From Candidatus Aminicenantota bacterium (GTDB lineage Bacteria; Acidobacteriota; Aminicenantia; S016-38): DNA of 64,000 bases. Under the pieces are notes generated by a model. The model saw nothing but the letters and a program-made list of their open reading frames with translations, did no database searches and had not been told where the DNA came from. Shown piece by piece: positions 1 through 64,000 of the stretch (position 1 is the stretch's first letter; the number at the start of each line of letters is the position of its first letter). Position numbers and translations under genes: made by a program. Location of the stretch: the NCBI GenBank assembly GCA_027068075.1, contig JAMOUJ010000005.1, positions 124,001 through 188,000 on the forward strand, in the 5' to 3' direction.

Positions 1-2346
1 CCCTTCCCAGTGCTGCTTCCAGTCGTCCAAGGTCAGGGAGGCGTTGAGCATCCAGCGGTCGGAGAGCCTCTTGTTGACGATGAACTGGATGGCCTTGTAG
101 TCGGTGTGGTACTTGTCGTGGTTGGTCCTATACCTTCCCGCGGGCTTGTAGTAGGAGAGGGTGTAGTAGTACTTGTCTATCTCCGGAATGTAGCCAGCCA
201 CCACCCAGTCGTCCTTGGATTCAAGGACCAGAGGATCGTAATTCTTTATGAAGAGATCCCAGGTCTGGTTGGTGACCCTCCTGTAAACTCCCTGGACGGA
301 AACCGCCAGGTTGGGCATGACCTCCCTCTCCAGGCTCACTATGGCCTCGTAGGTCGCAGGGCTGTGGTAGTTGGGATCAAACCTGTTGGGGGTACTTGTG
401 GCGGTGGGGTTGGCGGGGTCAAATCCACCGTACCAGATGGCCCAGTCAAGGCTGGGATATCCCAGGAGTTCGTCCTCGGTGACGATTCCGTCGCCGTTTG
501 CATCCCTCCAGATGTAAGCGATGTACCTAATACTTATGGGGTTTACGAAGTAGGCCCTGCCTATTCCTCCCTGGGAGCCGTATTTCGCCATGGCCACCTT
601 GAGCAGGGTCTTGGCATCCCCGGTGAGGTCGTAAATCAGGTTGAGCCTGGGGGAGAACATGCTCCAGTTGGGCTTGACATCGGCCCCCTGGAACTCCAGG
701 TCAGGTATGTAGGACTTCATTATCTCGGCGCCCTGGACGGTGCCGGGGTTCAGTTTGTTGGTTTCCACATCGTAGCGGAGACCCAGGTTTACGGTGAGCC
801 TGCCGTAGTTCATAACATCCTGGAGATAGGCGGAATACCTGGTGTACTTGGCCTCAATGTGTCCCACGGAGTTGGCCTCTGCAAACCAGATATCTCCGTA
901 TTTGTAAAGGACTGTTCCACCGTGGGGCCAGGTGGTGGTGCTGGTGATGATGGCGTCCAGATACTCAATTCCGAACTTGAATTCGTGGTCTCCGCCCAGG
1001 AAGGCTTCCTTGAAGTAGTTGCCCCTGAGGACCAGGTTCAACTGGTTTCTGTCGGTGTGGTAATCCAGAGAAGAACCGCTCAGATAAAACCTGGGATAGA
1101 GTTCAAACACGGCATAGGGTTCCAGGCCTGCCTTGGGGGCCAGGTGGAAACCTCCGTTGGTGAATATGGCCTTGAAGTTGAGCATGAGGTTGCCGAAGAA
1201 GTGCTCGGTCTCGCCCTTCCAGATGTACCCGGGACCGGTCTGGTTCCAGGTGGTCTCCGGGGCCTGCTGGGTGGCACCGAACCAGGTCCTTCCCCACTTC
1301 TTCTTGTTGTCGTATTCCACGAAGAACTCCGCCCTGTGCTGGGAGCCCAACTGGAAGTTTATTTTTCCGTATCCGCTCTCCAGCCAGGTGTCGTCGGAGG
1401 TTCCGGCCATGGTGTAGGTTCCGATGTCCTGAACACCCCAACTAACATAGAACCACATCTTGTCCTTGACTATGGGTCCGCCGAAGTTGGCTCCGTAGTG
1501 GTAAATGGTCCTGACCTTGTTTCCTTTGTACCCCTTGGCCTTCAGGTCGTCAGGAACATTGTCCCTCTGCCACCTCTCGTCTTCGCCGAAGAGGTAGAAA
1601 AGCCCGCTCATCTTGTTTCCACCGCGGCGGGAGATGAAGTTCAGGTGGATTCCGCCGGTCATGTATTCAATGTCAGGGGCTCCGACGGTGACCTGGAACT
1701 CCTCGTATCCCATCATGTTGAGGTAAGCAGGGGCGGCTCCGATGGCGGCGGGGTCGGTGATGTTGGCGCCGTCAACATTCCAGGTGGACTGGCCCTGTCC
1801 CACGCCGTGTCCGGTGTAGGCGGACTGCTGACCACCCTCGTTTCCTCCCACATCTTCACGGTCAACCAGCACTCCGGGGGCCAGTTCCAGGAACACCCAG
1901 GGGTTCCTGGAGGTGGGAAGTTCCTCCAGGTATTCCTTGGTGATGTTGACGCTCACCTGGGCTTTCCTGGTGTCCACCACGGGAGCAGCAGCGGTGACGG
2001 TGATTTCCTCTTTGATGGCGCCTTCCTGCATCTTCAACACGATGCTCACATCGCTTCCAACCACTACCCTGATGCCCTTCCTCACCACGGTCTTAAAGCC
2101 CTGGAGTTCCGCCTTGATGGTGTAGGTTCCAGGGGGAAGGGACAGGAACCTGAAGTTACCCTCCGCCGATGTGACGGTGGTCATGGGAGCAATCTTATCT
2201 CCCGTCAGGGTAACTGCTACCCCGGGAAGGGGCTGTCCGCTGGAGGCATCCACCACCTTCCCGTAGATGTTTCCGGTCCTCACCTGACCCATGACCGGAA
2301 TGGCCACGAGAGCCAGAAGTGCGACCAGAACGAGAAATTTTCGCAT
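1..2346 (-). CDS. Oar-like TonB-dependent receptor, 3' end cut by window
   Basis: Outer-membrane TonB-dependent receptor of the Oar/CarboxypepD_reg type; 782 codons lie in the window and the C-terminal strands are outside it. The start MRKFLVLVALLALV is an ATG preceded by AGGAGGT. Residues 1-20 are a signal peptide ending at VMG-Q. Residues about 22-110 are a CarboxypepD_reg beta-sandwich, followed by a plug domain and beta-barrel sequence rich in Tyr/Trp and alternating polar residues. Codons 615-626 encode DANGDGIVTEDE, a canonical EF-hand type calcium loop. The first 128 codons are identical in DNA to the next receptor gene. Substrate unknown. It follows the intrinsic terminator of the upstream receptor, so it probably has its own promoter. 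The long open frame on the opposite strand is a codon-bias shadow. Confidence 0.93.
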   Translation of the reverse strand, partial: MRKFLVLVALLALVAIPVMGQVRTGNIYGKVVDASSGQPLPGVAVTLTGDKIAPMTTVTSAEGNFRFLSLPPGTYTIKAELQGFKTVVRKGIRVVVGSDVSIVLKMQEGAIKEEITVTAAAPVVDTRKAQVSVNITKEYLEELPTSRNPWVFLELAPGVLVDREDVGGNEGGQQSAYTGHGVGQGQSTWNVDGANITDPAAIGAAPAYLNMMGYEEFQVTVGAPDIEYMTGGIHLNFISRRGGNKMSGLFYLFGEDERWQRDNVPDDLKAKGYKGNKVRTIYHYGANFGGPIVKDKMWFYVSWGVQDIGTYTMAGTSDDTWLESGYGKINFQLGSQHRAEFFVEYDNKKKWGRTWFGATQQAPETTWNQTGPGYIWKGETEHFFGNLMLNFKAIFTNGGFHLAPKAGLEPYAVFELYPRFYLSGSSLDYHTDRNQLNLVLRGNYFKEAFLGGDHEFKFGIEYLDAIITSTTTWPHGGTVLYKYGDIWFAEANSVGHIEAKYTRYSAYLQDVMNYGRLTVNLGLRYDVETNKLNPGTVQGAEIMKSYIPDLEFQGADVKPNWSMFSPRLNLIYDLTGDAKTLLKVAMAKYGSQGGIGRAYFVNPISIRYIAYIWRDANGDGIVTEDELLGYPSLDWAIWYGGFDPANPTATSTPNRFDPNYHSPATYEAIVSLEREVMPNLAVSVQGVYRRVTNQTWDLFIKNYDPLVLESKDDWVVAGYIPEIDKYYYTLSYYKPAGRYRTNHDKYHTDYKAIQFIVNKRLSDRWMLNASLTLDDWKQHWEG

Positions 2347-2440
2347 GCATACACCTCCTTGAAGGTTTTTCACGCTTTTACATGCAAATTCCGTGCCAGA
2401 AACCCTGCCCGTTTTCCCGCTTATAGAGCGGAGCAATCCC
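1961..2440. repeat. 480 bp direct repeat, copy 1 (receptor head and leader)
   Basis: By eye this stretch is base-for-base the same as 5206-5685. It covers the first 128 codons of the receptor gene (signal peptide, CarboxypepD_reg domain, start of the plug) plus 94 bp upstream of the ATG. Identity breaks off sharply at both ends, at codon 129 and at position 2441. Confidence 0.93.
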
Positions 2441-2690
2441 AACCCACACCCCACGACTTCAAGAATTTGAATCAACGACTTGAACTTTTTTAGTGTTTCC
2501 TAACAATCTATGGTCACCTCCTCACTTGCATCCCACTCTTCTGAGCATCCTCTTTTCTAAAATCCGTAAAGGGTAGCAAAGGGAAGCGGGAGTGATTAAA
2601 ACAATATTAATTCCTCAACAAGAAAATGTGTCGCAAAAATAAAAAAAGCCCCGCCCCCTGCGGGGCGGGGCCCTTTATCCTTAGGTCAGA
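2347..2690. other. Intergenic region between the two receptor genes
   Basis: 344 bp without a gene. The left 94 bp are the leader shared with the second receptor, including the AGGAGGT ribosome site. A possible minus-strand -10 (TATAAG, 2420-2425) is seen, but no convincing -35. The right end holds the intrinsic terminator of the upstream receptor gene. The AT-rich middle (2500-2645) has no recognisable feature. Confidence 0.7.
2636..2671 (-). terminator. Intrinsic terminator of the second receptor gene
   Basis: On the minus strand a perfect 10 bp stem (GCCCCGCCCC with GGGGCGGGGC, loop of 4 nt, 2648-2671) is followed by a T-rich tract. It lies about 20 nt after the stop codon of the receptor gene at 2691. 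It is the only clear GC-hairpin plus T-tract terminator I see in the window. Confidence 0.95.
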
Positions 2691-5591
2691 TTAGAACTCG
2701 AACCTGGCGCCGAAGCGGAGCAACCTGGGGTTGGTCACCTGGAGGTCCTTCCCAAAGTTGGGAGAGGCCTCGTTGGCGTCCTTTCCAAGGGAAATGGCGT
2801 TGTTGGTGGCGTTGAACAGGTCCACGGTGAGATAGACATTTCCCCTTTCGCTTATCTGGATCTTCTTCTCAAGCCTGAAGTTGAGCATCCAGAAGGTGGG
2901 CAGATGCTCGGAACCGTACTTCTTGGTCAGGACGCTGGGGAATCCCCACCAATCGTACTGCTTCTCTGCGGTGTAATCGGTTTTGTGAACCGGGAAGATG
3001 TATCCTTCCCTGGCGATGAGAACCCCGGAGATGTTGAAGTCATAGGGAAGTTGATACAGGAATCCGAACTTGGCCATCCAGCGAGCAAACATATGAACAT
3101 TGGTGGCTCCAGAACCCCTGGAAACCGGAGCATAAACGGTGTTGTTAACCATGTCTTCGGGTTCGTGGTTGGTGGGGTCTATGTAGGCCTTCCTGGAGAG
3201 ATAATGCCTCTTGGAATCCTGGAAGGTCACAGAGCCGTTCAGCATCCACTTGTTGGAAAGCCGCTTGTTGAACACGAGTTCAAGGGCTTTATAGTCCACA
3301 TAGAAATCAGGATGCTTGGTGGTGTAGTCGGGGAGAATAATCAGCCCGTTGTTCCACCAGAAAGGAAGAAGCCAGGGCTGAGTATCCCACCAGATATGGC
3401 CGTCAATCTCACCGGCCTGATACCAATAGGACTCCTCAGTGGGACGAACCAGGGTATCGGTGGAAGTATCCCACATCCAGGGAACATTCCAGTTGAGGTC
3501 AAAGTACCTTCTGTAAATGAAGTTGGCTCCCACTCCGAAGTTGGGAACTATCTCCTTCTCCAACCCAACGAGGACCTCAAGGGTTTTGGGCGGAGAAAGG
3601 TTTTTGTCAAAGAGCAGGTCTATGTCGGGATCAAGCATGAAACTTATCACATACCTGGGAACGAGTTCGTTGGGTTCAGGAACGGCGTCGCCGTCGTCAA
3701 ACCAGTAGAACCTGGCTATAGCGTAGGGAACGCTCATCTTATCACCGTAACCCGCGGGGATAGTCTCTCCGTAAAGGCTAACATTGAGTTTCAGCAGGGT
3801 TTTCCCGTCGCCGGTAATATCGTAGGTAAGTCCCAGCCTGGGAGAGAAAACATTCCACTTGAAGGGAACCTCTCTGGCGAGGGTCTTAACGGGTGCCCAG
3901 TTATAGTCCTTCCCTCCGATGTTCCGGAAGAGGTTGTGATTGGTTCCCTGAACATCCTTGGAGAGAGAACCGGCCTTCATTATGTCGTAGCGGGCTCCCA
4001 GGTTCAGGGTAACCCTCCCCAGATTGACGGTATCCTGGAGGAAGAATCCCAGCCTTCTGGAATAATACTTGGTGTCCCACCCACGATACAGGCGAACTTC
4101 GTAAGGGTGGCCGTTGGCCAGCCTCGCCTGAGCACCGGGCTGATACATGGAATCGGTCATGGCGTATTTGTAGTCAACGCCCACCTTGAATTCGTGGGTC
4201 GCTCCCAGGAAATTCTCGGCGAAATAATCCACGAGGAAGGTTCCATGATACTGGGGCCTATCGGTCCAGTAATAGTAGTTGGAACCCCATCTCACATTGG
4301 TCACCACATCCCAGAAGGTTATGGTGTCGCCTTCGGTGGACTTTCCGCCGTAGGGCATAAGTTCAAAGGCTCCGGCCACATGGCCGAGTTTAAGAGAAAC
4401 GAAGAGGTCGTTTCCGATGGTGAATTCGTCCTGAATCTTATAAACATTGGTAGGTCCGGTCTGATGGAAGGTAGCCTCGTGGGCATCCAGATATCCGCCC
4501 GTCCTGGACCTTCCTTCCTTTTCCTTGTTGGCCCAGGTATAGGCAAATTCAAGCCTGTGATTTCCCACCTGAGCGTTCAATTTGGCGTTGATGTTTTCCA
4601 GCCAGGTGTCATCCCTGGCACCTACGAAGTTATACTTGTCAATGTCCTGAACTCCGTAGGATCCCCAGAACCAGAGCCTATCCTTGATGAGCGGACCTCC
4701 CAGATTGAAACCGTAATCGGTTATGGATTTAATCTTATTTCCCAGGGGAATTTTCTTTCCCATGGGAGTAGAAACGGTGGCGAAATCTCCTCTGTCAGCG
4801 GAAAGTTTGGCCTGATATTTTTCTCCGGTCCAGTAAACCCTGGCCCCTCCGGAGACCCTGTTTCCACCACGCCGGGTCACGAAGTTAATCTGGATTCCAC
4901 CGGTAACTGCCGTTATGTCGTTGGCAGCGGTCTGAATCTGAATTTCTTCAAAGGCATCGTAGTCGTAATACATGGGAGAAGCACCCTGGGCCGCCTCGTC
5001 TGTGATGTTGGTTCCGTCAATACTCCACTGGGCAGTCCTCTGACCGGCTCCTCTTCCTGCAAAGGTGGACTGCTGACCGGATTCGGAACCTCCCACATTC
5101 ACCCTGTCCACCATCACGCCGGGGGCCAACTGCAGTATAACCCAGGGATCCCTGGCGGTGGGAAGTTCCTGGAGGGTTTCCCTGGTGACATTGGCTGCCA
5201 CGGTTGCTTTCCTGGTGTCCACCACGGGAGCAGCAGCGGTGACGGTGATTTCCTCTTTGATGGCGCCTTCCTGCATCTTCAACACGATGCTCACATCGCT
5301 TCCAACCACTACCCTGATGCCCTTCCTCACCACGGTCTTAAAGCCCTGGAGTTCCGCCTTGATGGTGTAGGTTCCAGGGGGAAGGGACAGGAACCTGAAG
5401 TTACCCTCCGCCGATGTGACGGTGGTCATGGGAGCAATCTTATCTCCCGTCAGGGTAACTGCTACCCCGGGAAGGGGCTGTCCGCTGGAGGCATCCACCA
5501 CCTTCCCGTAGATGTTTCCGGTCCTCACCTGACCCATGACCGGAATGGCCACGAGAGCCAGAAGTGCGACCAGAACGAGAAATTTTCGCAT
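2691..5591 (-). CDS. Oar-like TonB-dependent receptor
   Basis: Complete 966-residue outer-membrane receptor of the same class as its downstream neighbour. The ATG at 5591 (MRKFLVLVALL) has AGGAGGT upstream; the open frame extends 202 codons further, but those lie over the shared leader and the divergent hyp operon and are not coding. Domains: signal peptide 1-20, CarboxypepD_reg about 22-110, plug about 125-230, then a barrel ending in GARFEF, with the terminal Phe expected for BamA recognition. The position matching the EF-hand loop of the first receptor reads DDGDAVPEPNE, a degenerate version. After codon 128 the two proteins diverge clearly, so substrates may differ. An intrinsic terminator follows the stop. 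Confidence 0.95.
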   Translation of the reverse strand: MRKFLVLVALLALVAIPVMGQVRTGNIYGKVVDASSGQPLPGVAVTLTGDKIAPMTTVTSAEGNFRFLSLPPGTYTIKAELQGFKTVVRKGIRVVVGSDVSIVLKMQEGAIKEEITVTAAAPVVDTRKATVAANVTRETLQELPTARDPWVILQLAPGVMVDRVNVGGSESGQQSTFAGRGAGQRTAQWSIDGTNITDEAAQGASPMYYDYDAFEEIQIQTAANDITAVTGGIQINFVTRRGGNRVSGGARVYWTGEKYQAKLSADRGDFATVSTPMGKKIPLGNKIKSITDYGFNLGGPLIKDRLWFWGSYGVQDIDKYNFVGARDDTWLENINAKLNAQVGNHRLEFAYTWANKEKEGRSRTGGYLDAHEATFHQTGPTNVYKIQDEFTIGNDLFVSLKLGHVAGAFELMPYGGKSTEGDTITFWDVVTNVRWGSNYYYWTDRPQYHGTFLVDYFAENFLGATHEFKVGVDYKYAMTDSMYQPGAQARLANGHPYEVRLYRGWDTKYYSRRLGFFLQDTVNLGRVTLNLGARYDIMKAGSLSKDVQGTNHNLFRNIGGKDYNWAPVKTLAREVPFKWNVFSPRLGLTYDITGDGKTLLKLNVSLYGETIPAGYGDKMSVPYAIARFYWFDDGDAVPEPNELVPRYVISFMLDPDIDLLFDKNLSPPKTLEVLVGLEKEIVPNFGVGANFIYRRYFDLNWNVPWMWDTSTDTLVRPTEESYWYQAGEIDGHIWWDTQPWLLPFWWNNGLIILPDYTTKHPDFYVDYKALELVFNKRLSNKWMLNGSVTFQDSKRHYLSRKAYIDPTNHEPEDMVNNTVYAPVSRGSGATNVHMFARWMAKFGFLYQLPYDFNISGVLIAREGYIFPVHKTDYTAEKQYDWWGFPSVLTKKYGSEHLPTFWMLNFRLEKKIQISERGNVYLTVDLFNATNNAISLGKDANEASPNFGKDLQVTNPRLLRFGARFEF

Positions 5592-5685
5592 GCATACACC
5601 TCCTTGAAGGTTTTTCACGCTTTTACATGCAAATTCCGTGCCAGAAACCCTGCCCGTTTTCCCGCTTATAGAGCGGAGCAATCCC
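5206..5685. repeat. 480 bp direct repeat, copy 2 (receptor head and leader)
   Basis: Second copy of the repeat at 1961-2440, offset by exactly 3245 bp and in the same orientation. It covers the first 128 codons and the 94 bp leader of the upstream receptor gene. The first mismatch beyond it is at 5686 (G against A at 2441), after which similarity fades over about 40 bp. Confidence 0.93.
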
Positions 5686-5741
5686 GACCCACACCTCACA
5701 AATTCAAGAATTTGAATCAACGGTTTGAACGCCTTTGCTGG

Positions 5742-5753
5742 TAAAATAAAGAC
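5742..5753 (+). promoter_or_regulatory. -10 box for leaderless hypF start
   Basis: TAAAAT at 5742-5747 followed by exactly 6 nt and then ATG at 5754. No Shine-Dalgarno motif precedes the start. The spacing places transcription start on or next to the initiation codon, as in leaderless genes. No good -35 is visible. Confidence 0.6.
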
Positions 5754-6839
5754 ATGAAGTCCCTTTCCCTGGAAATTCCCTGGAACATAAAATCCACCCT
5801 GGCCCTGGGGGCGGACATGAAGAGGAGTTTTGCCCTGGGGGAAAACAGACAAATAACCCTTTTCTACTCCCGAAAACCCCTTTCCACGGTGGAGGAAGCC
5901 CTGGACTTCAAGGAGGAGGTCCTGGGAGAAATTAAGCGGAGGGGGTTTCAACCCCGGGTGGTGGTGGGGGACCTCCATCCCCGCTACCTTTCCACCAGAA
6001 CGGCCAGGGAACTCCATCCTGACCCCGTGCTGGTTCAGCACCATCGGGCCCATATAGCCTCTGCCCTGGCGGAGCACGGCATAACCGAGGAGGTCATCGG
6101 GATTTCCATGGACGGAACGGGATACGGCGAGGACGGAGGTGTGTGGGGAGGGGAATTCTTCGTGGGTGAGGTGGAAGAACTGACCAGGGTCGGCCACATA
6201 GAATACTTCCCCCTTCAGGGAGGGGATTCCGCCGCCCGGGAAACCTGGCGCCCGGCCCTGGCCCTGATAGACCTAATATCCCCGGAAAGGGCCGAGAAGA
6301 TGGCCGCCGAAATCGGTCCCCGGGCGAAGGTGGTCCTTGCCGCCCTGAGAAAGGGCCTGGGGGTGGTCCCCACCTCCAGTGCCGGCAGGCTCTTTGACGC
6401 CGCCGCCTTCCTGATCCTGGGTATAAGGGAAAATTCCTACGAGGCCGAAGCCCCCATGGCCCTGGAAAAAGCCGGATCCTCCTGCCCCTCCGCTCCGCCC
6501 TACAGGTTCGCCCTCAGGGAGGATGGGGAAAAACTCCTCCTGGATCCCCTGCCGGCCTTTGAGGAGATTTTAACCCGGAAGGAATCCCCGGAGAGGATGG
6601 CCCTTTCCTTTCACCGAGGCCTGGCCCGGGGAATAGCGGAGGTGGCCTTTAAATTGAGGGAACGGACAGGGATAAAAAAACTGGTCTTCAGCGGAGGGGT
6701 GTTTCAGAACAACCTTCTGACGGGACTTCTAAAGGAAGAGGCAAAAAACGCCGGATTTGAGCCCGTTTTTCACCGGAGGGTTCCGGCCCACGACGGCGGA
6801 ATAGCCCTGGGCCAGGCAGTTCTGGGAGGTCTCGGTTGA
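5754..6839 (+). CDS. hypF: HypF carbamoyltransferase, Kae1-like half only
   Basis: 361 residues matching only the C-terminal Kae1-like domain of HypF, which moves the carbamoyl group from carbamoyl-adenylate to the HypE C-terminal cysteine during synthesis of the [NiFe]-hydrogenase CN ligands. Visible motifs: HHRAHIASA metal site, DGTGYGEDGGVWGGEF, SSAGRLFDAAA and SGGVFQN. Full-length HypF is about 750 residues and begins with acylphosphatase, zinc-finger and YrdC-like domains; all are missing here, and there is no room for them because the divergent receptor leader starts 160 bp upstream. First gene of the hyp operon, with a leaderless-type start; its stop overlaps the TTG start of hypD. The missing half must be encoded elsewhere or replaced by a separate YrdC/TsaC-type protein. 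Confidence 0.87.
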   Translation: MKSLSLEIPWNIKSTLALGADMKRSFALGENRQITLFYSRKPLSTVEEALDFKEEVLGEIKRRGFQPRVVVGDLHPRYLSTRTARELHPDPVLVQHHRAHIASALAEHGITEEVIGISMDGTGYGEDGGVWGGEFFVGEVEELTRVGHIEYFPLQGGDSAARETWRPALALIDLISPERAEKMAAEIGPRAKVVLAALRKGLGVVPTSSAGRLFDAAAFLILGIRENSYEAEAPMALEKAGSSCPSAPPYRFALREDGEKLLLDPLPAFEEILTRKESPERMALSFHRGLARGIAEVAFKLRERTGIKKLVFSGGVFQNNLLTGLLKEEAKNAGFEPVFHRRVPAHDGGIALGQAVLGGLG

Positions 6840-7912
6840 GGGACTTTGTAAAGCCTTTCAGGGACTCCTCCAGGATAAAGGAACTCCAGGAAAAACTTCT
6901 TTCCTTCACCTTCGGCGAGGAAGTAAAAATAATGGAGGTCTGCGGAACCCACACCATGCAGATTCACCGCTTCGGGATACATCAGATGCTTCCCCCGGAA
7001 GTGAAATTAATCTCGGGCCCCGGGTGTCCGGTCTGCGTTACCCCCAACGAATACATAGACTTCGCCGTGGAACTGGCCAGGGCGGGGCTAACCGTGACCA
7101 CCTTCGGAGACATGGTGAGGGTCCCGGGGAGTTACTCCAGCCTGGAAAAGGCCAGGGCCGAAGGTGCCGATGTGAGGGTGGTTTACTCCCCCATGGACTC
7201 CTACGAAATGTCTATCCAGCAGAGTAAACCCGTGGTCTTCCTGGCCATAGGCTTTGAAACCACCGCCCCGGCGGTGGCCGCCACCGTGCAAAGGGCCAGG
7301 AAAGAGGGCAGGACAAATTTCTTCGTCCTTCCTGGTGGCAAACTGGTGCCGCCGGCCCTTCGGGCCCTTTCTGCAGACCCCGAACTTAAAATTTCAGGGT
7401 TTCTTCTCCCCGGCCATGTAAGCGTGATTCTGGGGAGAAAGGACTATCTTTTCCTTCGGGAACTGGGGAAACCCGGCGTCATTGCCGGATTTGAGCCCGT
7501 GGACATACTCCAGTCAATAATAATCCTACTGGAAATGATAAAGGACGGAAGGGCTGAGGTGATAAACAACTATCCCAGGGCAGTCCGGGAAGAGGGTAAC
7601 CTCAAGGCCAAGGCCATCCTTGAAGAGGTTTTCACCCCGGGGGACAGCCGATGGAGGGGATTGGGTTCCATTCCTCGGAGCGGACTCTTCCTCCGGGAAG
7701 GCTACTCCGCCCACGACGGATTCCGGGCCTTTAGCGTAAAGCCTCCCCCCGCCAGGGAACACCCCGGATGCCGTTGCGGCGATGTGCTGAAGGGCTTAAT
7801 AAACCCTCCCGAATGTCCCCTATTCCGCACGGTGTGCTCCCCGGAAAACCCCCTGGGACCATGTATGGTATCATCGGAGGGAAGTTGCAGTGCGTGGTTC
7901 AAATTTGGATAG
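6836..7912 (+). CDS. hypD: Hydrogenase maturation factor HypD
   Basis: 358 residues. HypD is the [4Fe-4S] scaffold that, with HypC, assembles the Fe(CN)2CO unit of [NiFe]-hydrogenases. Signature segments are present: CGTHTM, GPGCPVCVTP, YSAHDGFRAF, and the cysteine-rich C-terminus with HPGCRCGDVL, ECPLF and GPCMVSSEG that holds the cluster. It starts at TTG inside the hypF stop (TTGA overlap) and overlaps hypE by 23 nt, so translation is probably coupled along the operon. HypC, its usual partner, is not next to it but lies at about 61.5 kb on the other strand. Confidence 0.97.
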   Translation: MRDFVKPFRDSSRIKELQEKLLSFTFGEEVKIMEVCGTHTMQIHRFGIHQMLPPEVKLISGPGCPVCVTPNEYIDFAVELARAGLTVTTFGDMVRVPGSYSSLEKARAEGADVRVVYSPMDSYEMSIQQSKPVVFLAIGFETTAPAVAATVQRARKEGRTNFFVLPGGKLVPPALRALSADPELKISGFLLPGHVSVILGRKDYLFLRELGKPGVIAGFEPVDILQSIIILLEMIKDGRAEVINNYPRAVREEGNLKAKAILEEVFTPGDSRWRGLGSIPRSGLFLREGYSAHDGFRAFSVKPPPAREHPGCRCGDVLKGLINPPECPLFRTVCSPENPLGPCMVSSEGSCSAWFKFG

Positions 7913-8900
7913 GATAACCCTGGCCCACGGCGGCGGAGGCGCAAAGACGGAACGGCTCATCCGGGATGTCTTCCAGCGTCACCTGAAGGATCCAATCCTT
8001 CGGGAGATGGACGACGGAGCCCTCCTGGAGGAAGGGCTGGTTTTCTCCACCGACAGTTTCGTGGTAAACCCCCTGGTCTTCCCCGGGGGAGACATCGGCC
8101 GCCTGGCCGTAAGCGGCACCGTCAACGACCTGGCGGTCATGGGGGCGGAACCCAGGTATCTCTCCCTGGGCTTCATCCTGGAGGAGGGGCTGGAGGTTTC
8201 GCTTCTTGAAAGGATCGTCAAAAGCATCGGCGAAACCGGCGCCGAAGCCGGCGTGAGAATTGTGGCCGGGGACACCAAGGTGGTGGAAAGGGGTAAGGCC
8301 GATGGCCTCTTCGTGAACTCCTCTGGTATAGGAAAACTGATCCTTCATCCACCTCCCCGCCGGGAAAGACTTGAGCCCGGGGACCTGATTCTGATAAACG
8401 GCCCCCTGGGACTGCACGGCATGGCCATCCTCCTGGCCAGGGGAGAACTGGGCCTGGAAGCGGAGGTGGAGAGCGATGTGGCCCCCCTCTGGTCCCTCAT
8501 AAAACCCCTGCTCTCCCCCGGAATAGGAATAAAGTTCATGAGGGACCCCACCCGGGGAGGTCTGGCGGCGGTCCTCAACGAAGCCGCCGAAGGCATGAAC
8601 TTCGGCATACGGATATGGGAGGAAGCACTGCCCATCACCGAGGAGGTGGAGGCCATCTGCGAGGTCCTGGGCTTTGATCCCCTCCAATTGCCCAACGAGG
8701 GCAAAGTCCTGATCTTCGCCAAAAGGGAAGGGGCGGAGGAAATTCTGGAGAAGATGAGGGATCACCCCCTGGGAAGGGAGGCCGCCGTAATAGGAGAAGT
8801 CATAGGCGAACACCCGGGGAAGGTTCTTCTCAAGACGAGGGCCTCCACCCACAGGATCGTAGAGCCTCCCTTAGGGGAACTTCTCCCGAGGATTTGCTGA
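7890..8900 (+). CDS. hypE: Hydrogenase maturation factor HypE
   Basis: 336-residue PurM-like ATPase that dehydrates the carbamoyl group on its C-terminal cysteine to a thiocyanate, the cyanide donor for the [NiFe] site. The C-terminus ends exactly in PRIC, the diagnostic modified-cysteine tail. The N-terminal part has AHGGGG and the ATP-binding segment FSTDSFVVNPLVFPGGDIGRL typical of the family. GTG start at 7890, 23 nt inside hypD; the stop TGA overlaps the ATG of hypA (TGATG). Confidence 0.97.
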   Translation: MRGSNLDRITLAHGGGGAKTERLIRDVFQRHLKDPILREMDDGALLEEGLVFSTDSFVVNPLVFPGGDIGRLAVSGTVNDLAVMGAEPRYLSLGFILEEGLEVSLLERIVKSIGETGAEAGVRIVAGDTKVVERGKADGLFVNSSGIGKLILHPPPRRERLEPGDLILINGPLGLHGMAILLARGELGLEAEVESDVAPLWSLIKPLLSPGIGIKFMRDPTRGGLAAVLNEAAEGMNFGIRIWEEALPITEEVEAICEVLGFDPLQLPNEGKVLIFAKREGAEEILEKMRDHPLGREAAVIGEVIGEHPGKVLLKTRASTHRIVEPPLGELLPRIC

Positions 8901-9244
8901 TGCACGAGGGAAGTTTTGCCCGGGCCATCCTCCTGAGCGTCCGGCGGGAGGCCCAGCGGGCAGGAATGAGGAGGGTTTTGAAAATCAAGGTTCTCATAGG
9001 AGAGGCCCACGCCGTGGTGGAAGAATTCCTGAAAACCATGTTTGACATGATGAAGGGGGAATACGGGCTGGGGGAAGCCGCCCTGGAGGTGGAAAAGGTG
9101 GAACTGGAGGTAAAATGCCCTGCCTGCGGGAAGATTTACCATCCCCGGGACCCGGTGTTTATCTGTCCGGAGTGTGGAACCCCCGGTGGGGAAATTCTAC
9201 GGGGAAACGAACTACACCTCCTGAGCATTGAGGGGGAAAAATGA
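8900..9244 (+). CDS. hypA: Hydrogenase/urease nickel insertion protein HypA
   Basis: 114 residues. HypA delivers Ni2+ to the hydrogenase large subunit together with HypB. The ATG at 8900 is chosen over an in-frame TTG two codons earlier because HypA needs His2 of the N-terminal MHE as nickel ligand. Two CxxC pairs, CPACG and CPECG, form the structural zinc site. The start overlaps the hypE stop (TGATG) and the end overlaps the next gene by 4 nt. The GTPase HypB is not seen in this window. Confidence 0.96.
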   Translation: MHEGSFARAILLSVRREAQRAGMRRVLKIKVLIGEAHAVVEEFLKTMFDMMKGEYGLGEAALEVEKVELEVKCPACGKIYHPRDPVFICPECGTPGGEILRGNELHLLSIEGEK

Positions 9245-9657
9245 GATTAATATGCGCCGTGGGGAACCCCATGAGGAGGGACGACGGGGTGGGCATAAGG
9301 GTAGGTGAACTCTTAAAGGACCACCTTGAAGTGGTATTCTGCCACACCTATCCGGAAAGGTTCGTGGACGAAATATGCTCCAAAAGGCCCGGGGAGGTCA
9401 TCGTGGTGGACGGGGGAGACCTGGGTCTCAGCCCCGGAGAATTCCGGGAGGTCTCCCCGGAGGAAATAGACCGCCACACCGTATCCTCCCACACCCTTCC
9501 CCTCTCCCTCTTCGCCGCTCTGGTGGGGGAATGCTGTCCCCGGGTAAGGCTTCTGGTGGTTCAGATAAAGGACACCTCCTTCGGGGAAGGACTTTCTCCC
9601 GAGGTGGAGGAGGGAGCCCGGAGACTGGTGGAATTCCTGAAGGGAGGCACGCCGTGA
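9241..9657 (+). CDS. Hydrogenase maturation endopeptidase, HycI/HybD family
   Basis: 138 residues of the M52 family, which clips the C-terminal tail of the [NiFe] large subunit after nickel insertion. The N-terminal CAVGNPMRRDDGVGIRV carries the conserved GN-x(4)-DDG nickel-sensing segment; VVDGGDLG and SSHTLPLSLFA match the other conserved blocks, the latter closest to the HycI branch. ATG start overlapping the hypA stop (ATGA). No hydrogenase structural gene lies in the window, so the substrate enzyme is unknown. Confidence 0.92.
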   Translation: MRLICAVGNPMRRDDGVGIRVGELLKDHLEVVFCHTYPERFVDEICSKRPGEVIVVDGGDLGLSPGEFREVSPEEIDRHTVSSHTLPLSLFAALVGECCPRVRLLVVQIKDTSFGEGLSPEVEEGARRLVEFLKGGTP

Positions 9658-10595
9658 AAATCCTCATAGTAAAACTCAGTTCCCTGGGGGACATAATCCA
9701 CACCATCCCTGCCTTTTCCTGCCTGAGACGGACCACCAGGGCTAAAATCGGCTGGGTAGCGTCCCGGCCCGGAACGCAGATCCTGGAGATGGTGGAGGGC
9801 CTGGACGAGGTCGTCCTCAACCCCCTTCAGGGGGGAACCTGGAGACGCCTCAGGGGATGGGATGTGGCGGTGGATTTTCAGGGCCTGCTGAAGTCAGCCC
9901 TTCTGACCTATCTTTCCGGAGCCAGGGTGAGGTTCGGCTTTTCCCGGGGCCTCTCCCGGGAACCCATGGCCTCCCTTTTCTACAACCGGCAACTGAAAGA
10001 ATTTGGCGGAGTGCATGTGATAGAAAAAAACCTGGCCCTGGCCGCAAAGGTCGCCGGGCGCCGGTGCGGGGACCCGGAATTTCCCCTGAAGGTAAAATCC
10101 ATTCCCCGGATAGAGGCGATCTTCTCCGGCAAGGCCGTCCTGAGCGTGGGAGCCTCCTGGCAAAGCAAGCGCCTGGGGGGTGAAAAATGGGGGGAAATCG
10201 GAAGGGCCCTTAAAGAGCAAGGAATCCAGCCAATTCTTCTCTGGGGCAACAAGGACGAACTACGGGAAGCCAAACGGGCCTCCCTCCTCTGCCGCTGTGA
10301 ACTCTCCCCCCTCCTTTCGGTTAAGGAAGTCTTCACCGCCCTGAAGTCGGCCCGGGGGGTCATAAGTCCCGATTCCTTCGTCCTCCACGCCGCCTCTGCC
10401 CTGGGAAAACCCGTCCTGGGCATATACGGACCCACATCCCCCGAAAGGAACGGTCCCTGGGGGAGGGCGGCGGTGATAGCCCCCTCCATAGACTGTGCTC
10501 CCTGCTGGAAGCGAAAATGCCCGGACAAAAAATGCATGAGGATGGTCTCCTGGAAGGAGGTGGTGGAACTCTTCCTTTCCCTCCTCAAGGATTGA
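9654..10595 (+). CDS. Glycosyltransferase family 9 (heptosyltransferase-like)
   Basis: 313 residues, GT-B fold, similar to lipopolysaccharide heptosyltransferases that act at the inner membrane. The N-terminus MKILIVKLSSLGDIIHTIPAF is the family hallmark, and the sugar-nucleotide region reads SPDSFVLHAASALGKPVLGIYGPT. A C-terminal DCAPCWKRKCPDKKCM cysteine cluster is common in GT9 proteins. GTG start overlapping the preceding stop (GTGA), so it is cotranscribed with the hyp genes although functionally unrelated. The 3' end overlaps the convergent transporter gene by 11 nt. Confidence 0.9.
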   Translation: MKILIVKLSSLGDIIHTIPAFSCLRRTTRAKIGWVASRPGTQILEMVEGLDEVVLNPLQGGTWRRLRGWDVAVDFQGLLKSALLTYLSGARVRFGFSRGLSREPMASLFYNRQLKEFGGVHVIEKNLALAAKVAGRRCGDPEFPLKVKSIPRIEAIFSGKAVLSVGASWQSKRLGGEKWGEIGRALKEQGIQPILLWGNKDELREAKRASLLCRCELSPLLSVKEVFTALKSARGVISPDSFVLHAASALGKPVLGIYGPTSPERNGPWGRAAVIAPSIDCAPCWKRKCPDKKCMRMVSWKEVVELFLSLLKD

Positions 10596-11790
10596 TGAGA
10601 AGGAAAATCACCGTTATTACCACGGCGAAGGTTATCTCAAGGATGGCCCCCACCTTTATCATGGTTCTTTGCTTGATGACCCCGGTGGCGTAAACCAGGG
10701 CGTTGGGCGGGGTGGCCACCGGAAGCATGAAGGCGAAGGAGACCGCAAAACCCGCCGGCAGGGCCAGAAGCAGGGGAGAAACCCCCAGTTGACCTGCCAC
10801 GGAAACCAAAATGGGGATGATGATGGCGGCGGTGGCCGTATTGCTGGTGAGTTCCGTAAAGGCCAGGGCAAAGAGAACCATGACGAAGATGTAGAGGCCC
10901 ACCGGGGCGTCCCCGAGAAGACGCACCAGGGAATGGGCAAGATACTTGCTGGTGCCCGTTTTTGAAAGAATCCTGCTCAGACTTATCCCCCCTCCAAAAA
11001 GCAGAAGCACCGGCCAGTTGACCCAGGCCTTGAACTCGTTTACATCCATGAGTTTGAAGACCGCCAGGAGAATCACCGCCCCCACCGCCACCACCGACTC
11101 GTGGACCAGGCCGGTTATCCAGAAAAGGGCGGTTATTCCGAAAACCCCCAGGGTGAGGTAGGCCTCCCCTGATAGGGAAATTTTCCTTTCTTCCATCTGA
11201 AGTTTGCCCCGGGGAGGTTTAAAATAAAGGGTCAATATAAAATAGGCCAGCAATATTGAAACCATGGCCAGGGGAAAACCTATGAGGGTCCACTGGCCAA
11301 AGGAAATGTTGAGAATTCCCGCCGCTATTCCGTTGGGGGGACTGCCCACCAGGGTTCCCACGCCCCCTATGCTGGCGGCGTAGGCGATGGAGAGAAGGAC
11401 ATAGGGGGTGGGGGAAATGCCCAGGGCAATGGGAAGCATCATGGCCGTGGTGGCGGTATTGCTTATCCACATGGAAAGAAGTCCGGTGGCATACATCAAA
11501 AGGAGAACGCTCAGGCGGAAGTTCCCCCGGGCCAGGGAAAGCATCCTCTGGGCTATCCACCGGTCTATCTCGTTCTTACGAAGGGCTCCGGCCAGGACGA
11601 AACCGCCCATGAACAGGAAAATGATGGGGTGGGCGAAGGGCGCCAGGGCCTCTTCCACCCCGGATATTCCCAGGGCCACCGCCAGAACCGGAACTAAAAG
11701 ACTGGTTATCGCCAGGGGGATGAGTTCGCTTATCCACAGGAAGGCGACGACCACGAGAACCACGAGACCCTTGGCCACCAGGGGATCCAT
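10585..11790 (-). CDS. SLC13/DASS-family sodium-coupled anion transporter
   Basis: 401-residue polytopic inner-membrane protein of the divalent anion:Na+ symporter family. Both family SNT motifs are present: SMWISNTATTAMMLPIA in the first half and ELTSNTATAAIIIPI in the second, as expected for the inverted-repeat fold. Substrate (dicarboxylate, sulfate or phosphate) cannot be told. It is a little shorter than many members, lacking an N-terminal segment. Single-gene unit with a leaderless-type start (TATACT, 6 nt, ATG), divergent from argS and convergent with the glycosyltransferase gene. Confidence 0.9.
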   Translation of the reverse strand: MDPLVAKGLVVLVVVAFLWISELIPLAITSLLVPVLAVALGISGVEEALAPFAHPIIFLFMGGFVLAGALRKNEIDRWIAQRMLSLARGNFRLSVLLLMYATGLLSMWISNTATTAMMLPIALGISPTPYVLLSIAYAASIGGVGTLVGSPPNGIAAGILNISFGQWTLIGFPLAMVSILLAYFILTLYFKPPRGKLQMEERKISLSGEAYLTLGVFGITALFWITGLVHESVVAVGAVILLAVFKLMDVNEFKAWVNWPVLLLFGGGISLSRILSKTGTSKYLAHSLVRLLGDAPVGLYIFVMVLFALAFTELTSNTATAAIIIPILVSVAGQLGVSPLLLALPAGFAVSFAFMLPVATPPNALVYATGVIKQRTMIKVGAILEITFAVVITVIFLLINP

Positions 11791-11802
11791 GGGTAAAGTA
11801 TA
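11791..11802 (-). promoter_or_regulatory. -10 box for leaderless transporter start
   Basis: Minus-strand TATACT (11802 to 11797), 6 nt, then the ATG at 11790. No Shine-Dalgarno motif. Same geometry as the other leaderless starts in this window. Confidence 0.7.
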
Positions 11803-11837
11803 CCTCAGAGGCCGGGGCGTTTAAACAAAATCAATGG

Positions 11838-11843
11838 TATAAT
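11838..11843 (+). promoter_or_regulatory. -10 box of argS operon
   Basis: TATAAT with 9 nt to the argS ATG at 11853, implying a leader of only about 2-3 nt or none. No Shine-Dalgarno sequence before the ATG. Back to back with the transporter promoter 36 bp away. Confidence 0.65.
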
Positions 11844-11852
11844 CAAATACTG

Positions 11853-13718
11853 ATGCATCAACTCAAAAGGGAACTTAGAAAAAAAATTTCTTCCCTCCTG
11901 TCCATCCCCGAGGAAGATGTAAGGTTTGACTATCCTCCCAACCTTAACCTGGGGGACCTCAGCCTGCTTTCCGCCTTCATCATCGGCAAGAGGGAAGGGA
12001 AAAACCTGGTGGAACTGGCCCGGGACTTCGCCTCCAGGCTGAAGAGCCTCCCCATGGTGGAGGAGGTGCGCACCGCCGGTCCCTTCATCAACTTAAGATT
12101 GAACCGGGAGGAGTTCTTCCTCCGGGCCTACGAAACCAGGGAAAAAACAAAGGTCCTTCCCCGGGAAGGGAAAAACCTCATTGAACACACCAACATAAAC
12201 CCCAACAAGGCCGCCCATGTGGGCCACTTGAGAAACGCCGTCCTGGGGGATTCCTTCTACAGACTCCTCTCCGTGGCTGGGGAAAGGGTGGAGGTTCAAA
12301 ACTACATAGACGATACCGGGGTCCAGGTGGCGGATGTGGTCTTCGGACTTCTCAGGATGAGGAATCTTCCCCCGGAGGAATGGGACCGCATAGAGGAAAA
12401 ATTTGACCACTACTGCTGGGACCTCTATGTGGAGGTGGAGAGAAGGATGGAGGAGGCCCCCTCTGCCCTGGAGGAAAGGAGGAGGATCCTCAAAGCCCTG
12501 GAGGAGGGGAAGGGGGAATACGCCGAAGCCGGCAGGGCCCTTTCCCGAAAAATCGCCTCCCTCCACCTTCAAACCATGGAGAAACTGGGGATAGAATACG
12601 ACCTCCTCACCTGGGAGTCCCACATAATAGCCCTGGGCCTGTGGGCCAGAACCTTTGAACTACTGAAAGAAAGGGGGGTTATCCGAAAGGCGGAAACCGG
12701 CCCCAACGCAGGTTGCTGGGTGATGGACATAGAAGAGGGGGGAGAGGTGCGGGAGAAGGTGATAGTTCGCTCCGACGGCACCGCCACCTATGTGGCCAAG
12801 GACATAGCCTATCAGATGTGGAAACTGGGACTTCAGGACAGGGACTTCACCTACGAAATTTTCAAAAAATACCCGTCGGGGAGGCTTCTCTACACGACGG
12901 TTCTTGAGGGGGGCCGGAGGATGGACTTCGGCCATGCCCGCCGGGTTTACAATGTCATAGACTCCCGCCAGGGTTACCTCCAGAGGATAGTGAAGGAGGC
13001 CATAAGGAGGCTGGGATATCCTGAGGCCGCCGAAGGCTCCGTACACCTCTCCTACGAGATGGTAGCCCTCAGCAGAAAATCCGCCGAAGCCCTGGGCTTC
13101 CAGGCCCAGGGGGAGGCCGTTTCCATATCCGGAAGAAAGGGCATCGGTATAAAGGCCGACGACCTGATCCAGGCGGTGGAAGAAAGGGCCCTGGGGGAAG
13201 TGGAGTCCAGACATCCGGAACTTCCCCGGGAGAAGAAGAGGGAAATAGCGGGGAAAATAGCCTCCGCAGCCATCAGGTACTACATGTTGAAATACACCAA
13301 CAACTCCGTGGTCCTCTTTGACATAGAGGATGCCCTGAGTTTTGAGGGGGAAACCGGTCCTTACCTTCAGTATTCCCTGGTGAGGATGAACAGCATAAAA
13401 AGGAAGGCCCGGGAAAGGGGGATTGAATTCGGTCCCCCCCGCTGGAGGGATAACCAGGACTACTGGGCCCTGGTTCACCGGGCCTCCCGGATGGACGATG
13501 TCCTGGACAGGGCACGGGAAAACACGGAACTCTCCCTCCTGGCCCGTTATCTCTTCTCCCTGGCCCAGGCCTTCAATGTTTTCTACTCCAAATATCCCAT
13601 CCTGAACGAGGAGGACCCGGAAGAAAGGTCCCTGCGATTTGCATTAATGGAACTGGTGGAGTCAAAATTAAAAATAGGAACATACATCCTGGGCATAGAA
13701 ATTCCCGAAAGGATGTAG
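11853..13718 (+). CDS. argS: Arginyl-tRNA synthetase
   Basis: 621-residue class I aminoacyl-tRNA synthetase charging tRNA-Arg. The HIGH-type motif is NPNKAAHVGHLRNAVLGD. The N-terminal Arg-tRNA synthetase additional domain and the C-terminal DALR anticodon-binding domain with the typical ending ILGIEIPERM are present. First gene of a six-gene plus-strand run (argS, ABC ATPase, permease, GldG-like, DUF4340, rarA). The start has no ribosome site and lies just downstream of TATAAT. Confidence 0.97.
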   Translation: MHQLKRELRKKISSLLSIPEEDVRFDYPPNLNLGDLSLLSAFIIGKREGKNLVELARDFASRLKSLPMVEEVRTAGPFINLRLNREEFFLRAYETREKTKVLPREGKNLIEHTNINPNKAAHVGHLRNAVLGDSFYRLLSVAGERVEVQNYIDDTGVQVADVVFGLLRMRNLPPEEWDRIEEKFDHYCWDLYVEVERRMEEAPSALEERRRILKALEEGKGEYAEAGRALSRKIASLHLQTMEKLGIEYDLLTWESHIIALGLWARTFELLKERGVIRKAETGPNAGCWVMDIEEGGEVREKVIVRSDGTATYVAKDIAYQMWKLGLQDRDFTYEIFKKYPSGRLLYTTVLEGGRRMDFGHARRVYNVIDSRQGYLQRIVKEAIRRLGYPEAAEGSVHLSYEMVALSRKSAEALGFQAQGEAVSISGRKGIGIKADDLIQAVEERALGEVESRHPELPREKKREIAGKIASAAIRYYMLKYTNNSVVLFDIEDALSFEGETGPYLQYSLVRMNSIKRKARERGIEFGPPRWRDNQDYWALVHRASRMDDVLDRARENTELSLLARYLFSLAQAFNVFYSKYPILNEEDPEERSLRFALMELVESKLKIGTYILGIEIPERM

Positions 13719-13727
13719 GAGGTGAAA

Positions 13728-14453
13728 ATGATAAGGGCGGAGAACCTCACCAAGTATTACGGCAACATCCGGGCCGTGGAGGACCTCACCATGGAGGTTC
13801 CCGACGGCACCATTCTGGGATTTCTGGGACCCAACGGAGCGGGAAAAACCACCACCATGCGCATGCTCACCGGTTACACCACCCCAACCCGCGGAAGGGC
13901 CCTCATTGAGGGGATTGACATCCAGAGGGAACCCCTTAAGGCCAAGAGGCTTATCGGCTACCTGCCGGAAGTCCCTCCCCTTTATCCGGAACTGAAGGTC
14001 TCCTCCTTCCTGGACTTCGTGGCGGAAGTGAAGGGACTCAGAGGCAAGAAGAAAAAGGAGGAAATTGACCGGGTGATTTCCCAGGCGGGGCTTGAAAAGG
14101 TGGCCCACCGCCGCATCAGGAACCTCTCCAAGGGATACCGCCAGAGGGTGGGAATAGCCCAGGCCATTCTGGCCGAACCACGGGTTCTCATCCTGGACGA
14201 ACCCACCATAGGGCTTGACCCCAAGGAAATTCTTGAGATAAGGAGCCTGATCAAATCCCTGGGAGGGCAGCGAACGGTCATCCTCTCCACCCACATCCTC
14301 CAGGAGGTTACTTCCATATGCGACTCCATAGCCATAATAAACGAAGGCAGGCTCATAGAATTCGGAAAAATCAAAGAAGTGGAGGAAAAATACGGGTCCA
14401 CCAGTCTGGAGGAAGTTTACATCTCCGCCATTTCCAGAGGAGGTGAAGCATGA
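13728..14453 (+). CDS. ABC transporter ATPase, GldA/NatA type
   Basis: 241 residues. Walker A GPNGAGKTTT, signature LSKGYRQRVGIAQA, Walker B VLILDEPTIGLDP and switch His in STHILQEV. Drives the GldF-like permease encoded next. I choose the ATG at 13728 rather than the GTG at 13722 because AGGAGGT at 13717-13723 sits 4 nt ahead of the ATG and overlaps the GTG. The conserved cassette ATPase/GldF/GldG-like/DUF4340 is known from several phyla with and without gliding; its substrate is not established. The stop overlaps the next start (ATGA). Confidence 0.93.
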   Translation: MIRAENLTKYYGNIRAVEDLTMEVPDGTILGFLGPNGAGKTTTMRMLTGYTTPTRGRALIEGIDIQREPLKAKRLIGYLPEVPPLYPELKVSSFLDFVAEVKGLRGKKKKEEIDRVISQAGLEKVAHRRIRNLSKGYRQRVGIAQAILAEPRVLILDEPTIGLDPKEILEIRSLIKSLGGQRTVILSTHILQEVTSICDSIAIINEGRLIEFGKIKEVEEKYGSTSLEEVYISAISRGGEA

Positions 14454-15217
14454 GAAACACCTGGGCCATAATGAAAAAGGAATTGAAGATTTACTTCTCC
14501 TCACCCACGGCCTACATAGTCATCTCCCTTTTTCTTCTTCTGGCAGGGTTCATGTATTATGTGATAATTTCCAACTTCAGCCTGCTCTCCCTCAGGGCAG
14601 GAAACAATCCGTATTTCTCTTCTCACCTCAGCCTCAATCAAAGCGTTTACATCCCCTTCTTCTCCAACGCCGCCGTGGTCCTTCTCCTTTTGCTTCCCAT
14701 ACTCACCATGAGGCTCTTTGCCGAAGAAAAAAGGCAGAGAACCGAGGAACTTCTCTTCACCCTGCCCCTGACCAACACCCAGATAATCCTGGGAAAATAC
14801 TTAGCCGCGGTGACGGTGCTCCTCCTCATGATAGTGGCCACCACCCCCTATGTTTTCTATCCCTTCACCATAGCGAAGCCGGAACTGGCTCCGGTCCTTA
14901 CCGGATATCTCGGACTTTTCCTCCTGGGATCCTCCTTCATTTCCTTCGGACTCTTCGCCTCATCCCTCACCGAAAACCAGATAGTGGCGGCGGTCTTCAG
15001 TTTTGCCATCCTTCTTCTGCTTTGGCTCATCTACTGGCTCACCTATGTAACCTCCTTCATGGGGGACTTCCTCAAGTTCATTTCCTTCTTCGGGCATTTT
15101 GATAACCTCACCAAGGGGGTGATAGACACGGCGGACATAGCCTACTACATCAGTTTCACCCTGGTGGGTTTGTTCCTGACCTATGCGGTTCTTGAGGTAA
15201 AAAGGTGGTGGAGGTGA
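14450..15217 (+). CDS. ABC-2 permease, GldF-like
   Basis: 255-residue inner-membrane permease with about six hydrophobic segments. The opening MRNTWAIMKKELKIYFSSPTAY matches GldF-like ABC-2 permeases, in which a helix with KEL-x-YF-x-SP-x-AY precedes the first membrane span. AGGAGGT ribosome site. Works with the ATPase encoded immediately upstream (4 nt overlap) and the GldG-like protein downstream (3 nt gap). Confidence 0.92.
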   Translation: MRNTWAIMKKELKIYFSSPTAYIVISLFLLLAGFMYYVIISNFSLLSLRAGNNPYFSSHLSLNQSVYIPFFSNAAVVLLLLLPILTMRLFAEEKRQRTEELLFTLPLTNTQIILGKYLAAVTVLLLMIVATTPYVFYPFTIAKPELAPVLTGYLGLFLLGSSFISFGLFASSLTENQIVAAVFSFAILLLLWLIYWLTYVTSFMGDFLKFISFFGHFDNLTKGVIDTADIAYYISFTLVGLFLTYAVLEVKRWWR

Positions 15218-15220
15218 AAA

Positions 15221-16705
15221 ATGAAAAGGTCTAATCTCATCATATGGATAGCGATAATCGCCCTTCTGGTGGCAATAAACCTTGGATATCTTCTGGGGAA
15301 CAACCTGGTTTTTATGGTGGGCATCGCCATAGCCGCCCTGGGGTTTATAGCCTACGCCTTCGTTAAAATCGTGGACGCCATGGGTATAAACCTATTCATC
15401 TCCGTGGTGCTGGGACTGGCCATTATAGGAGTTGCCACCTACGGACTGGCCAAATTCCACAAGAGGTTTGACCTCACCAAGGAAAAGGTCTTCAGCCTGG
15501 CCCCCCAGACGGTAAAGGTTCTCAAAAACCTCAACACCAAGGTGGAGGTCATAGGCATCGCCGAAGAAAGGTCCGATGCTCGCCAGCGGATGGAGGAATT
15601 ATTTAAACTTTACCGGGAGGTCAACCCCAGGTTCTTCTACTACAGGATAATAGACCCCTACAAATCCCCGGAGGCCATTTCGGAACTCGGAAAGGTGGCC
15701 CTGGGAACCGTGATAGTGAAGGTGGGAAAAAGAAAGGACCGGGTGGACGACCTCACCGAGGAGAACCTCACCAACAGCATAATAAAACTGACCTCCAAGG
15801 GCGGTAAGAAGGTTTACTTCCTCAAGGGACACGGGGAAATCTCCATGGAGGTTTACGGGAAAACCGGAATCTCCAGCGCCGCAACCCGCCTCAGGGACCT
15901 GGGCTACGATGTGGGCGAGATAAGCCTGGCAGAGGGAGCGGTGCCAGAGGATGTGCGGGTGGTGGTTATCCCCGGACCAAAAACCGATTTTTTGGAGGTG
16001 GAGATAAAGAGGCTTGACAGGTTTTTGAGGAAGGGAGGAAGCGTCATCGCCATGGTGGACCCCACCGAAAAGCCCCTGACCAACCTTTATAAATTCCTCA
16101 GGAAATACGGGATCTCCCTGAAGAACGGCATAGTGGTGGACATGGTTTCTCAGATTTTCGGCGTCAACGCCCTGGTGCCGGTGGTCACCAATTATAAATG
16201 GCACGACATAACCAGAAACTTCCGCCTGATGACCTTCTACCCCCTGGCCCAAGGGGTATTCCTGGCGGATCCCCTGCCTGAAGGGGTAAGCGGCCTGGAA
16301 ATAGCCGAGACCAGCGAAAAGAGTTGGGAAGAATTTAACCTGAAGCCCCCCCTGAAATTTGATCAGGGGAAGGACATCCCGGGTCCCATCCCCCTGGCGG
16401 TGGCCCTGGAGGTTAAGGGAATTGAGAAGGACAAGAAGGGAAGGCTGGTGGTCTTCGGGGATTCCGACTTCATAACCAACGCCTATTACGACCAGCAGGG
16501 CAACGGAAACCTCTTTGAAAACTCCGTCAACTGGTGCAGCAAGGAGGAAAACCTCATAGCCATAAGTCCCCGCAACTTCAAATCTTCCACCCTGATTCTT
16601 ACCGGAAAACAGCAGAGATTCATAGGCTTCCTCTCCATCATCCTCATCCCCGAAATTTTCCTACTTATAGGTCTATGGATATGGATGAGAAGGAGGTGGC
16701 AATGA
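15221..16705 (+). CDS. GldG-like ABC auxiliary protein
   Basis: 494 residues. Several N-terminal membrane spans (about residues 5-75) are followed by a large extracytoplasmic region of the ABC_transp_aux (PF09822-like) fold and a C-terminal membrane anchor (GFLSIILIPEIFLLIGLWIW) ending in Arg-rich RRRW. The segment DLTKEKVFSLAPQTVKVLKNL is typical of GldG. It probably forms the periplasmic part of the ABC complex. GGAGG ribosome site; the stop overlaps the ATG of the DUF4340 gene (ATGA). Confidence 0.9.
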   Translation: MKRSNLIIWIAIIALLVAINLGYLLGNNLVFMVGIAIAALGFIAYAFVKIVDAMGINLFISVVLGLAIIGVATYGLAKFHKRFDLTKEKVFSLAPQTVKVLKNLNTKVEVIGIAEERSDARQRMEELFKLYREVNPRFFYYRIIDPYKSPEAISELGKVALGTVIVKVGKRKDRVDDLTEENLTNSIIKLTSKGGKKVYFLKGHGEISMEVYGKTGISSAATRLRDLGYDVGEISLAEGAVPEDVRVVVIPGPKTDFLEVEIKRLDRFLRKGGSVIAMVDPTEKPLTNLYKFLRKYGISLKNGIVVDMVSQIFGVNALVPVVTNYKWHDITRNFRLMTFYPLAQGVFLADPLPEGVSGLEIAETSEKSWEEFNLKPPLKFDQGKDIPGPIPLAVALEVKGIEKDKKGRLVVFGDSDFITNAYYDQQGNGNLFENSVNWCSKEENLIAISPRNFKSSTLILTGKQQRFIGFLSIILIPEIFLLIGLWIWMRRRWQ

Positions 16706-18015
16706 GATCCAGAACCCCTTTAATTCTCTTCATAATATTGCTGGTTTTGATCGGGACCATATACTTCCTTTCCCACTATCAGAAGCAAAAAAAGGCCCGG
16801 GAAAACCTCCTGGTTAAACTGGAGCACGAGGTCAAAAAGGTGGAAATTATAAGAAGGGACGGGGCAAACCTGGTCTTTAAAAGGGAGGCCGGCCGGTGGA
16901 TGATGGAAAAGCCCAAGAAGGTCCCAGCGGACGGCTACATTCTCAGCCGCATTGCCGACGAGGTGAAGGAACTCCGCTACCGCCACCTGGTGGAAGAGAA
17001 GGCCACGGACCTCAAGAAATACGGTCTCGCCGACCCCCGGGCGGTAATAAAAGTCTGGGAGAGGGGAAACCCGAAACCGGTGGTGATAAAAATCGGCGAC
17101 AAAAATCCCATGGACGCCAACCGCTACGCCATGGTGGAGGGCGACGGCCGGGTGGTCATCCTTCCGTCCCTGTTCACCGACCTGGCCCTGAAGTCCCCCA
17201 ACGACTACAGGGATAAGAAGATAGCCAGGTTTGACGAGTCCCTGGCGGAAAAAATCCAGGTTCAGGGAAAGACTTCCTACACCCTGGTCAAGAAGGGGGA
17301 CGACTGGTGGATGACCCAGCCCGTAAACTCCATGGCGGACAACTACAAATGCGAAGACCTGCTCTACACCCTCACGGGCACCGACGCCAAGGCCTTCGTC
17401 AAAGACTCCGCCGAAGAAAAGGACCTAAAGGAATACGGCCTGGACGCCCCTGACCTGGTCATAAGGATTTTCCTCAAGGGAAAGAAGGAGCCCATTGAAC
17501 TGAAACTCAGCAAAAAGGACGATAAAATATACCTTCTCAAGGACAACATGATCGTGGAAGTGGACGATACCCTGTGGAGCACCTTCTCCAGAGACCCCAG
17601 GGAATTGAGGGAGAAAAAACTGGTCAAGTTCTACAGTTTTGATGTTCAGGGCTTCACCTGGCGAAGGGGAAAGGAGGTTTTCCAGGCCAGAAAGAAGGGC
17701 AAGGAGTGGGAAGCGGTAAAACCCTTCCAGGGACCGCTGGATACCGACAAGGTGGAGGGCTTTCTCAGGAACATTGAGGACCTCCAGGCCCAGGACTTCA
17801 TAGACGATCCCTCCGGATTTAAGCCCAAGGTGGTGGTGGACTTCAAACTGGAAAAGAAGACCCAGAGGGTGGAATTCGGCGAAGTGGAGGGGAAATTGGT
17901 GGGAAGAACGGCCGGATTGGGCTACCTTCTGAAATTTGACCGGAAACTCTCCGACATATTCCCGGAGGATGTTAAATCCTGGAAGAAAAAGGAAAAGGCG
18001 GAGAAGAAAAAATAA
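16702..18015 (+). CDS. DUF4340 membrane-anchored protein
   Basis: 437 residues. One N-terminal membrane anchor (PLILFIILLVLIGTIYFL) precedes an extracytoplasmic region with at least two repeated DUF4340 modules (e.g. LKKYGLADPRAVIKV and LKEYGLDAPDLVIRI). Lys-rich tail ending KKEKAEKKK. The open frame extends further upstream, but ATG 16702 is chosen because AGGAGG lies 5 nt before it and it overlaps the GldG-like stop. DUF4340 proteins regularly accompany GldFG-like ABC systems; molecular role unknown. Its stop TAA overlaps the proposed AUA start of rarA. Confidence 0.87.
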   Translation: MRSRTPLILFIILLVLIGTIYFLSHYQKQKKARENLLVKLEHEVKKVEIIRRDGANLVFKREAGRWMMEKPKKVPADGYILSRIADEVKELRYRHLVEEKATDLKKYGLADPRAVIKVWERGNPKPVVIKIGDKNPMDANRYAMVEGDGRVVILPSLFTDLALKSPNDYRDKKIARFDESLAEKIQVQGKTSYTLVKKGDDWWMTQPVNSMADNYKCEDLLYTLTGTDAKAFVKDSAEEKDLKEYGLDAPDLVIRIFLKGKKEPIELKLSKKDDKIYLLKDNMIVEVDDTLWSTFSRDPRELREKKLVKFYSFDVQGFTWRRGKEVFQARKKGKEWEAVKPFQGPLDTDKVEGFLRNIEDLQAQDFIDDPSGFKPKVVVDFKLEKKTQRVEFGEVEGKLVGRTAGLGYLLKFDRKLSDIFPEDVKSWKKKEKAEKKK

Positions 18016-19244
18016 AGAAGCCCTTACCTGAGAAACTTAGGCCGAGAAATTGGGACGAATTCGTGGGGCAGGGGAAGGTGGTCAGGGTTCTGCGCCACCT
18101 TCCCCCCACCTCTCTGATTCTATGGGGTCCTCCGGGAAGCGGGAAAACCACGGCGGCCAGACTCCTGGCCCACCAGTGGGGCCTTGAACCGTATTATTTC
18201 TCGGCGGTGGTTCACTCCATAAACGAGGTTAAAAAGGCCCTGGAGGGGGAGGACCTCCTGGGTCCCAACCTCATATTCTTAGACGAAATTCATCGGTACA
18301 ACAAGGCCCAGCAGGCGGCCTTTCTTCCCTATCTGGAGGAGGGCCGGGCAGTGCTCATAGCCACCACCACGGAAAACCCATCCTTTGAGGTAATCTCCCC
18401 CCTCCTATCCCGGATGAAGGTCTTCCGGTTTGAGCCCCTAACCCCCGAAGACATACGGAAAATCCTGAAAAGGGGGGCTGAGGAATTGAGGGTTGAACTA
18501 ACCCCGGAGGCCATGGACCGGCTGGTGGCCCTCAGCGGCGGAGATGCCAGGGTGGCCCTCTCCACCCTGGAAGCCGCCCAAAGTCTGGCAGGGGCCAAAG
18601 GGGTGGAGGTCTCCCATGTGGAGGAGGCCGCCGGGGAGAAACATCACATTTACGACAGGGCCGGGGACTATCACTACGACATGCTCTCGGCCTACCACAA
18701 GTCCCTGAGAAACTCGGACCCCGACGCCGCCCTTTACTGGTTGGCGAGGATGCTGGCCGCCGGGGAGGACATGGGGCCAATTTTGAGGCGTTTAATCATG
18801 GCTTCCGTGGAAGATGTCAGTTTTGCAGACCCCCAGGCCTTCTCCATCGCCCGGGGAGCCCTGGAGGCCTACGAGTTCCTGGGGTCCCCGGAGGGGGATT
18901 TGGTGGTGGCCTACGCCACCATATATGTGGCCCTGGCCCCCAAGAGCAATTCCGCATACAGGGCCTGGAAAAAAGCCCGGAAGGCCGCCCGGGAAACCTC
19001 CCACCTTCCGGTCCCCCTTCACCTGAGAAATCCCGTTACCGGCCTAATGAGGGAGGAAGGCTTCGGCAAGGACTACCTCTACGCCCACGATTTTCCCCAG
19101 GGAACCACCCCCATGGATTGTTTTCCTGCGGGGAAAAAATGGAAGTTCTACACCCCCACCGAAAGGGGTTTTGAAAGGGAACTGGCCAGAAGGCTCCGCT
19201 GGTTTCAAAGGGTAAAGAATCAACTCAAAAAGGACGGACCCTAA
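18012..19244 (+). CDS. rarA: Replication-associated recombination protein RarA (AUA start proposed)
   Basis: 410 residues from the proposed start. AAA+ ATPase of the RarA/MgsA/WRNIP1 family acting at stalled replication forks. Walker A WGPPGSGKTTAARL, Walker B NLIFLDEIHRY, sensor TTENPS, then the MgsA C-terminal tetramerisation domain. The conserved N-terminus PLPEKLRPRNWDEFVGQ is encoded upstream of the first canonical in-frame start (GTG 18063), and no ATG, GTG or TTG lies in frame before it. The only plausible initiator is ATA at 18012, which overlaps the upstream TAA as ATAA and has GGCGGAG 8 nt ahead. A 1-base assembly error or a -1 frameshift on the A-tract are alternatives. Converges on the GH27 gene with 4 nt overlap. 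Confidence 0.9.
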   Translation: MKKPLPEKLRPRNWDEFVGQGKVVRVLRHLPPTSLILWGPPGSGKTTAARLLAHQWGLEPYYFSAVVHSINEVKKALEGEDLLGPNLIFLDEIHRYNKAQQAAFLPYLEEGRAVLIATTTENPSFEVISPLLSRMKVFRFEPLTPEDIRKILKRGAEELRVELTPEAMDRLVALSGGDARVALSTLEAAQSLAGAKGVEVSHVEEAAGEKHHIYDRAGDYHYDMLSAYHKSLRNSDPDAALYWLARMLAAGEDMGPILRRLIMASVEDVSFADPQAFSIARGALEAYEFLGSPEGDLVVAYATIYVALAPKSNSAYRAWKKARKAARETSHLPVPLHLRNPVTGLMREEGFGKDYLYAHDFPQGTTPMDCFPAGKKWKFYTPTERGFERELARRLRWFQRVKNQLKKDGP

Positions 19245-20431
19245 CGGACCTTCACCAGCCTGAGCATCACCACATCGTGGGGAGGAACCTTCACCTCTAA
19301 TTTCGTGGAGGTGGTGCCCACGAATTTATGCTTCCACAGGTCCCTTATCCTGTAATTGCCCTTCAGGCCAAATTTCCGCATGAAGTATCCCCAGCGGATA
19401 ACGGCGTTTATCGGAACGGTGCCTCTGTTGAGAAGGGCCACCGCCAGTTCTCCTCCGGAGAGTTCCTTGGCCCAGACTTCGTAATCCCCCACATCGGTCA
19501 ACTTCACCCCCTGCTTTCCCAGGGGATCCTGGTCCACGGCTATGACCTCTTTGTTCAGGAGAATTTCCTTTATCTCATCGCTCATCTTCCTCACATCGTT
19601 GCCCGCCATAAGTGGGGCTGCCAGCATACACCACATGCTGAAATGGGCCCTGTATTCGTTGGTGGTCATGCCGCCGTTTCCCACCTCCAGCATGTCGGGA
19701 TCGTTCCAGTGGCCGGGACCGGCGTATTTCTCCAGGCCCACCTGTTTGTCCAGAATCAGGGTCCATCCCATGCCGCCCCATTCGTTGACGCAGTCCCAGC
19801 AGTCCTGGATGTCCTCGGTGGTTCTCCAGAGATGGCCTATGTCCCTGGCCCAGGTCCAGGGCTTGGTGGTCCCCCACTCGCAAATGCTGAAGACGATGGG
19901 CCTTCCGGCCTTGTAAAGGGCATCCCTCATGAGTTTGTAAGAGGCCTCGGAGTTCTGCTTGCCGTGGTAGCACCAATCGTATTTCAGGTAATCAACACCC
20001 CACCGGGCGTAGGTTCTGGCATCCTGGTATTCGTAGCCCCTGCTTCCGGGAAGCCCCTGGCATGTTTTCCTTCCGGCGTCGGAGTATATACCGAACTTCA
20101 ACCCCCTGGAATGGACATAATCCGCCAGGGCCTTTATTCCGTGGGGAAATTTCTTGGGATTGGGGATTATGTTTCCCTCCTCGTCCCTCTTCAACTGCCA
20201 TCCGTCGTCAATCACCAGATAAACATAGCCCGCATCCCTCATCCCGGAAGAGACCATGGCATCGGCTATCTCCTTGATAAGGTCCTCGGTGATGTTGGGC
20301 CCGAAGCAGTTCCAACTGTTCCAGCCCATGGGCGGGGTCAAGGCGAGATTCTTAAACTTCTGAGCCGAAAGCCCTGAGGCCAAACCAAGGCTGAAGGCTA
20401 ATGCCAAAATCAAAGCAAAGGCTCTTTTCAT
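19241..20431 (-). CDS. Secreted alpha-galactosidase, GH27
   Basis: 396 residues with a signal peptide (LILALAFSLGLASGLSAQ). GH27 retaining alpha-galactosidase: TPPMGWNSWNCFG opening, catalytic nucleophile Asp in YLKYDWC, acid/base Asp in WRTTEDIQD, and the beta-sandwich C-terminal domain. It would hydrolyse alpha-galactosides in the periplasm or outside the cell. AAGGAGG ribosome site; it overlaps coaBC by 4 nt and is the last gene of the superoperon, an unusual place for a catabolic enzyme. Confidence 0.95.
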   Translation of the reverse strand: MKRAFALILALAFSLGLASGLSAQKFKNLALTPPMGWNSWNCFGPNITEDLIKEIADAMVSSGMRDAGYVYLVIDDGWQLKRDEEGNIIPNPKKFPHGIKALADYVHSRGLKFGIYSDAGRKTCQGLPGSRGYEYQDARTYARWGVDYLKYDWCYHGKQNSEASYKLMRDALYKAGRPIVFSICEWGTTKPWTWARDIGHLWRTTEDIQDCWDCVNEWGGMGWTLILDKQVGLEKYAGPGHWNDPDMLEVGNGGMTTNEYRAHFSMWCMLAAPLMAGNDVRKMSDEIKEILLNKEVIAVDQDPLGKQGVKLTDVGDYEVWAKELSGGELAVALLNRGTVPINAVIRWGYFMRKFGLKGNYRIRDLWKHKFVGTTSTKLEVKVPPHDVVMLRLVKVR

Positions 20432-21594
20432 ATTTCCTCCTTCTTGAGAATAATCTCTATTATTCTCCTGGCCACTTCCTCCTTGGGTGCAGGGGGAATC
20501 TCATGGGAGGTGCCGTCGCTGAAAATAAGCCACCCCTGGTTCTGGTCGCTGGCAAAGCCCATTTCCCGGCCTACGGGGTTTACGAATACGGCATCTGCCC
20601 CCTTCCTCCTCATCTTTTCCCTGGCCCTCTCCAAGAAATCTTCGGTTTCGGCGGCAAAGGCCACCACGAACTGTCCCGGGCGCTTCTTGCGGCACACCTC
20701 CGCCAGAATGTCCGGGGTGGCCTCCAGTTCCAGGTGAAGTTTCCCTTCCCTCCTTATCTTCCCGGCCTGAAACCTTACGGGTCTGAAATCCCCCACCGCC
20801 GCCGCCATGAAAAGAAGATCAAAATCCCTGTCCAGCAATTTTTCTCTAAGTTCCTGGGCGGTGGTAAAGTTTTCCGCCGGAACCATGGGATTTAAGGGAG
20901 ATGCGGAGGAAAGGAGGAGGTGGACCTCCGCCCCCATGAGGGCCGCCTGATGGGCTATGGCAACCCCCTGTTTTCCGGTGGATGGATTGGATATAAACCT
21001 CACTTCGTCTATGAATTCCCTGGTGGGTCCGGCGGTGACCAGAATCCTTTTCCCCTTAAGTTCCTTCCCCAGGGAGGAGATAACCTGGAAAACCACCCTT
21101 GCTGGCTCCGCCAGCCTTCCCAGGCCCTCGTCTTCGCAGGCCAGATACCCCTTCTCTGGCTCCACGATGTGGACTCCCCGTTCTCTAAGAACGGTGAGGT
21201 TCTTCTGGGTGGCGGGGTGAAGGAGCATGCCCTGGTTCATGGCCGGGGCCACAAACACGGGCTTGCGGCAGGCGAGGTATAGGGAAGAGGGGAAGTCGTC
21301 GGCAAGCCCCACGGCCATCTTGGCGATGAAATCAGCGGTGGCCGGTGCCACCAGAAGGGCCTCCGCCTCCCGACAGAGTTCTATGTGCTCCAGAGACTCC
21401 ACATCCCTGAACTGGTCCGCTATGACCTTCCTCCCTGAGAGGGTCTGGAAGGTGAGGGGAGAAACGAACCGGGTGGCCGCCCCGGTCATCACCACCTGGA
21501 CTTCCCAGTTCTTCTTCTGAAATTCCCTGAGGATCTCCACCGCCTTGTAGGCGGCTATGGAACCTGTAACCGCCAGAATCACCCTTCTTCCCAA
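20428..21594 (-). CDS. coaBC: Phosphopantothenoylcysteine decarboxylase / phosphopantothenate-cysteine ligase
   Basis: 388-residue bifunctional coenzyme A enzyme. The CoaC flavoprotein half opens with RRVILAVTGSIAAYKAVEIL and carries the PAMNQGML segment; the CoaB half begins near KRILVTAGPTREFIDEVRFISNPSTGKQG. I take TTG at 21594 as start because AAGGAGG lies 5 nt upstream and the protein then begins where the family does; the open frame upstream of it overlaps gmk. It overlaps the gmk 3' end by 16 nt. In many bacteria rpoZ sits between gmk and coaBC; there is no room for it here. Confidence 0.96.
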   Translation of the reverse strand: MGRRVILAVTGSIAAYKAVEILREFQKKNWEVQVVMTGAATRFVSPLTFQTLSGRKVIADQFRDVESLEHIELCREAEALLVAPATADFIAKMAVGLADDFPSSLYLACRKPVFVAPAMNQGMLLHPATQKNLTVLRERGVHIVEPEKGYLACEDEGLGRLAEPARVVFQVISSLGKELKGKRILVTAGPTREFIDEVRFISNPSTGKQGVAIAHQAALMGAEVHLLLSSASPLNPMVPAENFTTAQELREKLLDRDFDLLFMAAAVGDFRPVRFQAGKIRREGKLHLELEATPDILAEVCRKKRPGQFVVAFAAETEDFLERAREKMRRKGADAVFVNPVGREMGFASDQNQGWLIFSDGTSHEIPPAPKEEVARRIIEIILKKEEI

Positions 21595-22193
21595 ATTATC
21601 CTCCTTGCCCTTTCTTCCATCCTGAACTCCCTCCTCCTCTCCCCTTTTATTATGGAACAAACTTCTTCTACGGTCTCCTCCAGGACCTGGTTTATCACTA
21701 TGTGGGTGAAGTAGGGGTAATGCTTAAGTTCCCAGCGGGCCTTTTCCAGGCGCCGGGCCATGTCTTCCGGCGGCGTATCACCCCTCCTGCGAATCCTCTC
21801 CTTGAGAACCTCCAGGGAAGGGGGAAACAACATGATCCGGACGCTGCGGGGAAAGAGTTTTTTAACCGAGAGGGCCCCCTGAACATCTATGTCCAGAAGG
21901 ACATCCCCCATCCTGAGTTTCCTCTCCAGTTCTTCCCGGCTGGTCCCGTAGAGGTGGCCGTAAACCTCCGCCCACTCCACGAACTCCCCCTGGTCAACCA
22001 TCCTCAAGAACTCTTCCCGGCTCACGAAATAATAGTCTTTGCCGTGCACTTCCCCTCCCCGGGGCGGGCGGGTGGTGTGGGAAACGGAGAAGTTAACGCC
22101 CTCCATCCTATCCACCACCGCCCGGGCCACGGTGGTCTTTCCCACCCCGGAGGGACCGGAAACGACCACTATCATACCTTCAGGGTTTGACAT
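21579..22193 (-). CDS. gmk: Guanylate kinase
   Basis: 204 residues. Phosphorylates GMP to GDP with ATP. P-loop SGPSGVGKTTVAR, GMP-binding SHTTRPPRGGEVHGKDYYFVS, and the lid/LID-Arg segment RIRRRGDTPPEDMARRLEKA. ATG 22193 has AGGAGG only 3 nt ahead; a second ATG six codons later is possible. Overlaps remA upstream by 14 nt, matching the widespread yicC-remA-gmk-coaBC gene order. Confidence 0.96.
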   Translation of the reverse strand: MSNPEGMIVVVSGPSGVGKTTVARAVVDRMEGVNFSVSHTTRPPRGGEVHGKDYYFVSREEFLRMVDQGEFVEWAEVYGHLYGTSREELERKLRMGDVLLDIDVQGALSVKKLFPRSVRIMLFPPSLEVLKERIRRRGDTPPEDMARRLEKARWELKHYPYFTHIVINQVLEETVEEVCSIIKGERRREFRMEERARRIIWEEG

Positions 22194-22431
22194 CTTCCTC
22201 CTCTATTCTCATGATTATGGTGGTGGGGGCCAGGGCTGAAATCACCACATGGCCGCTGTCGGTTATTATAACGGACCTTTCCCTCTTGCCGGTGGTGGCA
22301 TCCACCAGGAGACCCTTTTCCCGGGCCGCCTCCTTCAGTCTTTTCACCGGCAGGGAATCAACCCCCAGCACCGCTACTATTCTGTCCCTCATCACGGCGT
22401 TGCCGAAGCCTATGTGTATCATCCTGGCCAT
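22180..22431 (-). CDS. RemA-like (DUF370) regulator
   Basis: 83 residues, DUF370/RemA family. MIHIGFGNAVMRDRIVAVLGVDSLPVKRL and SVIITDSGHVVISAL are the conserved blocks. RemA is a DNA-binding activator of matrix genes in Bacillus; in other phyla the gene is kept next to yicC and gmk with no assigned role. Sits between yicC and gmk, overlapping gmk by 14 nt. Confidence 0.93.
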   Translation of the reverse strand: MARMIHIGFGNAVMRDRIVAVLGVDSLPVKRLKEAAREKGLLVDATTGKRERSVIITDSGHVVISALAPTTIIMRIEEEDVKP

Positions 22432-22432
22432 T

Positions 22433-23284
22433 TTACTCTATGTTGTGGATCTGCTCCCTCATCTCCTCCACCACCGTTTTTATGGCGATGGCCCTCTTTA
22501 TTATTCCGGGATCCTGGGTTTTTGAATTTATGGTGTTGGCCTCCCGGAGGATCTCCTGGGCTATGAAATCAAGTTTCTTTCCCCCATCCTTGAGGCTCCT
22601 GCGGAACTCCTGGATGTGAAATTTTATCCTGGAAAGTTCCTCGGTGATGTCGTACCGGGATATCAGGTGAGAAACCTCCTGTATCAATTTCCCCTCGTCC
22701 AGGTCCGGTAGAAACTCCTTTATCCGCTCTGCCAGTTCCCTCCGGGATTTTTCCTGGGCGGAGGCAAAAAGTTTCGCCATTTCGCTCCTCTTTCTGGATA
22801 TCAGGTTCAACCTTTCCCGGAGGAATTTTTCAATCTTCTCCCCTTCCCTCCGGCGGGCCTCCTTGAGGGAGTCCAGAACCTCCTCCAGGGCACGAAGGAT
22901 AAACTCCTTCTCCTGAGGGGAAAAACCCTCGCTGTCCGTCAGGTAATCCACCATCCCCGGAAGGCGAAGAAGACCGTCCAGGGAAACCTGGCCCGAACCC
23001 ATGAACGGTCTCAACTGAGAAAGAAGTCCCGCCAGCAAAGGGGCATTAATAAAAACCCTCTGCCTCTCACCGGAGGTGAAAACCACATCCAGGTGAATTT
23101 CAATTCTCCCCCGGCGAAATTTGCCCTTCACCAGTTCCCGAATCTCCTCCTCCAGGTAGCGGAGAAAAAGCCCTGCCCGGATGACGATGTCCAGGTATTT
23201 GTTGTTAAGGGACCTGGCGGAAATCCTGAGGTCAAAGGAAGGAGCCGAAAACTTTCCGCTGCTGAATCCTGTCATAGATTCCAT
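22433..23284 (-). CDS. yicC: YicC-family endoribonuclease
   Basis: 283 residues. The N-terminal MESMTGFSSGKF and the C-terminal end VVEEMREQIHNIE are diagnostic of YicC/YloC, a family shown to contain endoribonucleases. Long helical middle region. The start directly abuts the stop of the MsbA-like gene (no intergenic bases) and the stop lies 1 nt from remA. Confidence 0.94.
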   Translation of the reverse strand: MESMTGFSSGKFSAPSFDLRISARSLNNKYLDIVIRAGLFLRYLEEEIRELVKGKFRRGRIEIHLDVVFTSGERQRVFINAPLLAGLLSQLRPFMGSGQVSLDGLLRLPGMVDYLTDSEGFSPQEKEFILRALEEVLDSLKEARRREGEKIEKFLRERLNLISRKRSEMAKLFASAQEKSRRELAERIKEFLPDLDEGKLIQEVSHLISRYDITEELSRIKFHIQEFRRSLKDGGKKLDFIAQEILREANTINSKTQDPGIIKRAIAIKTVVEEMREQIHNIE

Positions 23285-25048
23285 TTAGCCCTCCATCTGG
23301 GTCCTGTAAAGATTAGCATAAACCCCGTCCTTTTCCATAAGTTCCCTGTGGGTTCCCTCTTCGGCTATCTTGCCCTGATGGAGTACCAGGATCCGGTCCG
23401 CCATCTTAACCGTGGAGAGACGATGGGCGATTATGATGGTGGTCCTTCCCTTGACTATCTCCTGAAGGGCCTGCTGGATTTTTTTCTCCGAATCGGCGTC
23501 CAGGGAAGAGGTGGCTTCGTCCAGAATTAAAATCCTGGGGTCCTTGACTATGGCCCTGGCGATGGAGAGGCGCTGGCGCTGACCCACGGAGAAATTCACC
23601 CCCCTTTCGCTGAGGCGGGTTTCGTATCCCCGGGGAAGGGAGGTTATGAAGTCGTGGATGTGGGCGGCCCGGGCGGCCTCCTCTATTTTTTCCATGGAAA
23701 CTTCCCTTCCTCCGTAGGCTATGTTCTCGGCCACAGATTCGCTGAAAAGCAGAATGTCCTGGGTAACCACCCCCACCCTTCCCCGGAGCCACTTGAGGTC
23801 GTATTTTTGAATTTCCACCCCGTCAATTAGAACTTTTCCCCTGGTGGGAAAGTAAAATCCCAGAATCAACTGGGTTATGGTGGTTTTTCCCACCCCGGAA
23901 AACCCCACCAGGGCCACCGTTTCGCCGGGCTCTATCCGGAAGTTAACCCCCCTCAAAACCTCCTTTCCGTTCTCGTAGGAAAAGTGAACATCCCTGAACT
24001 CAATTTCTCCCCGGAGGTCCCGTGGCCTGTAAGTTCCCGAAGGAACCTTATATTTCCTGGCTTCCTCCATTATTTCCCTTATCCTCTCCAGGGCTGCCTC
24101 TCCCTCGTGTAGAAGGTTGTTGGCTCCGGAAAGTCGGCGTATGGGGGTGTACATGTAGAAGACCGAGGCTATGAAGGTGGTGAACTGCCCCGGGGTCATG
24201 GTGCCGTCCCTGATGAGTCTGGCGCTTATGTATATGAGGACCGCCGCCACCAGCCCCCCCATGAATTCTATAAACGGTGAGGATAGGGTCCACACCCTCA
24301 CGAACCTCAGATTATCCCTGTAATTTTTCTCGTTGACCCTGCGAAACCTCTCCCTCTCGTGATCCTCCGCAGCGAAGGTTTTTACTATCCTTATGTTGGA
24401 AAGGACCTCGTTCACCCTCCGGGAAATTTCCCCCACGGACCTCTGCCTCAGGGTGCCCAGGGCCTTCACCTTCCGCCCGAAAACCACCACGGGCACCGCC
24501 GCCAGGGGAACCACCAGAAGGGCGATGAGGAAAAAACCCGGATTGTTGGCTATTATAACCACCATAAGGGAAAAAACAGTTAGGGATTCCCGCACCAGGC
24601 GGATGACCCCGTCGGAAATGCTCCTTTCCAGAACATCCACCTCGTAGAAGAATTTGGAGGAAATATCCCCGCTGTGAATCCTGTCGTAGAAGGGAATGGG
24701 CGAAGAAAGGAGAAGGTCAAAGAATTCGTTCCTTATGTCCCTGACCACCCTCTGGGCCAGGGCCCTCATGGAGTAATTGGAGAGAAAGGTGAAGAGGGCC
24801 TTCCCGAAAAACACCACGAAGACGAGGACGGGGATGACCACCGGATTGGAAAGGTCCAAGAAGCGGTGGAGAAATTTCCCGAATTTAAAGCCAGCGGCGG
24901 ACCTGTTGTAGGTCTGAAACAGGTCGTCCATCATGGGCTGGAGGATCAGAGCCGCCAGGGCGGTAAAGGCGGCGGCCATGGCAGAGCAGAAGAGGGCCAG
25001 GGCCACCTTCCAGCGGTGGGGGAGGATGAGTTTAATTATCTTTTTCAT
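23285..25048 (-). CDS. msbA: Type IV ABC exporter, MsbA-like
   Basis: 587-residue half-transporter: six membrane helices (residues about 15-300) then an ATPase domain with Walker A GFSGVGKTTITQ, signature NFSVGQRQRLSIARAI, Walker B ILILDEATSSLD and the H-loop in IIIAHRLST. Closest in layout to lipid A flippase MsbA, which fits its place behind phospholipid synthesis genes, but other lipid or drug exporters cannot be excluded. The signature reads VGQ rather than GGQ. The start overlaps the Asd-like gene by 17 nt. Confidence 0.88.
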   Translation of the reverse strand: MKKIIKLILPHRWKVALALFCSAMAAAFTALAALILQPMMDDLFQTYNRSAAGFKFGKFLHRFLDLSNPVVIPVLVFVVFFGKALFTFLSNYSMRALAQRVVRDIRNEFFDLLLSSPIPFYDRIHSGDISSKFFYEVDVLERSISDGVIRLVRESLTVFSLMVVIIANNPGFFLIALLVVPLAAVPVVVFGRKVKALGTLRQRSVGEISRRVNEVLSNIRIVKTFAAEDHERERFRRVNEKNYRDNLRFVRVWTLSSPFIEFMGGLVAAVLIYISARLIRDGTMTPGQFTTFIASVFYMYTPIRRLSGANNLLHEGEAALERIREIMEEARKYKVPSGTYRPRDLRGEIEFRDVHFSYENGKEVLRGVNFRIEPGETVALVGFSGVGKTTITQLILGFYFPTRGKVLIDGVEIQKYDLKWLRGRVGVVTQDILLFSESVAENIAYGGREVSMEKIEEAARAAHIHDFITSLPRGYETRLSERGVNFSVGQRQRLSIARAIVKDPRILILDEATSSLDADSEKKIQQALQEIVKGRTTIIIAHRLSTVKMADRILVLHQGKIAEEGTHRELMEKDGVYANLYRTQMEG

Positions 25049-25997
25049 GACTCCTGAGGGCCTGGAATCCTATGGATACGGCGTTGAGGGCTGAAGCCCT
25101 GTGAAGGTTATCAAAAACGCTCCACAGCCAGAACCTGCCGCCTTCTCCCTTCTTTATCTCGCCCACGCGTATAAAATACCCTTCTTCCTCTTCCACCTTG
25201 AGGGGAGATATGGTTTTCTTCTCCAGAAGAACATAGGGATTCGCCTCCAGAGCCTTCTCCAGGGCCTTTATGCTCATGTTTTTACGGGAAAACTCCAGGT
25301 ATAGGAGGGAGGAATACCTGTGAAATATGCCGGCCCTGAAAATCAAGCAGTGGTGCTTCGCCCCCACCAGTTTCTCTATCTGGGAAGAAACTGCCAACTC
25401 CTCCAGGGTAAAGCGTCCCTTTCCCCTCCGACCCCCTTTGGGAAAAATGTCAAAGGCCAGGGTATCCCCCAGGACCTTTCTGGGAACCTCCTCCATGTTG
25501 AGGAGGGAAACGGCCTGGGAAAAAAGTTCGTCCATGGCCTCCTCCCCCAGGGTGGATGCGGGCTCTATGACGGCGGAGGATGCGAATTTCAGAACTCCCC
25601 GGAAGGAGGAAAGGACCAGGGAAATCCCCACCGCCGCCGGATGGGGACTGGCAAGCCTTCTCTCCTTTATGTCACGGTGATTTATCCCCTCCACATAGAC
25701 CGGAAGGTCCCGACGGGTTCCGCTGAGGTCCACCGAAACCTTCGGGGCAAAGAAGAGGTTATCGTCCACGGGCACGGTGAAAAAGGCCAGATCACGGTAG
25801 GCCAGTTCCTCCGGCCGGGGATCCCTCACCACCCGGGCCTCGCCCCGGAAGGAATCCACGAAGGCGTATTCCCGGGCTCCGGGCTCGTAGAGGTAAAGGT
25901 CCCCTATTTCCCATTTGCCCCGTTCCAGAACCTCCTTCAGGGATTTTCCCAGGATGTTCCTGCTTCCCACTATGGCCAGTTTAGGTCTGGAGTCCAT
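25032..25997 (-). CDS. Degenerate aspartate-semialdehyde dehydrogenase-like protein
   Basis: 321 residues with the fold signature of aspartate-semialdehyde dehydrogenase/ArgC: FASSAVIEPASTLGEEAMDELFSQ and DNLHRASALNAVSIGFQAL align with family blocks. Key residues are gone: the catalytic NPNCST block reads SPHPAAV, so the nucleophilic Cys is absent, and the dinucleotide loop VGATGAVG reads VGSRNILG. It therefore probably lacks dehydrogenase activity and may be a structural or regulatory homologue. It lies between pssA and msbA with overlaps at both ends, so it is expressed with lipid genes. The frame is intact; this is not a pseudogene by disruption. Confidence 0.78.
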   Translation of the reverse strand: MDSRPKLAIVGSRNILGKSLKEVLERGKWEIGDLYLYEPGAREYAFVDSFRGEARVVRDPRPEELAYRDLAFFTVPVDDNLFFAPKVSVDLSGTRRDLPVYVEGINHRDIKERRLASPHPAAVGISLVLSSFRGVLKFASSAVIEPASTLGEEAMDELFSQAVSLLNMEEVPRKVLGDTLAFDIFPKGGRRGKGRFTLEELAVSSQIEKLVGAKHHCLIFRAGIFHRYSSLLYLEFSRKNMSIKALEKALEANPYVLLEKKTISPLKVEEEEGYFIRVGEIKKGEGGRFWLWSVFDNLHRASALNAVSIGFQALRSHEKDN

Positions 25998-26757
25998 GTT
26001 CCTGCTCCTTGGGCTTTTTCTTCAAGATGTAGATAAGGGCCCGAACTGGCCCGGAAACCACATAGGCGGTGGTGAGGTAAAAAATCATGTGCCTGGGCCA
26101 TGCAGCCAGGGCCGAAAGGGCCAGGGCAAAAAGCAAAACCGTGAGGTAATGTTCCCTGCTCTTCAGGTTGATGTCCTTGAAACTGCGGTATCTTATCCTT
26201 GAAACCATTAAAAACGGGAGAAGAAATATGACCCCCGCCAGAATTGGTATGAACAACGGGATGTCCAGAGGCTGGCGAAAATAAAGTACGATGGATACGG
26301 GGACCATGGCGGCGGAGGGTATGGGGAGACCCTCAAAATACCTCCTGGCCACGGTTCCGCTGGAGGCCAGAACATTGAACCTGGCCAGCCTCAAGATTCC
26401 CCCAACCAGATAAACAAATGCTATCAGAAAACCGAGTTTCGGTAAGTACTGAAGCCCCCATAAATAAATTAAAAGAGAAGGGGCCACCCCAAAGGATATA
26501 ACATCTGAAAGGGAATCCAGTTCCCTGCCGATGGGAGAAGAGAGCCTGAGAGCCCTGGCCAACCTTCCGTCCAAGAGGTCCATGATGGCGGAGAAAATAA
26601 TGGAAAGGGCCGCCATGTCAAATTTTCCCCTTATGGAGAAGTTCAGGGAGACGAATCCGAAGTATATATTGGCCACCGTAAGAAGGGCCGGGGCAAAATA
26701 CACCAGGTTTAAATTATTGCGGTTTCTCCCGGGCCTCTTTCTCTTTCTGGTTTTCAT
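25981..26757 (-). CDS. pssA: CDP-diacylglycerol-serine O-phosphatidyltransferase
   Basis: 258-residue polytopic membrane enzyme making phosphatidylserine from CDP-diacylglycerol and serine. The CDP-alcohol phosphatidyltransferase motif is complete: DG-RLAR, then eight residues, G-REL-D-SLS-D. Basic N-terminus KTRKRKRPGR. ATG with AAGGAGG 4-5 nt ahead, lying inside the 3' end of psd (44 nt overlap), a pairing that makes phosphatidylethanolamine from one transcript. Confidence 0.94.
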   Translation of the reverse strand: MKTRKRKRPGRNRNNLNLVYFAPALLTVANIYFGFVSLNFSIRGKFDMAALSIIFSAIMDLLDGRLARALRLSSPIGRELDSLSDVISFGVAPSLLIYLWGLQYLPKLGFLIAFVYLVGGILRLARFNVLASSGTVARRYFEGLPIPSAAMVPVSIVLYFRQPLDIPLFIPILAGVIFLLPFLMVSRIRYRSFKDINLKSREHYLTVLLFALALSALAAWPRHMIFYLTTAYVVSGPVRALIYILKKKPKEQEHGLQT

Positions 26758-27352
26758 TTTTCCTCCTTGCTACTACGCTGAGTCCTGCCTTCACCTTCTC
26801 TCCCTCCTCCACCGCCGGGGAAAATTCCCCGGGGAAATACAGGTCCGCCCTGGACCCCAGAAGGATCACACCGATCCTCTGGCCGGGCTTAACCTCCTGG
26901 CCTTCCTTTACATAGGGCTTTATTCTACGCGCCATAATCCCCGCTATAAGAACCACCTTAAAGACCCAGGGAGGAGACCCGATGAGAATTTCCACCCTCT
27001 CGTTTTGCTCCGAGCCCTTCCTGTAGGCGGGAAGATGCCCTCCTCCCCGGTGCTTCACGGATTCCACCTTGCCACCGCAGGGGGAACGGTTCACATGAAC
27101 ATCCAGGGGAGACATGAAAACGCTTATCCTCCAGCCCTCCCCGTTTTTTTCCACAGCCATAACCTTTCCATCCGCCGGAGAGAGCAAAACGCCCTCGGTC
27201 TCCGGGGGAACCCTCTCCGGATCCCGAAAGAAAAAGGCCAGGGCAAGAACCACCAGGGCAAGTAAGGCGGAAATCACCAGGCACCCGGCCAGGAAAAATC
27301 CTAAGGAGACCAGGGCCACGGGGACGACGAAGTAAAACCCTTCCTTAGCCAA
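26714..27352 (-). CDS. psd: Phosphatidylserine decarboxylase, short type
   Basis: 212-residue proenzyme of the short (archaeal-like) Psd class. Two N-terminal hydrophobic helices, then LLSPADGKV and the FMSPLDVHVNRSP block. Self-cleavage to the pyruvoyl enzyme is expected at Gly-Ser in ILLGSRADLYFP. Produces phosphatidylethanolamine from the PssA product. TTG start at 27352, 8 nt inside the DUF465 reading frame. Lys/Glu-rich hydrophilic tail. Confidence 0.93.
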   Translation of the reverse strand: MAKEGFYFVVPVALVSLGFFLAGCLVISALLALVVLALAFFFRDPERVPPETEGVLLSPADGKVMAVEKNGEGWRISVFMSPLDVHVNRSPCGGKVESVKHRGGGHLPAYRKGSEQNERVEILIGSPPWVFKVVLIAGIMARRIKPYVKEGQEVKPGQRIGVILLGSRADLYFPGEFSPAVEEGEKVKAGLSVVARRKNENQKEKEAREKPQ

Positions 27353-27572
27353 CCCTTTTCTCCCGCTCCCTGACCAGAATCTCCTGCATTCTGTCCTTTA
27401 TCTTCAGTTTAAGTTTTTTGATTTTCTTTATCTCAACTTCCTCCTCGGGGCTGAGGGGTCTTTTGGAGAGAAGTTTCTCCAGCACCTCTTCGTATTCCCG
27501 GTGTTTCTCGTAAAGTTCCCTGAATTCAGAGTCTTCCCGAAGCAAGGTTTCGCTGAGTTCACTTTCTTTCAT
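27345..27572 (-). CDS. DUF465 (YdcH-like) small protein, internal in-frame start
   Basis: 75 residues, helical hairpin: SEFRELYEKHREYEEVLEKL, then LSPEEEVEIKKIKKLKLKIKD, the DUF465/YdcH pattern. ATG 27572 has AAAGGAGGG 5 nt upstream, much stronger than the thiE start, so a separate product is likely even though the frame is continuous with thiE. Function of the family is unknown. Overlaps psd by 8 nt. Confidence 0.82.
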   Translation of the reverse strand: MKESELSETLLREDSEFRELYEKHREYEEVLEKLLSKRPLSPEEEVEIKKIKKLKLKIKDRMQEILVREREKRVG

Positions 27573-28199
27573 TTTCCCTCCTTTAAAGGGCTTTGAACTT
27601 AAATAGTATAACATTTTCCCTTTGAAAAAGGATGCTTCCCGCCGGGGCGAAGAGGCCTGGAAGATGGCCGACGAAATGGCTATTATGTCCGGTTCCAGAG
27701 CAAGGACCCGGTGGAAGTTCTCCCTCCCTATTCCCCCGATGACGCATATGGGAATTCTCAATCTCTTGCGGGCCTCCACGATCACCTCCGGGGCTACCCT
27801 TCTGTACCTTTCCTTGGTTCTGGTAGGAAACAGGGAGCCGAAGGCCACATAATCGGCACCGGCTTCCTGGGCTTCAAGGGCCCTCTGAAGGTCGTCGTAA
27901 CAGGATGCCCCGATTATCCCCCTGAACCATTCTCTCACCTCCTTCACAGGGGGGTCATCTTCCCCCAGGTGAATCCCATCGGCCCCCAACTCGGCGGCCA
28001 CCTCTGGAAAATCGTTGATTATCAGTTTGAAGGGAAAATCCCTTTTCAGGGCCAGGACCTGCTTTCCCACCTCCAGGCTTTCCCTCCGGTCCTTTATGCG
28101 GATCTGAACCCAATCCACCCCACCCTCCAGGGCTTCCCTCACCCTTCTGAGGAAATCCTCCCTTTCAAAATCTCCGCTGGCTATAAGGTAAAGTTTCAC
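27345..28199 (-). CDS. thiE: ThiE-like thiamine phosphate synthase read in frame into DUF465
   Basis: The GTG at 28199 overlaps the rrf2 stop (GTGA) and opens a ThiE/TenI TIM barrel: INDFPEVAAELGADGIHLGEDD, YVAFGSLFPTRTKE and VIGGIGRENF match thiamine phosphate synthase, which joins the pyrimidine and thiazole phosphates of thiamine. The ThiE part is about 200 residues, normal length, but no stop codon follows; the frame runs through a low-similarity linker (about residues 190-209) into the 75-residue DUF465 protein, giving a predicted 284-residue fusion. The linker DNA contains a -10-like TATACT and a strong ribosome site for DUF465, so it looks like intergenic DNA that lost its stop. TenI-type function is possible. 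Confidence 0.82.
   Translation of the reverse strand: MKLYLIASGDFEREDFLRRVREALEGGVDWVQIRIKDRRESLEVGKQVLALKRDFPFKLIINDFPEVAAELGADGIHLGEDDPPVKEVREWFRGIIGASCYDDLQRALEAQEAGADYVAFGSLFPTRTKERYRRVAPEVIVEARKRLRIPICVIGGIGRENFHRVLALEPDIIAISSAIFQASSPRREASFFKGKMLYYLSSKPFKGGKMKESELSETLLREDSEFRELYEKHREYEEVLEKLLSKRPLSPEEEVEIKKIKKLKLKIKDRMQEILVREREKRVG
27605..27610 (-). promoter_or_regulatory. Possible internal -10 for DUF465/psd/pssA
   Basis: Minus-strand TATACT lying 32 nt upstream of the DUF465 ATG, inside the stretch that joins ThiE to DUF465. No clear -35. It could start a transcript that separates the lipid genes from rrf2-thiE. Confidence 0.4.
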
Positions 28200-28582
28200 T
28201 TTATGTCCAGGGTCAAATTGGAGAAAAACTCCTTGGACATCTGGAAGTACTGATTCCAGTATTTTCGGACCAGGCACTCGGTGTAGGTGGGACAGGGCTC
28301 CGGCCTCTTTCCAAGGCACGGCACCGGTGAAATACCTTCGCCCACCGCCTCCATCACCTCATACCAGGTTATCTTGTCCCTGGGCCTCGCCAGGACATAT
28401 CCTCCCCTGGCCCCCCTCTTCCCGGCCACCAGCCCCGCCTTCTTCAGTTTCAAAAAAACCTGCTCAAGGAACCTCTCGGGAATTCTTTCCTTTTCGGAAA
28501 TTTCGCGGAGGGACTTCGGTTGCTCCGTGGAGAGGTGGAGCAAAGCCCTTATGGCATATCTGGTGTAGGTGGTAAATTTCAC
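28196..28582 (-). CDS. Rrf2-family transcriptional regulator
   Basis: 128 residues. Winged-helix N-terminus MKFTTYTRYAIRALLHLS with the recognition segment ISEKERIPERFLEQVFLKLKKAGLV; three cysteines in CLGKRPEPCPTYTEC match the Fe-S ligands of IscR/NsrR-type proteins. Probably senses Fe-S status, NO or redox. First gene of the twelve-gene minus-strand run and itself leaderless (TATAAT, 6 nt, GTG), so it may autoregulate the operon. The stop overlaps the thiE start. Confidence 0.92.
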   Translation of the reverse strand: MKFTTYTRYAIRALLHLSTEQPKSLREISEKERIPERFLEQVFLKLKKAGLVAGKRGARGGYVLARPRDKITWYEVMEAVGEGISPVPCLGKRPEPCPTYTECLVRKYWNQYFQMSKEFFSNLTLDIK

Positions 28583-28594
28583 GAAAATATTATA
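28583..28594 (-). promoter_or_regulatory. -10 box for leaderless rrf2 start
   Basis: Minus-strand TATAAT (28594 to 28589), 6 nt, then GTG at 28582. No ribosome site. It lies 19 nt downstream of tRNA-Glu, so tRNA read-through and a leaderless operon start meet here. Confidence 0.75.
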
Positions 28595-28613
28595 CCAAAA
28601 AGATAGGAAAAAG

Positions 28614-28687
28614 CGCCCCCGACGGGACTTGAACCCATGCCGCCGCCTTGAAAGGGCGGTGTCCTAACCTGGCTAGACGACGGGGGC
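28614..28687 (-). tRNA. tRNA-Glu (UUC)
   Basis: Cloverleaf on the minus strand: 7 bp acceptor GCCCCCG/CGGGGGC, anticodon stem CCGCC/GGCGG with loop CTTTCAA (anticodon TTC), T-loop TTCAAGT, discriminator G. CCA is not encoded. It lies second in a two-tRNA unit and is followed by a short T-run. Confidence 0.96.
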
Positions 28688-28692
28688 GCATC

Positions 28693-28765
28693 TGAGCCGT
28701 GCGGGATTCGAACCCGCGACTCCCGGCTTAAAAGGCCGGTGCTCTGCCTGCTGAGCTAACGGCTC
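28693..28765 (-). tRNA. tRNA-Lys (UUU)
   Basis: Cloverleaf on the minus strand: acceptor GAGCCGT/ACGGCTC, D-arm GCTCAGCAGGCAGAGC, anticodon stem CCGGC/GCCGG with loop CTTTTAA (anticodon TTT), T-arm GCGGGTTCGAATCCCGC, discriminator A, no encoded CCA. First in a tRNA pair, 5 nt from tRNA-Glu, behind a strong promoter. Confidence 0.97.
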
Positions 28766-28776
28766 AAAGGCCTTTT

Positions 28777-28805
28777 ATTGTATCAAAGGCCTCAACCTCT
28801 GTCAA
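28777..28805 (-). promoter_or_regulatory. Sigma70-type promoter of the tRNA pair
   Basis: Minus-strand TTGACA (28805 to 28800), 17 bp spacer, TACAAT (28782 to 28777), then 11 nt to the tRNA-Lys 5' end. The -10 is flanked by inverted AGGCCTTT / AAAGGCCT arms. The best-formed promoter in the window. Confidence 0.9.
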
Positions 28806-28815
28806 TCTATTAGTT

Positions 28816-29637
28816 TTACTGTTTTTCCTGAGGCTCCTCCACGGGCTCCTCGGCGGGAGGGTTCTCCTGACCCTCCACTGCCTTCTCCACCTTTTCCTTG
28901 GCTTCCTCTTCGGCGCTCTCGGCGGCCTCTTCTGCAGCAGTTCCCTCCTGGGGAACGATCTCCTCTATCTTCCTGACGACCCACCTTCCCCTTATGGGCT
29001 GGGTGGCACCGGGCTTGGTAAGTTCGTACCTGACCAGGTAGAACTTAAACCTTCTTACCTTGCCGTTCTTGTCAGTTCCCTCAATGACTATCTCCTCTTC
29101 GTAGGCCTTCCCTGCCATCTTTTCCAGTTCGGGGATATCCCCAACGGAAAGGGCCTGGAGTTTCTTCTCAAAGGTAAACTCCTCCACCACCTTGTTGTAT
29201 TCGTCCCTGGCGGCCAGAAACTGTTTCTTCAGTTCCTCGTATTTGGACTTGAGTTCCTCGTATTTTTTCTTATTCCTTCTCTTGAGGGCCCAGGACCACT
29301 TATCGTATTTCTTGGCGAAGTCGTCAAAATCAATCTTGGCCAGGGCAGCCTCCTGCTGGAGTTCTTCCATTTTCTTCTTGGCTTCCACCACCCTCTTCTT
29401 CAAATCGGCCAGGGAAACCTTCTTCTCCCGGGGCTGGGTCTTTTCCACTATCTTCCACTTGGTAAGGGCCACCGCCACGGGATTGGGGGCTATCTTGGTG
29501 AGGGTGTCCTTGTCGTTCATGTTTACCGCCTGGATGTAGCGGCTTATAAGGGTCTGCTCCGGAGAACCGCAACTTACCAGGGCAAGGGAGGATACCAAAA
29601 GCACCCCTGCCAGTAGGAATACCATTCCTTTTTTCAT
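28816..29637 (-). CDS. Lipoprotein with coiled coil, function unknown
   Basis: 273 residues. Signal peptide with lipobox LVSC (lipidated Cys23), so membrane-attached in the periplasm. Residues about 75-160 are charged coiled coil (e.g. KKMEELQQEAALAK, KYEELKSKYEELKKQ). The C-terminal 45 residues are Glu/Pro/Ala-rich and probably disordered. The middle contains a short strand-rich part (RRFKFYLVRYEL). I do not recognise a family. AGGAGGT ribosome site; 2 nt after the gatA stop, so in the gatC-gatA transcript. Confidence 0.8.
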   Translation of the reverse strand: MKKGMVFLLAGVLLVSSLALVSCGSPEQTLISRYIQAVNMNDKDTLTKIAPNPVAVALTKWKIVEKTQPREKKVSLADLKKRVVEAKKKMEELQQEAALAKIDFDDFAKKYDKWSWALKRRNKKKYEELKSKYEELKKQFLAARDEYNKVVEEFTFEKKLQALSVGDIPELEKMAGKAYEEEIVIEGTDKNGKVRRFKFYLVRYELTKPGATQPIRGRWVVRKIEEIVPQEGTAAEEAAESAEEEAKEKVEKAVEGQENPPAEEPVEEPQEKQ

Positions 29638-29639
29638 TC

Positions 29640-31040
29640 TTACACCTCCTTTAAAATCAATTTATTTTTAAAATCAATGCTCCTTTCCATTTTTTCCGCT
29701 AAGCGCAACATACCAATTTCATTATACCACCTGGAGACAATCTGGAAGCCTATGGGAAGGCCGTCCAGAAGACTCCATGGGATGGAGATGGCCGGAAGAC
29801 CTGCCAGGTTGACGAACACGGTGAAAAAATCCTCCATGTACATTTCAATGGGATCCTGGCGCTCCCCTATTTTGAAGGCCACATGGGGGGTAGTGGGGAG
29901 CAGGAGAAAGTCCGCCCGGGAAAAAACATCCTCCATGAAGGCGGAGAGTTGTTTTCTGTAGGAAACCGCCCTTCCGTAGTAATCCTCGTAATACCCCCTG
30001 GATAGGACGAATCCTCCTGTGAGAATTCTCCTCTTTACCTCGTCGCCGAAGCCTGCGGTTCTGGTTTTCATGTACATTTGAAGCAGGTCCTCCGCCTCCT
30101 GCCTGAGCCCATATCGGACCCCGTCGTAGCGGGCAAGGTTGGAACTGGCTTCGGCGTTGGCCACGATGTAATAGGCTTCCATGGCGTAGTTTAGAAGGGG
30201 CATGGAAACCTCTTTCCCCCTTCCACCCAGGGCCTCTGCCATCTTCACGAATTCCATAAACTCCCTGCGGACCTCGTCCTCCGCCCGCCCAAGGACCTCC
30301 TCATCGGGATAGACGAAGGTAAAGGAGTCCAGGGGAGAGGAAAATATCTCTTGAAAATCCGGAACCGGCCGACGGGAGGTGGTGGAATCCCTGGGGTCGT
30401 CCCCTCCTACGACGGAGAAAACATAGGCGGCGTCCCTCACGCTGGTGGATAGTATCCCTATCTGGTCAAGGGAGGAAGCAAAGGCCACCAGGCCGAACCT
30501 GGATATCCTCCCGTAGGTGGGCTTGAATCCCACCACACCGCAAAAGGAAGCCGGCTGTCTCACCGACCCTCCGGTGTCAGAACCCAGGGCGAACTTCACC
30601 ATTCCTGCGGCCACCGCCGCCGCAGAACCACCGCTGGAGCCCCCAGGGGTTCTTTCCGGATCCCATGGGTTTCTGGTGGGCCCCAGGAAAGAGGTCTCGG
30701 TGGAAGAACCCATGGCGAACTCGTCCAGGTTGGTCTTTCCCGCCAGGGAAAAACCCCGGGCTCTGAGCCTCTCCCAGGCCGTGGCCGAATAGGGAGACTC
30801 GTAATTGCGGAGCATCCTGGACCCACATGTGGTGGGAAGCCCCTTAACGGCTATGTTGTCCTTTACCCCCACGGCCAGGCCGTTGCCTTCCAGATCTTCC
30901 ACGGTGGTGATGAAGGCGTTTATCTCCGGTTCCCATCTACGCCTTCTCTCACTAAAATGATCCCAGACCTGCCGGGGACTTACCTCTCCGTTTTCCTCCA
31001 TCCGGAGGATCTCGTCAATGGACATGAGGGAAAAATTCAT
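29640..31040 (-). CDS. gatA: Asp-tRNA(Asn)/Glu-tRNA(Gln) amidotransferase subunit A
   Basis: 466-residue amidase-signature enzyme that releases ammonia from glutamine for tRNA-dependent Gln/Asn formation. Catalytic Lys in AVGVKDNIAVKG, and the Ser-cis-Ser pair in GGSSGGSAAAVAAG and GSDTGGSVRQPA. The ATG overlaps the gatC stop (ATGA). Subunit B is not in this window. The presence of GatCA suggests the organism lacks a direct route for at least one of Gln- or Asn-tRNA. Confidence 0.96.
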   Translation of the reverse strand: MNFSLMSIDEILRMEENGEVSPRQVWDHFSERRRRWEPEINAFITTVEDLEGNGLAVGVKDNIAVKGLPTTCGSRMLRNYESPYSATAWERLRARGFSLAGKTNLDEFAMGSSTETSFLGPTRNPWDPERTPGGSSGGSAAAVAAGMVKFALGSDTGGSVRQPASFCGVVGFKPTYGRISRFGLVAFASSLDQIGILSTSVRDAAYVFSVVGGDDPRDSTTSRRPVPDFQEIFSSPLDSFTFVYPDEEVLGRAEDEVRREFMEFVKMAEALGGRGKEVSMPLLNYAMEAYYIVANAEASSNLARYDGVRYGLRQEAEDLLQMYMKTRTAGFGDEVKRRILTGGFVLSRGYYEDYYGRAVSYRKQLSAFMEDVFSRADFLLLPTTPHVAFKIGERQDPIEMYMEDFFTVFVNLAGLPAISIPWSLLDGLPIGFQIVSRWYNEIGMLRLAEKMERSIDFKNKLILKEV

Positions 31041-31300
31041 ATGACCCTCGGCACGGCGAAATGGCCCTCTTTGATTCTGGGGGCAAGGGCCAGAAGTTTA
31101 TCCCTTTCGGGAAATTCCTCCGGCACATCCCTCCTGAGTTTGAGGGAAAGCCCCGGAGGGTAAAAGGCGTATTCCTGGGGCTGGGAAAGTTCCTGAAGTT
31201 TGTTTACCCAGGAGAAAATCCTCTCCAGTTGGGGCAGAAACTTCCTCTCCTCCTCCAGTTTAACCAGTTGAAATATGTCCCTGGCCGGTGACTCACTCAT
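31037..31300 (-). CDS. gatC: Amidotransferase subunit C
   Basis: 87 residues, the small chaperone-like subunit that wraps GatA and GatB. VKLEEERKFLPQLERIFSWVNKLQEL followed by LRRDVPEEF matches the family. Overlaps the DUF4388 gene by 8 nt upstream and gatA by 4 nt downstream. Confidence 0.92.
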   Translation of the reverse strand: MSESPARDIFQLVKLEEERKFLPQLERIFSWVNKLQELSQPQEYAFYPPGLSLKLRRDVPEEFPERDKLLALAPRIKEGHFAVPRVI

Positions 31301-31841
31301 TTTCCAGGGTTATCAAACCTGCGGTGATAAGTTCGTATAGGATTTTTCCCACTTCAAAGACAGGAAGCCGAACTTCCTTGGCTATTTCCTTGATGTTTCT
31401 CTTGCCGTCTATTTTGGAAATAACCAGCCACATGGCCGGGGTCAGGGTTATTTTCCTTTTGTCCGTGAGGTCAAAAGTAACGAATTTTGGAACTGCCTGA
31501 ACAGATTTTATCTTCCTTTGCAGGACCTTCCACTCGTCCAACCTTCTGGCGGCCTCCATCATAAGGGAGGCGTTGGATTTCTTTATGGTTCTTTTGGGAG
31601 CCGGCACATTGGGCTCAAAGACGAATTCCCCGTGGGACCAGGGGGCTATTTTGTAAACGGCGAATTCCCCTTCTATGTTCCCCACCTCGGCGTGGACTAT
31701 TTGTCCGCCCTCAAGATAAACATAACCTATTTCATCCTCGTCTTGGTTTTTCAAAACGAACCTCCCGGTCTTGCCTTGCATGCTCATCACCTGGACAAGG
31801 TCGGGAAGTTGAAGGTCCTGGAGAGAGCCTCTCATGGCCAT
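31293..31841 (-). CDS. DUF4388 domain protein
   Basis: 182 residues. N-terminal DUF4388 (PATAN-like) domain: GSLQDLQLPDLVQVMSMQGKTG, GYVYLEGGQIVHAEVG and GEFAVYKIAPWSHGEFVF. The C-terminal 80 residues look like a small winged-helix module (WLVISKIDGKRNIKEIAKEV). Such proteins are common in Acidobacteriota, Myxococcota and relatives in regulatory settings; role here unknown. AAGGAGGT ribosome site; a -10-like TAAAAT lies at 31866-31871. Confidence 0.85.
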   Translation of the reverse strand: MAMRGSLQDLQLPDLVQVMSMQGKTGRFVLKNQDEDEIGYVYLEGGQIVHAEVGNIEGEFAVYKIAPWSHGEFVFEPNVPAPKRTIKKSNASLMMEAARRLDEWKVLQRKIKSVQAVPKFVTFDLTDKRKITLTPAMWLVISKIDGKRNIKEIAKEVRLPVFEVGKILYELITAGLITLENE

Positions 31842-31877
31842 GATATTAAACCTCCTTGAATTGCCATTTTAGCACAA

Positions 31878-33167
31878 TCATTTGAATTTCTCCAATACGG
31901 TTCGGGCTGGATCCCTGTGGAGGAATATGGTCAGCATCTTCAACTTCACATAGTCCCCCCTGTAAAAATAATATCCCTTGAATTTTCCCCACCGGGCACT
32001 GCGGGCAGAATCCTTTATGAGGAACCAATCCCAGCCCTTGACCCGGGTGTAGCCCACCAGGTGGATCCCGTGGTCGTCCTGGGTGGTCCCGTTATAGATC
32101 CTGAATTCCCTGGCGCTCTGGTCTATCATCCCCGGGGGAATGTCAAAATCCGGTATTACGGCGGCGTCTTCAAACCCGTTGTAACCGGGTTCGCTGACAT
32201 CCCCTCCTATGACCAGACTGTATCCGTGGGTTATGGCGTTCTTTATAATCCAGTAGAAGTCCTCCAGGGGAACATTGTGATAGTCCTCGGACCTGCGCCA
32301 GTTGTCGGGGACATCAAAGAGGCCCCTCTTGTAGAAGGGGACGGAAAGGGTGGACATAAAGCCTACATAATCGTCCAGGTTGAGTTTCAAAACCTCCCGG
32401 AGAAATTCCTGGGGAGTGTATTCCCTTCCGTTGTAGGAAAATTTTTCCGGGGGTCTTCCCATGTATTTGTCCAGAATGTCCCTTATGTGGTCTATTATGA
32501 TTTTTTCGTCCCAGAAGTTCTTTTCCCGGCAGTATTCCAGAAAATCCTTCATCTGACGGAACATTAGGTAATGGTCGTAGCGGCCGTCTTCAGCCACCAC
32601 CCCCCTGTAGGCGGAGGCGGGAACCACCCCGTACTTTCTCCAGATTTTCGGCACCGCATCGCTTTCGGAACCCTGGCCGAAGAAGGAATGTCCCCTCTCC
32701 CTGACAAACCTTCTGGCCTTTTCCACAAACTCCCAGTAGGCGGTCCACATTTCTGAAAGTTTAATTTTCTGACCCGTGAGCCTGTAAATCTCCGACTCAA
32801 AAAAGGAGGTGGTGGAAAAATCCCAGCAGGTTCCAGTAAGATACTGGGCCACCGGAGGAAAATGCCACACCTTATATTTAAAGGCCTCGGGGGAAGAGGG
32901 CTTCATTATACCCTGGAAGGAGAACCTGAGGACCTTTTTCTCCTTTTTCTTCTTCATTTCCTCGTATTTCTTGTCTATTTCCTCGGTTTTCTTCCTCTCC
33001 TCCTCCAGGATTTTCTTGTCCCTTTCCAGCATTTCTTTAATGACCGGATCCTCGTACTTCTTCGTGTAATAGGCCTTCTGCCTTTTGTGCTTCGGATAGG
33101 CCTGAAGGTTAGAGAAAACCCCAAGAATTAAAATTACGCCTATGAAGCCCATCCACCTTTTAAACAT
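31878..33167 (-). CDS. Exported C1-family (papain-like) cysteine peptidase with Asp for Asn
   Basis: 429 residues. Signal peptide or N-terminal anchor (MGFIGVILILGVFSNLQA), then a Lys/Glu-rich helical pro-region (about 30-78), then a peptidase C1 fold resembling bleomycin hydrolase/PepC-type bacterial members. Catalytic Cys114 in TGTCWDFST; catalytic His366 in DDHGIHLVGY. The usual active-site Asn of the KNSWG motif is Asp386 (LIKDSARS) and the Trp-Gly is lost, so activity may be altered. Single gene before the DUF4388/gat run. GGAGGT ribosome site 5 nt before the ATG, within a tiny upstream ORF (see findings). Confidence 0.85.
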   Translation of the reverse strand: MFKRWMGFIGVILILGVFSNLQAYPKHKRQKAYYTKKYEDPVIKEMLERDKKILEEERKKTEEIDKKYEEMKKKKEKKVLRFSFQGIMKPSSPEAFKYKVWHFPPVAQYLTGTCWDFSTTSFFESEIYRLTGQKIKLSEMWTAYWEFVEKARRFVRERGHSFFGQGSESDAVPKIWRKYGVVPASAYRGVVAEDGRYDHYLMFRQMKDFLEYCREKNFWDEKIIIDHIRDILDKYMGRPPEKFSYNGREYTPQEFLREVLKLNLDDYVGFMSTLSVPFYKRGLFDVPDNWRRSEDYHNVPLEDFYWIIKNAITHGYSLVIGGDVSEPGYNGFEDAAVIPDFDIPPGMIDQSAREFRIYNGTTQDDHGIHLVGYTRVKGWDWFLIKDSARSARWGKFKGYYFYRGDYVKLKMLTIFLHRDPARTVLEKFK

Positions 33168-33209
33168 TTCAAACCTCCATGCTTTTATTTTTTCTCGTTT
33201 ATAGCCCGC

Positions 33210-33509
33210 TCAATCAAGATAGCCCAGGTCCTTCAAGACCTCCCTGATTTTCTCTTTGTCCCCATCCCTTATGGGACCCTTAACCTCCAAATCCTCCAGG
33301 GGATGCTTCTTTTTACCTATGGGAATAATCTGCCAGAGCCTCTCGTGGAAATAATAGACCAGAATCTTCACCACCGAATCCAGAAGGCCCACCCCCACCG
33401 CCAACTCTCCCCGACCGGTGAAGATGTAAACCAGGGTCCCGGTGATCACAGAGGCCAGGATCCTCCAACTGATGGCCTTCAACACGCTCCTGAGCCTGGT
33501 CTCACTCAT
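33210..33509 (-). CDS. DUF2061 membrane protein
   Basis: 99 residues from the ATG at 33509. Two short hydrophobic segments: SVLKAISWRILASVITGTLVYIF and ELAVGVGLLDSVVKILVYYFHERLW, the DUF2061 pattern. The last 35 residues are a charged extension (KKHPLEDLEVKGPIRDGDKEKI). An in-frame TTG at 33527 is less likely. Forty bases after nadA; function of the family unknown. Confidence 0.85.
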   Translation of the reverse strand: MSETRLRSVLKAISWRILASVITGTLVYIFTGRGELAVGVGLLDSVVKILVYYFHERLWQIIPIGKKKHPLEDLEVKGPIRDGDKEKIREVLKDLGYLD

Positions 33510-33549
33510 AGGTCTATTTTCCCCCAATAGCCCCTGGTTGTCAATTACC

Positions 33550-34458
33550 TCAGGTTATCTCCAGCATTTTTTCTATGGCCCTTTTAGCCCGAAGGGCCAC
33601 CTCCTCCGGAACCTCCACCTCATACTTCATGTCCTTAAGGGAAAGGTAAACGGATTTGAGGCTTATCCTCTTCATGTCCTCGCATATTCCCGGAGTTCCG
33701 GGGGAGATTATCTCCTTGTGGGGGTAAAGTTTCCTCATCATCTCCAGAAGACCCTCCTCTGTAACCACGATGAACTTCCTGGAGGGACTTTCCTTTACAT
33801 AATTCAACATCCCGGAGGTGGACAGGACCCTGTCCGCCATTTCCACCACCTCCGGCCTGGCTTCGGGATGAACCAATACTTCGGCATCGGGGTGTTTTCT
33901 CTTAAGCGCCTTCACGGCCTCCGGGGAAAAATCCATGTGGACATGACAGTATCCAGGGTAGGGGATGATCTCCTTGTGGGTGTTGAGGGAAACCCAGTGG
34001 GCAAGGTTCCGATCCGGAAGAAAAACGATCCTGGTCTGGGGAAGGGAATTGACCACCTTCACGGCATTGGCGGAGGTGCAAATTATGTCAACCTCGGCCT
34101 TTACATCGGCATTGGTGTTTACATAGGCCACGAATCCGGCGTCGGGGTATTTTTCCCTCCACTTCCTTACCGTGGCCGCGTTCACCATGTCCGCCATGGG
34201 ACAGCGGGCCTCTATTTCCGGGATTAAAACCCTTTTCCCCGGGTTCAGGATTTTGGCGGTCTCCGCCATAAAGTAAACCCCGGCGAAAACGATCACATCC
34301 GCCTCCACCCGGGAGGATAGTCTGGCCAACTCCAGGGAATCCCCCACGAAATCCGCCACTTCCTGGACTTCCTGGAGTTGATAGTTGTGGGCCAGAACCA
34401 CCGCTCCCCTTTCCTTTTTAAGCCTTTCTACGGCCTCCACATACTCCCTGTGCTCCAT
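33550..34458 (-). CDS. nadA: Quinolinate synthase
   Basis: 302 residues. Condenses iminoaspartate with dihydroxyacetone phosphate to quinolinate for NAD synthesis. Cluster ligands Cys86 (EARCPMA), Cys171 (GYCHVH) and Cys259 (GICEDM) give the three-cysteine [4Fe-4S] site. N-terminal [19 protein letters not shown] is typical. I choose ATG 34458, which overlaps the smpB stop (TGATG) and has GGAGG 5 nt ahead, over the ATG four codons upstream. NadB is not in the window. Confidence 0.96.
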
Positions 34459-34910
34459 CAATACCTCCATTTTTTGAGTTCCGCCCTCATTTCCCTCTCT
34501 ATGTCCCTTTCCTTCAACTTCTGTTTCTTTTCGTGAAGTTTCCTTCCCCGGGCCACGGCGATCTCCACCTTTACCTTCCCCTTTTTGTTGAAATAAACCT
34601 TCAGGGGAATCACCGTCAGCCTTTTTTCCCTTATTTTGGAGATTATCCTGTCTATTTCCTTCCGGTGGAGGAGAAGTTTTCTCTGCCGCATGGGATCGTG
34701 GTTGAAGGCGGTGCCGTGGTGATACGGGGATATGTGGGCCCCCACGAGGAAAAGTTCCCCATCCTTGGCCCTCACAAAACTGTCGTTTATGTTAATTCGT
34801 CCTTCCCGGACGGACTTCACCTCCGTGCCCTTGAGTTCTATTCCGGCCTCGTAGGTTTCCAGGATTTCATAATCCCTCTTGGCCTTCCTATTGGTGGCCA
34901 CTATCTTCAT
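34458..34910 (-). CDS. smpB: SsrA-binding protein
   Basis: 150 residues. OB-fold protein that binds tmRNA and helps it rescue stalled ribosomes. [39 protein letters not shown] and the basic C-terminal helix [19 protein letters not shown] match the family. Start lies 23 nt inside the CNNM gene. The ssrA gene itself is not seen here. Confidence 0.97.
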
Positions 34911-36141
34911 TTTCCCTTCTGGCCTCCACTTCCAGTATGGTGTTTCTTTTCATCCTGGTTATTTTAAACCTCCATCCTCCGTAACGGAAGACCTCCCCCT
35001 CCGCCGGGACCTTCTCCATCTGGTTCAAAACGAAACCGGCGAAAATGTTGAAGTCCTCCTGGGGCAATTTTATCCCCAGGGCCTCCTCCACCTCCCGGGG
35101 ATCTGCATCCCCCTTAATTTTAAAGACTCCCGGTCCCTCTTCCCTTATTTTTTCCTCGTCTCCGGGGGTTTCGTACTCATCCCATATCTCCCCGACTATC
35201 TCCTCCAGGAGGTCCTCCAGGGTCACCAGCCCCCTTACGGTGCCGAACTCATCCACCACCAGGGCCATGTGGATCCTTCTTTTCCTCATGGTGTCAAAGA
35301 CCTCTTCAATTCTGGCGTAGATGGGAAAGAAGTGGGCGGGCTTCAGTATTTTTCTAAGTTTGAACTCCTCCGGTGTTGCCAGGGAAATGAAATCCTTAAC
35401 ATTCAAAATCCCAACTATCCTGTCCATTTTCTCCCGGTAAACGGGATACCTGGAAAACCGGTATTTTCTTATGGTAGAAAGCACCTCCTCGTAGGAGGCC
35501 CCCGCCTCCAGGGCCACCATCCTCACCCTGGGAACCATTACCTCTCCCAGCCTTTTATCCTCCAACAAAAGGAGCCTCTTCAGCATGAAAAACTCCGGAT
35601 TGTTGGCTCCGGAAAACACCAGGGCTTTAAGTTCTTCCCTGGTAAGGGAGGAAAAGGGCTCCCTGGGGGTGAGACCGAAGAGCCTCATCATACCCCTTAC
35701 TATCCAGGTAAAGGCCACGGAAAAGGGTTTAAAAAGGAGAACGAAAAACCTGATCAGGGGATATTCCCTGTAACTTATTTCCTCGGGATAATTGGCAGCC
35801 ACGGTCTTGGGAAACATCTCCGAAAGGATCAAAATCATAACCGTGGATACGATGGTACCCCAGAACACGGAACCTCCACCTTCCCCCACCAGCCTTCCCA
35901 TCATGTAGGTCACCAGGGAAGCCAGGGCCGCGTTGGCCATGGTGTTTCCTATGAGGATGGTGGAAAGAAAGACATCAATCCTTTTTAAAATCTTCATTAT
36001 GCCCTGGGCCCTGCGGTCCCCCTGGCTGGCCAGGGCAGAAAGTTTAAATCGGTTCAAAGACAGAAAGGCGGTCTCGGAGGAGGAAAAAAGGGCGCTGATC
36101 CCCAGAAAGAAAATCAGCAGGAGAGCGAACTCTATACTCAC
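34888..36141 (-). CDS. CNNM/CorC-type membrane protein with CBS pair
   Basis: 417 residues. N-terminal CNNM (DUF21) transmembrane domain (about 1-190, with the opening FFLGISALFSSSETAFLSLN), two CBS repeats (about 205-330) and a C-terminal CorC_HlyC transporter-associated domain (about 345-410). The family is linked to Mg2+ or Co2+ efflux. GTG start with a leaderless signature (TATAAT, 6 nt, GTG). First gene of CNNM-smpB-nadA-DUF2061 and divergent from the kinase-TonB gene. Confidence 0.93.
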   Translation of the reverse strand: MSIEFALLLIFFLGISALFSSSETAFLSLNRFKLSALASQGDRRAQGIMKILKRIDVFLSTILIGNTMANAALASLVTYMMGRLVGEGGGSVFWGTIVSTVMILILSEMFPKTVAANYPEEISYREYPLIRFFVLLFKPFSVAFTWIVRGMMRLFGLTPREPFSSLTREELKALVFSGANNPEFFMLKRLLLLEDKRLGEVMVPRVRMVALEAGASYEEVLSTIRKYRFSRYPVYREKMDRIVGILNVKDFISLATPEEFKLRKILKPAHFFPIYARIEEVFDTMRKRRIHMALVVDEFGTVRGLVTLEDLLEEIVGEIWDEYETPGDEEKIREEGPGVFKIKGDADPREVEEALGIKLPQEDFNIFAGFVLNQMEKVPAEGEVFRYGGWRFKITRMKRNTILEVEARRENEDSGHQ

Positions 36142-36153
36142 AACCCCATTATA
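36142..36153 (-). promoter_or_regulatory. -10 box for leaderless CNNM gene start
   Basis: Minus-strand TATAAT (36153 to 36148), 6 nt, then GTG at 36141. No ribosome site. Back to back with the kinase-TonB promoter. Confidence 0.75.
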
Positions 36154-36162
36154 ATAATTGTA

Positions 36163-36191
36163 TTGTCAATTTTTCCAATAAAGTCTATAAT
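36163..36191 (+). promoter_or_regulatory. Sigma70-type promoter of the kinase-TonB gene
   Basis: TTGTCA at 36163-36168, 17 bp spacer, TATAAT at 36186-36191. The leader is about 10 nt and contains the GGGGAGGG ribosome site before ATG 36208. Confidence 0.85.
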
Positions 36192-36207
36192 AGAAGGGGA
36201 GGGTAGC

Positions 36208-39201
36208 ATGAAAAAAGTTCTGCTGGTGGATTACGACGAGAACCATTTGCGGGAGTTGAAGAGGATTCTGGAGGGTTTTGAGGCGATAATTGAAGAAACC
36301 CACAACGGAAAAGAAGGCCTGGAAAAAATAAAAGGAGGAAATTACGCCCTTATAATTGCCTCCACCATAATCCCGGGTCTCAACGGCTTTGAACTCACGA
36401 GAAAACTCAGAATAGAACTTGGCAAAACCAGGCTTCCTGTGATCCTGGTTTCCTCCGTCTACAAAGGCCCCAGGTATAAATACGAAGCCCTCCATGTTTA
36501 CGGAGCCGACCATTTTTTTGAATTTCCCCTGAACGACAAGGAGTTTATCGGGGTGTTGAAAAAATACCTCCCGGAGAAGGCCCCCACCACCACCATGAAG
36601 ATGGAGACTTTGTACGCAAAACCCTTTGAAGGATCGGAGGAAGAACCCGAGGTGCTCATCACCACCGACGAACTTTTCGGCGACATTCTTCAGGAGGTGG
36701 AAAAGGGGATAGTGCAGGAGAGGACGAAAGAAAAGAGAAAAGAGGAGAAAACGGAGGAAAAAGAGGTTAGGGAGGAAGTGGCAGAGAAGGTAAAGGAAGA
36801 TAAGGACCTGAAGCCTATAGAAGAGGAGGTGGAAGAAGTTGAGGAGATGGAGGAACTGGAGGAAATCAGGGAAGAGCCTCCCGGGAAGGAAGAATCCGGC
36901 CCGGAGTTTACCCCCGAGGACATCCTAAAGGAAATCCTGGAACCGACCAGGGAAGAAAAGAAAAAATCCGAATCCAGGGGCGATGATCTCATAGAGAAAA
37001 TCTTGGAGGAAACCCTTTCCGGCCTGGGCAAGAAGCAGAAAAAAACCCAGGAGACCCCGGAGGAAGAGATCCCTGAGGTCCAATTCGCCGCCGCCGAGGA
37101 AGAAAAGGAGGAGAAACCCGAAGAGGAAAAGGTCGGTGAAGCCCCGCCGGAGGAACCAAAAGTTGAAGTCAAAGAAGAGGAAGTACCGGAAGGCCCGGAG
37201 GAGATCCCCGAGGAGGAACCCTTCGGCCCCCTGGAGGAACCCTATGTCCTGGGCGAATACATCCTCCTTGAGAAAATAAGCACCGGAGGCATGGCGGAGG
37301 TATACAAGGCCAAGAAAAAGGGGGTCAAGGGATTTGAGAAAATCGTGGCCCTCAAAAAAATCCTTCCCCACCTGGCCGAGGACGAGGAATTTATTGAAAT
37401 GTTCATTGACGAGGCCAAGGTTGCATCCAAACTGAACCATCCCAACATAGCCCAGATATACGACCTGGGAAAAATCAACAGTTCCTACTTCATAGCCATG
37501 GAATACGTCCTGGGGAAGGACCTGAAGAGCATACTTCGCAAAATCAAGAAGGAGAAAAAACCCCTTCCCCCCATAGAAATTTCCTCCTACATCGTGATGA
37601 AAATAGCCGAGGCCCTGGATTACGCCCACAGGAAGGTGGACGAAAACGGCAGGCCGCTGAACATCGTTCACAGGGATGTGAGCCCTCAGAACATCCTCAT
37701 TTCCTACGAAGGAGAGGTGAAACTGGTGGACTTCGGAGTGGCCAAGGCCTCCATCAAAGCCCACCAGACCATCGCCGGCTCCCTGAAGGGAAAACTCCTC
37801 TACATGTCCCCGGAACAAGCCCGGGGAGAGAACATAGACGGAAGATCGGACATCTTCTCCCTGGGGGCGGTTTTTTACGAACTGGTCACCGGAGAAAAGG
37901 CCTTCATGGCTCACTCAGAGGCCGAGGTTCTGGAGAAGGTAAAAAAAGGGAGTTTCAAGCCCCCCAGGTCCATCCGGCCTGAGATACCGGTGGAAGTGGA
38001 GCGAATTATAATAAAGGCCATGGAGCCCAACCCTGATCAAAGGTATCAGAGGGCTTCGGAGATGAGGAACGACATAGAGAAATTCCTCCTCTCCTACAAG
38101 GGCTACATACCCAGCGCCAGGGATGTGGCGGAATTCATGTACGAACTTTTCGGAGACGAGATTAAAAAGGCAGGAATAGATGTTCAGATCCTCAAGTCCC
38201 CCCTAAGAAAAACCCAGCGCGAGAAAACGGTGGAAGTGGAGAGGGAAGGCGAAGAAAAGGGAGTAAAGGCGCCCAGTTTCGGCCTCCAGGGAACCGAGGA
38301 GGGAAGAAGGAGAAGCCGAATTCTCCCCATTATCTTATTGGGGCTGCTGGCCCTTCTGATTGCCGGGGGGATTTTCTTCATGATGAAGCACAGGGCCAAA
38401 CCGCTTAACCCTTCTCCCCCCGCCGGCCAGGAGACCGCACAGCCCCTGCCCCCTGCCCCGGTGGCCGGCCAGGAAAAACCGGCGGAAACGCCCTCCCCCG
38501 AAGCCGGTCAGGTTTCAGAACCGGCTAAACCTCAGCAGACCTCCACTCCCACTTCGCCCCCTGCCCAACCGGCGGTTTCCGTTCAAAAAAAACAGACGAA
38601 GAAGCCCCCTTCCCCTAAACCATCCCCTGCAAAAACACAGAAATCCCCTGCGGCTAAGCCCCAGGCCCAGCCGAAGCCGGCTCCGAAATCCCCTAAAACC
38701 TCCTCCCAGGTTAAGGTCCCGAAGCCATCTACCACCTCATCTCCCCAGGAGGTAAAGACTTCGCCAAAACCTCAAACACCCCCTCCCACTAAACCCCAGA
38801 GCCAGACTCCACCTCCCCAGAAAGAAAAGGAGCAAAAAAACCAGCCGAAGCCGAAACCTGCCGAAACCGCTGCGAAACCAGTTCCTCAGGCCACACCCAA
38901 AACCCCCGCCCCAAAGATAAAGGAAGGCGATGTGGTTCCCTACTCCCTTCTGGACTCCAGGCCAAGGCCCAAGAAGGTGGTCTCTCCAATTCGCCCCAGG
39001 GTTCCCAATCTCTCCGGGGCGGTCTTTCTGAGCGTCCTGGTGGGTCCGGACGGGAAGGTGGAAAAGGTTAAGGTAATAAGAGGCATACATGCAATATACG
39101 ACGAAGCCGCCGTTAAGGCGGTCCAGAAGTGGAGATTCACTCCGCCCGTAAAAGAAGGGAAAAAGGTCCGCACATGGACCACCGTAAGAATAAAATTTTA
39201 A
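36208..39201 (+). CDS. Pseudo-receiver / Ser-Thr kinase / TM / TonB fusion protein
   Basis: 997 residues. Residues 1-120 are a receiver-like domain (KKVLLVDYDENHLRELKRIL) whose phosphoacceptor Asp is Ser in IIASTIIPG and whose usual Lys is lost (FEFPL), so a pseudo-receiver. Residues about 125-340 are a Glu/Lys-rich low-complexity linker. Residues about 348-640 are a full protein kinase: STGGMAEVYKA loop, Lys in IVALKKI, HRDVSPQNIL (about 488), DFG (about 508), MSPEQARG. One membrane span near 705-728 (LPIILLGLLALLIAGGIFF), then a Pro/Lys/Gln-rich linker of about 190 residues and a TonB C-terminal domain (930-997: GAVFLSVLVGPDGKVEKV, AVKAVQKWRFTP). Topology puts the kinase in the cytoplasm and TonB in the periplasm. 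ATG 36208 with GGGGAGGG. Followed 14 nt later by a small coiled-coil gene. Confidence 0.93.
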   Translation: MKKVLLVDYDENHLRELKRILEGFEAIIEETHNGKEGLEKIKGGNYALIIASTIIPGLNGFELTRKLRIELGKTRLPVILVSSVYKGPRYKYEALHVYGADHFFEFPLNDKEFIGVLKKYLPEKAPTTTMKMETLYAKPFEGSEEEPEVLITTDELFGDILQEVEKGIVQERTKEKRKEEKTEEKEVREEVAEKVKEDKDLKPIEEEVEEVEEMEELEEIREEPPGKEESGPEFTPEDILKEILEPTREEKKKSESRGDDLIEKILEETLSGLGKKQKKTQETPEEEIPEVQFAAAEEEKEEKPEEEKVGEAPPEEPKVEVKEEEVPEGPEEIPEEEPFGPLEEPYVLGEYILLEKISTGGMAEVYKAKKKGVKGFEKIVALKKILPHLAEDEEFIEMFIDEAKVASKLNHPNIAQIYDLGKINSSYFIAMEYVLGKDLKSILRKIKKEKKPLPPIEISSYIVMKIAEALDYAHRKVDENGRPLNIVHRDVSPQNILISYEGEVKLVDFGVAKASIKAHQTIAGSLKGKLLYMSPEQARGENIDGRSDIFSLGAVFYELVTGEKAFMAHSEAEVLEKVKKGSFKPPRSIRPEIPVEVERIIIKAMEPNPDQRYQRASEMRNDIEKFLLSYKGYIPSARDVAEFMYELFGDEIKKAGIDVQILKSPLRKTQREKTVEVEREGEEKGVKAPSFGLQGTEEGRRRSRILPIILLGLLALLIAGGIFFMMKHRAKPLNPSPPAGQETAQPLPPAPVAGQEKPAETPSPEAGQVSEPAKPQQTSTPTSPPAQPAVSVQKKQTKKPPSPKPSPAKTQKSPAAKPQAQPKPAPKSPKTSSQVKVPKPSTTSSPQEVKTSPKPQTPPPTKPQSQTPPPQKEKEQKNQPKPKPAETAAKPVPQATPKTPAPKIKEGDVVPYSLLDSRPRPKKVVSPIRPRVPNLSGAVFLSVLVGPDGKVEKVKVIRGIHAIYDEAAVKAVQKWRFTPPVKEGKKVRTWTTVRIKF

Positions 39202-39215
39202 AGGAGAGGTGAACC

Positions 39216-39431
39216 ATGGCATTACCCAAGGAACAGGAATCCTTCTACAAACAAGCCCTTGAAAACGCTAAAAAGGAAATTCAGAGGATTGAGGAAGAGA
39301 TGGAAAAGGAAGTAGCCGCCTTCAAGGCGAAGATGGCCGAACTCCAGAAGCACAAGGAAGCCGTAAGGCAGATTTACGACGGCGCCGCCGCCATTCTCGG
39401 GGTTCCCAACGAATTTGAAGAGGAGGAATAG
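39216..39431 (+). CDS. Small coiled-coil protein
   Basis: 71 residues: a long amphipathic helix (KQALENAKKEIQRIEEEMEK continuing to about residue 52), then DGAAAILGVPNEFEEEE. No signal peptide. AGGAGAGG ribosome site. It begins 14 nt after the kinase-TonB stop and so is almost certainly cotranscribed; it could be a partner or adaptor of the kinase, but I recognise no family. Confidence 0.75.
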   Translation: MALPKEQESFYKQALENAKKEIQRIEEEMEKEVAAFKAKMAELQKHKEAVRQIYDGAAAILGVPNEFEEEE

Positions 39432-39447
39432 TTAAAACAGTTTTATT

Positions 39448-40230
39448 ATGTGGACCAAATGTAATGTTTGCAAAAGAATAGTCTACAAAAAGGATATTGT
39501 AGACAACCTTTATGTTTGCCCCCACTGCGGATTTCACTTCAGGCTTACGGCCCGGAAGAGACTGGAACTTCTCTTTGACGGGGGAAAATACCAGGAACTT
39601 TTTGACAACCTCCTCTCCGAGGACCCCCTGAACTTCGTGGACAGGAAGCCCTATCCCCAGAGGATAGCCGAGAGCATGGAAAAAACCGGGGAGAAGGAGG
39701 CCGTGGTGGTGGCCCGGGGAGAAATGGGTAACATCCCGGTGATAGCGGCGGTTATGGAGTATTACTTCATCGGCGGCTCCATGGGATCGGTGGTGGGGGA
39801 AAAGATAACCCGGGCGGTGGAAACTGCCCTGAAGGAAAAACTCCCCCTGGTAATAGTATCCGCCTCCGGTGGAGCCCGGATGATGGAGGGTATTTATTCC
39901 CTTATGCAAATGGCCAAAATATCCGCTGCCCTCAAGAAATTTCACCGGGCGGGTCTTCCCTACATATCCGTCCTGACGGACCCCACCACCGGAGGGGTCA
40001 CCGCCAGTTACGCCATGCTGGGCGATGTTAACATAGCGGAACCCCAAGCCCTCATAGGGTTCGCCGGCCCCAGGGTCATAGAGCAAACCATAAGGCAGAA
40101 ACTCCCCGAGGGATTCCAGCGATCGGAGTTTCTCCTGGAGCACGGAATGCTGGACATGGTGGTTCACCGCAAGGAACTCAAGGACACCATAGTCCGCATC
40201 CTGCGCCTTTTCCTGAATCAGCCCAGTTGA
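39448..40230 (+). CDS. accD: Acetyl-CoA carboxylase carboxyltransferase subunit beta
   Basis: 260 residues. N-terminal zinc ribbon CNVC/CPHC, then a crotonase-like carboxyltransferase fold with SASGGARMMEG, LTDPTTGGVTASYAMLGD and IGFAGPRVIEQTI. Carries the carboxyl transfer from biotin to acetyl-CoA with AccA, which is not in the window. The ATG at 39448 has no nearby ribosome site (the closest AGGAGG is 20 nt away) and an in-frame stop lies just upstream. Followed by folC with a 4 nt overlap, a common pairing. Confidence 0.96.
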   Translation: MWTKCNVCKRIVYKKDIVDNLYVCPHCGFHFRLTARKRLELLFDGGKYQELFDNLLSEDPLNFVDRKPYPQRIAESMEKTGEKEAVVVARGEMGNIPVIAAVMEYYFIGGSMGSVVGEKITRAVETALKEKLPLVIVSASGGARMMEGIYSLMQMAKISAALKKFHRAGLPYISVLTDPTTGGVTASYAMLGDVNIAEPQALIGFAGPRVIEQTIRQKLPEGFQRSEFLLEHGMLDMVVHRKELKDTIVRILRLFLNQPS

Positions 40231-41489
40231 ACTACCGGGAAGCCCTTTCCTACTTAGAGTATCTTCAGAACTTCCGGATAAAACTGGGCCTGGATAGGAT
40301 AAGGCTTTTGGTAAAGGAACTGGGCTTTCCCAACAGGGAGTTCCTCTATGTAATAATCGCCGGGACCAACGGGAAGGGCTCCGTGGGGGCCTTCCTTTCC
40401 TCGGTCCTCTCCCGCCGCTACAGGGTGGGCTTCAATTCCTCACCCCACCTCATCACTCCCAGGGAGAGGATCAGGATAAACGGAGAGGTCCTGAGCCAGG
40501 AGAAATTTGCCCATTACATAGGAACGGTGGCGGAGGCCTCCGCCAAAATCAACCACCTATTTCCCCATCCCCTGACCTATTTTGAAACCCTCACCGCCGC
40601 CGCCATGTTGGCCTTCAGGGAAGAGGGCGTGGAAATAGGCATATTTGAGGTGGGAATGGGGGGGAGGCTGGATGCCACCAACGCATATCCGGCGGACCTC
40701 AGCGTGATTACCGAAATTGGCCTTGACCACACGGGACACCTGGGAAAGACGGAGGAGGAAATTGCCCGGGAAAAATCCTTCGTCATCCAAAGGGGAGTGA
40801 CCGTAATAGGGACCTCCAGGGAAAACCTCCAGGGGATTTTTCTGGCCAGGGCAAAGGAGGTGGGGGCCAGGGCCAGACTCGTTTTCACCGGCAACAACTT
40901 CCGAAGGACGGCTCCAGGGGAATTTCTGTATTCCGGCAGGGAAACATATCGGCTGAAGCCCGCCTTAGCCGGGCCCCATCAGGGGAAAAATGCCGCCACG
41001 GCGGTGGCCGCCGCCGAGGAGATTTCAAGGCTTGGCTATCCCATCCCCCGGCAGGACATAGAGGAAGGGATAGCCTCGGCCTTCTGGCCGGCAAGGCTGG
41101 AAAGGATTGGAAACATCTATCTGGACGGCATGCATAACTGCCATGCATCCTATCCGGTGAGGGAATTTCTGGAGGAAAACCCTCCGTGGGACACCCTGAT
41201 CTTTGGGCTTCTCAGGGACAAGGACTACCGCTGTATGGGAAGAAATATCTTCCCCCTATTTAAAAACATCGTTCTCACCGAGGCCCCTTCCCGCCGCAGG
41301 ATGCCCGCTCACCAACTGGTGCCCCTGGCCTCCAGGTACGGGAGAATTTTCCTGGAGCGCAACCCGGAGAGGGCCCTGGAAACCGCCCGAAGGGTCAGCC
41401 AGGGGAAAATATTGGTGGCCGGTTCCCTTTACATCGTGGGTAAAATAAGGGAGAAACTGATGGAAGAGGGTTTGGTCACCAGATTATGA
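40227..41489 (+). CDS. folC: Folylpolyglutamate / dihydrofolate synthase
   Basis: 420 residues of the Mur-ligase family. ATP loop IIAGTNGKGSVGAFLSS, folate-binding SSPHLITPRERI, catalytic region GMGGRLDATNA and GLDHTGHLG. Adds glutamate to folates. TTG start overlapping the accD stop (TTGA) and 4 nt overlap with rlmN. Confidence 0.95.
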   Translation: MNYREALSYLEYLQNFRIKLGLDRIRLLVKELGFPNREFLYVIIAGTNGKGSVGAFLSSVLSRRYRVGFNSSPHLITPRERIRINGEVLSQEKFAHYIGTVAEASAKINHLFPHPLTYFETLTAAAMLAFREEGVEIGIFEVGMGGRLDATNAYPADLSVITEIGLDHTGHLGKTEEEIAREKSFVIQRGVTVIGTSRENLQGIFLARAKEVGARARLVFTGNNFRRTAPGEFLYSGRETYRLKPALAGPHQGKNAATAVAAAEEISRLGYPIPRQDIEEGIASAFWPARLERIGNIYLDGMHNCHASYPVREFLEENPPWDTLIFGLLRDKDYRCMGRNIFPLFKNIVLTEAPSRRRMPAHQLVPLASRYGRIFLERNPERALETARRVSQGKILVAGSLYIVGKIREKLMEEGLVTRL

Positions 41490-42505
41490 GAAACATATTT
41501 TCTCTCACCCACCCCCAGGCCAGGGAGGAAATTCTCCGCCGGGGCTATCCCGCCTATCAGGCCGACAACCTCTTCAAATGGCTCTATCAAAAGAGGGTAA
41601 AGGATTTTCAGGCCATGACCGATCTCCCCCGGGATCTCAGGGAAGAACTCTCCCGGGATTTTTTCATCGGGTATCCCCGGGAGGTGGAGGTTCTGGAAGC
41701 CCCCGATGGGACGAAAAAACTCCTCCTGGAACTGGAAGATGGGGAAGCGGTGGAAGCGGTCTGGATTCCCGAAAGGAATCACACTACTTTTTGCATCTCC
41801 TCTCAGGTGGGATGCAGGATGGGGTGCCGGTTCTGCGCCACCGCCACCATGGGGCTCAGAAGAAACCTGAAATTCTGGGAAATAACCGGCCAGGTATTAA
41901 AACTCTTGGAGTTTACTGAGGGTAGGGCCAACATAGTGTTTATGGGCATGGGAGAACCCCTGGACAACTGGGAAAATGTGGCCATGGCCATAGAAATCCT
42001 CCGGGACTGGGTGGGATTTTCCCCCAGAAGAATCACCCTGTCCACCGTGGGGCTCCTTCCCCGGCTGAGGGAAGCCCTCCTGAGGTTCCCAAACCTCAGG
42101 GTGGCCCTCTCCCTTAACTTCCCGGACGACGAAAGGAGGAGCAAGTTCATGCCCATAAACAGAAAATTCCCCATAGGAGAAATAATTGAAGCCCTCCGGG
42201 ATCTGCCCATAAAGAGAAGGGAACGGATAACCGTTGAATATGTTTTAATGGAAGGGGTGAACGATTCCCCGGAAGATGCCCGGAAGTTGGGAAGGCTTCT
42301 TCGGGGTCTGAAGGTGAAGATAAACCTCATACCTTACAACGAAAACGCACTCCTCCCCTGGAAAAGACCTCCCGAGGAAAGGGTGGAGGCCTTCGCTTCC
42401 AGGTTGAGGGAAATGGGTTATTCCGTTTTCGTAAGGGATAGCAAGGGAAATGAAATCAAGGCGGCCTGTGGACAACTTAGAACTTCGTGGGGTAAGGGTT
42501 CATAA
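41486..42505 (+). CDS. rlmN: 23S rRNA (adenine-2503-C2)-methyltransferase
   Basis: 339-residue radical SAM enzyme. Cluster motif CRMGCRFCATATMG, FMGMGEPLDNWENV, and the C-terminal catalytic Cys in KAACGQLR. Methylates C2 of A2503 in 23S rRNA and A37 of some tRNAs. N-terminal helical domain with YPAYQADNLFKWLYQKRV. ATG overlapping the folC stop (ATGA). The last 38 nt overlap the start of uvrA. Confidence 0.96.
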   Translation: MRNIFSLTHPQAREEILRRGYPAYQADNLFKWLYQKRVKDFQAMTDLPRDLREELSRDFFIGYPREVEVLEAPDGTKKLLLELEDGEAVEAVWIPERNHTTFCISSQVGCRMGCRFCATATMGLRRNLKFWEITGQVLKLLEFTEGRANIVFMGMGEPLDNWENVAMAIEILRDWVGFSPRRITLSTVGLLPRLREALLRFPNLRVALSLNFPDDERRSKFMPINRKFPIGEIIEALRDLPIKRRERITVEYVLMEGVNDSPEDARKLGRLLRGLKVKINLIPYNENALLPWKRPPEERVEAFASRLREMGYSVFVRDSKGNEIKAACGQLRTSWGKGS

Positions 42506-45101
42506 CCTGAAGGGGATTGATCTTTCCCTGCCCCACGGGAAGATAATCGTCGTAACGGGGGTGAGCGGGAGCGGGAAAAGTTCCCTGGCCTTTGATACCA
42601 TCTACGCCGAGGGATACAGAAGGTATGCCGAAACCCTCTCCGCCTATGTCCGCCAGTTCATGGAGAGGATGGAGAGGCCGGAGGCCGACTCCATTGAAGG
42701 GATAGGACCATCGGTGGCCATAACCCAGATGCAGGGGCCCAAGAACCCGAGATCCACCGTGGCCACGGTCACGGGAATCTACGACCTGCTGAGGCTTCTT
42801 TTTGCCAAAAAGGGAGTCCAACACTGCGTAAAATGCGGAAGGGAAGTCCGCCCCCACACCGCCCGGCAGGTGTGGAAGGCCCTCCGCCCTTACCGGGGTC
42901 AGAGGGTTCTGGTGGGCTTTGAACCCCGCCTGCCCATGGACGAGTTGAGAAAACTGGGTTTTACCAGAATAATCAGGGGAAGAAAAGCCGTGTATTGGGA
43001 GGAGGCGGGGGCCTTGAAGAAGGAAGACCTCATCCTGGCGGACCGGTTCGTGGTGGAAGAGGAGGCCGAAGAAAGGGCCCTGGAGGCCTTTTCCTGGGCC
43101 TTCCGTTACGGAGAAGGACGGGTTTACATCCTGGCGGATGAGGATAAACTCATTTTTTCCCGGCGGCGGGAATGCCCCTATTGCCGGCTGGAATATCCTG
43201 AACTGGAACCCTCCCTGTTCTCCTTCAATTCACCCAAGGGTGCGTGTGAGAGGTGCTCCGGCATGGGGGAGGAGGCGGTGCTGGATTGGGTGAAAATCCT
43301 TCCGGATCCCTCCCTTTCCCTGGAGGAGGGGGCCGTGGCCCCCTTCAACACCGAAAGCAATTACGAATATTGGATGGAGATGGTAAAGGAGGCGGGAATA
43401 AGAGGGGACATTCCCTACGAAGAACTCCGCCGGGAGGAGAAAGAATGGGTAAAAAACTCGGTGGAAGAGTTTTTCTCATGGCTGGAAAGGAAAAAATACA
43501 AGGTCCAGGCCAGGGTAACCCTGGCAAGATACAGAAAATACATACCATGCCGGGCTTGCGGGGGCAGAAGGCTTAACCCCACGGCCCTGGCCGTGCTTTA
43601 CCACGGAAAGAACATCGGGGAAATAACAGAAATGGATGTGGACAGGGCCTTGGATTTCTTCCAGAGCATAGGACCGGAGGACGAAGCGGAAGGAAGAATT
43701 CTTCAGGAACTTAGGGAGAAACTCGCCTTCCTCAAAAGGGTGGGCCTTGGATACATCACCCTGGACCGGATGAGTTTCACCCTGAGCGGTGGGGAGTGGG
43801 AAAGGGTTTCCCTGGCATCGGCCCTGGCTTCCTCCATAACCGGAGTCACCTATGTCCTGGACGAACCTTCCATTGGGCTCCACCCCAGGGATATATCGCA
43901 GTTAATGGAAACCCTGGAAAGGCTGCGAAACATGGGAAACACCGTTCTGGTAGTGGAACACGACAGGGGCGTAATAGAGGGAAGCGACTGGGCGGTGGAA
44001 CTGGGACCGGGGGCCGGAGAAAGGGGTGGGAGGGTTCTCTACAGCGGTCCCCTGGAAGGCCTCCGCCTCAGCGAAACCCCCACCGGAAAATACCTGAGGG
44101 ACGAAATTGGGATGCCGAAGGTAAAGGACCGCTTCCAGGGGGAGTGGATAGAGATAAAGGGGGCCAGGAAGTTCAACCTTAAAAACATAGATGTCGCCCT
44201 TAAATGGGGTTCCCTCAACTGTATCGTGGGGGTTTCGGGGGCGGGAAAATCCACCCTCCTTTTTGAAGTCCTTTACAAAGCCATAACCGGCCAGGAAAGG
44301 CCCGGGAAAAATTACGACGAACTCCTCCTGCCGTCCCCCTTCCGGGAGGCGGTGCTGGTCTCCCAGCATTCCGTACCCCGCTCCCCCAGGGCCACCCCCG
44401 TAACCTTTATGAAGGCCTTTGACCCCATAAGGAGGGAATTCGCATCATCCCGGGAGGCCCGGCGGCTGGGGCTGAGCCCCGGCCATTTCTCCTTCAACTC
44501 CCCCCAGGGAAGATGTCCGGTCTGCAAGGGGTCCGGATGGGTGAAGGTGGAGATGTACTTCATGGAGGATGTTTATGTGAAGTGCGAGGCCTGCGGAGGG
44601 AAAAGGTACCGGGAGGAAGTTCTAAAAATAAAGCATCGGGGATTAAGCATAGCGGATGTCCTGGACCTTACGGTCTCCCGGGCCCTGGAGGTTTTCAACG
44701 AAAACGGAGAGGTTCTCCGGGCCCTCTATCCCCTGGTGGAACTGGGATTGGGGTACTTGAAATTGGGCCAGCCCCTTTCCACCCTTTCCGTGGGGGAAGC
44801 CCAGAGGTTGAAATTGGCCCAGGCCTTCAAAGAAGGAAAGGGGGGAACCCTCTTCCTGATGGACGAACCCACCTCCGGACTTCATCCCCAGGACACGAAA
44901 AAACTCCTTCAGGCAATTTCAAGGCTCATAGAGGAAGGCAACACCTTCGTGGTCATAGAGCACAACATGGATTTCGTGCGGAAATGCCACTGGGTGGTGG
45001 AGTTGGGGCCGGGAGGCGGAGACGCCGGAGGAAACCTTATAGCCGTGGGAACTCCCCGGGAATTGAAGACCCTCTCCACCCCATCTTCCCCGTATCTTTA
45101 G
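42468..45101 (+). CDS. uvrA: UvrA-family excinuclease ATPase with altered ABC signatures
   Basis: 877 residues. Two ABC ATPase halves: Walker A VTGVSGSGKSSLAF and VGVSGAGKSTLLF, zinc modules with CPYC/CERC, CRACGG, and CPVC/CEACGG, Walker B VLDEPSIGLHP and FLMDEPTSGLHP. GTG 42468 is chosen because it gives VDNLELRGVRVHNLK, which lines up with the usual UvrA start; ATG 42450 would add six residues. It is about 60 residues shorter than typical UvrA, and both signature motifs deviate: LSGGEWERVSLA (usually GEAQRIRLA) and LSVGEAQRLKLA (usually LSGGE). Could be the main UvrA or a UvrA2-like paralogue. Ends 2 nt from the convergent pbpC stop. Confidence 0.9.
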   Translation: MDNLELRGVRVHNLKGIDLSLPHGKIIVVTGVSGSGKSSLAFDTIYAEGYRRYAETLSAYVRQFMERMERPEADSIEGIGPSVAITQMQGPKNPRSTVATVTGIYDLLRLLFAKKGVQHCVKCGREVRPHTARQVWKALRPYRGQRVLVGFEPRLPMDELRKLGFTRIIRGRKAVYWEEAGALKKEDLILADRFVVEEEAEERALEAFSWAFRYGEGRVYILADEDKLIFSRRRECPYCRLEYPELEPSLFSFNSPKGACERCSGMGEEAVLDWVKILPDPSLSLEEGAVAPFNTESNYEYWMEMVKEAGIRGDIPYEELRREEKEWVKNSVEEFFSWLERKKYKVQARVTLARYRKYIPCRACGGRRLNPTALAVLYHGKNIGEITEMDVDRALDFFQSIGPEDEAEGRILQELREKLAFLKRVGLGYITLDRMSFTLSGGEWERVSLASALASSITGVTYVLDEPSIGLHPRDISQLMETLERLRNMGNTVLVVEHDRGVIEGSDWAVELGPGAGERGGRVLYSGPLEGLRLSETPTGKYLRDEIGMPKVKDRFQGEWIEIKGARKFNLKNIDVALKWGSLNCIVGVSGAGKSTLLFEVLYKAITGQERPGKNYDELLLPSPFREAVLVSQHSVPRSPRATPVTFMKAFDPIRREFASSREARRLGLSPGHFSFNSPQGRCPVCKGSGWVKVEMYFMEDVYVKCEACGGKRYREEVLKIKHRGLSIADVLDLTVSRALEVFNENGEVLRALYPLVELGLGYLKLGQPLSTLSVGEAQRLKLAQAFKEGKGGTLFLMDEPTSGLHPQDTKKLLQAISRLIEEGNTFVVIEHNMDFVRKCHWVVELGPGGGDAGGNLIAVGTPRELKTLSTPSSPYL

Positions 45102-45103
45102 AC

Positions 45104-47362
45104 CTACCACACCTCCACCTTTATCTTCACGGAGGCCCTGGAGCCGTCTTCTCCCTGGGCCAGTATTCTGTGGGTCCCCCGGGGAAGGGGAAACCTCACT
45201 ACCTCCCCGGAGGAGGAAGTCCCCAAAAACTTTCCGTCGCAGAACCAGTATATTTTTCCCTCCCCCGAGACGGCCTGAAATACGATCCGGTCCGCTCCCC
45301 TTACCCCCGGAGAAAGCACATAGGTGGAGTCGGGCTGAGGGGAAAGGATCCTAAGGCCCCCTCCCCGGGAAAGGCGACAATCGGGGCTAAATTGGGGGGG
45401 AGCCCCCTTGCCCAGGACCTCCCTCACCGCCGGTGGAAAGACGAGGAAGGTTTTGTGGACTACCTCCCCTTCGCGGTACTCCTTAAAGGGACAGGCCCGG
45501 TATCCCGTCCTGGCCTCCACCACGAACTCCCGGTGAAAGGGACATTTGAGGTAGGGATGGGCGTTCTTGAGCACCAGAACCTCGCCGGTATGGGGACAGG
45601 CCGAAGAGGGAGGATAGCCGGAAAAGGCACAGACCCTTTCCGGAACCAGTTCCTCCCGGGCCCTGGGAAACCAGGGATATTTTCCGCTCCACACCTTTCT
45701 CTCCAGGGCCCTGAAGATATCAAACATCAGGGGGCCTGCGGCCCGGGCTCCAACTATCCCAGGAGAACCCCGGGAATCAAAATTGCCCACCCAGACCCCC
45801 ACGGTATACTTGCGGGAGAAGCCCAGGGACCACGCATCCCTCCTTCCCCAGGAAGTACCGGTCTTCCAGTAAACCACCGCATTGGGGAAGGTAAAGTACT
45901 TGAGGGAGGGGGCATCGGGCCTTCCCCGGCGGGAAAGGGCCCTGAGGGCCAGGTAAACGGCTCCGGCCTGGAAAATCCTCCTCCCCTTTCCTCCTTCTCC
46001 CTTCACCATGGCCACCTGCTTAAAAATCCCTCCCCGGGCCAGGGAAGAATAGAGGTTGGTCAAATCCATCAGCCGGACCTCCATACCTCCGATGGCGGCG
46101 GAAAGCCCGTAATTCTCATCCGGAAACGGTCCCACCACCCCTCCCTCCTTTAACCGCCGGAGGAATTCCCTGTAACCCACCTGCCTAAGAAGATATACGA
46201 AGGGCAAATTAAGGGAAAGGCTCAGGGCATCCTCCGCCTTTACCAGTCCCCGCCAGGAGGAATCAAAATCCCTGGGGGAAAATCCCCCGAAGGAAAGGGG
46301 AGCGTCGGGAAGGAGGCTTTCGGTGGTGATCGCTCCCTTCTCCAGGGCCATTATGTAGATAAAGGGCTTCAAGGCGGACCCCGGGGAACGGAAGAGGTTA
46401 AAGCCCTTGATCTGTCCCCCGGGGGAATTCCAGTAATCCAAGGAGCCCACGGCGGCCCTGAGTTTTCCCGGGGAGTTTTCTATAACCACCACCGCCGCCT
46501 GGGAAGCCCCCAGTTCCTCCAGCCTCCGCCGGTGCAGGCTCAGAACCTTCTCCACCTTCCCCTGAACCACGGGGTCCACCGTGGAGTTTATGAAGACCCC
46601 TGGAAATTTCTCCTTGAGAAAATCGCAGAGGTGGGGCGCCCTCTTGGGAAAGGGCTTGCGCCGGGGAAGGGGGATTTTCAGGCTCCGCTCAAACTCCTCC
46701 CGGGTTATCAAACCCCACCTCCACATCTTCCTCAGAAGAACATCCCTCATGGCCCTCCTTTTTTTCCGGGGAAGGGAAGGAGCCCGGGGTAATGTCAGGA
46801 GAAAGGCCACCTCGTGGGGCTCAAGATTTTCCGGGGTTTTCCCAAAATAGGCCAGGGAGGCCGCCGCAACCCCTTCCAGATTGCCTCCGTAGGGGGCCAA
46901 ACTCAGGTAAAGTTCCAGGATAAGTTCCTTTTTCAAAAACCTCTCCAGGGTGAGGGAAAAAATCGCCTCCCGGAGTTTGCTCATCAGGTTTCTGGGGGCA
47001 GGCCTTATAAGCCGGGCCAGTTGCATGGTGAGGGTGGAGGCTCCGGAGACCACCCTGCCGGCCCTTATGTTCTGTCCCAGAGCCCTACCCACCGATAGGG
47101 GATTTATTCCAGGATGGCACCAGAAAAACCTGTCCTCGCTCCTCACCAGAGCCTTCAGAAAGAGAGGATCCACCCGGACAAGGGAAACCGGTATCCTCCA
47201 CTTGTCGTCCCGGCTCAGATAAACCCTCAGAACCTCCCCCCGGGCATCGTAGACCACCCGGGACCAGGAAATCCTCCTGCCCCCGGAATTTATCCCGAAA
47301 AGGATCAGGGCCAGAAGCCCTGATAAGAGGAGAACACTACCTTTTTTCCACGGAAAAGGCAT
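45104..47362 (-). CDS. pbpC: Penicillin-binding protein 1C
   Basis: 752 residues. One N-terminal anchor (KKGSVLLLSGLLALILFGI), glycosyltransferase GT51 domain (RSEDRFFWCHPGINP, STLTMQLARL), penicillin-binding transpeptidase domain with SALK (SPGSALKPFIY), SLN and KTG (WKTGTSWGRRDAWS), and a C-terminal BiPBP_C domain. ATG 47362 lies 26 nt inside the A2M gene; a longer frame exists but would lie deeper in it. PBP1C with a bacterial alpha-2-macroglobulin is a well-known pair in diderm bacteria. Confidence 0.95.
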   Translation of the reverse strand: MPFPWKKGSVLLLSGLLALILFGINSGGRRISWSRVVYDARGEVLRVYLSRDDKWRIPVSLVRVDPLFLKALVRSEDRFFWCHPGINPLSVGRALGQNIRAGRVVSGASTLTMQLARLIRPAPRNLMSKLREAIFSLTLERFLKKELILELYLSLAPYGGNLEGVAAASLAYFGKTPENLEPHEVAFLLTLPRAPSLPRKKRRAMRDVLLRKMWRWGLITREEFERSLKIPLPRRKPFPKRAPHLCDFLKEKFPGVFINSTVDPVVQGKVEKVLSLHRRRLEELGASQAAVVVIENSPGKLRAAVGSLDYWNSPGGQIKGFNLFRSPGSALKPFIYIMALEKGAITTESLLPDAPLSFGGFSPRDFDSSWRGLVKAEDALSLSLNLPFVYLLRQVGYREFLRRLKEGGVVGPFPDENYGLSAAIGGMEVRLMDLTNLYSSLARGGIFKQVAMVKGEGGKGRRIFQAGAVYLALRALSRRGRPDAPSLKYFTFPNAVVYWKTGTSWGRRDAWSLGFSRKYTVGVWVGNFDSRGSPGIVGARAAGPLMFDIFRALERKVWSGKYPWFPRAREELVPERVCAFSGYPPSSACPHTGEVLVLKNAHPYLKCPFHREFVVEARTGYRACPFKEYREGEVVHKTFLVFPPAVREVLGKGAPPQFSPDCRLSRGGGLRILSPQPDSTYVLSPGVRGADRIVFQAVSGEGKIYWFCDGKFLGTSSSGEVVRFPLPRGTHRILAQGEDGSRASVKIKVEVW

Positions 47363-50300
47363 CGCTGTAGGTTCTGGCAAAGTACCCGGGCCCATACATC
47401 AGAGAAACCCGGGCCGGAGGAAGGAAAAACTCGCCGGGGGTTACCGCCCTCAGCATTATGTAGAACCTGCGGGGGGAAGGGGAAACCCTTCCGAAGAGGA
47501 CCACCCTATCGTCCCTGATGTCAGTGTAGTCCGGGGAGAAACTGTTTTTCACCGGGAGCGTCTCCTCCTCTCCCCTGACAATTTCTGCCTCAAGCCCTGC
47601 AGGAAGGGGGAGTTCCACGGCGGCGTTGTCGTAGGGGGCATCGCCGGAGACCGTAACCTCCATGAGAAGGAGGTCCCCCACCCGGGCCCTCTTCAGGGGC
47701 CTGCCGTCCATGGAAAGGAACCTTCTGGATATGTTCAGGTGGCGGGCCTCCGCCTGAAAGGCCCTGACCTCCTTCCTGAATCCCTCCATTTTCACGACCA
47801 CGAAGGCGCTTCCCCGACCCTTGAGTTTGATTTTGACCATGGAGCGGGAAGGACCTCCCGTGACGAGAAACCTCTGGAGAAACTTCTCCTTTTCGGGTTT
47901 AACCTCCTTGCCGTCCAGAAGGAGGACCGCCTCCAGGTCCCGGGCCGGTGGGTGCAATCTGGCGTAGTGGCTGGCCGCCAGGAGGGCCCAGGCTATTTCC
48001 TGGGTGGTGTAGAAATAACTTCTCCCCGAGAGGGCACTCATCAGGGCCATGAGGTCCTCCTCCAGTCCTGCCTCAGGCTCTATCCACTCCTGAACCAGAA
48101 GACTTACGGCCCTCACCTTCAGGGGGCTTCTGAAGTCTCCGGAGAAGGTCCGCCTCCGGGGCAGGGGCATGGAAAGGACCCGGTGAAGAAGGGATCGGGC
48201 CTCCTCCACCAGACCTGCTTCCTTCAAGCCTGCCGCCACCCACAGGAGGTTCAGGCGGTCCTTGAACCGATGGGAGGCTTCCAGTATACGCCCCTTCAGT
48301 TCCGGATCCCTCTGAACCATTCCACCCCGGGCCAGAACGAAGTAGGAAAGCCCGTTCTTAGGGGATTTTTTGAGGAAGTAGTAGGCGCCCTTCAGGGAGG
48401 ACTCCGGCACATAGAAGCCCGCCTGGCTGGCCTCCTGCAGGACGAAGGTGGCGTAGGCAGAGACCCAGTTCTGAACATCCCCTCCGGGCCAGAAGGAAAA
48501 TCCCCCTTCAAAGGTCTGCATGGTAAGGATCTTTAAAATCCCGTGGTTTACCCTGTTGGAGACCTCGTTGGAGGAAAGTTCAGGGGCCATAACCCCCAGG
48601 AAATCCCTGGAACTCAGCAGGGCCAGGGTGGCGGAGGAAACCTGCTCCAGGCATCCGTAGGGATAGGAAAGGATGTAATCCAGGTGGGAAAGGGCGCTCA
48701 ACCCGGGATAGGGAGAGACCAGAACGGTGGTGATGTGCTGGCGGGAAACCCACCCATCAAACATGGGCCAGAGGTCCAGTTCCGCCGGCAGGGAAAGGGT
48801 TTTGAAATAACTCTCCTGGAGGCGGGGAAGGTTGGGCTTCACCGGGATGGAATACTCATCGGCAAAGGAACCTCCATCCCACCTGACCTTTATTTTCAGA
48901 GAGGCCCTGGAGATACCCTGTTCTGCGGAGGCCTTTACCCAGACCACCCGGGTTCTACCCGGCCCCAATCTCACCTCCCCGGGAAATTCCTCCAGATTAA
49001 GACCCGAAGACTCCAGGGAGAAAAATACCTTCTTTTCCTTCCGGGTGGTGTTTATAAGAGTCACTGGAAACTGGAAACTGTCGCCCCAGGCCAGAAACCT
49101 GGGAAGGGTGGGCTGGACGACCACATCGTCCCGAACTTCCACCCAGGCCTGGGCGGAACCCATGGCCTTTTCGGAAACCCCCGCCACCATGATCCTCAGT
49201 TTTCCGGTGAACCGGGGAAGTTTCACCGAATAGAGGATCTGCCCCCTTCTGGACTTCAGGACTCCGCTCCAGAAGGAAACGATCTTGACGAACCTGGGCT
49301 TTATCTCCTCCCCTCCCTTGATGCCGGCAAGCACTGCCCCGCCCTCACCCTCTAATCCTTCCAACACATCCCCTCCCTCAAGGAGGAACTTCCTTATTCT
49401 CCACCCGAAGGTCTCGCTGGTTCTTACCCCCAGGGCCAGGGGCCTTAAAATCCCCTTCAGAGGATCCGGGGTGCGGAAGTTGGCGATCTGAAGGATGCCT
49501 TCGTCCACCACGGCCACGGTGGCCTCAAAATCCCCCTTTCCCTTAATTTTTATCTTCAGAGTCTCGCCGGGTTTAACCCTCTCAGGGGCTTCCACATCCA
49601 GGTTCATCTTAACCCTGGAAGGTCTCACCAGAACCCTTTTCACCCCAAAGGCCCTGGAAACCAGATAATTCCCTGAGGAACGGACCAGGAGGGCGGAAAC
49701 ATAGACATTGGGAACCCCCCGGGGAAGGGCGAACTTCCATGTGGCCACCTCTCCCCGGGCCTCCTTTACTTCGTATTTGTAAATTCCGTCCAGTTCCAGG
49801 GTCCATATAATCTTGCCCTCAAAGGGAAGTTTTACCTGGGCTTCCACCTGCTGGCCTTCGTCTCCCTCCTCCCGGGAAAGCCTTATGTTGAGGGTCTGGG
49901 GGGAGGGAGGTGTGGCGCCGGTGAAGTACCAGCCCCACCCCGGAAGGACCAGGTGGGCCACCTCCCCGGTTTTTTCATCCACCACTTCCACCAGGTAATC
50001 GTAATAACTGTCGGAGGGGGTAAATTCTAAGGAAAACCTCCCACCCTTGGCCCTGATTCTTCCGCTGAAAAGGGGTTCCCTTACGATCCTGCTGGACCAC
50101 CCGTATTCCTCCTCCTGGTAGGAATAGGAATAAACCCGGGACAGGCGATAGACGGTGTATAGGAGGTTCACTTCTCCCTCAAAGGGCTTGCAGTCCGGGG
50201 TGAGAATCAAGCCCGAGACCCCTACGGGATGCCCCTCCACCACCCGGCGGGTATCGGAAGAAAGGCCTATGTAATAGGGTCTGAGGTGATAGACCCTGGA

Positions 50301-52592
50301 AACAAAGGCCCTGGAGACCCTGCCGCTTCCTCCCTCGGATACGGACACCGCCAGACGAACCCTGATGGGGAGGGAAGGAGGGGGGGAGAACACGGGAAGG
50401 TAAAAACTTCCCTTGCCCTCCTCGTCCAGAACCCCCTTTATGGTTTTCTTGAGTTCGTGATAGGGCTGAATTTCCCGGGAGGGCCCCAGGTGATAATCAG
50501 GATGGGATGGACAGGCAAAGCCCGTCTCCTCCATGAATATTCTGGCCGAAAACCTTTGACCCGAGGCAGGGGCCCCGAAAAGATAGGAGGCGGAAACTAC
50601 CACCGGGTCCTTTACGCTCTTTCCAGGCCTGACCTCCACCTTCATCCGTTCCGGCACGAATTCCTCCAGGTGGAAACCGGCCAGGGCCACCACCCGATCC
50701 CCCACCTTCGCCTCCACCCGATAAACCCCGGTGGGGGAGGATTTCACCGTCAGGAAAGAAAAGGAAGCCAGCCCTGTTTTATCCGTTTTAGCCGAAAGTT
50801 TATAGGCCTCCTTTCCCCGGGGGTCCGTAATCCTTACGGAAACGGGCATGGAGGCCCCCCGATAGGTACCGGAATTCCTAAGAAGAAGGACAAAATTCAC
50901 CCTCTCCCCGGGCCTGTAAAGGTTCCTTTCAAAGTACAAATATCCGGAAAAATCTCCCTTTCCGGCCTTTCCTGAGACCCAAAAATTGGTAAGGGATATG
51001 GAGGAGGCGGGTATGTTCAGGTAGGTCCAGTCCCCGTCAAGTCGGGCAAAGACGAAGAAGGGCTTTTTACCCTCCTCCCTTTCCAGTTCGCAGTAGCCGT
51101 AACTGCCGGTGGAACATGTGCCCAGGCGGAAATTCTTCCGATCCCGAACCTCAACCTTTACCCCGGAAAGGGGCTCCAGGTCCGCGGCCCTCATGGCCCA
51201 TATGTGAACCCGGTGTCTGGCCACCTTCACCACCAGGGAAATGTCTGAAACCACCACCTCCATGGAATCCTTTACGGTGTGTCCCCCCCGGGAAACTCCC
51301 CGGGCTACGAGGAAATAAACCCCTGGCTTCGTCTCACCGATGAGTTTTGAAAGGTCCAGCCAGTTGATGCCCTCCCGGGGTTTTATGTGGGATTTCTCCA
51401 CCACCTTCTCCCCGAAACTCTCCAGGCCCCAATCTTCCCCCTGATAAACCGAATGCCAGAAAAGGGCGTTGGTGGGGGGCACATAAAACACGGTGATGTA
51501 AAGGTCCCTGAGACCCTCCGCCCGGATGGGAAGTCTCAGGCCCTGGTTTCTGCCCAGGTATTTGCCCCGGTAAACGAATCTGAGTTTGGCGCTCCTGGAA
51601 GGAACCACCAGGTCCGTGGTGTAATCCTTTTTGAGCACGAATCCGTTTCTGTCCATGAGGCCTGCCTTCACCGTGAGGGTGAACTTCCTTCCCGGCAGGA
51701 ACTCCTGGCTGGAGACGAATACTCCATTTCCCGAGGCAAAGGCCTTTATGCTAACCCGGGGATCCGTGGAAAGGAACGGGGTGGGATCTATCCCGGTAAG
51801 GTCCACCTCCCCGGCAGGGGATGAAAATTTTATTACCAGGGAAAACCCCTTCTCGCTTTCCCGAAACTTAACCTTCTCCACCATCATGAAGTCCCGGGGA
51901 ACGGCCACCGAAAGGGAGGCGGCGTATTCCCGGGGAAGGGGCCCCAGGGAAGAGGGCAGGCCTTCTCTCAATCTAAGGAGGAGTTTGCAGGGCGGTTTCG
52001 CCTTCACCCTCAGGTAAACTTCTTCCCCATTCCCCCGCACATCCAGTATTGGAACATCCCTACCATCTTCGGCCTTCAGGGACATGTAATTCAGCACTTC
52101 CTTCGCCCTGACCTCCCCGTTAAAATTCAGCCTTAGAACCACCCCGGAGGAGGAAGAGGAAACCGCCGTAAAGGAAAGAAGTTTTAGTCCCGGGGTTTTC
52201 AGGTGAAAAGTGTCGGGGATCGCTTTGAGGCGTTTTTCCCCGATGGGAACCCTGAGGATTTTGATGGTGTATCTGGAGGCCGGCTTCAAAGGAGCCAGGA
52301 ATTTAACCTGAAAGGTGGAGGGAGAGGTCCACCTTCCGGAAATGGGAATCGGTGGGTCCAGTTTTATGTATTTGCCTATTTCCTCGGCAGAAATCCTTAG
52401 ACCGCTGACGGAGGGAAACTCCCGGGAAAAGGACAGAACTACCCTGTCCGGGAGGTAATCCAGTTCCCCGGAGGGATAGAGTTTAACGGGAACCTCAGGC
52501 CCCGCTTTTGCCCGGGGCGTCCTTTCACCTCCACACCCCATCAGGGTAAAAAAGCCCGCAAGGACGAAAATCCAGAAAGGGAGTTTTTTCAT
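47337..52592 (-). CDS. Bacterial alpha-2-macroglobulin lipoprotein
   Basis: 1751 residues. Lipobox LMGC (Cys20) marks a lipoprotein facing the periplasm. Repeated MG-type beta-domains, then a thioester site CLEQ (YPYGCLEQVSSA, about residue 1313), so it should trap proteases covalently, and a helical TED domain after it. Probably guards the periplasm together with PBP1C, encoded next (26 nt overlap). GGAGGAG ribosome site. The TATAAT upstream and a seven-codon ORF overlapping the start codon suggest a coupled start (see separate entries). Confidence 0.96.
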   Translation of the reverse strand: MKKLPFWIFVLAGFFTLMGCGGERTPRAKAGPEVPVKLYPSGELDYLPDRVVLSFSREFPSVSGLRISAEEIGKYIKLDPPIPISGRWTSPSTFQVKFLAPLKPASRYTIKILRVPIGEKRLKAIPDTFHLKTPGLKLLSFTAVSSSSSGVVLRLNFNGEVRAKEVLNYMSLKAEDGRDVPILDVRGNGEEVYLRVKAKPPCKLLLRLREGLPSSLGPLPREYAASLSVAVPRDFMMVEKVKFRESEKGFSLVIKFSSPAGEVDLTGIDPTPFLSTDPRVSIKAFASGNGVFVSSQEFLPGRKFTLTVKAGLMDRNGFVLKKDYTTDLVVPSRSAKLRFVYRGKYLGRNQGLRLPIRAEGLRDLYITVFYVPPTNALFWHSVYQGEDWGLESFGEKVVEKSHIKPREGINWLDLSKLIGETKPGVYFLVARGVSRGGHTVKDSMEVVVSDISLVVKVARHRVHIWAMRAADLEPLSGVKVEVRDRKNFRLGTCSTGSYGYCELEREEGKKPFFVFARLDGDWTYLNIPASSISLTNFWVSGKAGKGDFSGYLYFERNLYRPGERVNFVLLLRNSGTYRGASMPVSVRITDPRGKEAYKLSAKTDKTGLASFSFLTVKSSPTGVYRVEAKVGDRVVALAGFHLEEFVPERMKVEVRPGKSVKDPVVVSASYLFGAPASGQRFSARIFMEETGFACPSHPDYHLGPSREIQPYHELKKTIKGVLDEEGKGSFYLPVFSPPPSLPIRVRLAVSVSEGGSGRVSRAFVSRVYHLRPYYIGLSSDTRRVVEGHPVGVSGLILTPDCKPFEGEVNLLYTVYRLSRVYSYSYQEEEYGWSSRIVREPLFSGRIRAKGGRFSLEFTPSDSYYDYLVEVVDEKTGEVAHLVLPGWGWYFTGATPPSPQTLNIRLSREEGDEGQQVEAQVKLPFEGKIIWTLELDGIYKYEVKEARGEVATWKFALPRGVPNVYVSALLVRSSGNYLVSRAFGVKRVLVRPSRVKMNLDVEAPERVKPGETLKIKIKGKGDFEATVAVVDEGILQIANFRTPDPLKGILRPLALGVRTSETFGWRIRKFLLEGGDVLEGLEGEGGAVLAGIKGGEEIKPRFVKIVSFWSGVLKSRRGQILYSVKLPRFTGKLRIMVAGVSEKAMGSAQAWVEVRDDVVVQPTLPRFLAWGDSFQFPVTLINTTRKEKKVFFSLESSGLNLEEFPGEVRLGPGRTRVVWVKASAEQGISRASLKIKVRWDGGSFADEYSIPVKPNLPRLQESYFKTLSLPAELDLWPMFDGWVSRQHITTVLVSPYPGLSALSHLDYILSYPYGCLEQVSSATLALLSSRDFLGVMAPELSSNEVSNRVNHGILKILTMQTFEGGFSFWPGGDVQNWVSAYATFVLQEASQAGFYVPESSLKGAYYFLKKSPKNGLSYFVLARGGMVQRDPELKGRILEASHRFKDRLNLLWVAAGLKEAGLVEEARSLLHRVLSMPLPRRRTFSGDFRSPLKVRAVSLLVQEWIEPEAGLEEDLMALMSALSGRSYFYTTQEIAWALLAASHYARLHPPARDLEAVLLLDGKEVKPEKEKFLQRFLVTGGPSRSMVKIKLKGRGSAFVVVKMEGFRKEVRAFQAEARHLNISRRFLSMDGRPLKRARVGDLLLMEVTVSGDAPYDNAAVELPLPAGLEAEIVRGEEETLPVKNSFSPDYTDIRDDRVVLFGRVSPSPRRFYIMLRAVTPGEFFLPPARVSLMYGPGYFARTYSDAFSVEKR

Positions 52593-52612
52593 CTCTTCTC
52601 CTCCGTTTTCAT
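52589..52612 (-). CDS. Seven-codon leader ORF overlapping the A2M start
   Basis: ATG at 52612 placed exactly 6 nt after TATAAT, encoding MKTEEKR and ending at a TGA that overlaps the A2M ATG (ATGA). Its codons contain the GGAGGAG ribosome site of A2M. This is what a leaderless mini-cistron that delivers ribosomes to the next start would look like. Not proven to be translated. Confidence 0.5.
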   Translation of the reverse strand: MKTEEKR

Positions 52613-52618
52613 TATTTG

Positions 52619-52624
52619 ATTATA
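52619..52624 (-). promoter_or_regulatory. -10 box for A2M/pbpC operon
   Basis: Minus-strand TATAAT overlapping the stop codon of the upstream beta-barrel gene and 6 nt before the mini-ORF ATG at 52612. No clear -35. Confidence 0.6.
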
Positions 52625-53066
52625 TGGAAAAAAACAAGCCCACATAGGCCCTGTAATAGGGCCTGGACCCCATGGAAAATCTCCTTATGTCAATCCTCAT
52701 CTTCATCAGAAGGGGTGCAATGGAAAATTTAACCCCGGCCCCGGTGGTGGTGAAAAAGGAGGTGGAGGAAATAACACTCAGGGATATTTCCTGATGGGGG
52801 CCGGTGTCCAGACCTACCCCCACGGAGAAATAGGGATGAACTCCTCCCAGGCCCACTCCCAGTTCTCCGTTGAGACAAATTTGCTTCTCCCCCCTTCCGA
52901 AGAATTTGGAGCCTTCCAGTTCTATCCTGGTGAAGGGAAAAACCGAAAGGGATGCAAAAACCCCGTAGGTGGCTCCCCGGTCATGGGAAGCCTCCCCTAT
53001 AAACCCCCCCAGGTCAAAACCCCTGACCAGCGCCACCAGGAAAAACAAGGGAAGAAGTCTTTTCAC
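52620..53066 (-). CDS. Small outer-membrane beta-barrel protein
   Basis: 148 residues. Short signal peptide (MKRLLPLFFLVALVRG), then alternating hydrophobic/polar strands with Gly turns (YGVFASLSVFPFTRIELEG, GGVHPYFSVGVGLD, RPYYRAYVGLFFSI), consistent with a 6-8 stranded outer-membrane barrel. No family recognised. GTG start with a leaderless signature (TAAAAT, 6 nt, GTG). Confidence 0.75.
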   Translation of the reverse strand: MKRLLPLFFLVALVRGFDLGGFIGEASHDRGATYGVFASLSVFPFTRIELEGSKFFGRGEKQICLNGELGVGLGGVHPYFSVGVGLDTGPHQEISLSVISSTSFFTTTGAGVKFSIAPLLMKMRIDIRRFSMGSRPYYRAYVGLFFSI

Positions 53067-53078
53067 ATCCTTATTTTA
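53067..53078 (-). promoter_or_regulatory. -10 box for leaderless small beta-barrel gene
   Basis: Minus-strand TAAAAT (53078 to 53073), 6 nt, GTG at 53066. No ribosome site in front of it. Confidence 0.6.
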
Positions 53079-53107
53079 TGCCCTTTAAAGTCCTTTTACA
53101 ACCCGAC

Positions 53108-54595
53108 TCAGAACCTTCCGGTGCCGGAGACCTCTTTCCCCTTGGGATAAATTATTTTAAAGACGAGGTTTATCTTCTTTACCTCCCCCGGGGCTATTTT
53201 CATCCTCCACATTGCGATCCTGTCCTTGTCCACCGAAGAGGGGGGAGGGGTTATCCTGTCCTGAACCTTTATCTCCCTGTCCACGGGATAGGGAAGGGGC
53301 AGTTTGACGACGACCTCCCTTTCCCTTTCACCGGAATTTCTTAGGGTAACTTCCCGGGCCAAAACCATGCCGCTTTTCATTATTCCCCGGTTTCTCTCCA
53401 CCACCTTCCTTTCGTATTTAACAGTAAAATTGGGATCCTCCCCCAGAAGCAACTCCAGGGGCTGGTTAGTTCCCACCGCTTTGATTCTATCCCTTCTGGT
53501 GAGGATTCCGTTGATAAAGAAGAGGGCCGGGGCTGCGGGCAGGTGAAAACCGGTGGTGTTCTTCCCCCGGAAAACCACGAAAACCCTGGAGGAAAGGGCA
53601 GGATAGGCCTCCCAGGTCATCTTCCCCTCCAGGGCCCTGGAGAAAACGGGGAATTTGTTCTCTCCGAATTTCACCCTCCTTCTCCCGAGAAAAACGGTCC
53701 TGTACAGGCCCACGGTCTTAGGCTGGGGACGGGGGACCTTCATTTTAAGTGGCCTGGCAACCATGGGCTGGGGACGGGCCTCCAGGCCTTTGATTCTTCT
53801 CTGGGGGTAGGGCTTCCAAAGAACTATGTCCCAGCGGTTCTGGCGGGGAAGGGATATGTGGAAAAGGGGCTTGGTTGGAAGCAGATAAACCTCTGCGGTC
53901 AGGTCCGCCGGTATTCTTGAGTTCAACCGGCAGAGGGATTTCATGAGAACCCGGGTAGAATCCAGATGAGCCTCCACCCGGTAGAAGATCCCCATGGAAA
54001 CGGCTCCGGTGTTAAAGGAGAGGGTCACCTTCTCCCCGGGATTCCCCCTCACCACGATCATCTTGGCCTTCTCCACCGAAGGCTTGACGCTTTCCCACTC
54101 CCGGCGGGCCATATCAAACTCCGGAGCCAGGGCTTCCCGCTCTTTCCTCACCAGGACGAGTTCTCCCTTGATCCTGGAAAGCCTGGCAGAAAAGTCCTGT
54201 AAAATCCTTTCCCAACCCGGGGTTATCCTCCGGGAAAAACTCCTGGAGAGGCTGTCCAGGGCCTCCTGGTAAAATTTTTCCCTCCTCTCCAGGGCCTCCA
54301 ACTTGCTTTTCAGGGCCTCCATTTTTTTCTTGTATTTAACATACCTTTTCTTGACCTTTAAAGCCTCCTCTGGAATTTCGCGGTTCACCAACTCCTTTAC
54401 GGCGAAATCAGGATGACTGGAAAAGATTTCGGAAATGTCTGTGGGAAGGGGAGAGAACCTCACCATCCCATCCTCCCCTACGCTCCCCTGAAGGTAAACC
54501 CTGGCCCCTCCCGGGTAAACTTCAATTCTGGCAACCCTAAGAGAATATGCCCCCAGGATTAATCCCAGGAGCAAGAAAGCGGCTATTTTTTTCAT
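53108..54595 (-). CDS. DUF4139 (mucoidy inhibitor-like) protein
   Basis: 495 residues. Signal peptide (MKKIAAFLLLGLILGAYS), N-terminal DUF4140-type domain (VARIEVYPGGARVYLQG), coiled coil about 78-165, and a DUF4139 beta-rich C-terminal half (FINGILTRRDRIKAVGTNQPLELLLGEDPNF, TLRNSGEREREVVVKLPLP). Probably periplasmic or surface-associated; biochemical role unknown. GGAGGG ribosome site; a -10 TATAAT lies at 54613-54618, giving it a promoter separate from the MacB-like genes. Confidence 0.87.
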   Translation of the reverse strand: MKKIAAFLLLGLILGAYSLRVARIEVYPGGARVYLQGSVGEDGMVRFSPLPTDISEIFSSHPDFAVKELVNREIPEEALKVKKRYVKYKKKMEALKSKLEALERREKFYQEALDSLSRSFSRRITPGWERILQDFSARLSRIKGELVLVRKEREALAPEFDMARREWESVKPSVEKAKMIVVRGNPGEKVTLSFNTGAVSMGIFYRVEAHLDSTRVLMKSLCRLNSRIPADLTAEVYLLPTKPLFHISLPRQNRWDIVLWKPYPQRRIKGLEARPQPMVARPLKMKVPRPQPKTVGLYRTVFLGRRRVKFGENKFPVFSRALEGKMTWEAYPALSSRVFVVFRGKNTTGFHLPAAPALFFINGILTRRDRIKAVGTNQPLELLLGEDPNFTVKYERKVVERNRGIMKSGMVLAREVTLRNSGEREREVVVKLPLPYPVDREIKVQDRITPPPSSVDKDRIAMWRMKIAPGEVKKINLVFKIIYPKGKEVSGTGRF

Positions 54596-54612
54596 GTTTC
54601 CCTCCTACCCCC

Positions 54613-54618
54613 ATTATA
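54613..54618 (-). promoter_or_regulatory. -10 box upstream of the DUF4139 gene
   Basis: Minus-strand TATAAT, 17 nt before the ATG at 54595, with the ribosome site AGGAGGG between them. It sits in the 32 bp gap after the MacB-like permease gene. Confidence 0.55.
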
Positions 54619-54627
54619 TAGCCAGCC

Positions 54628-55881
54628 CTATTCGTACCTCAAGGCCTCCACCGGGTTCAACTGGGAAGCCTTCCAGGCAGGGTATATCCCGAAGAAAAGT
54701 CCCACCAGGGTGGAAACTCCCACCCCGAGACCCACCCCAAAGGGGGTAACCTGGGCTGGGAAATGGGCAGCGGCCTTGGCCAGGAAGGCAAAGGCAAATC
54801 CCAGAATCATCCCTATGAGTCCTCCGGAAAGGGAGAGAACCACCGCCTCCACCACGAATTGAAAGAGTATGTGTTTCCTCCTGGCCCCCAGGGCCCTCCT
54901 CAGGCCGATCTCCGCGGTCCTTTCCCTCATGGAAACCAGCATTATGTTCATGATCCCTATACCTCCCACCAGAAGGGAAATGGAGGCTATTAAAATCCCC
55001 ACCAGAAAGACCCCGCCCATCAATTGATTGAAAAGTTCGTTCACATACTCGGCGGTGTATACTGCGAAATCGTTTTCATCTCCGGGCTTTAGCCTTCGCC
55101 TTACCCTCATGATTTCTATTATCTCGTCCATGGCCTGCTGAAGAAGACGGGGGCTTTTAGGCCTGGCCATGATGTAGAGTCCACCCCACCACCTTCTCCT
55201 GGCCCTGGGATAGTACTTGTAGAGGGTGGTTATGGGGATGATGACATAATTGTCCTGGTTCTGACCAAAGGCACCCTTTCCCATGGACTCCATAACTCCT
55301 ATAACCCTGTAGGTGGCGTTCCCCATGTGAAATTTCTTCCCGATGGGATCAACCCCGGGGAAAAGGTTTTCCACCACATCGGCCCCCAGAACCGAGACAT
55401 TGGCCTTGCTCCTCTCCTCCCCCGGGGTGAAAAACCTGCCGGCCATAAGGTTAAGTTTCACCACATCCAGGTAATCGTAGGTGGTTCCCAGGATAACCAC
55501 GCCAGTGGTGGTGGAATAGCGGGACCGGATTTTTCCTCCCTCAAACATCTTTATCTGGGCCACCGCTGAGTCCACCGATGGGAGTTCCTCCACCGCCTTC
55601 AGGTCCTTCAGGGTTAGGTTCTTCCTGAGCCTCAGTTTCCTGGGAAGTCTTCCGAACCTTATCCCCGGCTCAAACTTGGAAACAAATATGAGATTGGAAC
55701 CGAGGGCCTCCATCTGCTTCTCCACGCTTACCCTTATGCCCTCGGTAACCCCCACCATGGCAATCACCGTGGCCACCCCTATGATTATTCCCAGGGCCGT
55801 GAGAAAACTCCTGGATTTATTCCGCAGAAGAGCCAACAGGGCCGTCCTCACCAACTCTCCAAGAAGGGTTAACTTTCTCAC
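54628..55881 (-). CDS. MacB-like FtsX permease (second of a pair)
   Basis: 417 residues. One N-terminal membrane helix (LRNKSRSFLTALGIIIGVATVIAMVG), a MacB periplasmic core domain (about 45-260) and three C-terminal helices of the FtsX fold (about 290-400) ending LNPVEALRYE. No ATPase domain; it differs from true MacB, which carries one. Its ATG overlaps the stop of the paralogue upstream (ATGA). No cognate ATPase is encoded nearby. Confidence 0.92.
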   Translation of the reverse strand: MRKLTLLGELVRTALLALLRNKSRSFLTALGIIIGVATVIAMVGVTEGIRVSVEKQMEALGSNLIFVSKFEPGIRFGRLPRKLRLRKNLTLKDLKAVEELPSVDSAVAQIKMFEGGKIRSRYSTTTGVVILGTTYDYLDVVKLNLMAGRFFTPGEERSKANVSVLGADVVENLFPGVDPIGKKFHMGNATYRVIGVMESMGKGAFGQNQDNYVIIPITTLYKYYPRARRRWWGGLYIMARPKSPRLLQQAMDEIIEIMRVRRRLKPGDENDFAVYTAEYVNELFNQLMGGVFLVGILIASISLLVGGIGIMNIMLVSMRERTAEIGLRRALGARRKHILFQFVVEAVVLSLSGGLIGMILGFAFAFLAKAAAHFPAQVTPFGVGLGVGVSTLVGLFFGIYPAWKASQLNPVEALRYE

Positions 55882-57110
55882 ATCTCGCTCCTCAGGGCCT
55901 CCACGGGGTTCAGGTTAGCGGCCTTGGAGGCCGGATAAATTCCGAAGATTATTCCGGCCCCTCCCGCTATGGCCAGGCCCAGGAATATGAACCATATCTT
56001 CATGTGGGCCGGGAGGGGAGAAAATTTGTTGATCAGGTATATAAACCCTCCCCCCAGGGCCAACCCCATAATCCCACCCAGGGAGGTCAGGAAGACGGAT
56101 TCCAGCAAAAATTGCCCCATGATGTCGGACCGGCGGGCCCCCACCGCCCTTCTCAGACCTATTTCCGGAATTCTCTCGGTGACGGAAACCAGCATTATGT
56201 TCATAACCACTATTCCACCCACTAAAAGGGAAATGGAGGAGATTATTATCATGGCCAGGAACAGGGTGGAGGTCAGGTTTTTGTAAATTTTAAGCATGGA
56301 CTCGGAAGTGGAGAAGGAGAAATCGTCCTCTGCCCGGGGAGGCAAATGCCGGAGGGAACGGAGGATGCTCCTCACCTCGTCCATGGCCTCCTCCATCTTC
56401 TCCGGAGAAGAGGTGTGAACCAGGATGGATATGTCCTCCCGGCCTGGGAAAAGGGTGTAAAAGGCCCGGATGGGAAGGGCAACGAAATTGTCCCGGGACA
56501 TACCCATGACCTTCCCCCTTTTGGCCTCCACCCCTATTATTTTGAAAACCCTCCCCCTTATCCGGAGCCTCTTCCCTATGGGGTCCTGGGCGGGGAATAA
56601 ACCTTCCCTAACATCCCACCCGATGGTGCAGACCCTGGCCCCGGAAAGGGCCTCTTCCTCGGTAAAGGGCCTCCCGTCGGCCAGGTCCCGAACCCCGCCT
56701 ATTTCCCGGGCCAGGGAGGTTTCTCCCTTAATGGTCACCTCTTCCAGGGACTTTCCCCTGAAGTAAACCGAGGCCACGGCCGAATCCTCCGCCCCCACCT
56801 TTTCGCAGGAGAGGCATTTTTCCCGGATTTTCCGATAATAGGAAAGGGGAAATCTCTTCCTCTTCCTTATCTTCAAGTATTCCTTCCAGGAGGTGACGAT
56901 GTCCGGCAGGCGGGATACGGTGAAGTCCGTGGCCCCATAAGGTATGATTTTTTCCTTCACATAGTCGTTCAATCCCTCTATGGTGCCTATGATGGATATT
57001 ATGGTGGATACGGCTATTATTATCCCCAGAAGGGTGAGGAAGGTCCTAAACCCGTTTCTCCTCAGCGAATCCACCGCCAGGGAAATAGTCTCCGCCGCTG
57101 ATATTCTCAT
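55878..57110 (-). CDS. MacB-like FtsX permease (first of a pair)
   Basis: 410 residues with the same layout as the next gene: helix (RRNGFRTFLTLLGIIIAVSTIISIIG), periplasmic MacB_PCD domain with a Cys pair (CLSCEKVG), three C-terminal helices, and the closing LNPVEALRSEM. The two permeases probably pair in one transporter of lipid, peptide or lipoprotein cargo, with an ATPase from elsewhere. Leaderless signature (TATAAT, 6 nt, ATG). The 65 bp upstream, after the Wzt gene, has no other feature. Confidence 0.92.
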   Translation of the reverse strand: MRISAAETISLAVDSLRRNGFRTFLTLLGIIIAVSTIISIIGTIEGLNDYVKEKIIPYGATDFTVSRLPDIVTSWKEYLKIRKRKRFPLSYYRKIREKCLSCEKVGAEDSAVASVYFRGKSLEEVTIKGETSLAREIGGVRDLADGRPFTEEEALSGARVCTIGWDVREGLFPAQDPIGKRLRIRGRVFKIIGVEAKRGKVMGMSRDNFVALPIRAFYTLFPGREDISILVHTSSPEKMEEAMDEVRSILRSLRHLPPRAEDDFSFSTSESMLKIYKNLTSTLFLAMIIISSISLLVGGIVVMNIMLVSVTERIPEIGLRRAVGARRSDIMGQFLLESVFLTSLGGIMGLALGGGFIYLINKFSPLPAHMKIWFIFLGLAIAGGAGIIFGIYPASKAANLNPVEALRSEM

Positions 57111-57122
57111 CGTTTAATTATA
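57111..57122 (-). promoter_or_regulatory. -10 box for leaderless MacB-like gene
   Basis: Minus-strand TATAAT (57122 to 57117), 6 nt, ATG at 57110. No ribosome site. Confidence 0.75.
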
Positions 57123-57175
57123 CGGATGAAAAGGGATGCGGTTTTCCAGGAGGGTTACCCAATCTCTGGATCAAC

Positions 57176-58414
57176 TCACCGGAGGTCTTTCGGGGGCTCA
57201 ATTTTTATCCCCCCCTCAAACTTCCAGCCATGGGGAGGACGCCATATTCCCACCTCCCGGCTCAGGGAGTGGACCCGAAATTTCAGGGCGTTTTTTATGT
57301 AATCGTAGGCAAATCCGTCCTCCCGGTGCACGGCCACATCCACCGTATAGGTGCCGTTGGCGAGGTGAAGACCGGAAATTTCAAAGATTACCGTGGCCCT
57401 TCCCTTTATTTCCCCGGGTTTGAAATACTCCAGATGGGTGTTGGTTCCGTAAACATTTATCCCTTCGCTGTTGAAAATGCCCACCCCGAATACGAAATCC
57501 TCCACCCTATCCTTGGCCTCCACCTCCATGACGATCTTCATCCCCTCGCCGTAGTCAAAATGGGTGGTGCGCTTTCCTTCGGGGTTTTCCAGCCAGACCT
57601 CCCTGATTTCCACATCCCGACTTCCCCAGCGGTCAGAAGATGTGGTCTTGAGTTCGGCGGAGGATTCCTTGCCCAGGGCGTCCATCAGGTAGCGGTCCAC
57701 CACCTCCTTGGGCTCCCCCACCATCATGACCTTTCCCTTCTTCATCCAGGCCACCCGGTGGCATATTTTCTGGGTAAGGTCCAGGGCGTGGGTTACGAAG
57801 ACTATGGTCTTTCCCGCCCTCTTCATTTCCTTTATCTTTTCCAGTCCCTTCTGGACGAAGGAAGCGTCCCCCACCGCCAGCACCTCGTCCACCAGAAGGA
57901 TGTCGGGGTTCACATTTATGGCCACGGAAAATCCAAGTCTCATGTACATGCCGGAGGAGTAAGTTTTAACCGGCATGTCTATGAAGTCCTCCAGTTCGGC
58001 AAATTTTATTATCTCGTCAATCTTTTCGTCTATCTCCTGCCTGGTAAGCCCCAGCATTATCCCGTTGATGTATATGTTCTCCCTTCCGGAAATTTCCGGA
58101 TGGAAACCCGCCCCCAACTCAATAAGGGCGGAAACCTTCCCGTTGACCTTGATGGTTCCGGAGGTGGGTCTGGTTATCCCGGCTATGAGTTTGAGGAGGG
58201 TGCTCTTTCCGGAGCCGTTTTCTCCGATTATACCGAAGGTCTCCCCCCTTTCAATCTCCAGACTAACTCCGTCCACTGCTTTCACTATTTCCCGGGGAGA
58301 AAGGTGAGCGAAAAGATTTTTTTCCAGTATGGCGCTTTTAAGGGTCTGAAACTTTCTGCGGGATGTGAACCTGCGGTAGTATTTGGTTACATTTTCAAGT
58401 ATTACCGCCTTCAT
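57176..58414 (-). CDS. Polysaccharide ABC exporter ATPase, Wzt-like
   Basis: 412 residues. ATPase domain (about 1-245): Walker A GENGSGKSTLLKL, signature YSSGMYMRLGFSVA, Walker B ILLVDEVLAVGD. C-terminal Wzt_C carbohydrate-binding domain (about 265-400), which in O-antigen exporters recognises the capped glycan end. The N-terminal gate-helix region is typical of Wzt/TagH. Overlaps the Wzm-like permease gene by 4 nt. Confidence 0.93.
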   Translation of the reverse strand: MKAVILENVTKYYRRFTSRRKFQTLKSAILEKNLFAHLSPREIVKAVDGVSLEIERGETFGIIGENGSGKSTLLKLIAGITRPTSGTIKVNGKVSALIELGAGFHPEISGRENIYINGIMLGLTRQEIDEKIDEIIKFAELEDFIDMPVKTYSSGMYMRLGFSVAINVNPDILLVDEVLAVGDASFVQKGLEKIKEMKRAGKTIVFVTHALDLTQKICHRVAWMKKGKVMMVGEPKEVVDRYLMDALGKESSAELKTTSSDRWGSRDVEIREVWLENPEGKRTTHFDYGEGMKIVMEVEAKDRVEDFVFGVGIFNSEGINVYGTNTHLEYFKPGEIKGRATVIFEISGLHLANGTYTVDVAVHREDGFAYDYIKNALKFRVHSLSREVGIWRPPHGWKFEGGIKIEPPKDLR

Positions 58415-59220
58415 GCTTCTTCCACGAAAGTATCTCTCAATTTATCAAATATCCAGTAGCCTATCCAGAGAAGGAGGAGGGAAACCAGGAAGGTAACCCC
58501 CAACCTTTTATAGGGTATCATGGTCCCGTAATAAAAGGCCCTTTGATAACCCTCTATTATGTGGGTCATGGGATTGAGATAAAGGATAATTTTAAGCCAG
58601 CGATGCTGCTGAATAACTCCGAAACTCATGGGATAGATTATGGGGGTGGAGAAGAACCACAGGGTCACTATGTTGGCCATGAGGTGCTGAAGGTCCCGGA
58701 AATTGGCGGAGAGGGCGGACAGCAAAAGCGAAAGCCCCAGGGAAAATACATATTGAACCACCATGACCAGGGGAGCCAGAAGGGCATAGGGGGTGATGGG
58801 ATGGCCCAGAAGGACCTCAAAGATAAGCAGTATGGGAATCCCGAAGAGGAAGTGAACGAAATTGGCGGTGACGCTGACTATGGGTAGGACCTCCGCCGGA
58901 AACATAACCTTTTTAAGGATGTTCCCGTTGACCAGAATCAGGGTGGTGGCCTCCAGAACGCAAGCGGAAAACCAAACCCAAGGAAGCAGGCCCGAAAAAA
59001 GGAAAAGGGCGTAGTTGAAGGGATTACCTGCAAAGGCTGGGTCCCGGGGTCTGAGAATAAAACCGAAGACCACGGTGTAAACCACCAGGAGAAGAAGGGG
59101 GTTGAGAAAGGACCATATGAACCCCAGGATAGAGCCCCGATATCTGGCCTTCAGTTCCCTGCTAACTAAAGTTTTTATGAGGGCCCAGTAGCGGAAATAT
59201 ACCCTTATAAGTCCAGCCAT
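58411..59220 (-). CDS. Polysaccharide ABC exporter permease, Wzm-like
   Basis: 269 residues, about six membrane helices, ABC-2 type. LVSRELKARYRGSILGFIWSFLNPL is the family opening; GYQRAFYYG near the end also fits Wzm/TagG. Exports O-antigen or a similar glycan with the Wzt-like ATPase. The ATG overlaps the cupin stop (TAATG). Confidence 0.93.
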   Translation of the reverse strand: MAGLIRVYFRYWALIKTLVSRELKARYRGSILGFIWSFLNPLLLLVVYTVVFGFILRPRDPAFAGNPFNYALFLFSGLLPWVWFSACVLEATTLILVNGNILKKVMFPAEVLPIVSVTANFVHFLFGIPILLIFEVLLGHPITPYALLAPLVMVVQYVFSLGLSLLLSALSANFRDLQHLMANIVTLWFFSTPIIYPMSFGVIQQHRWLKIILYLNPMTHIIEGYQRAFYYGTMIPYKRLGVTFLVSLLLLWIGYWIFDKLRDTFVEEA

Positions 59221-59561
59221 TAATCCTGCCTGGGGATGACGCAGATAAACCTCAGGGTCTCGTCCCCCAAGTTAACGAATTGGTGCTTTTCTCCGGGGGG
59301 AATGTAAACATAGGTCCCCGGCAGGGCCTCCTTCAGGGAGCCGTCGGGAAACCTTATGCCGGCCTTCCCCTCCAGTATAAAACTCTCGTGTTCCCAAGGA
59401 TGGGAATGGTAGGGGGTGGAGGCACCGGGTTCAACCTCAAAAACCCTCATGTAGAAATTGGGGGGATTGAGTTCCTTTCCTATGACCCATCTTACCCTCA
59501 CCCCCTCCAGGCCTTCCATTTCCTGGGGCGGAACATCCTTCCACCTGCCCATTTTAATCAT
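59220..59561 (-). CDS. Cupin-domain protein
   Basis: 113 residues, single beta-barrel cupin: PYHSHPWEHESFILEGKAG is the first metal-binding motif (two His, Glu) and PPGEKHQFVNLG gives the second (His). Substrate unknown; might be a sugar-modifying or binding protein given its place before wzm-wzt. GGAGG ribosome site; overlaps ogt by 8 nt. Confidence 0.9.
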   Translation of the reverse strand: MIKMGRWKDVPPQEMEGLEGVRVRWVIGKELNPPNFYMRVFEVEPGASTPYHSHPWEHESFILEGKAGIRFPDGSLKEALPGTYVYIPPGEKHQFVNLGDETLRFICVIPRQD

Positions 59562-60033
59562 GCCAGCCTCCTTCTAATTCCAAAAGGGTTCTTTTTATTT
59601 TAACATCCGGGGTAAATCCCCCTAATCCCCTCTCCGCCACCACCCGATGACATGGAACGAAGAGGGGGATTCTGTTGGCGGCCAGGGCCCTCCCCACGGC
59701 CCTGGGAAAAGTCCCCAGGGCCCTGGCCACCTTCCCGTAGGTGACGGTCTCCCCGTATTTAATTCCCCTGGTCCATCTCCAGACCCTCCTTTGAAAGGAT
59801 GTCCCCGAAAGCACCACGGGCAATTTCTCCAGGGCCACCCCTTTGCCCCGGGCATAATCCTGAAGGATGGCGTAAAATTCCCCGCCGTTTTCAATTAAGG
59901 CGCCGGGGATTTCCCTGCGAAGGGTCTCCGGGGGACAAAAACAGGACCTGATAATCCCCTCTCTGGCTTCGGCCCAGGAGAAGGAAAAGCCTTTAATTTT
60001 AAGGCTTCTCACCAGGACCTGCTTGATTTTCAT
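59554..60033 (-). CDS. ogt: Methylated-DNA-protein-cysteine methyltransferase
   Basis: 159 residues. Suicidal repair of O6-alkylguanine. Active-site PCHRVV in IPLFVPCHRVVAERGLGGF and the helix-turn-helix region YGETVTYGKVARALGTFPRAVGRAL with its Arg finger. ATG at 60033 lies 8 nt after TATACT with no ribosome site. Leads an ogt-cupin-wzm-wzt run. Confidence 0.95.
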   Translation of the reverse strand: MKIKQVLVRSLKIKGFSFSWAEAREGIIRSCFCPPETLRREIPGALIENGGEFYAILQDYARGKGVALEKLPVVLSGTSFQRRVWRWTRGIKYGETVTYGKVARALGTFPRAVGRALAANRIPLFVPCHRVVAERGLGGFTPDVKIKRTLLELEGGWHD

Positions 60034-60040
60034 TATTTTA

Positions 60041-60050
60041 TAGTATACTA
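60041..60050. promoter_or_regulatory. Palindromic shared -10 for two divergent near-leaderless genes
   Basis: TAGTATACTA is a perfect 10 bp palindrome, so TATACT is read on both strands. Plus strand: TATACT, 6 nt, GTG at 60056. Minus strand: TATACT, 8 nt, ATG at 60033. The two start codons are only 22 bp apart and neither has a ribosome site. Confidence 0.75.
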
Positions 60051-60055
60051 TTATT

Positions 60056-60565
60056 GTGCCAACTCCAATAGGTCATGGATTAACGAGCGCAGGCGTCATA
60101 CAGGCGGCGGGAGAGTCTTCCCCCGCAAAGGTGTTTTTTCTTTTTCTGGCAGGCCTTTTTCCCGATGTGGACATCCTACTGGGCAGATTTCCAGTCCTGA
60201 GAAAACTCGGTTTTTACCATCAGGGCATAACCCACACCTTCCTGGCGGCGGTCGTGTTTTCGGTGGCGGTTCTGGCCATTTCCGGGGACAGGAAACTGGC
60301 GGGGCTCTCCCTTCTTCTCTACTTCCTACACATTCTCCTGGACCTCTTCATGGTGGACCACAATCCTCCCATAGGGTTCCGTCCCTTTTATCCCTTCTGG
60401 GACAAACTGCTGAACTTTCCCTTTATCCCACCCACGGACAAATCAAGTCTGGGGGGAATGGTGAGCCGGGGAAGTCTGAGGGCGCTTCTTTGGGAAACTT
60501 CCTTTTTTACCTACATATACATAACAATCCTGGGGGTGAAAGCATGGATTGGAAGGAAAGACTAA
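60056..60565 (+). CDS. DUF457 (YdjM-like) membrane-bound metal hydrolase family protein
   Basis: 169 residues. MPTPIGHGLTSAGVI, FPDVDILLGRF, HQGITHTFLAAVV and LHILLDLFMVDH give the His/Asp pattern of the YdjM/DUF457 family between membrane helices. Some relatives are linked to the SOS regulon; no function is assigned. GTG start 6 nt after TATACT. Its end overlaps the start of the eIF2B-like gene by 22 nt. Confidence 0.85.
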   Translation: MPTPIGHGLTSAGVIQAAGESSPAKVFFLFLAGLFPDVDILLGRFPVLRKLGFYHQGITHTFLAAVVFSVAVLAISGDRKLAGLSLLLYFLHILLDLFMVDHNPPIGFRPFYPFWDKLLNFPFIPPTDKSSLGGMVSRGSLRALLWETSFFTYIYITILGVKAWIGRKD

Positions 60566-61416
60566 TGGAACTTTCCCAGAACAGGGTTTTAGGTTCCACT
60601 GCCATTTTACGGGAAAGTTACGATGCGGTAATGGACGCCCTGGCCGGAGGGGTAGAGGTGGACGAGATCGCCAGGTCCATCGCCCAACTCCTCTATTCCC
60701 ATCCCACCATGGCGGTTCTCATCAACTTCTTCCACCGATTCTTCAACGCCATTGAGAACGACAAGGAAGTGAGGATGATATGGAAGGAAATTGACCGGGA
60801 GGCGGAAGAAAACGCCAAAATAGCCTCCTCCCTCATGCCTCCCCGGGGAAAGGTGGTCATCTACTCCCACAGCAACTCCCTGCTGAGGGCCATGAAGGAA
60901 AGGGAAAGGAAAAACCTCACCGTAATCCTTTCCGAAGGAAGACCCTACTACGAGGGAAGGCTCATGGCCGAGAGGCTCCTGGAAATGGGCTACAAGGTGG
61001 AGTTCACCTACGACGCCTACCTGCCGGCCATGGTTCAGGAGGCGGAGATGGTGTTCATCGGAAGCGACGCCATCACATCCCAGGGGGTGGTAAACAGGGC
61101 GGGAAGTTTCTCCCTGGCCCTGGCGGCTAAACAGTTTAAAAAGCCCTTCTTCGTCATAGGCCACACATCCAAGGTCCTATACGGACACCTGAATTCCTAT
61201 TTCTCCCTCTACAGGGAAAACGGAGACCATCTAAACGCCCCCAGGGGCTCAAAGCCCAGGGGAAACATCTTTGACATCACCCCGTGGAAGGTGGTTTCGG
61301 CGGTGATTATAAACTCCATGATAGTCTCCCCCAAGGACATACCGTTCCGGCAAATAAAGACCTCCTCTCTCCTTCATCGGGCCTATCAGGAAATAAAGGG
61401 CAACGGGAAAAAATAA
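60544..61416 (+). CDS. eIF2B alpha/beta/delta-like protein
   Basis: 290 residues. Helical N-terminus with RESYDAVMDALAGG, then a Rossmann-like domain with VIYSHSNSLLRAM, VILSEGRPYYEGRLMAERLLEMGY, FIGSDAITSQGVVNRAGSFSLALAA and KPFFVIGHTSKV. The family includes methylthioribose-1-phosphate isomerase and ribose-1,5-bisphosphate isomerase; this bacterial member is shorter and its substrate cannot be told. ATG 60544 with a GGGGGTG ribosome site. Stops directly against the convergent hypC stop with no base between. Confidence 0.85.
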   Translation: MDWKERLMELSQNRVLGSTAILRESYDAVMDALAGGVEVDEIARSIAQLLYSHPTMAVLINFFHRFFNAIENDKEVRMIWKEIDREAEENAKIASSLMPPRGKVVIYSHSNSLLRAMKERERKNLTVILSEGRPYYEGRLMAERLLEMGYKVEFTYDAYLPAMVQEAEMVFIGSDAITSQGVVNRAGSFSLALAAKQFKKPFFVIGHTSKVLYGHLNSYFSLYRENGDHLNAPRGSKPRGNIFDITPWKVVSAVIINSMIVSPKDIPFRQIKTSSLLHRAYQEIKGNGKK

Positions 61417-61641
61417 TCAATCGTCCTGAAGGGAAAGGAATTCTTCCCAGGTCTCCAGACTTTTTCTCGCCTGCTCCTCGTCCAGTTTCTCTATAACGAA
61501 ACCGGCGTGGATGAGTACATAATCCCCCACCCGGCATCCGTCCACCAGGTCCAGGCGGACCTTCCTTCTGACCCCCTGAAGTTCCGCCACCGCCTCCAGG
61601 CCGTTTATTTCCACTATTTTCATGGGAACCGCAAGGCACAT
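61417..61641 (-). CDS. hypC: Hydrogenase maturation chaperone HypC
   Basis: 74 residues. The N-terminus MCLAVPMKIVEI carries the essential Cys2 that binds the Fe(CN)2CO unit and contacts HypD; DLVDGCRVGDYVLIHAGFVIEKLDEEQA is the conserved remainder. AGGTGAAG ribosome site. It sits 8 nt after a dipeptidase gene and is thus outside the hyp operon 52 kb away, on the opposite strand. Confidence 0.96.
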   Translation of the reverse strand: MCLAVPMKIVEINGLEAVAELQGVRRKVRLDLVDGCRVGDYVLIHAGFVIEKLDEEQARKSLETWEEFLSLQDD

Positions 61642-61649
61642 TTCTTCAC

Positions 61650-62819
61650 CTATTTTCCCGCTTCCGGGTAATTCCTCCGGTAGACCTCGTCGGCCCTGCG
61701 GAAGACCCTTAAAAAGTTCTCCCCCAGGACCTTCTTTATGTCCCCTTCGCTGAAGCCTTCCCTGAGCATCTCGTAAACCAGGTTTTTAATTTTATCAACT
61801 CCCTCCAGTCCCTCCGGGGTTATGGAAATCCCCTCAAAATCCGTTCCCAGGCCCACATGGTCTATTCCCACCAGGTCCGAAATGTACCGGATGTGTCTCA
61901 CCACATCCTTTACCCCCACCCTGGGGAGTTCCTTCATCTGCTCCCTCAGAAATTTTATGGCCCTTTCCCTTCCCTCCTCTTTGACCCTTTTAAGGAATTC
62001 AGCGTAAATCTCCTTCCAACGGGCGTAAACCCGGGGGGAAAGGTAAACGGGAAAGAAGTTCACCCCGATGACCCCTCCCCGGGCACCTATGGCCTTTATG
62101 AGGTGGTCCGGGATGTTTCTCTCTATGGGATTGAGTGCCCTGACACAGGAATGGGAGGCTACCGGGGGAAGTTCCGAGATTTCAATGGCCTGCTCCGCCG
62201 CCTTATCCGAGAGATGGGATACATCCACCAGGATTCCCAGGCGGTTCATGGCCCTTACCATCTCCTTCCCCTGGGGACTTAAACCTCCCCACCTCTCCCT
62301 GTCCGTGGCAGAATCCGCATATTTATTGCTCTTCATGTGGGTTAGGATGGCCATCCTCAGGCCAAGATGCCTCCACATGGGAAGGTGGGAGGGCTCCTCT
62401 ACGGGGGAGGAGTTCTCCATGGTCACCACCACGGCCAACTTGCCCTCCCTCTTCGCCCTCAGTATGTCCTTCCAGGAGTAGGCCAACATTACCCGATCCC
62501 CGTGGGAGTTCACGAAATTATAAACGGCGGCCAGTTCCCGGAGGGCGAATTCCATGGGGTGGTCCCGGTCGTAGGAATGGGGGGTAAAGATGGCGAAGCA
62601 AGGGGCAGTGAGTCCTCCCGAAAAGGCCCTGGGCAAGTCAAAATGTCCGCGCTCCCTCCTGGCCGAAACATCCTCCTTCAGCAAGGTGGTGGGAACATCC
62701 TCGTGGGCATCAATTATGACCGCCTCCTTCACTATCCTCTCAGCCTTCTGCCATAAATCTTCCCCCCCTGAAAATCCCGCCAGAAGGAGGGAAAGAAGGA
62801 CGAAAAGGGCTTTTCTCAT
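61650..62819 (-). CDS. Exported membrane dipeptidase, M19 family
   Basis: 389 residues with signal peptide (MRKALFVLLSLLLAGFSGG). Renal-dipeptidase fold zinc peptidase: IDAHEDVP (His-x-Asp metal ligands), VVTMENS (bridging Glu), VDVSHLSD, ASHSCVRAL and GLGTDFEG. Would hydrolyse dipeptides in the periplasm. Starts right after glnA and is followed by hypC. Confidence 0.94.
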   Translation of the reverse strand: MRKALFVLLSLLLAGFSGGEDLWQKAERIVKEAVIIDAHEDVPTTLLKEDVSARRERGHFDLPRAFSGGLTAPCFAIFTPHSYDRDHPMEFALRELAAVYNFVNSHGDRVMLAYSWKDILRAKREGKLAVVVTMENSSPVEEPSHLPMWRHLGLRMAILTHMKSNKYADSATDRERWGGLSPQGKEMVRAMNRLGILVDVSHLSDKAAEQAIEISELPPVASHSCVRALNPIERNIPDHLIKAIGARGGVIGVNFFPVYLSPRVYARWKEIYAEFLKRVKEEGRERAIKFLREQMKELPRVGVKDVVRHIRYISDLVGIDHVGLGTDFEGISITPEGLEGVDKIKNLVYEMLREGFSEGDIKKVLGENFLRVFRRADEVYRRNYPEAGK

Positions 62820-62822
62820 GGC

Positions 62823-64000
62823 CTAAAGCACCGGGAAGTATTTTTCCATCTCGTAGGTGGTGATTATCTGCCGGTATTCGTCCCACTGGGCCCTCTTGGA
62901 ATCTATGAGTTTTTCAAAGGCGGAATCCCCCAGAGTCTCCCTGACGACGCTTCCCTTTTCGGCCTCAATGATCGCCTCAATTAAACTCCCCGGCAGGGTC
63001 TCTATGTTCAACTCGGCCCTTCTGCTGGCTCCCATCCTGTAAACATTTTCCTCGCTGATGGGAGGAAGGGAGTATTTTTTCTTTATTCCCCTTAAACCGG
63101 CCTTGAGCAGAACCGCAAAAACCAGGTAGGGATTGGAAGCGGGATCGGGACTCCTGTACTCAATCCTCATGGATGAGGCCTTCTCCCTGGGTATGGCCGG
63201 GACCCTTATAAGGGGCGAGCGATTATACCTTCCCCAGGTGATGTAAACCGGTGCCTCGTATCCGGGAACCAGCCTTTTGTAGGAGTTTATCCACTGGTTG
63301 GTGATAAGGGTCAGTTCCCGGGCGTGCTTCAAGAGACCCGCCACATAACCCCTGGCCACTTCCGACATAAGGAAGGAATCCTCTGCGTCAAAAAAGGCGT
63401 TGTGGCCTTTCCGGAAAAGGGATTGATGAAGGTGAAGTCCGCTTCCGTTTATTCCCTGGATGGGCTTAGGCATGAAGGTGGCGTAATACCCGTTTCTCTC
63501 CGCCACATACTTCACCATGAACTTGGCCGTCACCAGGACATCCGCCATGGAAAGGGCGTCGGTGTATTTAAGGTCAAGTTCGTACTGGGAGGGAGAAACT
63601 TCGTGGTGAAGGTATTCCACCTCTATCCCCATGGCCTTTAGCCTCTCCACCGTCTCGCGGAGCAGGGCCTCCCCGGTGTCCGGGGGGACATAGTCAAAAT
63701 AGCCGTTGAAATCAATGAACTCCGGTGCGTCCTTGCTTTTAAAATAGAAAAACTCCAGTTCGGGACCCACGAAAAACTCAAAACCCTCTTCGGCGGCCTC
63801 CTCTAAAACACGCTTGAGGATCCTCCGGGGAGAGTCCTCGTAGCATGAACCGTCGGGGTTTACCACATCGCAGAAGACCCGGGCCACCTTACCCTGGGGA
63901 GACTCTATGGGTAGAACGGAAAAGGTGGAAAGGTCCGGTCTCAAAAACATGTCGCTTTCTTCTATCCTGGAGAAACCCCGGATGGAACTCCCATCAAAGG
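62823..64000 (-). CDS. glnA: Glutamine synthetase, type I (5' part outside window)
   Basis: 392 codons up to the window edge; the N-terminal beta-grasp portion is missing. FDGSSIRGFSRIEESDM, GPELEFF (metal Glu), HHEVSPSQYEL, NGSGLHLHQSLF (metal His) and RIEYRSPDPASNPYL are all type I GS blocks. The short C-terminal region without the NLYELP-type adenylylation site suggests the alpha subtype regulated by feedback rather than adenylylation. Heads a glnA-dipeptidase-hypC run. Confidence 0.95.
   Translation of the reverse strand, partial: FDGSSIRGFSRIEESDMFLRPDLSTFSVLPIESPQGKVARVFCDVVNPDGSCYEDSPRRILKRVLEEAAEEGFEFFVGPELEFFYFKSKDAPEFIDFNGYFDYVPPDTGEALLRETVERLKAMGIEVEYLHHEVSPSQYELDLKYTDALSMADVLVTAKFMVKYVAERNGYYATFMPKPIQGINGSGLHLHQSLFRKGHNAFFDAEDSFLMSEVARGYVAGLLKHARELTLITNQWINSYKRLVPGYEAPVYITWGRYNRSPLIRVPAIPREKASSMRIEYRSPDPASNPYLVFAVLLKAGLRGIKKKYSLPPISEENVYRMGASRRAELNIETLPGSLIEAIIEAEKGSVVRETLGDSAFEKLIDSKRAQWDEYRQIITTYEMEKYFPVL

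Follow-up and report, generated by a model that had tools for sequence, protein, structure and literature searches.

Several described systems resemble parts of the protein reported here. PASTA receptor kinases (PknB, StkP) combine a cytoplasmic Hanks-type kinase, one membrane span and an extracytoplasmic sensor; TonB, which transduces energy from the inner to the outer membrane, carries its C-terminal fold on a Pro/Lys-rich periplasmic linker. The nearest published analogue is GltG of Myxococcus xanthus, in which a cytosolic FHA domain, one span and a periplasmic TonB-type domain are joined; GltG belongs to the gliding machinery and interacts with the AglR motor (PMC3169522). In addition, some Myxococcota Hanks kinases have a kinase domain that is up to 57% identical to the one described below.

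The window is a stretch of 64,000 nucleotides from a Candidatus Aminicenantota bacterium (phylum Acidobacteriota). At 36208..39201 (+) it encodes a 997-residue protein with a pseudo-receiver, a Ser/Thr kinase, a transmembrane span (TM) and a TonB C-terminal domain (TonB_C). In contrast to the PASTA kinases, it has TonB_C and a Pro-rich tether in place of PASTA, and a pseudo-receiver is added at the N-terminus; the NCBIfam PASTA-kinase model NF033483 scores 289.8 bits against an equivalog cut-off of 450, and no PASTA domain is found with Pfam. Unlike TonB, it has a cytoplasmic part of about 700 residues and a span without His, and its gene does not adjoin exbB/exbD in its own genome. A receiver and a kinase replace the FHA domain of GltG; no FHA domain is found in the protein and no AglRQS/Glt gliding cluster near it, whereas GltG uses the AglRQS motor.

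The Myxococcota kinases differ in that no TonB_C, receiver or sm71 (the small protein encoded downstream of the kinase-TonB gene) is fused or adjacent to them at the loci examined. In the loci fetched from seven sampled Myxococcota, Bdellovibrionota and Deltaproteobacteria genomes, TonB_C proteins are TonB-like proteins or receptors and contain no kinase; an origin of the fusion in the Myxococcota was rejected on this sample. Seven Myxococcota proteins that resemble TonB-dependent receptors (L316, L322, L326, L330, L331, L337 and L338) have a TonB_C-like domain right behind the signal peptide.

No prior description of a kinase-TonB_C fusion was found in the open-access literature, and TonB is not mentioned in open-access surveys of prokaryotic kinase architectures; since the literature covered is open access only, this absence is weak evidence of novelty. 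The kinase, a helical partner and a dead kinase twin make up an apparently undescribed signalling set that is kept across much of the phylum.

Domains of the kinase-TonB protein

A Shine-Dalgarno-like GGGGAGG lies upstream of the ATG at 36208. The receiver domain covers residues 4-114 (36217..36549, +; Pfam Response_reg, PF00072, E 2e-10). The phosphoacceptor Asp, whose absence the initial annotation had noticed, is replaced by Ser52 (36361-36363), and Phe stands in place of the conserved receiver Lys. Of 68 relatives that have a receiver, 65 also lack this Asp and three retain it. The acidic cytoplasmic linker contains two conserved linear motifs: ITTDELFGDI (36658..36687, +), located by pattern search, and IEKILEETLSGL (36991..37026, +). 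Motifs of the first type are found in most kinase-bearing members of the family and are absent from kinase-less ones, except for one weak match (L095); among 85 family members, the short linker motifs LFGD and TLSGL mainly accompany the kinase.

The Hanks-type Ser/Thr kinase domain occupies residues 352-614 (37261..38049, +; Pfam Pkinase, PF00069, E 1e-42, 146.7 bits, cut-off 31.7). It contains VALK, the helix-C Glu, HRD and DFG; the last three are invariant across a 17-sequence phylum alignment, and the catalytic residues are kept throughout the phylum at 52-62% identity. PknB and StkP are the nearest solved kinase domains. Judged by motifs and model score, this is a Hanks-type kinase domain with its catalytic residues intact.

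A single membrane span, located by hydropathy at residues about 705-724 (38320..38379, +), precedes a linker of 198 residues (38389..38982, +) which is presumed to be periplasmic and is rich in Pro (26%), Lys (15%) and Gln (11%). TonB_C itself covers residues 934-997 (39007..39198, +), with the structural domain starting at about 904. It is a true TonB domain that scores above the cut-offs of Pfam PF03544 (57.3 versus 24.6 bits, E 2e-15) and NCBIfam TIGR01352 tonB_Cterm (46.8 versus 27.1 bits). The AlphaFold model of the C-terminus has a pLDDT of 88, and its top Foldseek matches are all TonB C-terminal domains: 6i97_D (FoxA-TonB), 9dc4, 6fip and 2gsk. TonB bound to FoxA, TbpA and BtuB ranks above TolA or HasB. 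An intact kinase joined across one membrane span to a TonB_C of about 70 residues had been proposed initially; Pfam, NCBIfam, the predicted TonB fold and the catalytic motifs all agree with this, and the domain content of the 997-residue protein is firm.

Operon, distribution and modularity

The sm71 gene (39216..39431, +) begins 14 nt 3' of the kinase-TonB gene and encodes a cytoplasmic helical protein of 71 residues. Its model is a single helix (residues 5-61, pLDDT 92.6) which has no structural match; no close Pfam or NCBIfam family is found, and there are weak coiled-coil matches only. Among 396 phylum genomes sampled, 150 contain a match to the sm71 profile. In 51 of 58 phylum loci, the same-strand gene directly upstream of sm71 is a member of the kinase/TonB family or a trimmed version of it. 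The clear exceptions all belong to family f7 (L096, L098, L100, L104, L144 and L145), and L132 is interrupted by a contig end. Within the class, sm71 comes next in each of the 27 orthologues with enough contig sequence beyond the gene. This phylum-wide adjacency strengthens an early suggestion that the small downstream protein is a likely partner of the kinase.

The one contig scan used the kinase alignment, as sm71 sequences vary too much across the phylum. Two apparent kinase-sm71 fusions (L133 and L134) were rejected as GC-rich out-of-frame artefacts; there are two separate genes at these loci. At the six f7 loci, no kinase/TonB_C gene lies directly upstream of sm71, and an Era-like GTPase gene is found near some of them.

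The genes accD and folC (39448..41489, +) come after sm71 in many families; they are probably the tail of the operon and not part of its function. Outside the class, several families have yebC and an exbB-exbD-exbD-tonB-DUF4388 cluster next to the operon, with the module as a separate gene. No exbB-exbD-exbD-tonB clustering is found in the window's own class. A DUF4388 gene at 31293-31841 (-) is the sole remnant of such a cluster near the operon in the window; roughly a dozen further families also have DUF4388 genes close to the operon.

Clear orthologues of the kinase-TonB protein are found in the class families f1, f2, f3 and f5 (whole-protein search, 60 relatives), and the same gene block is present in Holophagae, Thermoanaerobaculia and Candidatus Sulfomarinibacter. 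The architecture recurs across the Acidobacteriota and is not a one-off. Of the 85 family members collected, 53 have the full RR-kinase-TM-TonB_C arrangement (RR, receiver). Seven others are RR-TM-TonB_C proteins without the kinase, five consist of TM-TonB_C only, two are soluble kinases and 12 are kinase-TM proteins without a detected TonB_C, a few of which are cut or have masked bases (L038, L047, L119). All of these forms retain sm71 beside them.

The kinase is lost in f4, f7, f8 and f10; f30, f44, f67 and f73 have an active kinase that has lost its TonB_C, and in f44 the membrane span is absent too. In a tree of receiver and TonB_C sequences, the kinase-less forms nest inside the kinase-bearing ones (support 94 for a group that also holds the kinase-bearing L041); the kinase was therefore lost rather than gained. 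A kinase fusion that arose as a local novelty of the window's own genome was rejected in view of the wide distribution and of this tree. Since sm71 is kept through both kinase loss and TonB_C loss, the module can do without either of the two domains. The kinase-less genome G045 encodes a fusion of a different Hanks kinase to a TM and a TonB_C (L339, 2068-4278, -). The TonB_C of this fusion closely resembles that of the local RR-TM-TonB_C protein, and the fusion is apparently an independent re-joining.

Motor histidine and pseudokinase twin

The initial annotation had found no motor His within the span. This holds for the window protein, in which the nearest His (His728) lies just beyond the span, and for its relatives: a span His is found in none of 82 family members, in none of 27 pseudokinases and in all 11 TonB/TolA controls. 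These controls include the genome's own TonB, whose gene adjoins exbB and exbD, and its TolA-like protein. An SHLS-type span His is essential for the motor interactions of TolA and TonB (PMC12204202). ExbB-type energisation of the kinase-TonB family is therefore unlikely, as judged from the His comparison. The genome encodes exbB/exbD/tonB on contig C9, tolQ/tolR/tolA-like genes on contig C6, and a third MotA/ExbB homologue.

An earlier proposal that the kinase gates TonB function is weakened, because all 82 spans lack the ExbB-binding His that the genome's own TonB and TolA possess, and because the domains are separable: kinase-less and TonB_C-less forms both persist with sm71. Gating of an energised TonB by the kinase was judged unlikely after this comparison.

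The other large TonB_C protein of the genome is encoded on contig C3. It has 622 residues with a kinase fold, one span and TonB_C; HNL replaces HRD and NFG replaces DFG. This pseudokinase family is found phylum-wide. The HRD Asp is missing in 27 of 27 sequences, most of which are marked by the motif YSPTTFNLAFFMHSLFRDE. Most of the kinase-bearing genomes examined encode the twin, whereas none was found in 19 kinase-less ones (f4, f7, f8, f9, f10 and f35); the frame in G045 is the different kinase-TonB_C fusion and not a twin. No clear twin is found in the kinase-bearing G113, G356 and G287, some of which are incomplete, and a twin occurs without a detected active kinase in G007, G027 and G029. 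As the genomes are related, this co-occurrence represents a handful of independent events rather than hundreds. In f30, f44, f67 and f73, where the active kinase has no TonB_C, the pseudokinase of the lineage keeps it; for f44, both genes come from one genome (G115: L152 and L276).

A receiver-pseudokinase with HGN for HRD and without TM or TonB_C is encoded in f3 (L340, 120-1877, +); f3 also has an active kinase-TonB protein. On contig C3, a TPR gene and an FHA-GAF-guanylate cyclase gene adjoin the pseudokinase gene on the same strand (L064, 3756-7917). FHA domains read phosphothreonine; the cyclase is for this reason a possible output, and is a lead rather than a result.

Proposed role and alternatives

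The reading we prefer, with confidence a little short of even, is that the protein forms the active subunit of a receptor-kinase complex in the inner membrane, where the TonB fold serves as a contact sensor or anchor without energisation by ExbB/ExbD. The half made up of the degenerate receiver, the acidic two-motif linker and the Hanks kinase would phosphorylate targets in the cytoplasm. The long flexible periplasmic tether would end in a TonB-fold domain that binds a partner in the outer membrane or cell wall, either as TonB does, by beta-strand addition to a TonB-box-like peptide, or by binding peptidoglycan. Binding or tension may then alter how the kinase clusters, both with other copies of itself and with the catalytically dead twin that also has a TonB domain, and thereby kinase activity; sm71 would serve the cytoplasmic part as its dedicated adaptor or regulator. 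We infer this mechanism, including ligand binding, complex formation, the direction of signalling and the substrates. Conversion of periplasmic or outer-membrane contact into cytoplasmic phosphorylation, as initially suggested, is plausible.

This receptor-kinase reading draws on the domains and their folds, the conserved catalytic residues, the full architecture in 53 of 85 members and the lack of a span His in all 82. It also draws on the adjacency of sm71 (27 class loci, 51 of 58 phylum loci) together with the co-occurring pseudokinase, on the retention of TonB_C by the pseudokinase where the kinase has lost it, on the new fusion in G045, and on the position of the operon beside the exbB-exbD-exbD-tonB-DUF4388 cluster in several families. 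The dispensable kinase and TonB_C, the f44 form without a span and the housekeeping genes downstream are points against it.

The strongest rival, itself unlikely, is that the TonB-fold domain is a mere envelope anchor which positions the kinase; the inputs would be cytoplasmic (pseudo-receiver and sm71) and the periplasmic part free of signal. The persistence of kinase and sm71 without TonB_C in f30, f44, f67 and f73 fits an anchor, as do the strong conservation of the N-terminal motifs and the fact that sm71 is the most constant element. However, TonB_C is kept in most lineages, as a TonB rather than a TolA fold; it is also retained by the pseudokinase where the kinase has lost it, and it has been re-attached to another kinase.

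It is distinctly less probable that the kinase regulates TonB-dependent transport, with TonB_C competing or cross-linking with TonB at the TonB boxes of receptors and phosphorylation acting as the gate. The window contains two tandem CarboxypepD_reg/Plug/beta-barrel receptors, at 1-2475 (-, cut) and 2691-6197 (-); as a correction to the initial annotation, which gave 1-5.6 kb, the two lie on the minus strand at 1-6.2 kb. Both share a near-identical N-terminal stretch with a TonB-box-like EEITVTAAAPVVDTRKA, which suggests a recent duplication or gene conversion; a TonB-box peptide from the genome's own receptors is EEITVTAAAPVVD. The TonB-box-like EEITVTA in the window's receptors would suit transport regulation, and so would the exbB-exbD-exbD-tonB clustering in several families and the presence of TonB bound to FoxA, TbpA and BtuB among the best fold matches. 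Against this, the clustering is absent from the window's own class, the motor His is missing and the genome has its own complete TonB-ExbB-ExbD. Nothing specific supports a proposed link to these Oar-like receptors: the distance is 30 kb, synteny with them is not conserved, and the genome has at least five other Plug proteins. Beyond TonB-box-like sequences, a tie between the receptors and the kinase-TonB protein is not supported.

A GltG-like force transducer (cytosolic FHA, span and TonB-type C-terminus, binding AglR; PMC3169522), energised by an ExbB/TolQ-type motor under control of the kinase, is very improbable: the genome does encode a third MotA/ExbB homologue, but the operon and its class-wide neighbourhood contain no motor genes and no member has the span His that is essential in TolA/TonB (PMC12204202).

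The preferred receptor-kinase reading extends, more tentatively, to a class of receptor kinases with a TonB-fold sensor, in which an active/pseudokinase pair and a helical adaptor would convert outer-membrane contact into Ser/Thr phosphorylation in much of the phylum. Sensing of the PASTA type is not the rule in Gram-negative bacteria; if the proposal is true, the status of the outer membrane or wall could reach cytoplasmic phosphorylation in these organisms. The kinase, the dead kinase and the small helical protein form a system compact enough to be tested, in which naturally occurring forms without the kinase or without TonB_C already dissect the role of each part.
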